Origin: a virus
Length of the DNA: 29,846 nucleotides
Direction: 5' to 3' (one strand)
Virus record (IMG/VR): IMGVR_UViG_3300031974_000249
Span: 1-29,846 of that record
Below the pieces are notes generated by a model, which had not been told where the DNA came from, ran no database searches, and was given only the letters and a program-made list of their open reading frames with translations. Position numbers and translations under genes: made by a program. Positions 1-29,846 of the stretch are shown piece by piece; the stretch's first letter is position 1, and each line of letters starts with the position of its first letter.

Positions 1-203
1 CTAGTGGTGCTACAAGTAACACAGGTGCTGTAAGCTTTACTGCTTCAGGTGCTAACTACGGTACAGTTACTCACGTAGGTATCTTCGATGCCGCAAGTTC
101 TGGTAACTTGTTGTGGCATGGTGCTATGACTGCATCTAAGACTGTTGAAGATGGTGATACAATTACATTCGCTATAGGTAACGTAGACTTAACATTAGCA
201 TAA
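1..203 (+). CDS. C-terminal end of a phage structural protein (partial)
   Basis: The reading frame that starts at base 3 is open from the left edge to a TAA at 201-203, giving the last 66 residues of a protein whose start lies outside the window. The segment is rich in Gly, Ser, Thr and Ala, has alternating hydrophobic residues typical of a beta-sandwich, and ends GDTITFAIGNVDLTLA. A motif HVGIFDAASSGNLLWHG resembles C-terminal modules seen in phage tail or appendage proteins, but I cannot name the family. It lies 18 bases upstream of a fibre gene on the same strand, with AAGGG between them as the likely ribosome binding site for that gene. A structural role is inferred from composition and neighbours. 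Confidence 0.7.
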   Translation, partial: SGATSNTGAVSFTASGANYGTVTHVGIFDAASSGNLLWHGAMTASKTVEDGDTITFAIGNVDLTLA

Positions 204-221
204 TAGCAAAGGGCTTCTGTC

Positions 222-1520
222 ATGGCTAATATATACAGAGGCGCAACCGTAAGGCCAGTCTTCTATTATGAGAATACAAGCGGTGGTTATAGAGCAGACC
301 TTCAACTAGACTTAATTAACCTAGATGGTACTGCTTACAGTTTTGAAGCTAACGCTACTGGTTGGGAAACCACTACTAGTTCAACAAGTATAACTGACTA
401 CTCTTCTGTTTCTTGGACTAGTGTTGCAACTGCTACTAGTTCAGGAAGATGGAACAGAGACGGATTTGGCACAGGCTCGTCTGGCACTGGTTTAACTAGT
501 GGAGCCTCTGGTAGCTACTACTTATACGCTGAAGCATCTGGTAGTGGTTCTACTGCAGGATATGATTTTCTACTTAGAGGACCGCAAGTAACTTTAGGGA
601 ATGACCCTGATTTTACTTTCTATGAGGCTCGTTATAGTAGTAACAGTACAATGGGTACGCTTAAAGTGTACCTTGAAGTTGTTACTTCTGGTGCAGGTGG
701 TGCTCCTACAGGATTATCTCCTTTACTTCTTACTACTACAGGAAACACTGCTTCTTGGGTACAAAAGACAGTAGACATTCAATCTGCAGAAGGGTTTAGA
801 CACACAGAAGCCTCTGATACACGTATTACTGAAGCAGGTGATTCACGTATATCAGAACAGTTCGCTGAAGGTTTAGCTGCACTATCAGGAGCAGGTACTC
901 TTGCATCTGTAGCAGCAATCACCTACCAAGCAGCTGCAAACCTACAGTCACTTGGTTCTAAGATTACAGCTGCAGGACTTACTACAGAAGCTGATCCTAT
1001 TACGTTAAGTGCTACTTCAAGTTTAGTTGCTACAGGCGGTAACTTCTTCTCTCAAGGACTAAACGTATCAGGTACAGGTACTGCTACATTCCTTGGTCTT
1101 AATAGTTTCGACATCAGTAAGACGCTTAGTGGTACAGGTACAGCAACCTTCGATGGCTTACGGATCAAGAATGCTGCTACGTCTCTGAGTGCTTCAGGTA
1201 CATTTACTAATGATGGATTCGACTTTGTACATTTCGGTAAACTATCTACTGAAGATGAAACACTTACTAGGATTACAGAAGCAGGTGACACCAGAATAGA
1301 TGAAGCAGGTAACACACGAATTGTTATTGAACAGGGTAATGTTTCTGAAGGTTTCTTAGAAGCTGACTGCACACAGATTATATTTAGTTCTATAGCTTAC
1401 GTAAAATGGAATGGCTCGTGGACTACCTTTACTCCTAAAGTAAAACAAAGTGGAGTATGGGATGATCCTTTAGCTATATACAAAAAGATAGACGCAAACA
1501 CTTGGAAGAGGGCTTTTTAA
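222..1520 (+). CDS. Tail fibre-like protein with MAM/lectin-like N-terminal half
   Basis: A 432-residue secondary-structure-poor, Gly/Ser/Thr-rich protein, probably a tail fibre or appendage. Residues about 38-185 match the pattern of a MAM-type jelly roll: FEANATGW at the start, then GSYYLYAEASG, then a strand region FTFYEARYSSNSTMGTLKVYL, then SWVQKTVDI; the usual terminal DDI part of MAM is not evident. Two clusters of a (T/S)RI(T/S/D)EAG(D/N) repeat follow, at residues 200-210 and 349-367. Between them SGTGTATF recurs at 283-290 and 303-310. The C-terminus (YVKWNGSWTTF, then VKQSGVWDDP) is of a type common in phage particle proteins. The start ATG follows AAGGG. Fibre assignment is by composition, repeats and position among similar genes; the MAM resemblance is my reading by eye. 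Confidence 0.7.
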   Translation: MANIYRGATVRPVFYYENTSGGYRADLQLDLINLDGTAYSFEANATGWETTTSSTSITDYSSVSWTSVATATSSGRWNRDGFGTGSSGTGLTSGASGSYYLYAEASGSGSTAGYDFLLRGPQVTLGNDPDFTFYEARYSSNSTMGTLKVYLEVVTSGAGGAPTGLSPLLLTTTGNTASWVQKTVDIQSAEGFRHTEASDTRITEAGDSRISEQFAEGLAALSGAGTLASVAAITYQAAANLQSLGSKITAAGLTTEADPITLSATSSLVATGGNFFSQGLNVSGTGTATFLGLNSFDISKTLSGTGTATFDGLRIKNAATSLSASGTFTNDGFDFVHFGKLSTEDETLTRITEAGDTRIDEAGNTRIVIEQGNVSEGFLEADCTQIIFSSIAYVKWNGSWTTFTPKVKQSGVWDDPLAIYKKIDANTWKRAF

Positions 1521-1523
1521 CAA

Positions 1524-2141
1524 ATGGCTAATATTAAAATTTCAGACATGACCGCTGCAAGCTCTGCTTCAGGTACACAGGAATATGAGGTAAACGAAAG
1601 CGGTACAACTAAGAAAGTAACTGGTGCTCAGATTTCTACTTACGTTAGAGGTCAGGTAACTCTAGGAGACTTGAGCGTAACAGCATCAGCTACTGAGTTA
1701 AACTACAATGACATTACGACTCTAGGTACATCACAAGCATCCAAGGTAGTTACTGCAAACGCTGACGGTGACGTGAACTTAGCGGAAGAACTAAAAGCTA
1801 AATCATATAACGAAACCTACGCAGCTGTTACATCAAGTTCTAACGCTACAACAGTAAACTGTGAGAACGGCAACGCCTTTAGTCATACATTAACTGAAAA
1901 CACTACGTTTACTTTTAGTGGTGAACCTGCAAGTGGCACAGCATTTAGCTTCAGTTTAGAGATAATCCAAGACGCATCAGCATCAGGTTATACAGTCACT
2001 TGGCCTACTGAGGTAGATTGGCCTTCAGCAACTGCCCCAACGCTCACAGCAACTGCATCAGCAAAAGATGTGTTTGTGTTCTACACAAGGGATGGCGGTA
2101 CGAACTGGTACGGATTTACGGCAGGTCAGGCATTAGGATAA
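1524..2141 (+). CDS. Tail fibre-like structural protein
   Basis: A 205-residue protein beginning three bases after the stop of the preceding fibre gene, so almost certainly co-translated with it; GGAAGAGGG about 15 bases upstream may serve as ribosome binding site. The N-terminus (MANIKISDMTAASSASGTQEYEV) and the motif TASATELNYNDITTLGTSQ at about residues 52-70 are typical of phage fibre proteins that report a trimeric stalk followed by a beta-rich head. The C-terminal half has strands such as FSFSLEIIQDASASGYTVTW and KDVFVFYTRDGGTNWYGF, which resemble the compact terminal domain found in many fibre genes of aquatic phages. No chaperone-cleavage motif or enzymatic residues were recognised. 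Role: host contact or decoration of the tail; inferred from sequence style and neighbours. Confidence 0.68.
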   Translation: MANIKISDMTAASSASGTQEYEVNESGTTKKVTGAQISTYVRGQVTLGDLSVTASATELNYNDITTLGTSQASKVVTANADGDVNLAEELKAKSYNETYAAVTSSSNATTVNCENGNAFSHTLTENTTFTFSGEPASGTAFSFSLEIIQDASASGYTVTWPTEVDWPSATAPTLTATASAKDVFVFYTRDGGTNWYGFTAGQALG

Positions 2142-2147
2142 GCAATA

Positions 2148-4130
2148 ATGGCTACTAAAAAGAAATTACTCCAAGCAGCCGCAGGTTCCGCAGGTGGCGC
2201 AGGTCTTGATGTAGACGAGGTGTTTAGCACTTATTTGTATACTGGTGATAGCACTTCACCACGAACAATAACAAACGGTATTGACCTCAGTGGCGAAGGT
2301 GGGTTGGTTTGGTTTAAGAGTAGGACAACTACAACCTTTCATGGCTTGTTTGATACAGAAAGGGGTGCAACTAAAAGACTAAGATCGGATAGCACTAATG
2401 CTGAAGACACCCTTGCATCAGATTTAACTGCATTTAACTCTGATGGATTTACGTTAGGTAATGGTGGCACAACCAACACTTCACCTAGAGAATATGCCTC
2501 TTGGACATGGCGCAAAGCCCCTAAGTTCTTTGATGTGGTGACTTATACTGGGAATGGTGTTGCAGGTAGAACGGTTAGTCATAACTTAGGCTCTGTGCCC
2601 GGAATGATAATAGTTAAGTCTACAAGCAATGCGGAAAGTTGGTATGTTTATCATCGGGGAGTAGACGCAACAGCACCAGAAGATTATTTCCTTGAGTTAG
2701 AAAAAACTGCCGCAAGAACAAATGCAGCTTATGCTTGGAATGACACTGCTCCAACATCAACAGAATTTACTGTTGGTGCTGTAAACGACACTAACCAGAA
2801 TGGTGCAACTTTCGTAGCCTACCTATTCGCACACAACGATGGTGACGGTGAGTTTGGTCCTGATAGTGACCAAGATATTATCAAGTGTGGTAGTTATACA
2901 AGTGGGAATACGGATGGCTCACCAGAGGTTGACTTAGGGTTTGAACCTCAATGGGTTATGATTAAGTCAACCACTAATTCAGACCCTTGGGTAATGATAG
3001 ATACTATGCGAGGTTTTTCGGCTGCTTTTGGTACTGGTGAAGTAGATACCCCTGTTTTAAAAGCAAACGCTGCTGATGCTGAAAGTTCAACCTATCGTGC
3101 AGGTTACTTAACCCAAACAGGGTTTCTTGCAGGTCAAGGCACCGACACCAATGAAAACAATCAAACCTACATTTACATGGCAATCAGACGTGGCCCACTA
3201 GCTGCACCAGAAAATGCGACTGATGTGTTTGATGTAGATGATTGGGAAGGTTCAGGTGTTAGACCTAACTTTAACTCTGGTTTTCCTGTAGATATGGCTC
3301 TTTGGAGAGGAAATAGAGTTAGTTCAACAAATTCAACTAAGGTAGGTACAAGAATCCTTCAAGGTACATTTTTAGAAACGTCATCTACTAATTCTGTAAC
3401 CAATAACAGCAACTATCAATTTGACTTTAATGATGGTTGGTATAATGCTAACACTAATTCTAGCTCAATCGCTTGGATGTGGAAACGTGCTCCAGGATTC
3501 TGTGATGTGGTTGCTTACAGCGGGAACTCAACAGCAGGGCGTACTGTAAGCCATAACCTTGGTGTTGCACCTGACATGATGTGGGTGAAAGCAAGAAACG
3601 CAAACGGATCAAATTGGATTGTTTACCATAAAGATAATGGAAATAATGCGTTTATGCGTCTAGAAAGCAATTCCGCTGTGTTTAATAGCCAACCTAGCTA
3701 CTGGAACTCAACAACCCCTACAGACACCGACTTTACCGTAGGAACTAGCACATATACAAACCAAAGCGGCTATACCTTCATAGCCTACCTCTTTGCAACA
3801 CTCGCAGGTATATCAAAGGTGGGGAGTTATACTGGAGATGGAACTACAGATGGGTCAAAAGTAATAGACTGTGGATTTAGTGCAGGTGCTAGGTTTGTAT
3901 TGATAAAAGTTACAACAGATGCAAATGATTGGCATCTTTTCGATACTCAAAGAGGTATTGTTGCAGCAGGAAACGATCCAAGACTAAGGCTTAACTCAAC
4001 ACTTGCAGAAACAACAACTGTAGATTTTATTGATCCAGATAATTCTGGTTTTATTGTTGGTGTTAACAGTACATCTAAAAATACAACTAATGTATCTGGT
4101 GAGACTTACATCTTCTACGCAATAGCATAA
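2148..4130 (+). CDS. Large modular fibre/appendage protein with duplicated three-module block
   Basis: A 660-residue beta-rich protein built from repeated modules of roughly 80-105 residues. By eye they fall into the order A (46-125), B (127-228), C (244-347), A' (369-447), B' (451-550), C' (556-660). B and B' share VVTYTGN/VVAYSGN, AGRTVSHNLG, SW-VYH and an end TFVAYLFA/TFIAYLFA. C and C' share GSYTSGN/GSYTGDG, DLGFEPQWVMIK/DCGF-FVLIK, and D(T)MRG/DTQRG, and end YIYMAI/YIFYAI. A and A' end ASWTWRKAP and AWMWKRAP. Such WYVYHRG/LFDTQRG repeat proteins are frequent in aquatic phages and are usually annotated only as domains of unknown function; I take it as a carbohydrate- or receptor-binding appendage. 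It starts six bases after the previous stop. Confidence 0.68.
   Translation: MATKKKLLQAAAGSAGGAGLDVDEVFSTYLYTGDSTSPRTITNGIDLSGEGGLVWFKSRTTTTFHGLFDTERGATKRLRSDSTNAEDTLASDLTAFNSDGFTLGNGGTTNTSPREYASWTWRKAPKFFDVVTYTGNGVAGRTVSHNLGSVPGMIIVKSTSNAESWYVYHRGVDATAPEDYFLELEKTAARTNAAYAWNDTAPTSTEFTVGAVNDTNQNGATFVAYLFAHNDGDGEFGPDSDQDIIKCGSYTSGNTDGSPEVDLGFEPQWVMIKSTTNSDPWVMIDTMRGFSAAFGTGEVDTPVLKANAADAESSTYRAGYLTQTGFLAGQGTDTNENNQTYIYMAIRRGPLAAPENATDVFDVDDWEGSGVRPNFNSGFPVDMALWRGNRVSSTNSTKVGTRILQGTFLETSSTNSVTNNSNYQFDFNDGWYNANTNSSSIAWMWKRAPGFCDVVAYSGNSTAGRTVSHNLGVAPDMMWVKARNANGSNWIVYHKDNGNNAFMRLESNSAVFNSQPSYWNSTTPTDTDFTVGTSTYTNQSGYTFIAYLFATLAGISKVGSYTGDGTTDGSKVIDCGFSAGARFVLIKVTTDANDWHLFDTQRGIVAAGNDPRLRLNSTLAETTTVDFIDPDNSGFIVGVNSTSKNTTNVSGETYIFYAIA
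2283..4127 (+). repeat. Internal protein-level repeat A-B-C-A'-B'-C'
   Basis: Within the large fibre gene two successive blocks of about 300 residues (nucleotides about 2283-3188 and 3252-4127) carry the same order of three different modules. The offset between corresponding modules is about 324 residues for B and 312 for C. Identity is visible at the protein level only; the DNA has diverged, so this is an old duplication, not a recent direct repeat. Confidence 0.6.
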
Positions 4131-4156
4131 TCAAGCTCATATGAAAGGATCAATCA

Positions 4157-4666
4157 ATGAGTGAATACAGAGAAAGAACAACAGGCGAAGTTAAAACGCA
4201 AGGTCAATGGAGAGCAGACTTTGCTCATATGTCATTGCCTCGTGTCTGGAAAGCAGCAACGCTAGACGCACTAAACCTAGACCCAGTGCTCGCAAGCCCT
4301 GCCGCTACAACAACAGCATATCAAACAAGTGTACGTGATGGTGTAGAGCAAGATGCAAACGGCAACTGGGTTGAGAAGTATGTTGCAAGGGATATGTTTG
4401 CTGATACTACTGAAGAAGGCGTTACGACTACCAAAGCAGAACACGAAGCAGCCTATCAAGCTACACTAGATGCAGCTACAGCCGAAGGACACAGAACTAC
4501 ACGTAACAAACTTCTAGCTGATAGTGATTGGACACAGATAAATGATAGCCCACTAAGCAACGAAGATAAGACTGCATGGGCTACTTACAGACAAGAACTA
4601 CGTGGTATTAGTGATCTAGACGCATGGCCTAACCTAGAAGACGATGATTGGCCTCTAGCACCATAA
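4157..4666 (+). CDS. Probable tail/fibre assembly chaperone
   Basis: A 169-residue protein with ribosome binding site GAAAGGA upstream. The C-terminal third reads RNKLLADSDWTQINDSPLSN followed by EDKTAWATYRQELR, and ends with a Trp/Pro-rich tail (WPNLEDDDWPLAP). This layout, R-x-x-LL-x-x-(S/T)DW-T-Q, then a Leu/Ser-rich turn, then W-x-x-YRQ-LR, then WP, is characteristic of the phage tail assembly chaperone family that usually follows fibre genes and helps them fold or attach. Its place directly downstream of three fibre-like genes fits. The N-terminal two thirds is Ala/Thr-rich with no recognised domain. Function is inferred from family likeness and context; the chaperone name in this family is itself mostly positional. 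Confidence 0.7.
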   Translation: MSEYRERTTGEVKTQGQWRADFAHMSLPRVWKAATLDALNLDPVLASPAATTTAYQTSVRDGVEQDANGNWVEKYVARDMFADTTEEGVTTTKAEHEAAYQATLDAATAEGHRTTRNKLLADSDWTQINDSPLSNEDKTAWATYRQELRGISDLDAWPNLEDDDWPLAP

Positions 4667-4675
4667 GGAACTAAC

Positions 4676-6220
4676 ATGGCTAAACAAGCACTAGACCAGA
4701 TCAGACAAGCAGCTGAGAATGATCTAGAGTTCTTCATACAGCTAGTAGCTCCTCAACAATTACTAGGTGACTGTCACAAAGAAGTTATAGAGTGGTGGAC
4801 AAGGCAGGACGCTAGAAACTATCAGTTACTTTTGTTTCCACGAGATCACGGTAAGTCAAGACTCATAGCTTACAGGGTAGCGTGGGAACTAACCAAAGAC
4901 CCAACCTTACGTGTGTTGTACATATCAGCTACAGCTAACCTCGCAGAGAAACAACTTAGTTTCATAAAAGGTATTCTGACATCTGAGATATACAGACGGT
5001 ACTGGCCTCAACACGTAAACCAAGAAGAAGGTAAACGATCAAGGTGGACTAACTCAGAGATTAGTTTAGATCACCCACTACGTAAAGAAGAAAATGTTCG
5101 TGATCCAAGTATATTTACAGGTGGACTTACTACATCACTAACAGGTCTACACTGTGACATAGCTGTACTAGATGATGTTGTAGTTGCTGAGAATGCTTTG
5201 ACATCTGAGGGTAGATCGAAGGTAGCAAGTCAGTACTCACTACTATCATCTATCGAAGGTGCTGACGCTAGAGAGTGGGTTGTAGGTACGAGGTATCACA
5301 GTAAAGATTTATATAACGACTTGATGGAAATGAAAGAAGTTCTCTACGATGATGAAGGAGAACAAACAGGTGAAGATAACATATACGAAATCTTAGAGAA
5401 ACCTGTAGAAGATCAAGGTGACGGTACTGGACAGTTCTTGTGGCCTAAACAACAACGTAAAGACGGTAAGTGGTTTGGGTTCGACATTGCTACGTTAGCT
5501 AAGAAACGTGGTAAGTACTTAGACAAAGGACAGTTCAAAGCACAGTACTACAATGATCCAAGTGATCCTGACAATGTACCAGTATCAAGAGACAAGATAC
5601 AATACTTCGACAGGAAACATCTACGATTAGATAATGGTCACTGGCATTACAAAGATAGTAAACTAAATCTATTCGGAGCAATCGACTTCGCATTTAGTTT
5701 AAGATCAAAGGCTGACTACACTGCACTTGTTTTAATAGGTGTTGACTCAGAGAACAACGTATACGTCTTAGACATTGACAGGTTCAGGACTGATCGTATA
5801 TCTGAATACTTCGATCATATCTTTGAGTTACATAACAAGTGGTCTTTCAGAAAGCTAAGAGCAGAAGTTACTGTAGCTCAGATGGCAATCGTTAAACAAC
5901 TAAAAGATTTAATTAAACAACATGGTCTAGCACTAAGCATTGATGAGTTCAGACCTAACAAACAACAAGGTAATAAACAAGAGCGTATTGCTTCGGTTCT
6001 AGAACCTAGATACGATAATCTTCAAATGTGGCATTATCGTGGTGGTAACACTCAGTACTTGGAAGACGAACTGTCTACACGTAACCCCCCACATGATGAC
6101 GTAATTGACGCTCTAGCATCTGCAGTTGATATGGCTGTACGTCCAACACGTAACCTTAACAGGAAACGAGAAAGTAACATTGTCTGGGCGAATAGCCGTT
6201 TCAGAGCAGGGAGTAGGTAA
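4676..6220 (+). CDS. terL: Terminase large subunit (DNA packaging ATPase/nuclease)
   Basis: A 514-residue motor protein that pumps phage DNA into the prohead and cuts it. The ATPase domain has a Walker A variant FPRDHGKS at residues 54-61 with Lys60, a probable coupling motif YISATANLA at 83-91, and a Walker B-like strand DIAVLDD at 161-167. The C-terminal RNase H-like nuclease shows its first acidic strand at GAIDFAF (Asp337), a second acidic residue in LRAEV (Glu397) and a terminal HDDVIDALA (Asp474/475). Length is typical for the family. Start ATG is preceded by AAGGA. The stop overlaps the portal start by one base, so the two are translationally coupled. No small terminase subunit was recognised in the window. 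Confidence 0.95.
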   Translation: MAKQALDQIRQAAENDLEFFIQLVAPQQLLGDCHKEVIEWWTRQDARNYQLLLFPRDHGKSRLIAYRVAWELTKDPTLRVLYISATANLAEKQLSFIKGILTSEIYRRYWPQHVNQEEGKRSRWTNSEISLDHPLRKEENVRDPSIFTGGLTTSLTGLHCDIAVLDDVVVAENALTSEGRSKVASQYSLLSSIEGADAREWVVGTRYHSKDLYNDLMEMKEVLYDDEGEQTGEDNIYEILEKPVEDQGDGTGQFLWPKQQRKDGKWFGFDIATLAKKRGKYLDKGQFKAQYYNDPSDPDNVPVSRDKIQYFDRKHLRLDNGHWHYKDSKLNLFGAIDFAFSLRSKADYTALVLIGVDSENNVYVLDIDRFRTDRISEYFDHIFELHNKWSFRKLRAEVTVAQMAIVKQLKDLIKQHGLALSIDEFRPNKQQGNKQERIASVLEPRYDNLQMWHYRGGNTQYLEDELSTRNPPHDDVIDALASAVDMAVRPTRNLNRKRESNIVWANSRFRAGSR

Positions 6221-7959
6221 TGAAAACTATTGATATTGAAAATCTTATCGATCCAGATAACCTTGCCGTAGAGATCGCAGATAAGTGGAGACTATGGCAT
6301 CAGTTACGTCACCATTGGGTTGAAGGTACTAAAGAGTTACGTAACTACCTTTATGCTACCGATACAACCACAACAGCTAACGCAATCCTTCCTTGGTCTA
6401 ATACAACGACTACACCAAAGATAACACAGATTGCAGATAACCTTCACGCTAATTACTTTGCTACTTTGTTTCCACAACAGAAGTGGATGAAGTGGGAAGC
6501 AGATACTCGTGACTCAGCACGTAAAGAAACACGAGAAGCAATACAGGCGTACATGGAAAACAAAGTACGTCAGTCTGGTTTTGTTAATACAGTTTCAGAT
6601 ATAGTACAAGATTGGATTCTTTACGGTAACTGTTTCGCTATGGTTGAGTGGAACGAAGGTTACTCTAAGAAAGAAGACGGAGAAATAATACCAAAGTATG
6701 TTGGACCTAAACTAGTACGTATTTCACCATACGACATATGTTTCAATCCAACAGCTGCATCATTCGAAGACTCACCAAAGATTATAAAAACAATTAAGTC
6801 TTTAGGTGAGATCAAACGAATGGTAGACTCTGATCCTAAAAACAAATACCTCAAAGGTGTTTTCGAAAAGATGATGTACTCTCGTAAGAATGTACGAGGA
6901 ACAGACGGTCACTTCGAAAAAGCTGAAGGTTTTATTGCTGATGGTTTCACAAGCATAGAGCAATACTACGAATCAGACTACGTAGAGATTATGACATTCT
7001 ACGGTGACATCTATGATCAAGAGTCTGGTGAGTTAATGTCAGACCGTGTGATTACTATCGTAGATCGTGCTCACGTACTAGACAATCAAGAGAATCCATC
7101 ATGGATGGGTAAGGCTCCTATCTTCCACAGTGGATGGCGTAACCGTCCAGACAACCTATACGCAATGGGTCCACTAGATAATCTTGTAGGAATGCAGTAC
7201 AGGATTGATCACCTAGAGAACCTCAAGGCAGATGTCTTTGATCAGATCGCATACCCAATACTAAAAGTAAAAGGTGATGTAGAGGACTTTGACTTCGAGC
7301 CTGGAGCTAGAATCTACATGGGTGAAGAAGGTGACGTAGGGTACATGGCTCCTGACGCTACTGCACTAAATGCAGACATGCAGATTCAAGTCTTAGAGAA
7401 TAAGATGGAAGAGATGGCAGGTGCTCCTAGACAAGCTATGGGTATCCGTACTCCAGGAGAAAAGACTGCTTTCGAAGTACAGACACTACAGAACTCAGCG
7501 TCACGTATCTTCGAACACAAGGCTGCTCACTTCGAGCGTACCTTCCTAGAGCCTATCTTAAACAGTATGCTTGAGATGGCTAGACGATACATGAACGTAT
7601 CAGATACTATTAGAGTATTAGATGATGATAGAGGATTCTCTAGATTCCTTGAGATTACCAGAGAAGACCTGACCTCTACTGGTAAGGTAGTTCCTGTAGG
7701 AGCAAGACACTTTGCTGAACGTGCTCGAAGATTACAGAACTTACTACAGATGGCTACTGTAAAAGCACAAGACCCAACCGTAGCTCCACACTTGTCAGGA
7801 AAAGAACTAGCTCGAATCATTGCTTACGAACTAGGTGAACCTACCTTGTTCTCTGAGAATGTAGCAGTATCTGAGTCAATGGAAACTCAAGCAGCTGCTC
7901 AAGACTTAGAAGCAGTTAATGAAGAGAGACTAATGCAGTCTGCAGAACTTGGAATATAA
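6220..7959 (+). CDS. Portal protein (head-to-tail connector, T7-like)
   Basis: A 579-residue protein that begins on the last base of the terminase stop codon. Length, order after terL and before scaffold and capsid, and segments such as DWILYGNCFAMVEW (residues about 128-141), RISPYDICFNPTA and MGPLDNLVGMQYRIDHLEN agree with portal proteins of T7-like and related podoviruses, which form the dodecameric ring at the capsid vertex through which DNA passes. The region around residues 390-430 (MEEMAGAPRQAMGIRTPGEK, then TAFEVQTLQN) looks like the crown/wing helix part of this family. The C-terminus is Glu/Gln-rich. Recognition is by family likeness rather than a catalytic motif. Confidence 0.9.
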   Translation: MKTIDIENLIDPDNLAVEIADKWRLWHQLRHHWVEGTKELRNYLYATDTTTTANAILPWSNTTTTPKITQIADNLHANYFATLFPQQKWMKWEADTRDSARKETREAIQAYMENKVRQSGFVNTVSDIVQDWILYGNCFAMVEWNEGYSKKEDGEIIPKYVGPKLVRISPYDICFNPTAASFEDSPKIIKTIKSLGEIKRMVDSDPKNKYLKGVFEKMMYSRKNVRGTDGHFEKAEGFIADGFTSIEQYYESDYVEIMTFYGDIYDQESGELMSDRVITIVDRAHVLDNQENPSWMGKAPIFHSGWRNRPDNLYAMGPLDNLVGMQYRIDHLENLKADVFDQIAYPILKVKGDVEDFDFEPGARIYMGEEGDVGYMAPDATALNADMQIQVLENKMEEMAGAPRQAMGIRTPGEKTAFEVQTLQNSASRIFEHKAAHFERTFLEPILNSMLEMARRYMNVSDTIRVLDDDRGFSRFLEITREDLTSTGKVVPVGARHFAERARRLQNLLQMATVKAQDPTVAPHLSGKELARIIAYELGEPTLFSENVAVSESMETQAAAQDLEAVNEERLMQSAELGI

Positions 7960-7970
7960 GGAGAACTCCA

Positions 7971-8066
7971 ATGCCCGCAAAAGGTCAAATGTACAAGAAG
8001 AAGGCTCCTAAAGCACCTATGCCTAAGAAGAAGCCTATGCCAAAGAAAAAGAAGGTAATGAAATAA
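7971..8066 (+). CDS. 31-residue Lys/Pro/Met-rich peptide
   Basis: A small gene between portal and the next protein, preceded by an excellent ribosome binding site (AAGGAGA, 7958-7964) six bases before the ATG. The product begins MPAKGQMYKKKAPKAP and continues with MPKKKPMPKKKKVMK; about 14 of 31 residues are Lys, with Pro and Met as spacers and no acidic residue. The stop TAA directly abuts the ATG of the following gene. A highly basic peptide made with head proteins could bind DNA or the acidic inner face of the capsid, but that is a guess. The strong ribosome binding site and tight spacing are the main reasons to call it real. Confidence 0.75.
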   Translation: MPAKGQMYKKKAPKAPMPKKKPMPKKKKVMK

Positions 8067-8315
8067 ATGCACTCAGCTTGGACCAAAGGTCTAAAGGGTG
8101 AGGATAAGAACAAACGCATCGAAGAGATTATGTACTACAAGAATGCCTTCGATGATTTACAAGATGTCATTGAGCAGACACTATTCAAGAAAGATTCTGT
8201 TCGTGATTATGGCCCTGGATGGGCTGAAAAACAGATTGCCGTTAATGAGTACAATGCTGCTCTTGAGGACATTCTGAAACTAATAGACCTCAACCGTAAG
8301 GATCGATTACAATAA
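8067..8315 (+). CDS. Conserved-looking phage protein of unknown function
   Basis: An 82-residue charged, mainly alpha-helical protein. It starts immediately after the stop of the Lys/Pro peptide and its own stop overlaps the scaffold start by one base (TAATG), so it is part of the head operon. Sequence features are an N-terminal basic stretch (WTKGLKGEDKNKRIEEI) and a helix-rich remainder with YYKNAFDDLQDVIEQ and NEYNAALEDILKLIDL. No family is recognised. Position between portal and scaffold suggests a role in head assembly or DNA packaging. Confidence 0.75.
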   Translation: MHSAWTKGLKGEDKNKRIEEIMYYKNAFDDLQDVIEQTLFKKDSVRDYGPGWAEKQIAVNEYNAALEDILKLIDLNRKDRLQ

Positions 8316-9106
8316 TGTCAATATTTGATGAAGCAAAGTCTGCAGATACCCAACCACAGGAAGCTCAGACTACACCAGAGCAGACGCAACAAGAGGAACA
8401 ACCAAAAGAATCTTATTTGCAAAAGCTCGTAGAGACAAGGGGTGATAACTGGAAAGACCCTGAAGTTCTTGCTAAAGGTAAACTTGAGGCTGATGAGCAT
8501 ATCAAGAACCTTGAGACTCAACTCACACAAATGCGAGAAGACCTCAGTAAGCAAGACTATGCAGCCCAGTTGTTGCAACAGCTAGAGGGAAAGGCTTCGG
8601 CTCCCACCAACGAAAAACCTCTAGAGTCCAATAACAATAATAACGGTGGCACTAATACTGAAGGTAACACCAACCTTGCAGTGAGTGAGGAAGACTTAAA
8701 AAGCCTTGTTGAAAAAACTCTAACAGAACGTGAGACTCAAGCTACTGTTCAACAGAATATTTCTACTGTTGACGCTAAGTTGCAAGAGACATATGGTACT
8801 GAGGCACGTAACGTACTAGTCAGTAAGTCGCAAGAACTTGGGATTAGTGTGGAACGTATGCAAGATTTAGCAGCCGAATCACCATCAGCGTTCTTTGCTT
8901 TGATTGGCGAAAAACAACAGACATTCAAACCCATTACTCAGGGGTCTGTTCGCACAGAGGCTGTTGGAGTTAAACCTAACGCAGAACGTGATTTTAATTA
9001 TTATCAAACTATGCGTAGAGAAAACCGTAGCTTATACTACACACCAAAGATGCAACAACAGATGATGGAAGATCGTCAACGTCTAGGTGATAAGTTCGGT
9101 GTTTAA
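8315..9106 (+). CDS. Capsid scaffolding protein
   Basis: A 263-residue, Gln/Glu-rich, low-complexity and helix-forming protein located directly before the major capsid gene, which is the position and composition of phage scaffolds. The N-terminal 35 residues are almost only Gln, Glu, Thr, Pro; residues about 60-90 look like a coiled coil (HIKNLETQLTQMREDLSK); a flexible Asn/Gly linker (NNNNNGGTNTEGN) follows around 106-118; the C-terminal region is basic and aromatic (RDFNYYQTMRRENRSLYYTP), as in scaffold ends that touch the capsid protein. Scaffolds guide coat assembly and leave or are degraded before DNA entry. The start overlaps the preceding stop by one base. Confidence 0.85.
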   Translation: MSIFDEAKSADTQPQEAQTTPEQTQQEEQPKESYLQKLVETRGDNWKDPEVLAKGKLEADEHIKNLETQLTQMREDLSKQDYAAQLLQQLEGKASAPTNEKPLESNNNNNGGTNTEGNTNLAVSEEDLKSLVEKTLTERETQATVQQNISTVDAKLQETYGTEARNVLVSKSQELGISVERMQDLAAESPSAFFALIGEKQQTFKPITQGSVRTEAVGVKPNAERDFNYYQTMRRENRSLYYTPKMQQQMMEDRQRLGDKFGV

Positions 9107-9136
9107 TCAACATAACTTTAATAAAGGAGATGCAGT

Positions 9137-10099
9137 ATGTCTATGACAACTGGTAACGTGTCTCTCTTAACTCGCTCAGAGGTATGGTCTGGTGAGCTAA
9201 AAGAGATTCTGCGTGACGAGATGATGGCACAGCGTTATGTCCGTATGCTAGAAGGTTTTCCTGATGGCGATACGTTCAAGATACCATCAATCGGTCAGGC
9301 ACAAGTGGACAACTATGCTGAAGACACAGCGGTTCAGTATCGTCCATTGGATACAGGTCAATTCACATTCAGTGTTGACAAGTATCTATCATCAGCTACT
9401 TATATTACTAAGAAAGCTAAACAAGACATGTTCTACATGAACGAAATGGTTTCTCGTTTTGTTCCAGAACAAGAACGTGCTATCATGGCACACTTCGAAA
9501 CAACGACTATGGCTGCTCCCGAAGCAGGTGTATCAGCAAACTCCAACGAGTCTATCGATGGTGTAGAGCACAGATACGCTGCAGGAGGAACTGGTGCGGT
9601 TGTTACACTTGAGGACTTCGCTCGTGCTCGACACGTCTTGAAGAAATCAAATGTACCTGATCGTAACCTAGTTGCTATCGTTGATCCATCAGTAGAGTAC
9701 ACATTGAATACTCTATCAAACCTAACAAACGTGTCAAACAACCCACGTTTCGAAGGTATTGTACGTGATGGTATTGCAACAGGTATGCAATTCGTTGCAA
9801 ACGTGTATGGTTTTGACGTGTACTGCTCGAACTATCTAGCTGACGTTACTGACAGTGCGTTGCCTACATCAGCCGATGCTAATGTGGACTTCTCATCTGT
9901 TAATGGTAAGGCTAACTTGTTCTTCTCTGCAGACCCAAGTGCTTCCCCATTAGTGGGTGCATGGCGGCAAATGCCAGAAGTGGACTACGATTACAACAAA
10001 GACTTCCAACGTGATGAGTTTGTAACTACTGCTCGTTACGGTGTCAAGTTGTACCGTCCAGAGAACATGGTTCGCGTTGTATCTAAAACTAACGTCTAA
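9137..10099 (+). CDS. Major capsid protein
   Basis: A 320-residue protein following the scaffold, with a strong ribosome binding site (AAAGGAGA) upstream, consistent with high expression. The sequence has an N-terminal region with FKIPSIGQAQVDNYAEDT and YRPLDTGQFTFSVDKYLS, a central helix KKAKQDMFYMNEMVSRFVPE, and a C-terminal part with DPSVEYTLNTLSNLTN and DEFVTTARYGVKLYRPENMV. These fit the HK97-fold coat proteins of T7-like and other short-tailed phages, in which the C-terminal segment TTARYG-KLYRPENMV closes the A-domain. The identification relies on gene order, size and these segments; no protease or delta domain is seen. Confidence 0.9.
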   Translation: MSMTTGNVSLLTRSEVWSGELKEILRDEMMAQRYVRMLEGFPDGDTFKIPSIGQAQVDNYAEDTAVQYRPLDTGQFTFSVDKYLSSATYITKKAKQDMFYMNEMVSRFVPEQERAIMAHFETTTMAAPEAGVSANSNESIDGVEHRYAAGGTGAVVTLEDFARARHVLKKSNVPDRNLVAIVDPSVEYTLNTLSNLTNVSNNPRFEGIVRDGIATGMQFVANVYGFDVYCSNYLADVTDSALPTSADANVDFSSVNGKANLFFSADPSASPLVGAWRQMPEVDYDYNKDFQRDEFVTTARYGVKLYRPENMVRVVSKTNV

Positions 10100-10120
10100 T
10101 TAAGATAAGGAGAAAGATAC

Positions 10121-10600
10121 ATGTCTTACAATAATGACGATGGCCTACGTGTCATCACAGGTCTTGACCAAGGTGCTGCAATTGATGCAGGTACTACAGC
10201 CAAGTCTGAAGTAAAAACTCTTGTAATTGATATTGCAGATGCTACAGAACTAGGTTCTTCAGCGGCAACACCTGCAGCGAATGATCCTTTTATTCCTGCT
10301 AACTCTTACATCACAGGTGCTCACCTATTGGTGACTACTGCTTTTACTTCAGGTGGTTCTGCAACCTTGGGAATCGGTGCGTATAACTCTGCAGGTTCTG
10401 CTATTGATGCTGATGGTATCGATGCAACCATTGCACTTACAGCCATTAACGCTACAACTAAAGCAGTCGCTTGTGACGGTGCTTTAGTAGGTGGTGCTGT
10501 AATGACTGGTGCTGCAGACGCATACATCAAAGCTAACTACGGAACAGCTGCATTTACTGCAGGTGCTGCTAAGTTAGTTATTACTTACATCGAAACTTAA
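10121..10600 (+). CDS. Probable head decoration or head-fibre protein
   Basis: A 159-residue Ala/Gly/Thr-rich protein directly after the capsid gene, with ribosome binding site AAGGAGA. After a short N-terminus (MSYNNDDGLRVITGLDQGA) it is a pattern of short beta strands separated by Gly/Ala turns, for example ITGAHLLVTTAFTSGGSATLG and a final AAKLVITYIET, consistent with a beta-sandwich. Small all-beta proteins next to the coat gene often cap or decorate the capsid surface. A hairpin terminator lies nine bases past the stop, which marks the end of the head transcription unit. Function is inferred from place and fold pattern. Confidence 0.65.
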   Translation: MSYNNDDGLRVITGLDQGAAIDAGTTAKSEVKTLVIDIADATELGSSAATPAANDPFIPANSYITGAHLLVTTAFTSGGSATLGIGAYNSAGSAIDADGIDATIALTAINATTKAVACDGALVGGAVMTGAADAYIKANYGTAAFTAGAAKLVITYIET

Positions 10601-10608
10601 TACTAATA

Positions 10609-10637
10609 GGTAGCTCCTTCGGGGGCTACCTTCTTTT
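10609..10637 (+). terminator. Rho-independent terminator after the head genes
   Basis: GGTAGCTCC pairs with GGGGCTACC around a TTCG tetraloop (stem 10609-10617 and 10622-10630, nine pairs with one G-T wobble), followed by TTCTTTT. The UUCG loop and strong stem are typical of efficient intrinsic terminators. It sits between the capsid/decoration genes and the tail genes. Confidence 0.88.
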
Positions 10638-10659
10638 ATGCTCTTGAGGAATTTATAAT

Positions 10660-11121
10660 ATGGCAAACGTAAACCATTCAGCACTCTCTGACCCTTATCT
10701 TCATGAGCCAAAGGGTGTAGCTACTGCTAGTTCAGGAGATGTGTATGTTGCAAATGGATCAGGTTCAGGAACTTGGGAAGACCATAGACGTTCAGTTATA
10801 ACAGTACACTTTTCAGACATATCTAGCAGTGAAGATTTATATGTACCTATTCCTTTTGCAGGAACTGTTAGTCGAATAACAAGTATTATCGAAGCTGCTA
10901 TTTCAGGTGGGGATGTTACGTTAACAGCTAAAAACTCCTCTGCAGCAACTATGGGTACAATAACAATAACTCAATCAGGATCAGCTGCAGGAGATGTTGA
11001 TGTTTTAAATCCATCTTCAAACAACACAGTAACTGCAAATGATTATGTTCTTCTTCAGTGTGATGGGGGAGCAACTTCTCACGTTGACTGTATTGTAGCA
11101 GTAGTAGTGGAGCACACATAA
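10660..11121 (+). CDS. Structural protein, probable decoration or connector-region protein
   Basis: A 153-residue beta-rich protein placed after the head terminator. The N-terminal part HEPKGVATASSGDVYVANGSG resembles the N-terminal anchoring segment of various phage particle proteins. The remainder (VITVHFSDISSSEDLYVPIP, GGDVTLTAKNSSAATMGTIT, then DYVLLQCDGGATSHVDCIVA) reads as a jelly roll similar in style to the preceding decoration-like protein. GAGGAA at about 10646 is the likely ribosome binding site. Its stop overlaps the start of the tail-tube A-like gene by one base. Possible roles are a second decoration protein or a fibre at the head-tail junction; the sequence does not decide. Confidence 0.65.
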   Translation: MANVNHSALSDPYLHEPKGVATASSGDVYVANGSGSGTWEDHRRSVITVHFSDISSSEDLYVPIPFAGTVSRITSIIEAAISGGDVTLTAKNSSAATMGTITITQSGSAAGDVDVLNPSSNNTVTANDYVLLQCDGGATSHVDCIVAVVVEHT

Positions 11122-11852
11122 TGAAAAGAACTCTACTACAAATAGTACAGAACATCTTATCGGATATGGATTCCGAAGATGTAAACAGCATCAGTGATTC
11201 TATAGAAGCAGAACAAATTGCATCTGTAGTACGTGATGTTTATCTTAACATGGTATCTACAAGGATGATACCAGAACACCAAGAATTAATGAGGCTTGTA
11301 AGTTTATCAGACTCTACAAGACCTACACACTTTCAAGTACCTGATGGTGTGAAAAGAATAGATTTAATTAGATATAATGTAAAAGAAACTTCAGGTAATG
11401 AGTTCAGAGAAATAGAATACATTGAACCTCTAACATTTTTAACATTAAATACTGAAGGGGATAATATCACAGTTGTTAACGATGTAAACGGAAGTACACC
11501 TATTCTAATTCGTAACAACAAAATGCCTAACTTCTATACATCATTCGATGACCTTCATATTGTAATGGACTCTCACGATAACGATGTAGACCAGATACTA
11601 GCAGAATCTAAGACACAAGCACTAGGACACAAGATTCCTACATTTACAATAAGTGATAACTTCACGCCTGATATAGATGCAGTATTGTTTCCGTATCTAA
11701 TAGCAGAGTCTAAATCTACATGCTTTTCTTTGTTTAAGAGTGGTGTAGATCAGAAGATAGAACAAGCTGCACGTAGGCAAAAGTCTTATATGCAGAGTGA
11801 TATGTACAGAGTAAAGAAAGAAAACAAAAGGCCGTACTATGGTAGACGTTAA
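11121..11852 (+). CDS. Tail tubular protein A-like (gp11-like head-tail adaptor)
   Basis: A 243-residue protein in the position of T7 gene 11. The N-terminus MKRTLLQIVQNILSDMDSED and the helix EAEQIASVVRDVYLNMVSTR (residues about 29-48) followed by FQVPDGVKRIDLIRYNV and FREIEYIEPLTFLTLN are the usual layout of gp11-type adaptor proteins, which form a ring below the portal and join it to the nozzle. The C-terminus is basic (KKENKRPYYGRR). It starts on the last base of the previous stop, and its last 14 bases overlap the next gene in another frame. Confidence 0.82.
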   Translation: MKRTLLQIVQNILSDMDSEDVNSISDSIEAEQIASVVRDVYLNMVSTRMIPEHQELMRLVSLSDSTRPTHFQVPDGVKRIDLIRYNVKETSGNEFREIEYIEPLTFLTLNTEGDNITVVNDVNGSTPILIRNNKMPNFYTSFDDLHIVMDSHDNDVDQILAESKTQALGHKIPTFTISDNFTPDIDAVLFPYLIAESKSTCFSLFKSGVDQKIEQAARRQKSYMQSDMYRVKKENKRPYYGRR

Positions 11853-12153
11853 CTTCGAGATTAATTACGACAGTAAAACACTGAAGGCCACATGTCCAGA
11901 AAAACTAGTTACTCCTATCCATGTAAGAAAATCACCAGATGGCTTTATATTCTTCGAGGTCCATGTAGAAAAAGGCAAGGTTCCAGGAGATTTAAGTGGA
12001 AAGTATACATCACTAGATAGTGCAAAGAAAGCAATACAAGTATATCTAAACGGAATTACTCCTTCTAAAACAGTTCGAAGAGAAGCGTTTGGTAAGGACT
12101 ACGAGGAGCGTAAGAAACGAAATGCCACAAAGCCTCAACCAAAGAGCAGTTAA
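11839..12153 (+). CDS. Small basic unknown protein between the two tail-tube genes
   Basis: A 104-residue protein whose ATG lies inside the end of the tail-tube A-like gene, after AAAGG, and whose last 32 bases overlap the start of the tail-tube B-like gene in a different frame. The first half looks like a beta sheet (VNFEINYDSKTLKATCP, then GFIFFEVHVEKGKVPGDLSG), then an alpha helix (SLDSAKKAIQVYLNGITP) and a very basic tail (RREAFGKDYEERKKRNATK). No family is recognised. The double overlap with well supported genes, and the absence of another frame in 11853-12121, support it being coding. A tail role is only positional. Confidence 0.72.
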   Translation: MVDVNFEINYDSKTLKATCPEKLVTPIHVRKSPDGFIFFEVHVEKGKVPGDLSGKYTSLDSAKKAIQVYLNGITPSKTVRREAFGKDYEERKKRNATKPQPKSS

Positions 12154-14263
12154 CACCTTCATTAAAGGTCTGATCACTGAGGCAGGTGAGCTAACGTTTC
12201 CACCAGATGCCTCAATAGATGAACTGAACTGTGACCTTAGACGTGACGGTTCAAGACGTAGACGTAAAGGCGCAGCTAAAGAAACTAACTTTGAGCTATC
12301 TAGTTTTACTGTAGCAGATGATGTGATTACTACAACAGGAACTTGGTTTAACGTAGGTGGTCAGTCAGGTCTAGAGTTTCTAATATTTCAGAATGGAGCA
12401 ACTTTATACTTCTATAATAAGTCAGATGCTCCTTTCTCTGCTAACATTGAAACAGGTACAGTAAACTTACTTACTTACGAAGTATCAGGAAGCGTAGGTG
12501 CTTCTCAGGCTAAGTGTAGGTTTGCTTCCATTAAGGGTGCGTTAGTAGTTGTTTCAGAGGCAATCGATCCTATCTACATTGAACGTGACAACGTAACAGA
12601 AGCACTCACGGTTAGTCAGATAAGCTTTCGTGTACGTGACTTTGAATGGCAAGGTGACACATCTACATACTACAATGATGAGTCTTCTCCTTCAGACGCA
12701 CGTAAGTATGACGCACAGAACACAGGTTGGAATACAGGAAACGGTGCACCAACAACTTTAACTAAACGTCTTACACATCCTTGGTATGCAGGTAAAGACT
12801 CTAGTGGAAACTATAGTGCAACTGAATGGGATAAGATATACGGTGGTACTTCACTGACAGGTAACGGTCACTATATTTTAAACTTCTTCAGTAAAGATAG
12901 GGCTACTGCTTCAGGAATCTCTGGACTTACTACAGAAGTAGAGTCAAGTAGATTTAAATCTGCAGCTAACTTTGCAGGACGTATATTCTACGGTGGTTTA
13001 GATAGTTCTAAAAACTCAGACGTTGTTTTGTTTTCTCAGATTATAGAAGACTTAAACCAAGCAGGTGAGTGTTTACAACAGAACGATCCTACCTCTGAAA
13101 ACTTCAGTGACCTTCTAGATACAGATGGTGGAGTTCTTAAAATATCAGGTGCTACTGGTATCAAAGTACTCTACGTAATAGATGCACGTCTATACATATT
13201 TGCTGAAAATGGTGTGTGGTCAGTATCAGGTGTAGATGATTTCTTTAGACCTACAGCATTTTCTGTTAAGAAGATTACAGACGTAGGTATAGTGGATGCA
13301 GGAAGTTTTGTTGTTGCAGATGGTACTCCTTTATGGTGGAGTAAAAACGGTATACACACTCTTTCATTTGATTCAAATGCAGGAAGACCTACTGAGTCTA
13401 ATCTAACACTTGGAACTATACAGACTTACTGGGATGAGATTCCAACAGCATCTAAACTAAAGTTAAAGTCTACATTTGATCCTATTAACAAAAGACTTTA
13501 TTGGGCATGGCCTAGTCTAAATGAAACAGTAGAATCAAAAGTAAATAACATACTAGTTTTAGATACAGCTATACAAGCATTCTACCCTTGGTACATAGAA
13601 GACGAAACAGAACCTACAGATTCAATAATAGGTATTGAGTTCTTTTCTGGATTTGGTGCAGCTGCTTCTACGTTTGATGTCGTTACAGGAAATGGAAACG
13701 ATGTTGTAACCTCTGCAGGAGATGATGTTGTATCTATACAGAATGTTTCTACTACAGGTGCACCTGCTATTATCTTACTTATAAGAGATGGTGACACTAA
13801 TAAAGTAACTATGGGTTCCTTTACTAATGATGATTACTTAGATTGGGGAACTACAAACTACAGTTCTTTCGCTGAAGCAGGTTATGATTTTATGGGTGAT
13901 CTTGTTCTGAAAAAGACTGCACCTTTTATTACAACCTACATGAGAAGAAAAGAAACTGCATGGGAAGGTAATGAAACAACTGGGTATGATCCAAACAATC
14001 CATCTTCAATGTTAGTATCTGCTTTTTGGGATTTTAAGAATACTTCATCTAGCAATCCACAACAGGCTTACAAATTGAAGTCAATGCCGATAGTTGATTC
14101 TACTAACTTATTAGACTTCGACTACCCTGAGTCAGTCATTGTAACCAGAATGAAAGTACGTGGCAGGGGAAGATCAATGCGTATTAAATTCGAGAGTGAA
14201 CAAGGTAAAGATTTTATTCTACTTGGGTACTCAGTTCTTGGTGGAGTTAACCGTAGCTTCTAA
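12122..14263 (+). CDS. Tail tubular protein B-like (gp12-like tail nozzle)
   Basis: A 713-residue beta-rich protein in the place of T7 gene 12. I choose the ATG at 12122 (MPQSLNQRAVNTFIKGLITEA) rather than an upstream TTG at 12089: gp12-type proteins begin with such an N-terminus, and GAGGAG lies 13 bases before the ATG. The N-terminal motif GLITEAGELTFPPDASIDEL, then NCDLRRDGSRRRRKG, is typical of nozzle proteins of podoviruses, in which each subunit contributes to the tube tip. Later segments such as FFSKDRATASGISGL and NGIHTLSFDSNAG agree with a large beta-propeller-like fold. C-terminus is basic and amphipathic. Confidence 0.85.
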   Translation: MPQSLNQRAVNTFIKGLITEAGELTFPPDASIDELNCDLRRDGSRRRRKGAAKETNFELSSFTVADDVITTTGTWFNVGGQSGLEFLIFQNGATLYFYNKSDAPFSANIETGTVNLLTYEVSGSVGASQAKCRFASIKGALVVVSEAIDPIYIERDNVTEALTVSQISFRVRDFEWQGDTSTYYNDESSPSDARKYDAQNTGWNTGNGAPTTLTKRLTHPWYAGKDSSGNYSATEWDKIYGGTSLTGNGHYILNFFSKDRATASGISGLTTEVESSRFKSAANFAGRIFYGGLDSSKNSDVVLFSQIIEDLNQAGECLQQNDPTSENFSDLLDTDGGVLKISGATGIKVLYVIDARLYIFAENGVWSVSGVDDFFRPTAFSVKKITDVGIVDAGSFVVADGTPLWWSKNGIHTLSFDSNAGRPTESNLTLGTIQTYWDEIPTASKLKLKSTFDPINKRLYWAWPSLNETVESKVNNILVLDTAIQAFYPWYIEDETEPTDSIIGIEFFSGFGAAASTFDVVTGNGNDVVTSAGDDVVSIQNVSTTGAPAIILLIRDGDTNKVTMGSFTNDDYLDWGTTNYSSFAEAGYDFMGDLVLKKTAPFITTYMRRKETAWEGNETTGYDPNNPSSMLVSAFWDFKNTSSSNPQQAYKLKSMPIVDSTNLLDFDYPESVIVTRMKVRGRGRSMRIKFESEQGKDFILLGYSVLGGVNRSF

Positions 14264-14275
14264 TTAGGAGACTTG

Positions 14276-14737
14276 ATGTCTTATACAATTCGTGACGCTA
14301 ACCATAGCGATATAATAGATATTCTTCTTTTATGTAAACAATTCGCAAAAGAAGTACCAGATTTTCTAGCAACATCTGATATAAATACAACTAAAATAAG
14401 TGATTCACTAAAAGAATTAATAAATTCACCCTACGGTTTTGTTAGAGTTGTTTGTGATAACAACACTGTAGTAGGAGCTTTAGTTGCAGTAGCATCTGAG
14501 ATGTTATTCAATGATAAACTATTAGCTCAAGAGTTAATGTTTTGGCTAGAACCAGAACATAGAAACGGAAAAACTTCTGTGAAACTAATAAAAGAATATG
14601 TTAAATGGGCAGAGGATACTGAGTGTAGTCTCGTTAGACTTTCTACTGTAGACAGATCAACAGGCTCTAAAGCAGGTATACTATTTCAAAGACAAGGGTT
14701 TTCTTGTGCAGAAGAAAGTTATGTAAAGGTATTATGA
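14276..14737 (+). CDS. GNAT-family N-acetyltransferase
   Basis: A 153-residue protein in the virion block. TAGGAG lies five bases before the ATG at 14276, so I prefer this to the TTG one codon earlier. The N-terminal beta strand and helix (YTIRDANHSDIIDILLLCKQ), the central strand VVGALVAVASEM, the strand ELMFWLEPEHRNGKTSVKLI with R-N-G-K in place of the acetyl-CoA P-loop (R/Q)xxGx(G/A), and the terminal LFQRQGFSCAEESYVKVL (a FxxxGF end) are all as in GNAT enzymes, which transfer acetyl from acetyl-CoA to amines. The target is unknown: a virion protein, DNA-binding peptide or host protein. Similar GNAT genes occur among tail genes of other aquatic podoviruses. Confidence 0.8.
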   Translation: MSYTIRDANHSDIIDILLLCKQFAKEVPDFLATSDINTTKISDSLKELINSPYGFVRVVCDNNTVVGALVAVASEMLFNDKLLAQELMFWLEPEHRNGKTSVKLIKEYVKWAEDTECSLVRLSTVDRSTGSKAGILFQRQGFSCAEESYVKVL

Positions 14738-14738
14738 T

Positions 14739-15362
14739 ATGGTAGCAGTATCAACAGCAATAGCGGCAGTAGCTGTCGTTAGTACAGTAGCAGGAATTAG
14801 TGCGAAAAAGAAAGCAAAGAAGGCTCAGGCTGAAGCTCAAGGCTATATGGAAGAAGCTTCAGAAAAAACAATGGAGATAAGTGAACTTCAACAGGAGTCC
14901 ACTGCTCTTGCTAGAGAACAGCTTGCATTACAGAAACAACAGATTGAAGAACAACGAAGAGCACAGCAACTTCAAGTAAGGCAACAACGTGTTCAAGCTA
15001 TAAGACAAGCACAAATTCAAAGAGCTAGGGTTGCTTCTGCAGGTGCTGCTCAAGGTGCTGCAGGGTCTTCAGCCGTAGCAGGTGGTGCTGCATCTATAGG
15101 TTCTAATCTAGCTGCAGGTTTAGGTTTCTCAACTCAGATGTCTGGTATATCTCAGAACATCACAGCACTTAGACAATCATCAGTAGACTTAGAAAGTCAG
15201 ATCAAAGGACTTTACGGACAAGCAGGAGTCTTGGCTGCGGAACAAGATGTGCTTTCTGCAAAAGCAGGTATGGCTTCTCAACGTTCTTCTATGTATGCAG
15301 GAATGTCTCAAGGTTACTTTAATATAGGAATGAATGCTTTAGGTACTTACGCTAGACTTTAG
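14739..15362 (+). CDS. Internal virion protein, small (gp14-like)
   Basis: A 207-residue protein with N-terminal hydrophobic helix (MVAVSTAIAAVAVVSTVAGI, residues 1-20), followed by KKKAKKAQAEAQ and a long Gln/Glu/Ala-rich coiled coil (residues about 30-100), then a Gly/Ala-rich hydrophobic part (ASAGAAQGAAGSSAVAGGAA). This is the composition of the smallest T7-type internal core protein, which is ejected into the host envelope first and forms a pore there. It follows the acetyltransferase stop after one base and precedes two much larger internal proteins, as expected. Confidence 0.8.
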   Translation: MVAVSTAIAAVAVVSTVAGISAKKKAKKAQAEAQGYMEEASEKTMEISELQQESTALAREQLALQKQQIEEQRRAQQLQVRQQRVQAIRQAQIQRARVASAGAAQGAAGSSAVAGGAASIGSNLAAGLGFSTQMSGISQNITALRQSSVDLESQIKGLYGQAGVLAAEQDVLSAKAGMASQRSSMYAGMSQGYFNIGMNALGTYARL

Positions 15363-15375
15363 TTAGGGTTAAACA

Positions 15376-18300
15376 GTGGTTGAACAACTTGAAATACGAT
15401 CAGACAACGAGAGTGAGATTCTATCTTATGAAGATGCTTTTCCCTCTGAGTTAAAGGCTGATGTGCCAAACGTAGCTTCTCCTACGCAAGAAGATGAAAT
15501 ATTCTATTATACTGGGAGACAGGACTTAGATGCAAACTCAGCTAAATCTCATGTTAGTCTTACTTCTTCTCCTCTTACAAAGTATGTAGATAGGATTCTA
15601 GAACAAAGAACACAAACTGCAGAAGAGATTGAGACTAACTACAACAACATTGAGATAAAACAAAAAGACTTTCTAAGCAACCCTCAGTTCTACTATGAAC
15701 AAGCCATTGCTCAAGGCGATGACTCTGTTGATCCTGTTGATTTAAGGATAGGAATATCTCAGCTTATCGTTCAAGACATTCTTAAAGAATACGAAGAGCA
15801 AGAAGAAACAGGTATCATAGATCGTGGTTTAGACTTCGGTGCTTTCTTGCTACGAGATATAACTATAGGTATTCCAGAGAACTTAACTAAGAGATCAGAA
15901 AGAATTGGTGCTGAGTTTTTATTTAAAGCTACTGATCCTAACTCTGATCTTAATGAGTTTGCTAAGTGGGCTAAGAACGAGATCGACAGTATTATGTCTG
16001 AAGGTCTTCGAGAGAACAATGCAAACACACTAGCTTGGTTGAAAAGCTCTGCATTGAACTACGGATATGATCCTTCGGCTGACTTTATTAAGTATATGGC
16101 TGTCCTTGACTTGTTTGGTTTAGGTTCTGTAGGTAAAGCAGGATTAAAAACTGTTATTAAAACATCTAAACCTAGAAGTATTGTAGGTAAGATTTCAAGT
16201 GAGGTTTCACCTGAAGAGGCAGCTGACGTTGCTGCAGATATTTCTAAGAACAGATTAGACCCTGCAGTTCATGCAGATGCAGGACCATCTTCTATAAACC
16301 TACACCCACCTACAGTTCCTGTAGCAGAGGGGCGTTACGCTCGTATCATGCAACAGAATAAACTTGCTCAAGAGTTCAAGAAAGTATACGAGTCAGGAGC
16401 AATGGGTAAGGCTCTAACTGAATCAGAGATAGCTCTCACTACTGCTAAGTTTGTTGATCGTTTTAAACATCGTGTAGGAAACCCTGTATATAACGCTCCA
16501 CCTGCAGTTGATACTGGGTTCGGTAACTACGTACTTACCATCGACTTCGGTAAAGCTGCTGATGGCAGTCTATATAAGCCATTGAAAAGTGGTGAAGCTC
16601 CTTCAGGTGTTAAGAGACTTGCAGAAAAAACAGGTGGTCAGGTTGTAAAGATCAATGATGAAGCAGGTGATCTGAAAGGCTACGCTGTTAGATTCCAAGA
16701 GAACCTAGATTTAAGTAAGGTTGCGAAAGATAAAGACTTTACACTAGACTACGATCCTGATCAGCTTCTACGTCTAGAACGTGGTATAGTTCGTAAGACT
16801 ATGGGTAGGGTGTTTGGTAATTTCCTTATGGGTTCTACTGCTTTACGTGGTGTAGAACGTTCTACAATACTAGCTAACTTAGGAAAAGACTCGCAAGCTG
16901 CAGTTAGAAATCTCGTAGAAAAAGAATACAAGAAAATAGACGCACTTGGTGTAGATGATTATCAGTTACTAGAAAGTATTACAACTGGTATTCGCGATGG
17001 TGCAGAAGCTTCAACTCGTGTATGGAAAACAGAGGGTGAGTTCTCTAATGCTTGGAAGTTAAGCACAGGATCACTACCAGATCAAAAGGTTATTGATGCT
17101 TATAACGCTACCGTAACTCTTTCAGATGCACACTACATTCTAGAGTCTAACAATCGTGTTCGTAGTTTTGTAGAAAAAGGCTACAAGACTCTAACTATGC
17201 CTAACGACTTCAAGATTCCTGCTAAAGTAGTTAGTAAAGATAAAGTAGGTGCAGATGATTTCGTAATAGACATTGCAAGTAATGCTCGTTTACGTAAAAC
17301 AGAACTAGATGAAGGATTCGATATATGGAAACTTCATGAAGAGTATGAGGGTGCACTATACGCAACACGTCCAAACAGAGTAGACGTAATAAACCCTGAA
17401 GACGTTATGGGCTACAATGCAGGTGGACCAAGGTTCAACCCCAAAGCTAATTACTTTGTAGTGATTGGTAATCTTAGTACTGGGCGCGTCAAGAGTCTTA
17501 TGACTACTTTCAGTAAAACAGATGCTGATATTGCAGTAGAACAGATTAATAATATCAGACAAGCTATCGTTGACGGTGCTGATGATATAGATGAAATAGT
17601 AAGAAACAATGCTGATTGGAACGGTTCCTTAGATTCTTTAGAAGACTTTAACAGAGTAGTAAGAGAAAATGGATGGGACTTAGATGAATCGTTCGATATA
17701 TCTGTTAAAGCACGTAATCAGACTATTGAAGAGCTAGACCCTGAAGATGTCATGTATCGTGTACCTTTCAGTGAGTTTGTTAAGAATGATATGAGACGTA
17801 GCGATAGAGTTCTTCCTCAGTTTGGTGGTGGTAAGTCTTACAACATGGACCCTATGACTAGCGTTATGCAAGGTCTAGGTACTGCAGTAAACGAGTTCGC
17901 TACTAATGCCTACAACTTCAATGCTATGGCAGGATGGGTTAAGAAGTCTAAACCTGAGTGGCTACCTAAAGGATACTCCCCTGAAGACTACAGAGGTTTG
18001 TTTCTGAATGCTAAAGTAACAGGAACCGATCCTTTTGCTAGACGTATGCGTGAGCTACAGGCTCTTGAACGTAGGCGTATGGGTGTTAAAAGTGAGACAC
18101 ACCTATGGATGGAGAGTCTTGGGCAACAACTATCTGAGTACGTATTCGATGTATCAGGTAGACGAGTAGCTAAACAAGTTGGTGATCCTTCCAATGCCTT
18201 GTTGAATGTTGGATTTCAGACTGCATTTGGTTTCTTTAATGTAGCTCAGTCTTTTATTCAGGCTTCCCACGCCACAACTGTTATGGCTATATCACCTAGA

Positions 18301-19746
18301 CAGGGTATGCGTGGAGCAAGCATGACACTAGCTTTACGTAGTTTGTATCATCAATCAGGTGAGACTCTTGAACTAGGTGTAAAAAGAGCAGCTAAGTTCT
18401 ACGATATGGAGCCTGATGAAATAAAAGAAATCATGGAGTACGTAAGAACTTCAGGACGTTCATTCATAAACGGAGATGCAATAGAGCAAGGTACTGGTAT
18501 TTCTTGGGGTATATCTGGATACAACGGTCAATCTTTAAAACCTAGTGCAATTCGTAAAGCCTATCTAGGAAGTAAGAAAACATTATCTAAAGGTCTAGCT
18601 GTAGGTCTTTATCCATTCCAAGCAGGTGAATACCTTGGACGTTTGACAGGAACATACACAGCGATACTTGAATTTAAGGCTGCTAATCCAGGAGTAAAGC
18701 TTGCTTCTGAAAGAGCACGAACAGCGATAACAAGACGTGACCATGATCTTACGTTCAATATGACGAACACAGGAAGACCCATGATTCAAAGTGGGGTTAT
18801 GAGAGTTCCTACTCAGTGGTTGTCTCACTCGTTTCGTGCAATGGAAGAAATCTTTGTAGGACGTAATTTCACTAGATTAGAACGTGCTAGAATGGCTACA
18901 GTTCTAGTTCCTATGTACGGAACTACAGGCTTTGGTTTATCTAGTGCTGCAGATATGATAGCAGACTACTACGAATTAGACCCTGAAGGTTTATCTTATA
19001 CCTTCTTGAAGTGGGGTCTTATCGATTGGGCAGGTGATGTCCTTATGCCTGATGTCGAAGGTAAAGAGGGTATAGGTCTTTCTAAAAGATTAGCTCCTGC
19101 AGGTGCTATTGTAGATACATACAGAAAGATTACACAAGGTCAGTTCTTAGAAGTTACTTTCGGTCCTTCTGGTGAGATAGCCAAGAGTGGTGCTGATGTC
19201 TTTATGAATGTTCTTGCAAACACTTACGATAGAAATGGTGTAGCTCTTACTAACGATGTGTTGGAATTACTAAGACAACCTTCAGGTCTAGACAACATTG
19301 CTAAAGCTATAGGAATACGTAACAACAATGAGTACATAAGTAAGTCTGGTAAAGTGCTTCCTGGAACTTATTCAACAAACGAGGCTATCCTACAACTGTT
19401 AGGTATAGGAAGTTTAAAAACTCAAGAGTTCTACGAAATACAAAGTAGAGTTTATAACGATGAAAGAAAGTTCGGTAAGTTCAGAAAAGAAATAAATAAG
19501 TATTCAGAAAGAGCTTATCGTTTGATAGAGTCTCCAGATTTATCAGATAAGCAACGTGGGTTTGATCTGTTAAACGAAGTCGATACTATGATTAAAACCA
19601 GTGGGTTTACCTACGAACAACAAAAGTCTTTATTTAACTCTGCTCTCAGAAGAGACACAGATTCTTTTATAAGAACATACAAAACATTATTAAGACACGA
19701 CAGAGACTTTCTTGCTAAGAGACTTGAGTCGAATGTACGTAAATAA
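15376..19746 (+). CDS. Large internal virion (ejection) protein, 1456 residues
   Basis: The longest gene, started by GTG at 15376 behind TTAGGG. Its size and position between the gp14-like and the GH19-containing protein match the large ejected core proteins of T7-like phages (gp15/gp16), which form a conduit through the periplasm and inner membrane. N-terminal 150 residues are acidic and helical; a stretch near 242-262 (MAVLDLFGLGSVGKAGLKTV) and the region near 940-975 (NVGFQTAFGFFNVAQSFIQA) are amphipathic or hydrophobic; near 1180-1200 ATVLVPMYGTTGFGLSSAA is another hydrophobic helix candidate. No lytic transglycosylase motif is visible here; the wall-cutting function seems to sit on the next protein. 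No frameshift or internal stop is seen. Confidence 0.82.
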   Translation: MVEQLEIRSDNESEILSYEDAFPSELKADVPNVASPTQEDEIFYYTGRQDLDANSAKSHVSLTSSPLTKYVDRILEQRTQTAEEIETNYNNIEIKQKDFLSNPQFYYEQAIAQGDDSVDPVDLRIGISQLIVQDILKEYEEQEETGIIDRGLDFGAFLLRDITIGIPENLTKRSERIGAEFLFKATDPNSDLNEFAKWAKNEIDSIMSEGLRENNANTLAWLKSSALNYGYDPSADFIKYMAVLDLFGLGSVGKAGLKTVIKTSKPRSIVGKISSEVSPEEAADVAADISKNRLDPAVHADAGPSSINLHPPTVPVAEGRYARIMQQNKLAQEFKKVYESGAMGKALTESEIALTTAKFVDRFKHRVGNPVYNAPPAVDTGFGNYVLTIDFGKAADGSLYKPLKSGEAPSGVKRLAEKTGGQVVKINDEAGDLKGYAVRFQENLDLSKVAKDKDFTLDYDPDQLLRLERGIVRKTMGRVFGNFLMGSTALRGVERSTILANLGKDSQAAVRNLVEKEYKKIDALGVDDYQLLESITTGIRDGAEASTRVWKTEGEFSNAWKLSTGSLPDQKVIDAYNATVTLSDAHYILESNNRVRSFVEKGYKTLTMPNDFKIPAKVVSKDKVGADDFVIDIASNARLRKTELDEGFDIWKLHEEYEGALYATRPNRVDVINPEDVMGYNAGGPRFNPKANYFVVIGNLSTGRVKSLMTTFSKTDADIAVEQINNIRQAIVDGADDIDEIVRNNADWNGSLDSLEDFNRVVRENGWDLDESFDISVKARNQTIEELDPEDVMYRVPFSEFVKNDMRRSDRVLPQFGGGKSYNMDPMTSVMQGLGTAVNEFATNAYNFNAMAGWVKKSKPEWLPKGYSPEDYRGLFLNAKVTGTDPFARRMRELQALERRRMGVKSETHLWMESLGQQLSEYVFDVSGRRVAKQVGDPSNALLNVGFQTAFGFFNVAQSFIQASHATTVMAISPRQGMRGASMTLALRSLYHQSGETLELGVKRAAKFYDMEPDEIKEIMEYVRTSGRSFINGDAIEQGTGISWGISGYNGQSLKPSAIRKAYLGSKKTLSKGLAVGLYPFQAGEYLGRLTGTYTAILEFKAANPGVKLASERARTAITRRDHDLTFNMTNTGRPMIQSGVMRVPTQWLSHSFRAMEEIFVGRNFTRLERARMATVLVPMYGTTGFGLSSAADMIADYYELDPEGLSYTFLKWGLIDWAGDVLMPDVEGKEGIGLSKRLAPAGAIVDTYRKITQGQFLEVTFGPSGEIAKSGADVFMNVLANTYDRNGVALTNDVLELLRQPSGLDNIAKAIGIRNNNEYISKSGKVLPGTYSTNEAILQLLGIGSLKTQEFYEIQSRVYNDERKFGKFRKEINKYSERAYRLIESPDLSDKQRGFDLLNEVDTMIKTSGFTYEQQKSLFNSALRRDTDSFIRTYKTLLRHDRDFLAKRLESNVRK

Positions 19747-19762
19747 AACGAAAGGTAGCTAA

Positions 19763-22615
19763 ATGGCTCAAGATATGTACGCACCTAAATCAGCTTTTAA
19801 CATAGGCTACGAACAACCTTTAGAAGCTGTTGAGGATAGAACTGAACAGATAAGTACTGACTTTCAAAGGATGGCTTTACGTTCAGAAGCTAAAGCTATT
19901 AACACCGAAGCAACTGTTCAGAGGGCTGACTTTGCTAGAAAAGAAGCTATGCTGAATATATTCTCTTCTGGTATAAGTGCTTTTGATAGTGTTCTATCGG
20001 CTAATAAAGCTAAACGTCAAGATAACTTAGCTAAAAACTTTCTTAGTGAACTTGATGCTATAGAACAAGCTAGGGAATCAGGTGAAGTGTCTGAACTTAA
20101 AATTCAATCAATGGAAGGTGATCTTGTTAGGTCTGCTCTTGTATCTAACCTTGACTTCGATAAAATTAAAACAGAGATAGAACTTATTACAGATAGACCT
20201 ATATCAATGTTAGGTAAGTCTCCTGAACAGTATGCAGATTCAATGATGAGAAACGATCCTAAGTATATGATATATACGAATGCTTCGCGTCTTTTGAATG
20301 AAGGGTTTTCAGAACAGCAGCACGAAGAGTTTGCTTTTGATCAGATTCAAATGCAACAAAAGAATGTAGCTATATCTGACATGGCTGCTTCTAGACGTAA
20401 AGCAGATGAGGCTATTACTTTTAATCAGTTTAAAGCAGAAGATCAACCTGTAATAGATGATAGGTTTGATACTTTAGTTAGTAGTTTTATAGCAGGTACT
20501 GAAAGGTCTTCTGGTATTATAAACAGAGAGCAAGTGCGTAGCATAAAGCAAGCTATTCAAGCAGAGTACACTAATCTGTTAAGCTATAAAGCAGTATCAG
20601 GAATAAACAGTGATGACTTTCAACCTTTCCTAGATAGGGTAAAAGGTTTAGAAGATACTGTTGACACTATACTTGCCTCAACTAAAGCTGATGTATACTG
20701 GGAAGACTTTAAATCTGTTATATCAGCTCATGCTAAGAATGGTGGTGATCCTAAAGATATGTTAGTAGCTATGGCAACAGGTGATACCCCAACTCTTGCT
20801 CAAGCTCTAGGACTTGGTGATATAAGTGAACGTCTTAATGATCTTGTGAACTCAGATGCAGTTAAGAAATACTACGAACCTATATCTTCAGGACAAACTC
20901 TCACAGATATACAATCAAACTCTGATGATATAGTAAACCCTAACTCTGTACTTGATATTGATAGTCTTCCAGAGGAGTTCGTTCAAGAAACTATGACTCC
21001 AGGAGATAGGTCAGGTGCTTCTAATAAAGAAAAAACTAAAGCTAACTACAATAATGGTCTTTTGTATATAGAAAACGTAGACATCAATAAACTACAAGAA
21101 GAAAACTTCCAAAAGCAGTTTATAACAGGAGCTACAAACTTAATACGTTCATTGAGTACCTCTGATGTAGCAGGTAGTAAAGAAAGAATTTCAGAAGCTA
21201 TTGTTTCTACAGACATGCTCAACAAACTAAACAGACTAGAGTCCTATAACAAAACAGCTGCAGATACTATTCGAATTGGTGTACGTAGTCAGCTATCTCA
21301 TCAGAGAATAGTAAACTCGAAGTACCTAGACAACATAGAAAATGGAGCAGGAAGATTATCTGGCTATAGTATTACTATGACATGGGATGAAGGAGAAAAG
21401 GTTTACTACATAAATCCTGCAGATAGACCCGATCAGGACAAAAAGGGTGGTATTGTACGTCATTTAACAGAGCTTGATTCTGGATACGTCAGAAATAACT
21501 ACGTAGAAGGTAAAGGTCTAAGAGCAGACCCTCAACAGTCTAGATACTTCAGAGGTGGTGTGATAGAAAAGGCTCTAAATGCTCGTAGTTCTATTGAGTT
21601 TATTGATAAACAGTTTAAACTATTTGAGAAAGCTGATGTAGAAGTTCCTGAACCTATTTCTAGTGTGAGGGACATAACACCTTTAGGAGAAAGCAGAGTT
21701 AATTTACTAAACAACGATGAGATTTTTAAAGTTGTTAGTGATGCTTTAGATGCAGCTGATACTAGTGCTAATACAGGAATGTTATCTGATGCGGCTGTAA
21801 AACAAGAGGTAGCTAAACTATTAGGATTGACAACAAATGAGACTACTACTGATACTGCTGTTGATGATGACGCTGATGAGGTGCAGCCTGACAGTGGAAA
21901 AGAACCTACACCAGTAAGAGATATAACACCTTTAGGTGAGGGTGCTCGTGATATAGAAGCTGAAGAATATGCAGAAGACATGTTTAAAGTATCAGGAACA
22001 AGGGTAACACCTGATATAGATAAAGTAAAAGACTTTGCTAGAGACACCTATAAAAATCCTGTACAAGCTGCAGCTTTTGTAGCTACTGTAGAGGCTGAAT
22101 CTGGTACTGGTTTAGTAGAAAAAGATTACTCTAAAAAACGTGCTATTGAAGTCTTTGTTGATCGTAATAGAAAAGATGATGGTACGTTAAGCCAAACAAT
22201 GCAAAAACGTAAGGCAGCTATCGAAGCGTTACCTGATAACCACACAGGTGATGATATATTTGATATAGTTTATGAAGGACGTTTAGGAAATAGAACTGGA
22301 ACCAATGATGGGTCTAGGTATAAGGGAAGAGGTCTTATTCAAATTACAGGAAGAGATACGTATAAAAAATTAGGAGAAAAGATAGGAGTAGACTTATTAA
22401 ATAATCCTGAGTTACTAGAAACAGATAAAAATATAATGCTACGTGCGACTATAGCTTATCTTCAGGATAAAGATTTCTCAACATCTGATCTAACAGAATC
22501 TAAGCTTGCGTCTATTATAGGACATAGTGACGATAATAATAACACAGTAGCCCAGACTAGATGGAATAGTACAAAGAAAGTGTATAAAGAAATGTTTGGT
22601 GAAGAGTTAGAGTAA
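19763..22615 (+). CDS. Internal virion protein with C-terminal GH19 (chitinase/endolysin-like) domain
   Basis: A 950-residue two-part protein. Residues 1 to about 620 are helical and charged and look like a virion core protein. A linker follows with the motif VRDITPLGE twice (at about 634 and 716). From about 750 to 950 comes a GH19-type glycoside hydrolase: AAFVATVEAESGTGLVEKDY with candidate catalytic Glu779, then YEGRLGNRTGTNDGSRYKG, then GRGLIQITGRDTYKKLGEKI, the hallmark of GH19 endolysins. Such enzymes cut peptidoglycan glycan chains. It begins after AAAGGTAGCT and shares the ejection operon. No free endolysin gene was found in the window, so the domain could serve DNA entry, lysis, or both. 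Confidence 0.88.
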   Translation: MAQDMYAPKSAFNIGYEQPLEAVEDRTEQISTDFQRMALRSEAKAINTEATVQRADFARKEAMLNIFSSGISAFDSVLSANKAKRQDNLAKNFLSELDAIEQARESGEVSELKIQSMEGDLVRSALVSNLDFDKIKTEIELITDRPISMLGKSPEQYADSMMRNDPKYMIYTNASRLLNEGFSEQQHEEFAFDQIQMQQKNVAISDMAASRRKADEAITFNQFKAEDQPVIDDRFDTLVSSFIAGTERSSGIINREQVRSIKQAIQAEYTNLLSYKAVSGINSDDFQPFLDRVKGLEDTVDTILASTKADVYWEDFKSVISAHAKNGGDPKDMLVAMATGDTPTLAQALGLGDISERLNDLVNSDAVKKYYEPISSGQTLTDIQSNSDDIVNPNSVLDIDSLPEEFVQETMTPGDRSGASNKEKTKANYNNGLLYIENVDINKLQEENFQKQFITGATNLIRSLSTSDVAGSKERISEAIVSTDMLNKLNRLESYNKTAADTIRIGVRSQLSHQRIVNSKYLDNIENGAGRLSGYSITMTWDEGEKVYYINPADRPDQDKKGGIVRHLTELDSGYVRNNYVEGKGLRADPQQSRYFRGGVIEKALNARSSIEFIDKQFKLFEKADVEVPEPISSVRDITPLGESRVNLLNNDEIFKVVSDALDAADTSANTGMLSDAAVKQEVAKLLGLTTNETTTDTAVDDDADEVQPDSGKEPTPVRDITPLGEGARDIEAEEYAEDMFKVSGTRVTPDIDKVKDFARDTYKNPVQAAAFVATVEAESGTGLVEKDYSKKRAIEVFVDRNRKDDGTLSQTMQKRKAAIEALPDNHTGDDIFDIVYEGRLGNRTGTNDGSRYKGRGLIQITGRDTYKKLGEKIGVDLLNNPELLETDKNIMLRATIAYLQDKDFSTSDLTESKLASIIGHSDDNNNTVAQTRWNSTKKVYKEMFGEELE

Positions 22616-22619
22616 GCTC

Positions 22620-22847
22620 ATGGAGATGATAGAGTTCATAACCCAGTGGTTAGCCGCACCTCTTGCGTTTGTTGTATGGTTTCTCTTTATGAAGTCAACA
22701 AAGAACGAGAGAGACATTGCAGTATTACAAGCACAGTATGAATCTAACAGACTAGCCTACGACAGAGAGATGAAAGAACTAAAAGAAACTGTCAAGGCAA
22801 TATTTACTAAACTAGACAGCATAGAGCAATCGTTAAGAGATAAGTAA
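22620..22847 (+). CDS. Small membrane-anchored coiled-coil protein (lysis cassette)
   Basis: A 75-residue protein with an N-terminal membrane helix (FITQWLAAPLAFVVWFLFMK, residues 6-25) followed by a charged coiled coil (NERDIAVLQAQYESNRLAYD and onward to the end). This layout could be a holin-like protein or an inner-membrane spanin subunit; I cannot decide from sequence. It starts four bases after the GH19 protein and its stop overlaps the next start by one base. Context: first gene of a run of membrane and export-related genes that looks like a lysis region. Confidence 0.72.
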   Translation: MEMIEFITQWLAAPLAFVVWFLFMKSTKNERDIAVLQAQYESNRLAYDREMKELKETVKAIFTKLDSIEQSLRDK

Positions 22848-23323
22848 TGGACCCAGTTTCTTGTGTAATGATGGCAACTGGTGCTTTCAAAGCACTAAAA
22901 GGCGCAATCGGTGCAGGTAAAGACTTGCAGGAAATGACAGGTCAGCTTGCCACTTGGGGTAAAGCTTTCTCTGACTTCACTAATCTAGAAGAACGAGAAA
23001 AGAATCCACCTTTTTGGAAGAAAACATTCAAAGGTAGTGACGAAGAGACTGCTATAGAAATATTCGCCAACAAGAAAAAGATGGAAGAAATGAGAAGGGA
23101 AATAAAAGAGCACATCACATGGCATTATGGTAAGTCTGCATGGGATGAGGTGCTACAGATTGAAGCATCGATGCGTAGACGTAGAAAAGAAGAACTTTAT
23201 AAGAAGCAGGAGAGAATAGATGCGATTATTAATTTCAGTATTGGTGGTGTTATGTTTGTCCTTGGGGGCGGCTTGCTACTATTGGTATTCTACTTCATCG
23301 GCAAACAGCAAGGTAGATGGTGA
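22847..23323 (+). CDS. Phage protein with C-terminal membrane helix
   Basis: A 158-residue protein. The N-terminus is small-residue rich (MDPVSCVMMATGAFKALKGA), the middle is strongly charged and probably a coiled coil (KKKMEEMRREIKEHITWHYG, then SMRRRRKEELYKKQERIDAI), and residues about 134-152 form a membrane helix (IGGVMFVLGGGLLLLVFYFI). I recall similar proteins near the lysis genes of aquatic phages but know no function. Starts on the last base of the preceding stop and its stop TGA overlaps the next ATG by one base. Topology suggests inner membrane anchoring with a cytoplasmic body. Confidence 0.75.
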   Translation: MDPVSCVMMATGAFKALKGAIGAGKDLQEMTGQLATWGKAFSDFTNLEEREKNPPFWKKTFKGSDEETAIEIFANKKKMEEMRREIKEHITWHYGKSAWDEVLQIEASMRRRRKEELYKKQERIDAIINFSIGGVMFVLGGGLLLLVFYFIGKQQGRW

Positions 23324-23496
23324 TGTGGTTCCTAGTGTGGATGCAGTTTCTAGTGGGAACGAATGAGTTCGAGTACTACCAAGTAGGTACTTACGGATCA
23401 GAAAAAGCCTGTAAAGAAGAGATGGTAAGAGCAAGAGTAATGGTAACGAACAGTAAGTCAGCGGTACATTGCTTTGAGGTTGATAGAAATAAATAA
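23323..23496 (+). CDS. 57-residue protein with hydrophobic N-terminus and two Cys, paralogue of a second copy
   Basis: The ATG overlaps the preceding TGA stop (TGATG). The product begins MWFLVWMQFLVGTNEFEYYQ, giving a short hydrophobic or signal-like N-terminus, followed by a hydrophilic part with YGSEKACKEEMVRARVM and a second Cys in VHCFEVDRNK. The same pattern (MW start, Y-x-x-x-x-AC, E-M, a second Cys about 20 residues later, then a short hydrophilic end) recurs in the gene at 24801-24992. The two Cys may form a disulfide after export. No known family; too short for the usual ORF cutoff. Confidence 0.66.
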   Translation: MWFLVWMQFLVGTNEFEYYQVGTYGSEKACKEEMVRARVMVTNSKSAVHCFEVDRNK

Positions 23497-23599
23497 CAGG
23501 TATATAGTTTACGATAAGAACGGTAAGGTAATAATAATTACTCGTAACAAAAACATTGCAAAACAGTACGCGAGAAAACATGGCACATACGATAGTTGA
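23480..23599 (+). CDS. Possible 39-residue protein with non-ATG start
   Basis: A frame open from a TTG at 23480 to TGA at 23597-23599 encodes a basic, plausible small domain: IEINNRYIVYDKNGKVIIIT followed by RNKNIAKQYARKHGTYDS. The strand-turn-strand-helix pattern looks protein-like, and this stretch would otherwise be the only gap (23497-23579) in a tightly packed region. It overlaps the previous gene by 17 bases and the holin-like gene by 20. Against it: no ATG or good ribosome binding site is present, so the start is uncertain and the call is tentative. Confidence 0.4.
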   Translation: MIEINNRYIVYDKNGKVIIITRNKNIAKQYARKHGTYDS

Positions 23600-23837
23600 T
23601 GATTGGAAAATTATACCAAGACTGATGATGGTAGCCGTGACCGTGTTGACCTATCAAGCTGTTCACTGGTACATGGCCTTACCTGATCCCACAATACAAC
23701 AATCAGGTCTAGTATCAGTTTGTATGGGTGCTCTGACAGGCTGTTTTGGCATATGGATGGGCAAAGAATCTAAGACAACGGTAACTCCAACGAGGGTAGT
23801 ACATGAAGAATCTTATAGTAAGTCTGCTACTAAGTAG
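23580..23837 (+). CDS. Probable holin (two membrane helices)
   Basis: An 85-residue protein with two predicted membrane helices, roughly residues 12-34 (PRLMMVAVTVLTYQAVHWYM) and 42-61 (SGLVSVCMGALTGCFGIWMG), a short loop between them, and a charged tail ending KSATK. Size, two helices and position in a lysis region fit class II holins, which open the inner membrane at the end of infection. I start at the ATG at 23580 (MAHTIVDDWKII) instead of an upstream in-frame start at 23556, because MAHTIVDDWK reads as a natural N-terminus. The lipoprotein gene starts inside its last 35 bases in another frame. Confidence 0.7.
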   Translation: MAHTIVDDWKIIPRLMMVAVTVLTYQAVHWYMALPDPTIQQSGLVSVCMGALTGCFGIWMGKESKTTVTPTRVVHEESYSKSATK

Positions 23838-24189
23838 TTTGTTGGCAGGTTGTATGTTAAATCCTATGAAACTTATAGGCGGTGGGGGTGGACCTAGTGT
23901 CAGTGCTAATGTGCAAGCAGGTAAGACAAACTCACAGACATTAGGTAGTTCTACAAACACAGATCAAGAAATAAACCTACAAACTTTACAAGGAAACTTA
24001 AATCAGAGTAACGATAGAAACAAAGTAAGTACAGATAATGTGGGAAATATAAATATAAATGAAATCCCACCTCTAGTTTTAATACTTTTAGTACTAGGTT
24101 GGTTAGCACCTAGCCCACAAGAAATAGGACGTGGGTTTCTTACTCTTATTGGATCATTTAGGAGAAGTAAAAATGGCCGCAAGACTTAA
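23803..24189 (+). CDS. Lipoprotein with C-terminal membrane segment, candidate unimolecular spanin
   Basis: A 128-residue protein with a lipoprotein signal: basic start, hydrophobic core and lipobox LLAG-C with Cys17. Met at +2 does not specify inner-membrane retention, so the outer membrane is the expected site. The mature part starts with Gly-rich residues (MKLIGGGGGPSVSANVQAG) and a long Asn/Gln/Thr-rich hydrophilic segment, then a hydrophobic helix at about 89-103 (PPLVLILLVLGWLAP) and a short basic tail. An outer-membrane lipid anchor plus a C-terminal inner-membrane helix is the layout of unimolecular spanins, which fuse inner and outer membranes at lysis. It overlaps the holin-like gene by 35 bases and the next gene by 17. 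Function inferred from topology. Confidence 0.72.
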   Translation: MKNLIVSLLLSSLLAGCMLNPMKLIGGGGGPSVSANVQAGKTNSQTLGSSTNTDQEINLQTLQGNLNQSNDRNKVSTDNVGNININEIPPLVLILLVLGWLAPSPQEIGRGFLTLIGSFRRSKNGRKT

Positions 24190-24424
24190 CAAGTCAAAGA
24201 TGAAGTGCAATAGCCCTAGAGCTACGCCTAATCATCCTAGTAAATCTCATGTAGTAAAGGCTTGTGTCAATGGAAAAGAAAAGATTATCAGGTTTGGTCA
24301 GAAAGGTGTCAGAGGAAGCCCTAAAGGTTCAGCTAGGAATAAGGCTTTTCGTGCAAGACATGCTAAGAATATTAAAAAGGGAAAAATGAGTGCAGCGTAT
24401 TGGGCTGCTAAAGTAAAATGGTAA
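24173..24424 (+). CDS. Small basic phage protein of unknown function
   Basis: An 83-residue basic protein. I place the start at 24173 (AGGAG nine bases before) rather than at 24131, because the internal ATG has the clear ribosome binding site. The sequence has MKCNSPRATPNHPSKSHVVK, then ACVNGKEKIIRFGQKGVRGS, then FRARHAKNIKKGKMSAAYWA and ends AKVKW. I recognise this pattern from several aquatic phage genomes but know no assigned function. Two Cys at positions 11 and 29 with His between could hint at a metal site, not enough to claim. It is the first of four small Lys/Arg-rich proteins up to 25614, and the only one with KVKW end. Confidence 0.78.
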   Translation: MAARLNKSKMKCNSPRATPNHPSKSHVVKACVNGKEKIIRFGQKGVRGSPKGSARNKAFRARHAKNIKKGKMSAAYWAAKVKW

Positions 24425-24435
24425 AGGATAATAAA

Positions 24436-24801
24436 ATGAAAACAACAGCAATCGTAACAGCGGCTATGTTAGCAGCAACGTCTACATCAGCTATGGACTT
24501 CTCTGTAGCAGGACAGACTTTATCTATTGGTGCAGAGACTGACCTCAACTATACTACTGGTGTAGAAGAATGGGTATGGGAATTGACACCATCTGCAGGA
24601 ATAACTGCATTAGGTATTGGTTTGAGTGTAGCCACAGACATTGATATGTTGACTCTTGATGAGGGTCACATTTTCCAGGGTCTAGACTTCACTGCAGACT
24701 ATGAAATAGCTAACACTAATATCAATCTATATACAGAAGTTTCAACAGATGCAGACCTAGAATTTGGTGACGTAACTGTAGGGGCTACCTTTAGTTTCTG
24801 A
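24436..24801 (+). CDS. Exported beta-barrel-like outer-membrane protein
   Basis: A 121-residue protein with a Sec signal peptide (MKTTAIVTAAMLAATSTSAM, cleaved probably after A19 or so). The mature part of about 100 residues alternates beta strands: FSVAGQTLSIGAETDLNYTT, ITALGIGLSVATDIDMLTL, FQGLDFTADYEIANTNINLY, and ends DVTVGATFSF with a C-terminal Phe, as in outer membrane proteins recognised by the insertion machinery. The size would allow about six to eight short strands. AAAGGA lies 7 to 8 bases before the ATG at 24436; an alternative upstream ATG at 24418 overlaps the previous gene and lacks a signal-peptide start. Role unknown; receptor masking or envelope change are possibilities. 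Confidence 0.75.
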   Translation: MKTTAIVTAAMLAATSTSAMDFSVAGQTLSIGAETDLNYTTGVEEWVWELTPSAGITALGIGLSVATDIDMLTLDEGHIFQGLDFTADYEIANTNINLYTEVSTDADLEFGDVTVGATFSF

Positions 24802-24992
24802 TGTGGTTAGCTATAGTCATGTTCTGCATGACACCTACAAACTCAACAACGTGCACTATCACAGTTAACAATGAAAACTTGTATAGAACTAGAGAAGCAT
24901 GTAGTGTTGAGATGCGTGGGATGGTGGATATGTTTATATCAAAGGGTATCTTTTCGCAAGGTACATGTGTAGAAATAGGAGTTACATTATGA
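24801..24992 (+). CDS. 63-residue exported or membrane protein, paralogue of 23323-23496
   Basis: ATG overlaps the previous TGA stop by one base. The product starts with a hydrophobic MWLAIVMFCMTPTNSTTCTI, which could be a signal or anchor, followed by YRTREACSVEMRGMVDMFIS and a C-terminal GTCVEIGVTL. Four or more Cys: 9, 18, 31 and 57. Like the protein encoded at 23323, it opens with the DNA string TGATGTGGTT and has Y-x-x-x-x-AC, E-M and a later Cys, so the two genes appear to be copies. No function recognised. The stop is in an ATGA overlap with the next short gene. Confidence 0.66.
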   Translation: MWLAIVMFCMTPTNSTTCTITVNNENLYRTREACSVEMRGMVDMFISKGIFSQGTCVEIGVTL

Positions 24993-25084
24993 ATATAGTA
25001 AAGTGGATATGGAAGTATATCAAACGAGTTGGGTGTGCTATGTTGAATCGTAAGTGCTGCCCTGAGTGTGTATGTAAGGCTTAG
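24989..25084 (+). CDS. 31-residue Cys-rich peptide
   Basis: The ATG overlaps the preceding stop as ATGA, with AGGAG about eight bases upstream. The peptide starts MNIVKWIWKYIKRVGCAMLN and ends RKCCPECVCKA, so it combines an amphipathic basic-aromatic helix with five Cys, four in a KCC-P-E-C-V-CK cluster. The cluster could bind zinc or another thiophilic metal. Too short for family recognition. Support is from the good ribosome binding site, the ATGA junction and the next gene starting three bases after its stop. Confidence 0.58.
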   Translation: MNIVKWIWKYIKRVGCAMLNRKCCPECVCKA

Positions 25085-25086
25085 CC

Positions 25087-25263
25087 ATGGCGAGTCCTAC
25101 ACCTACAAAACCTGCTCTGTGGTCTAGAGCAAAGGCAGAAGCTAAGAAGAAGTTCAAGGTCTATCCTTCAGCATACGCAAATGCTTGGGCTGCTAAGTGG
25201 TACAAGTCTAAAGGCGGTGGATGGAAAGGCAAGGACAACAGGGTAAAGAAGAGGAAGAAGTAA
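25087..25263 (+). CDS. 58-residue Lys/Trp-rich basic protein
   Basis: A small basic protein starting three bases after the Cys-rich peptide and overlapping the next gene by one base (TAATG). The sequence has SRAKAEAKKKFKVYPSAYAN, then AWAAKWYKSKGGGWKGKDNR and ends VKKRKK. The central YPSAYANAWAAKWYK segment, an amphipathic helix with aromatic residues after a Lys-rich helix, is of a type I have seen in aquatic phage small proteins. It may bind nucleic acid or capsid. Function unknown. Confidence 0.74.
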   Translation: MASPTPTKPALWSRAKAEAKKKFKVYPSAYANAWAAKWYKSKGGGWKGKDNRVKKRKK

Positions 25264-25385
25264 TGCCTTATTCAAAGTACTCACCTAAACAAAAGAAACT
25301 AGCTGCAGTAGCACCCCCTAGAAAAAAGATAACTGCAGCTGACATGAAAAAACTTAGATCATCTAAGAAGAAAAAGAAGAAGTGA
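25263..25385 (+). CDS. 40-residue Lys-rich basic peptide
   Basis: Starts on the last base of the previous stop. The product begins MPYSKYSPKQKKLAAVAPPR, continues KKITAADMKKLRSSK and ends in a run of six Lys. I recall similarly short MPYSKYSPKQKKLA proteins in aquatic phages. The next gene starts one base after its stop, so all three basic proteins in this run are made together. Unknown function, possibly DNA or RNA binding. Confidence 0.7.
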   Translation: MPYSKYSPKQKKLAAVAPPRKKITAADMKKLRSSKKKKKK

Positions 25386-25386
25386 T

Positions 25387-25614
25387 ATGGCTAAAGGTGG
25401 TTTAGGTAAATGGTTCGGGGAGAAATGGGTTGATGTCAAAACAGGAAAGCCATGCGGAAGGTCAGGGAAGAAAGATAAACGCAGAGGCTACCCTGCGTGT
25501 AGACCTAAAGCGGTTGCAGGAAGAATATCAAAGAGTGAAGCCAGAAAGAAAACAGGACCAAAGAGAGTCAAGTGGTCAGTAACCGCCTCTGGTAAGAAAA
25601 GAAAAAAGAAATAA
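25387..25614 (+). CDS. 75-residue basic protein with GGLGKWFGEKW motif
   Basis: A small basic protein, last gene of the plus-strand block. It has GGLGKWFGEKWVDVKTGKPC, then GRSGKKDKRRGYPACRPKAV, then a helix SKSEARKKTGPKRVKW and ends GKKRKKK. This layout with two Cys (20 and 35) near basic stretches is known to me from aquatic phages but has no assigned function. Terminator hairpin follows four bases after the stop. Confidence 0.75.
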   Translation: MAKGGLGKWFGEKWVDVKTGKPCGRSGKKDKRRGYPACRPKAVAGRISKSEARKKTGPKRVKWSVTASGKKRKKK

Positions 25615-25617
25615 AAT

Positions 25618-25650
25618 AAACCCCCTTGGATTTCTCCTTGGGGGTTTTTT
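25618..25650. terminator. Bidirectional terminator between convergent operons
   Basis: AAACCCCC (25618-25625) pairs with GGGGGTTT (25640-25647), with an inner GG/CC pair set and a loop, followed on the plus strand by TTTTTTCTT. Read from the minus strand the hairpin is followed by TTTATTTTATTT, so it can also stop leftward transcription. It lies between the plus-strand stop at 25614 and the minus-strand stop at 25652. Confidence 0.85.
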
Positions 25651-25651
25651 C

Positions 25652-25948
25652 TTATTTGTGTGTCTGAGTCCATCTCTTGCGTAGTCTATTGAGATACCAG
25701 ATAGCTTTGTCTATATCTTCTAAACCATTCTTGTACTCGCAACGCCAGAGATACTTGAGGACATTGGCAGCGTGTGGTGCTATACTACCAGACATATTCT
25801 CAGTCATAGCTTCGATAGCTTGTATACATTCTATCCCACTATGGTTGTAGTGGATAGGGTTGTTGACTTGATCTGGTTCAGTCTCAATACACTCACCACA
25901 AACACCATCATCATCCAACACCCTCTCACATATTTCACAGTTAGCCAT
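25652..25948 (-). CDS. DUF3310 protein with N-terminal zinc ribbon (T7 gp1.7-related)
   Basis: A 98-residue protein. Residues 4-20 hold C-x2-C and C-x2-C (Cys4, 7, 17, 20), a zinc ribbon. From about 30 on comes the DUF3310 pattern: NPIHYNHSGIECIQAIEAM, then APHAANVLKYLWRCEYKNG and LEDIDKAIWYLNRL. In T7 the related gp1.7 is a nucleotide kinase; whether this small version has that activity is unknown. TAGGAGA lies ahead of the ATG. It is the last gene of the leftward operon, just after the ribonucleotide reductase. Confidence 0.88.
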   Translation of the reverse strand: MANCEICERVLDDDGVCGECIETEPDQVNNPIHYNHSGIECIQAIEAMTENMSGSIAPHAANVLKYLWRCEYKNGLEDIDKAIWYLNRLRKRWTQTHK

Positions 25949-25956
25949 CCAATCTC

Positions 25957-27849
25957 CTACGCTGATATATCTACAATCTCACACGACTCGCCAGTACATG
26001 CGAATGTCTGACTAGACTTAGTTGTGTCCTCTAACTCATACTCTGATAGCTTAGTCCAATCAATACTCTTAGGCATTGTCTTCATAAGTTCTTTGTATTC
26101 ATCTTTAGTACACTCTTGGTATGGTGCTTGCTGATAGATGTGATCATCGTATGGTAAGAAACTTACACCAGACATCTCATCAAAGTGCTCGTAAACAAAA
26201 GTACCTACCTCGAACCACTCATCCTTCTTGACGTTGATCGTCACGCTAGGTTTGTGCTCACACCAATGACGTTGATACATCAACCACGTTTCTAGTTGAT
26301 CGATAGCTGACAAGTCAGATGTTACTACAGCATTGGTTGGTGCTTTTACTGGAAAGCTAAACACTGTAGTCTGATCTGGTTTGTAAACACACGGCTCGTT
26401 TGGTATGCCTTGATCTTTCATGAAGGTGGTAAGTGGGTCTTTGTTATCTCCTCTAACGGTTCTAATGTAATAATCTGAATATCGTGCGTGTATTCCAGAG
26501 GAGCTGTCAACGAGTTGTGACACAGTTCCAGACGGTTTGTTACAAGATATAGCTGCACTACAATTGATACCAAGACGGTCAGCCCACTCAGAATTAGTAG
26601 CCACCGCAACTTCACGTAAGTACTCAAGAGTCTTTTCCAATCCTTTGTTCTTTGTAGTCATAAGTGGATTGTCTTGGACACCAGTTAATGACACACCAAG
26701 CAGTCGTTCTTCTTCTGTATTTCTCTGCCACACTTTTCGCAAGTAGGGGAAGTTGGTGTATGTGGATTGTATAGTTCCCAGTATTGTTGCCAAACGGACT
26801 TTTCGCTCCAGATCATCCACATTATCCGTAGCCCTGACAACAACTTCTGTAAGATTACAGAACTGATACGGCCTAAGAATGATTTCACTACAGGGATTAG
26901 TTCCGAAGTCGTAGTTAGGATCACGTCTCCCATTCTTTGCAGCTTGATTCTTACTCGCTTGCCTATTAAATACACCTCTCTCTCCACTTCCTGATTCTAC
27001 TAGTGCCATCCACTCACGCATAAATGAAAGACTATCTGGTTTCTCTACGTATGCCACACTGTTGTTAGCTAAGTATCTGTGAGAAGGGAACTCACCTGAC
27101 TTAGCGTGTCGCATCTTATCATCTGATAGGTTAGACAGACTGATCATAGCACTACGTCTAACACCACCTACTACAACTACCTCACCTATCTTACACATGA
27201 TGTCGTGTGCTTCGATGCTTGATAGCTTACGTCCTTGTGCTTCTTTGAATACATGGACTACAAAGTTAAACAAGTCTACCAGAGGAGCAGGTCCACTAGC
27301 ACGTCCACCAAATGTCTTTAGTCTAGCACCTGCAGGTCTGATCCTACTAACATTCCACTTAGGAATCTCACCACTATAAAGGAGAGCAATAACTTGTCGA
27401 AGAGCCTTAGCCCACCCTTCCTTACTGTCCTTTACCACAATGGTAGTATCACTCTCGAAGAGTTCTGGTATCTCTGGAAGCTTAGAGACGAACTGCCTCT
27501 CGACACTGAACCCAACTCCAGTGCCACAGAGGAGGATGAACATAGCCTCATCGAAGGACTTTGGGTCATCTACAGGTAGATAACTACAGTTGTAACCTGC
27601 AGTGTTGTCTCTATCTAAAGCTGCACCTGCAGTCATCATTGCCCTCATACTTGGCATAACTTCTAGAGATAGTATTGCCTCTCTCAGTTCGTTGTAAATC
27701 TTATGATCGATGTCATAACCAACAACGTTACCCATGTAGCGGTCTACTGTCTCTGACCAAGACTCACGTCTCCCCTCGTCCTCAAGCCAACGAGCATACC
27801 TTGAAGTATGTATAAAAGCTTGGTAGTCAGTTGGCAAGTAATTGTTCAT
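25957..27849 (-). CDS. nrdJ: Adenosylcobalamin-dependent (class II) ribonucleotide reductase
   Basis: A 630-residue monomeric class II reductase that turns ribonucleotides into deoxyribonucleotides using B12, so oxygen is not needed and host B12 is. All key residues are in place: first redox Cys88 in YNCSYLPV, the radical site NPCSEI with Asn318, Cys320 and Glu322, second redox Cys331 in YQFCNLTEV, and the C-terminal Cys618/Cys623 pair (CTGESC) that hands on electrons, spaced as in the Lactobacillus enzyme. It is about 110 residues shorter than that 739-residue enzyme; I did not locate the missing part. No intein or intron. Start overlaps the mazG stop as ATGA. Confidence 0.93.
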   Translation of the reverse strand: MNNYLPTDYQAFIHTSRYARWLEDEGRRESWSETVDRYMGNVVGYDIDHKIYNELREAILSLEVMPSMRAMMTAGAALDRDNTAGYNCSYLPVDDPKSFDEAMFILLCGTGVGFSVERQFVSKLPEIPELFESDTTIVVKDSKEGWAKALRQVIALLYSGEIPKWNVSRIRPAGARLKTFGGRASGPAPLVDLFNFVVHVFKEAQGRKLSSIEAHDIMCKIGEVVVVGGVRRSAMISLSNLSDDKMRHAKSGEFPSHRYLANNSVAYVEKPDSLSFMREWMALVESGSGERGVFNRQASKNQAAKNGRRDPNYDFGTNPCSEIILRPYQFCNLTEVVVRATDNVDDLERKVRLATILGTIQSTYTNFPYLRKVWQRNTEEERLLGVSLTGVQDNPLMTTKNKGLEKTLEYLREVAVATNSEWADRLGINCSAAISCNKPSGTVSQLVDSSSGIHARYSDYYIRTVRGDNKDPLTTFMKDQGIPNEPCVYKPDQTTVFSFPVKAPTNAVVTSDLSAIDQLETWLMYQRHWCEHKPSVTINVKKDEWFEVGTFVYEHFDEMSGVSFLPYDDHIYQQAPYQECTKDEYKELMKTMPKSIDWTKLSEYELEDTTKSSQTFACTGESCEIVDISA

Positions 27850-28205
27850 CTTTCGTCACCGTCCCCTTGTATAGTTCCACGTTGTTTACGTCCATATAGT
27901 TTCTCTAGATTCTTCATAGCTACGTCATGTAACTCTATATTTAAATCTTTAGACAACATAGCTGCATACCACAAGACATCCCCTAACTCAGATTCAATAG
28001 CGTTCTTATCTAGGTTATCGTCTCGTAACATCTTCTTTACTTTGTTTGCTACCTCACCTGCTTCACCTGCTAGTCCAAGTGCAGGATAAAGTATCTTGTG
28101 ATTGTGTTTGTACATTGCAGTCTTAGCTGCAGCACTCTGATACTGAGCAAGACTTATCATGTCTTTGTAAACTTCTTTGTAGTATTCCCAGGATTCATTG
28201 ATCAT
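27846..28205 (-). CDS. mazG: MazG-like nucleotide pyrophosphohydrolase
   Basis: A 119-residue protein with the MazG metal-binding pattern: GLAGEAGEVANKVKK (Glu48, Glu51) and, 22 residues later, ELGDVLWY (Glu73, Asp76). This family hydrolyses nucleoside triphosphates or related nucleotides to monophosphate and pyrophosphate. In phages it is thought either to clean the nucleotide pool or to modulate host stress nucleotides. Upstream and downstream overlaps (11 bases and ATGA) bind it in one operon with the reductase. Single-domain length is usual for phage MazG. Confidence 0.9.
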   Translation of the reverse strand: MINESWEYYKEVYKDMISLAQYQSAAAKTAMYKHNHKILYPALGLAGEAGEVANKVKKMLRDDNLDKNAIESELGDVLWYAAMLSKDLNIELHDVAMKNLEKLYGRKQRGTIQGDGDER

Positions 28206-28389
28206 ATTCTAACTCCTCTTCTAGTATATCCAATGGCATGTCCTTGAAGAAGTAATCCCCCAAGTCTATGTCTCCTCTTTCAATCAACAACTCAAGAACA
28301 ACGTTCTCTGTTATATCATTCTGTTCTAATAACTGTGCTAGTCCATAGCTTTCTATTAGTAAATCTAACTGTCCCTGATAATCAAACAT
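28195..28389 (-). CDS. Small acidic protein of unknown function
   Basis: A 64-residue acidic, helical protein: MFDYQGQLDLLIESYGLAQL, then LEQNDITENVVLELLIERGD and a C-terminal part rich in Asp/Glu (MPLDILEEELEYDQ). An in-frame ATG at 28401 is possible, but I prefer 28389 because a GGGGGAAGG tract precedes it and its overlap with the phosphoesterase stop is only eight bases. Its 3' end overlaps mazG by 11 bases. No family is recognised; acidic small proteins in phage early operons are sometimes inhibitors of host enzymes, but nothing in the sequence shows it. Confidence 0.72.
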   Translation of the reverse strand: MFDYQGQLDLLIESYGLAQLLEQNDITENVVLELLIERGDIDLGDYFFKDMPLDILEEELEYDQ

Positions 28390-29179
28390 CCTTCCCCCCA
28401 TAGAGTTTACGGATGGTGTTCAATGAAACAAACTCAGGTTCATACACACCATTCTCTAGTTCACGTTTGACTACGACACCCTTCCACCATTCATTATTCG
28501 ATTGACCTGCCCAAGATTCTTCTGCACCTTTGAAGCACCCTGCGACAAGCCCGATAATTGAATTAGGATGTGCAGAATCTTTGAAATACATACTACGTTT
28601 ATGACTGTGACCACAAGTAGAACTGTGATTCCTGTTTTGTAGTAAGGTGTAAGCATGATGAACACCAGAGATAGGTGTGCCATAATTACCTGCACCAAAG
28701 AAATGAGCATAAGATACGCCATCGTAATCAGCGATACTGGGGGCTGAATTGCGGTACTCATGGTACTCGTCGAACCATTGCTTCGTTTGAAGATGGCTGA
28801 AGGAAATCCCGTACTTTTCTCCCTGAAGTCTTGGATCATGGGCGATAGCTTTCTTGATTCTATTCTCATGGTTCCCCTCGAATCCTATCCAGTATGGACG
28901 TTTTCTCTTGTGATGTCTGAATCTCCAACGTAGTCTCTCCTGTGAATCGTTGTAGTGGTTGATGTCACGTTCATAACCTTGAGACACTATTGCTTGAGGA
29001 TACTTTGTATCAAAGCTATTCAAGCTACGCATGTCAGCACCATCACCTAAGTCTACAACATAGTCTGGTTTCAAGTCGTAGATGAATGCACCTAGCCAAT
29101 CGAATCTTTCATTACTTGTATCAGGATCAGCGTGAGCACATGTGTAAACTAATACTGTTTTTCTTTTTCTAAGCATCAT
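28382..29179 (-). CDS. Metallophosphoesterase-like protein with altered first metal motif
   Basis: A 265-residue calcineurin-fold phosphoesterase candidate. It has VVDLGDGADM (Asp46 in the GD motif), GNHENR (residues 102-107, matching GNH-E/D), and GHSHKR (190-195, matching GHxH). The usual first motif D-x-H is instead CAHAD: Cys14 replaces the first Asp while His16 remains. Substrate unknown; in phages such proteins may act on DNA, RNA or cyclic nucleotides. There are two adjacent ATG codons at the start (29179 and 29176). The gene overlaps both neighbours and belongs to the leftward operon. Confidence 0.8.
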   Translation of the reverse strand: MMLRKRKTVLVYTCAHADPDTSNERFDWLGAFIYDLKPDYVVDLGDGADMRSLNSFDTKYPQAIVSQGYERDINHYNDSQERLRWRFRHHKRKRPYWIGFEGNHENRIKKAIAHDPRLQGEKYGISFSHLQTKQWFDEYHEYRNSAPSIADYDGVSYAHFFGAGNYGTPISGVHHAYTLLQNRNHSSTCGHSHKRSMYFKDSAHPNSIIGLVAGCFKGAEESWAGQSNNEWWKGVVVKRELENGVYEPEFVSLNTIRKLYGGKDV

Positions 29180-29402
29180 ATATGTCGTTGTTCTCTATGA
29201 CAACACCTTCTATAGTTCTGTTTACCCTAGTCGATTCTTCGTAAGCTTCTTTAAATGTACTGTATAACATCTCTGTTTCTTCTAACTCTCCGTTGAACTC
29301 AGATAGATAAACAACACAGATAGGGTGTTCTCCTGTTTCATTGTCAATTAATTCAGGATACTCAAATGGTTCTCGTATAACTTTATGTAAAGTAAGCTTC
29401 AT
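29169..29402 (-). CDS. 77-residue protein of unknown function
   Basis: I take the ATG at 29402, in an ATGA overlap with the endonuclease stop and with AAAGGA eight or so bases ahead; an upstream ATG at 29423 lies farther into the endonuclease gene. The protein starts MKLTLHKVIREPFEYPELID, then reads HPICVVYLSEFNGELEETEM and YSTFKEAYEESTRVNRTIEG and ends IENNDIYDA. It is acidic, probably alpha/beta. No known family. Operon membership between endonuclease I and the phosphoesterase suggests a DNA or nucleotide related task, by position only. Confidence 0.7.
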   Translation of the reverse strand: MKLTLHKVIREPFEYPELIDNETGEHPICVVYLSEFNGELEETEMLYSTFKEAYEESTRVNRTIEGVVIENNDIYDA

Positions 29403-29800
29403 CTCTTTGGTTCCTTTAGCCATGCTTCAGGTATATACCTGTCAGCGTATTTAAAATCATACTTGTTACACCACATACCATACGTTGTTTTACTTCCTTT
29501 GTAAAGCTTTGATTTACTATTTGTAAACACAAACCTTATGTCTAACTCAGGGTATTGATCACGAACTGCTAGGTGTTTGGCACGATCAGGAGATATAAAC
29601 CTTCCTTTAGTCTCAATGATTATGCCGTTGTCTAATACAAAGTCAGGAGTGTAGGTCTTAGTCTTAGGGTCTACCCACTTGATCTTCATCTCTTCGTATG
29701 TAAAACCTATCCCTCTTTTCTTTAAGAACTTTGCAGTGTCTTGTTCTAGTCCTGATCTGTAACCTGCCCTCAATGCTCTCTGTCTTACTTTAAGCTTCAT
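29399..29800 (-). CDS. T7-type endonuclease I (Holliday junction resolvase)
   Basis: A 133-residue nuclease that cuts branched DNA; in T7 the gene 3 enzyme resolves junctions before packaging and helps degrade host DNA. The active-site residues align with T7: Glu19 in RSGLEQD, Asp53 in YTPDFVLDNG, and Glu63 and Lys65 in IIIETKGRF; spacing is the same as in T7 (E20, D55, E65, K67) to within two residues. C-terminal part RFVFTNSKSKLYKGSKTTYG, then WCNKYDFKYADRYIPEAWL also matches. ATGA overlaps at both ends with neighbours. Confidence 0.93.
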   Translation of the reverse strand: MKLKVRQRALRAGYRSGLEQDTAKFLKKRGIGFTYEEMKIKWVDPKTKTYTPDFVLDNGIIIETKGRFISPDRAKHLAVRDQYPELDIRFVFTNSKSKLYKGSKTTYGMWCNKYDFKYADRYIPEAWLKEPKR

Positions 29801-29846
29801 TCCATTGGAACCTCTGGTACTTTTGGTTCTGACTTAACATCTACTA
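29797..29846 (-). CDS. C-terminal end of an upstream gene (partial)
   Basis: On the minus strand the frame from 29844 down to TGA at 29799-29797 reads VDVKSEPKVPEVPME. Its stop overlaps the endonuclease start as ATGA, as at the other junctions of this operon. The other two frames in this short stretch have stops in one case and cannot be judged in the other. Only 15 residues are visible, so no function can be given. Confidence 0.5.
   Translation of the reverse strand, partial: VDVKSEPKVPEVPME

Follow-up and report, generated by a model that had tools for sequence, protein, structure and literature searches.

Tlr6F, according to its 2015 description, is a small conserved viral protein that resembles no domain whose structure or function is known; almost every polinton-like virus has it, as do several virophages, numerous Megavirales and some phages (PMC4642659). 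Another report lists Chrysochromulina parva virus with a DUF5872 protein (PMC12085832), and, according to a third, the basic domain of ascovirus P64 condenses genomic DNA for encapsidation (PMC6163548). Here we compare with these systems a cluster of small, strongly basic genes in a 29,846-nucleotide stretch (the window; positions 1–29,846 of IMG/VR record IMGVR_UViG_3300031974_000249) of what looks like an SIO1/cobavirus-type podovirus. The features concerned are the following.

7971–8066, plus strand: Lys-rich 31-mer, net charge +13, a separate gene between a putative portal gene and an 82-aa ORF
24173–24424, plus strand: P1, 83 aa, net charge +22, member of phrog_7595 and probable DUF5754/Tlr6F relative
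24436–24801, plus strand: acidic, exported-looking 121-aa protein between P1 and P2, net charge −17, not basic
24801–24992, plus strand: exported-looking, Cys-containing 63-aa protein, weak match to phrog_13929 (E 0.0077)
24989–25084, plus strand: Cys-rich 31-aa peptide ORF upstream of P2
25087–25263, plus strand: P2, 58 aa, net charge +16, N-terminal half of DUF5872 (profile 1–51 of 116), with the motif YPSAYANAW
25263–25385, plus strand: P3, 40 aa, net charge +15, companion of P2 and P4, possibly EF-hand-derived
25387–25614, plus strand: P4, 75 aa, net charge +23, C-terminal half of DUF5872 (profile 53–90 of 116)
25618–25647, plus strand: intrinsic terminator after P4, hairpin of −18 kcal/mol (z −3.18)

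The first-pass annotation had described four hyper-basic proteins of 83, 58, 40 and 75 residues, three ending in Lys runs, at the end of the late operon. All four ORFs were confirmed with the charges listed, as were the Lys-rich ends of P2 (KKRKK), P3 (KKKKKK) and P4 (KKRKKK), and P4 is followed by the strong terminator hairpin. The reported spacing of 1–3 bases is not quite exact: it holds for the gap between P3 and P4 (one base) and that between the Cys-rich 31-aa gene and P2 (two bases), whereas the end of P2 shares one base with the start of P3 (TAATG). P1–P4 carry a net charge of 0.27–0.38 per residue (pI 10.7–11.7), compared with −0.08 to +0.07 for 19 other genes on the same strand, a comparison that excludes the three small genes lying between P1 and P2 (−0.14, −0.02 and +0.19); the acidic 121-aa protein among these had no match in Pfam or PHROG. 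Six of the 101 window ORFs (ATG start, at least 30 aa) reach a net charge of 0.25 per residue, namely P1, P2, P4, the 31-mer at 7971 and two ORFs, at 8328 and 11892, nested within larger ones; P3 is missing from this count because of an earlier in-frame ATG at 25221. The 31-mer is an intact ORF with 94% and 87% identity in two of seven related records. It matches none of the P1–P4 families, and P1 belongs to a separate family usually found without P2 and P4, so that five Lys-rich products exist as had been claimed but the idea of a set of five is not supported. The cluster itself is three separate things, P1, the pair P2 and P4, and P3, and not one set.

The pairing of P2 with P4 was seen in both sequence and gene order. 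P2 matches positions 1–51 and P4 positions 53–90 of the 116 positions of DUF5872 (PF19197), at 23.5 and 26.7 bits, just under the curated Pfam gathering score of 27.5 bits. That cut-off was passed by P2-type ORFs in L068 (32.4) and L266 (35.6) and by a P4-type ORF in L282 (42.8), all of which also match the P2 or P4 HMM; the remaining P2 and P4 relatives tested fell below it. A by-eye reading of L266 as a prohead protease carrying P2 was dropped, as neither Pfam nor PHROGs confirmed the protease part, and L266 is therefore not counted toward a head role. Wherever a P4-found locus offered 1500 b of room, P2 lay upstream of P4 (59 of 59 loci; 23 of 23 after dereplication), and P4 lay downstream of P2 in 65 of 70 P2-found loci (22 of 24 dereplicated, 21 of them within 250 b), the two locus sets having some contigs in common. 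In L151 a single ORF contains both the P4 (E 8.8e-7) and P2 (E 8.8e-25) domains, and in L267 one ORF combines P4 (weak, E 0.014), P1 (E 4e-13) and P2 (E 5e-21); in the window the two DUF5872 halves are in separate genes and not in one polypeptide. Because P2 and P4 correspond to the two halves of DUF5872, are close neighbours here and are joined in one protein elsewhere, they very probably act together.

Cys23 of P4 is invariant in 53 aligned copies; the structural model of P4 is weak (pLDDT 73). P4 had no match in plasmids. No phage record was matched by tblastn with P2 itself, and the related copy from L151 did match phage records. Among cellular genome contigs, 34 out of the 119 candidate stretches proved to be P2 relatives; every one of them sat on a metagenome-assembled or single-cell contig, and these are possibly binned phage contigs.

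P3 is an occasional companion of P2 and P4 and possibly a degenerate EF-hand peptide. The calcium-binding loop DxNxDG is absent from P3; it is present in a peptide encoded between P2 and P4 in P-SCSP2 (EF-hand_5, E 9.4e-6), which a P3 HMM search missed. A peptide in L162 is intermediate and aligns to both.

P1 residues 5–83 match phrog_7595 nearly full-length (positions 10–96 of 96, E 3e-29), and an SIO1 ORF is 84% identical to P1. Residues 23–63 align with positions 8–49 of the DUF5754 (PF19058) profile at 12.8 bits (E 0.13), short of the Pfam gathering score of 27.4, and in Foldseek the AF2 model of P1 (pLDDT 84) resembled Tunisvirus V9SE36, a candidate Tlr6F (E 5.7e-3, TM 0.63). P1 is probably a relative of DUF5754/Tlr6F, a family with members in phages as well as in giant and polinton-like viruses. 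Homology of P1 to a DUF6321 protein is not claimed, the profile test being weak (prob 34, E 4e-4, 27 columns). The P1 family also occurs within larger proteins. Residues 185–263 of ICP1 ORF125 (Gp125) are a P1-family domain (hhalign prob 95.6, single-comparison E 1.2e-8), and this protein matches both phrog_7595 (E 5.8e-11) and the head maturation protease phrog_3017 (E 6e-13), as well as Peptidase_S78_2 (E 6.6e-10); it is predicted to be the prohead (capsid) protease. A further match of its P1-like stretch is to phrog_220, annotated as "minor head protein and DNA pilot" (E 4e-8); the stretch has a net charge of 0, from which it follows that charge is not what P1 conserves. Presence and absence across phages, which had been suggested as a check on the cluster, linked P2 with P4 and placed P3 in some loci, whereas P1 stood mostly apart: among 68 P1-found loci with room, P4 was present in 14 and P2 in 13. 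P1 is an independent module, usually without P2 and P4.

Searches of the PDB by sequence, with P1, P2 and P4 alone or as profiles, gave nothing significant (best matches a baseplate component, E 0.13, and ribosomal L37, E 0.4, the latter with the P4 profile). Foldseek against the PDB gave best E values of 2.8 (P1) and 6.4 (P4), and a second look with VIA-align a best Z of 2.5; these failed fold searches are no demonstration of new folds. PADLOC gave no match for P1–P4.

The genes around P2–P4 cassettes are frequently concerned with heads and packaging. Among 77 large downstream neighbours, per-family counts, taken over the best 25 of 48 families with one gene able to match several and without a random-gene control, were 21 for structural, 8 for portal and 5 for head–tail adaptor proteins, 3–7 for each of six terminase families and 3 and 3 for scaffolding. 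The 72 upstream neighbours were mixed, with 17 matching phrog_32327 (unknown function), five matching one terminase family and the rest scattered (best 25 of 66 families, likewise uncontrolled). In P-SCSP2 the cassette is flanked by scaffold and capsid genes, and in CRP-2 and C72C1 terminase or portal genes are found no more than a few kb away from it. P1-only loci had mixed neighbours, including endolysins, GroES, endonucleases, Srd and sigma70-decoy families and a few portal genes. The proposal that the cluster is packaged with the genome or condenses DNA is partly supported: it would fit with P2–P4 cassettes adjoining head and packaging genes and with a P1 domain being part of a predicted prohead protease, but the single set finds no support.

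We tentatively favour, at slightly less than even chances, the reading that P1–P4 are made late, work inside the capsid or at the packaging step and touch DNA. The proteins would be made together with other late proteins, their conserved cores would take them into, or attach them to, the procapsid or packaging complex, and their Lys/Arg-rich parts would touch the incoming DNA and so help to keep it in place, organise it or neutralise it; some of the proteins may exit with the DNA at ejection, and P3 would be an optional basic companion in the late cassette. Bulk neutralisation of a genome of ~40 kb (~80,000 phosphates) would, at +76 per set, require some 1000 sets. Counting against this reading, P2 modules embedded in large proteins mostly fall short of the basicity of small-gene copies, P1-only and upstream neighbours are mixed and the ICP1 P1 domain is uncharged. 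Searches of article text turned up neither virion proteomics nor DNA-binding data for proteins of these types, and the relevant passages of papers on S-CREM1, P-SS2, P-SCSP1u and Baltic Flavobacterium phages do not identify them. No modules were found in 49 kb of S-SM1, its virion cytidylyltransferase T4-GC190 included, and the detection of T4-GC190 by mass spectrometry is therefore not used as support; the related proteins of L163 and Melnitz phage do have modules.

The uncharged P1 copy of ICP1, fused as it is to a predicted prohead protease, would fit with assembly factors confined to the procapsid, that is, cargo-targeting or substrate tags recognised by the scaffold, capsid or prohead protease, used in maturation and then cleaved or released, with the charge binding acidic scaffold and not DNA. 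A GR7B match over the same part, annotated as Peptidase_S78_2, and scaffold genes adjoining the cassette in some phages point the same way. Small-gene copies are nevertheless consistently basic, with median net charges of 0.24–0.25 per residue and minima of 0.12, 0.15 and 0.10 for P1 (n = 150), P2 (n = 167) and P4 (n = 170), respectively, and many rV5-like proteases match ICP1 ORF125 over the protease part only (40 of 426 records listed), which leaves this explanation unlikely. Host-directed effectors, late or injected, that bind the host nucleoid, RNA polymerase or ribosomes are likewise an unlikely alternative: Srd anti-sigma and sigma70-decoy families each account for four of 92 P1-only neighbour genes, in L223 a large protein that has cytidylyltransferase and Zeta-toxin-like kinase domains terminates in P1, and an L37ae-labelled gene adjoins P1 in one phage, but the late operon position, the head and packaging neighbourhood of many P2–P4 cassettes, the lack of PADLOC matches for P1–P4 and the non-significant match of P4 to ribosomal L37 (E 0.4) argue against it. 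The suggestion of ribosome or nucleoid binding found no support beyond the hints from L37 and the L37ae label.

Relatives of P4, P2 and P1 are encoded by at least 595, 573 and 599 stretches, respectively (each among 600 candidates listed), and the three protein sequences are strongly conserved. The last 10 residues of P2 copies contain on average 4.39 Lys or Arg where an ATG lies within 8 b downstream (n = 67) and 3.8 where none lies within 30 b (n = 25), the values for P4 being 4.23 (n = 71) and 4.36 (n = 28), against a baseline of 1.21 in 1238 open frames of 150–600 aa; with such similar tails in the presence or absence of a downstream gene, the Lys runs do not look like by-products of ribosome-binding sites. 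Although the P2 and P3 tails overlap purine-rich sequence directly before the next start, it is thus hardly credible that these are chance ORFs or A-rich, Lys-coding filler with tails shaped by overlapping ribosome-binding sites and no function, given the conserved relatives, the independence of the P2 and P4 tails from any downstream gene and the strong protein conservation.

Under the favoured capsid-interior reading, a P1 relative within a predicted prohead protease and a DUF5872 split into P2 and P4 provide a concrete place to look, the procapsid interior, and the question can be tested in isolated phages that have these genes, namely SIO1, which has P1, CRP-2 and HTVC106P, which have P1, P2 and P4, and ICP1. 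As the proteins are tiny and Lys-rich, they would easily be missed in tryptic virion proteomics, and such packaged proteins may have escaped notice. Proteins of the P1–P4 types are widespread virus modules that recur in numerous other phages and, it seems, in giant viruses as well. A broader and rather unlikely reading is that tailed phages, polinton-like viruses and giant viruses have in common an exchangeable kit of small modules that accompanies the genome in the capsid, comprising Tlr6F/DUF5754, both DUF5872 halves, DUF6321 and EF-hand-like peptides, and encoded as tiny genes in podo- and siphophages, as one string protein in larger phages and as a fusion to the prohead protease in ICP1. 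If so, one genome-handling system of the capsid interior would span unrelated capsid lineages.

Compared with the described systems, P1 resembles DUF5754/Tlr6F in its alignment over profile positions 8–49 and may resemble it in fold, if the matched Tunisvirus protein is a Tlr6F, and differs in scoring far under the cut-off. With ICP1 ORF125 (Peptidase_S78_2/XkdF) it has the C-terminal domain alone in common; Pfam found no Peptidase_S78_2 domain in P1, which is strongly basic, whereas the ICP1 copy is neutral. P2 and P4 each match one half of DUF5872, but in the window as two genes with P3 between them. T4-GC119 of cyanomyoviruses (S-BM3 SBM3_00185) has the P2 module (E 9.5e-23), a P4-like stretch and a terminase setting, between gp16 and gp17, and differs in being one 337-aa protein that also carries DUF6321 (E 3.7e-23) and another Cys module; the P4-like stretches of S-BM3, L143, L145, L163, L250 and L259 were recognised by eye and were not listed by the P4 HMM. 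Its S-B43 relative matches P2 weakly (E 2.5e-4) and is labelled "structural protein". Ascovirus P64, a large protein of a eukaryotic virus, would offer a functional analogy only, to the DNA role proposed here for P1–P4.

Reading of the open reading frames placed the four small basic late proteins, here P1 to P4, where the first-pass annotation had put them and at the sizes it gave:

24173-24424, P1, 83 residues, net charge +22
25087-25263, P2, 58 residues, net charge +16
25263-25385, P3, 40 residues, net charge +15
25387-25614, P4, 75 residues, net charge +23
25618-25647, terminator hairpin directly after P4

These charges are far beyond the range of 19 comparison genes on the same strand (net charge −0.08 to +0.07 per residue), and the Lys tails are present whether or not another gene adjoins directly downstream. 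The 1-base overlap of P2 with P3 and the 1-base gap between P3 and P4 suggest that translation of the three is coupled; beyond the terminator, large ORFs resume on the opposite strand. Of the neighboring genes, ORF 23803-24189 encodes a lipoprotein-like product with a LAGC box. This ORF falls in phrog_30566, matches an Rz-like spanin weakly (E 0.013), and overlaps the start of P1 with its 3′ end. The 121-residue product of 24436-24801 looks exported, is very acidic (net −17, pI 4.1), opposite in sign to its neighbors in the same operon, and by eye is like a small outer-membrane beta-barrel; it had no Pfam or PHROG matches. A separate Lys-rich ORF of 31 residues (7971-8066), 3′ of the putative portal gene, was found in two of seven related records (94% and 87% identity) and matched none of the families matched by P1 to P4.

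P2 and P4 match positions 1-51 and 53-90, respectively, of a single Pfam model, DUF5872. In a search of 240 loci with HMMs built from the same set, P2 was upstream in all 59 loci found with P4 that had at least 1500 bases of upstream sequence, and P4 was downstream in 65 of the 70 loci found with P2 that had room for it; because the two sets share some contigs these counts are not independent, and dereplication gave 23 of 23 and 22 of 24. In the five P2 loci with no downstream P4 (L131, L143, L145, L150 and L163), P2 is embedded as a domain within a large protein. A single-sequence search detected P2 in 77 of all 80 loci found with P4; the three exceptions (L002, L056 and L079) are loci whose available sequence begins within about 50 bases of P4. 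Fusions were also found: locus L151 carries P4 and then P2 domains within one ORF, a 398-residue ORF of locus L267 contains P4 (E 0.014), P1 (E 4e-13) and P2 (E 5e-21), and S-BM3 T4-GC119 contains P2 and DUF6321 with, by eye, a P4-like stretch. Since P2 and P4 are adjoining genes here and one protein elsewhere, they likely act together, the firmest functional inference of this analysis. A 707-residue protein (L266:4095-6215) also carries a P2 module; by-eye likeness of its preceding stretch to a prohead protease was not confirmed by Pfam or PHROGs.

P3 was detected by a local HMM in nine of the 240 loci (two from one contig and one being the window), all nine of which also contain P2. Further copies occur in HTVC106P and in loci L257 and L275; in HTVC106P and L275, all four families lie within about 1.3 kb. 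Between P2 and P4, seven loci (L014, L017, L019, L020, L022, L023 and L026) have a different small basic gene (KHYFRDGTEHKGGMHKMPNGQLHSGKTHGKTSKRLYHF type), and in the cyanopodovirus P-SCSP2 this slot is taken by a peptide that Pfam assigns to EF-hand_5 (E 9.4e-6). The P-SCSP2 cassette (L084:3570-4548), between scaffold and capsid genes, comprises P2, that EF-hand peptide, a His/Lys-rich peptide, P4 and DUF6321. A module in locus L162 aligns to both this EF-hand peptide (E 2e-7) and P3 (E 1e-4), each a single comparison, but the peptide was not among P3 HMM matches up to E 10, making an EF-hand origin of P3 only possible.

P1 belongs to phrog_7595 (E 3e-29) and resembles DUF5754 at a score below the cut-off. 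At E 0.01 it had matches in 116 of the 50,697 phage records; phages infecting a single Flavobacterium host account for 68, and their matches, among those listed, were weak (E about 2e-3). In IMG/VR, at least 599 relatives were confirmed among the 600 candidate stretches listed. The AlphaFold2 model, a beta-hairpin plus helices (pLDDT 84, pTM 0.66), had no significant match to PDB structures, and BFVD gave five matches below E 0.001 and, among the weaker ones, a Tunisvirus protein at E 5.7e-3 and ICP1 ORF125 at E 1.4e-2. In ORF125, which passages of PMC9040626 and PMC7567579 describe as a predicted procapsid protease in the gp122-126 capsid gene group, the P1-family domain (residues 185-263) is C-terminal to a Peptidase_S78_2 domain (36-160), and its P1 stretch is matched both by phrog_7595 itself (E 5.8e-11) and by a PHROG annotated as "minor head protein and DNA pilot" (E 4e-8). 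ORF125 matched 426 records, many of the 40 listed in the protease part only; GR7B, annotated as Peptidase_S78_2, matches in the P1 part. Elsewhere, the P1 domain is the C-terminus of a 1016-residue protein (L223:1232-4279) that also has cytidylyltransferase-like, metalloprotease-like and Zeta-toxin-like kinase domains.

Genes downstream of P2-P4 cassettes (nearest large gene, 77 of 82, raw counts) included structural protein (21), portal (8), head-tail adaptor (5), six terminase large subunit families (3-7 each), scaffolding (3 and 3) and phrog_23601, without named function (18). Upstream (72 of 91, raw counts) were phrog_32327 (17), likewise without named function and also in the window at 22847-23323, one terminase family (5) and scattered others. 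The 92 neighbors of the 58 P1-only loci were mixed: endolysins, GroES, endonucleases, Srd/sigma decoys and only a few portals. These counts make a head link fair for P2-P4, while that of P1 rests on the protease fusion.

Sequence comparison thus establishes that the conserved genes are real, that P2 and P4 are linked, fused and frequently beside head genes, and that a P1 domain occurs in a predicted prohead protease. We propose that P1 to P4 enter, or attach to, the procapsid, where their basic parts would contact DNA, and that they would be retained within the particle. Bulk DNA condensation is less likely than such a structural or retention role, since full neutralization of about 80,000 phosphates, estimated with a genome size borrowed from SIO1, would take about 1000 P1-P4 sets. 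A simple charge role for P1 is also disfavored by the net charge of 0 of the ICP1 domain, versus a median of 0.24 per residue in 150 small-gene copies.

The P1, P2 and P4 families are known by name; in the open-access literature we found no assigned function for them and no mention of DUF6321, and the passage on Tlr6f in PMC4642659 reports no similarity to domains of known structure or function. Nor did that open-access literature yield a statement of the split DUF5872 or, including a narrow combined search, of the P1-protease link. Among known phages, Roseobacter phage SIO1 carries an ORF (L245:5001-5240; without annotation in both SIO1 records, AF189021 and NC_002519) whose product shares 84% identity with P1. 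This ORF lies just beyond the SIO1 late genes, facing the block that contains PhoH and ribonucleotide reductase, and Celeribacter phage P12053L has P1 in the equivalent position. From this comparison of the P1 region, the window, a complete virus record of 29,846 bases, looks like an SIO1/cobavirus-type podovirus.
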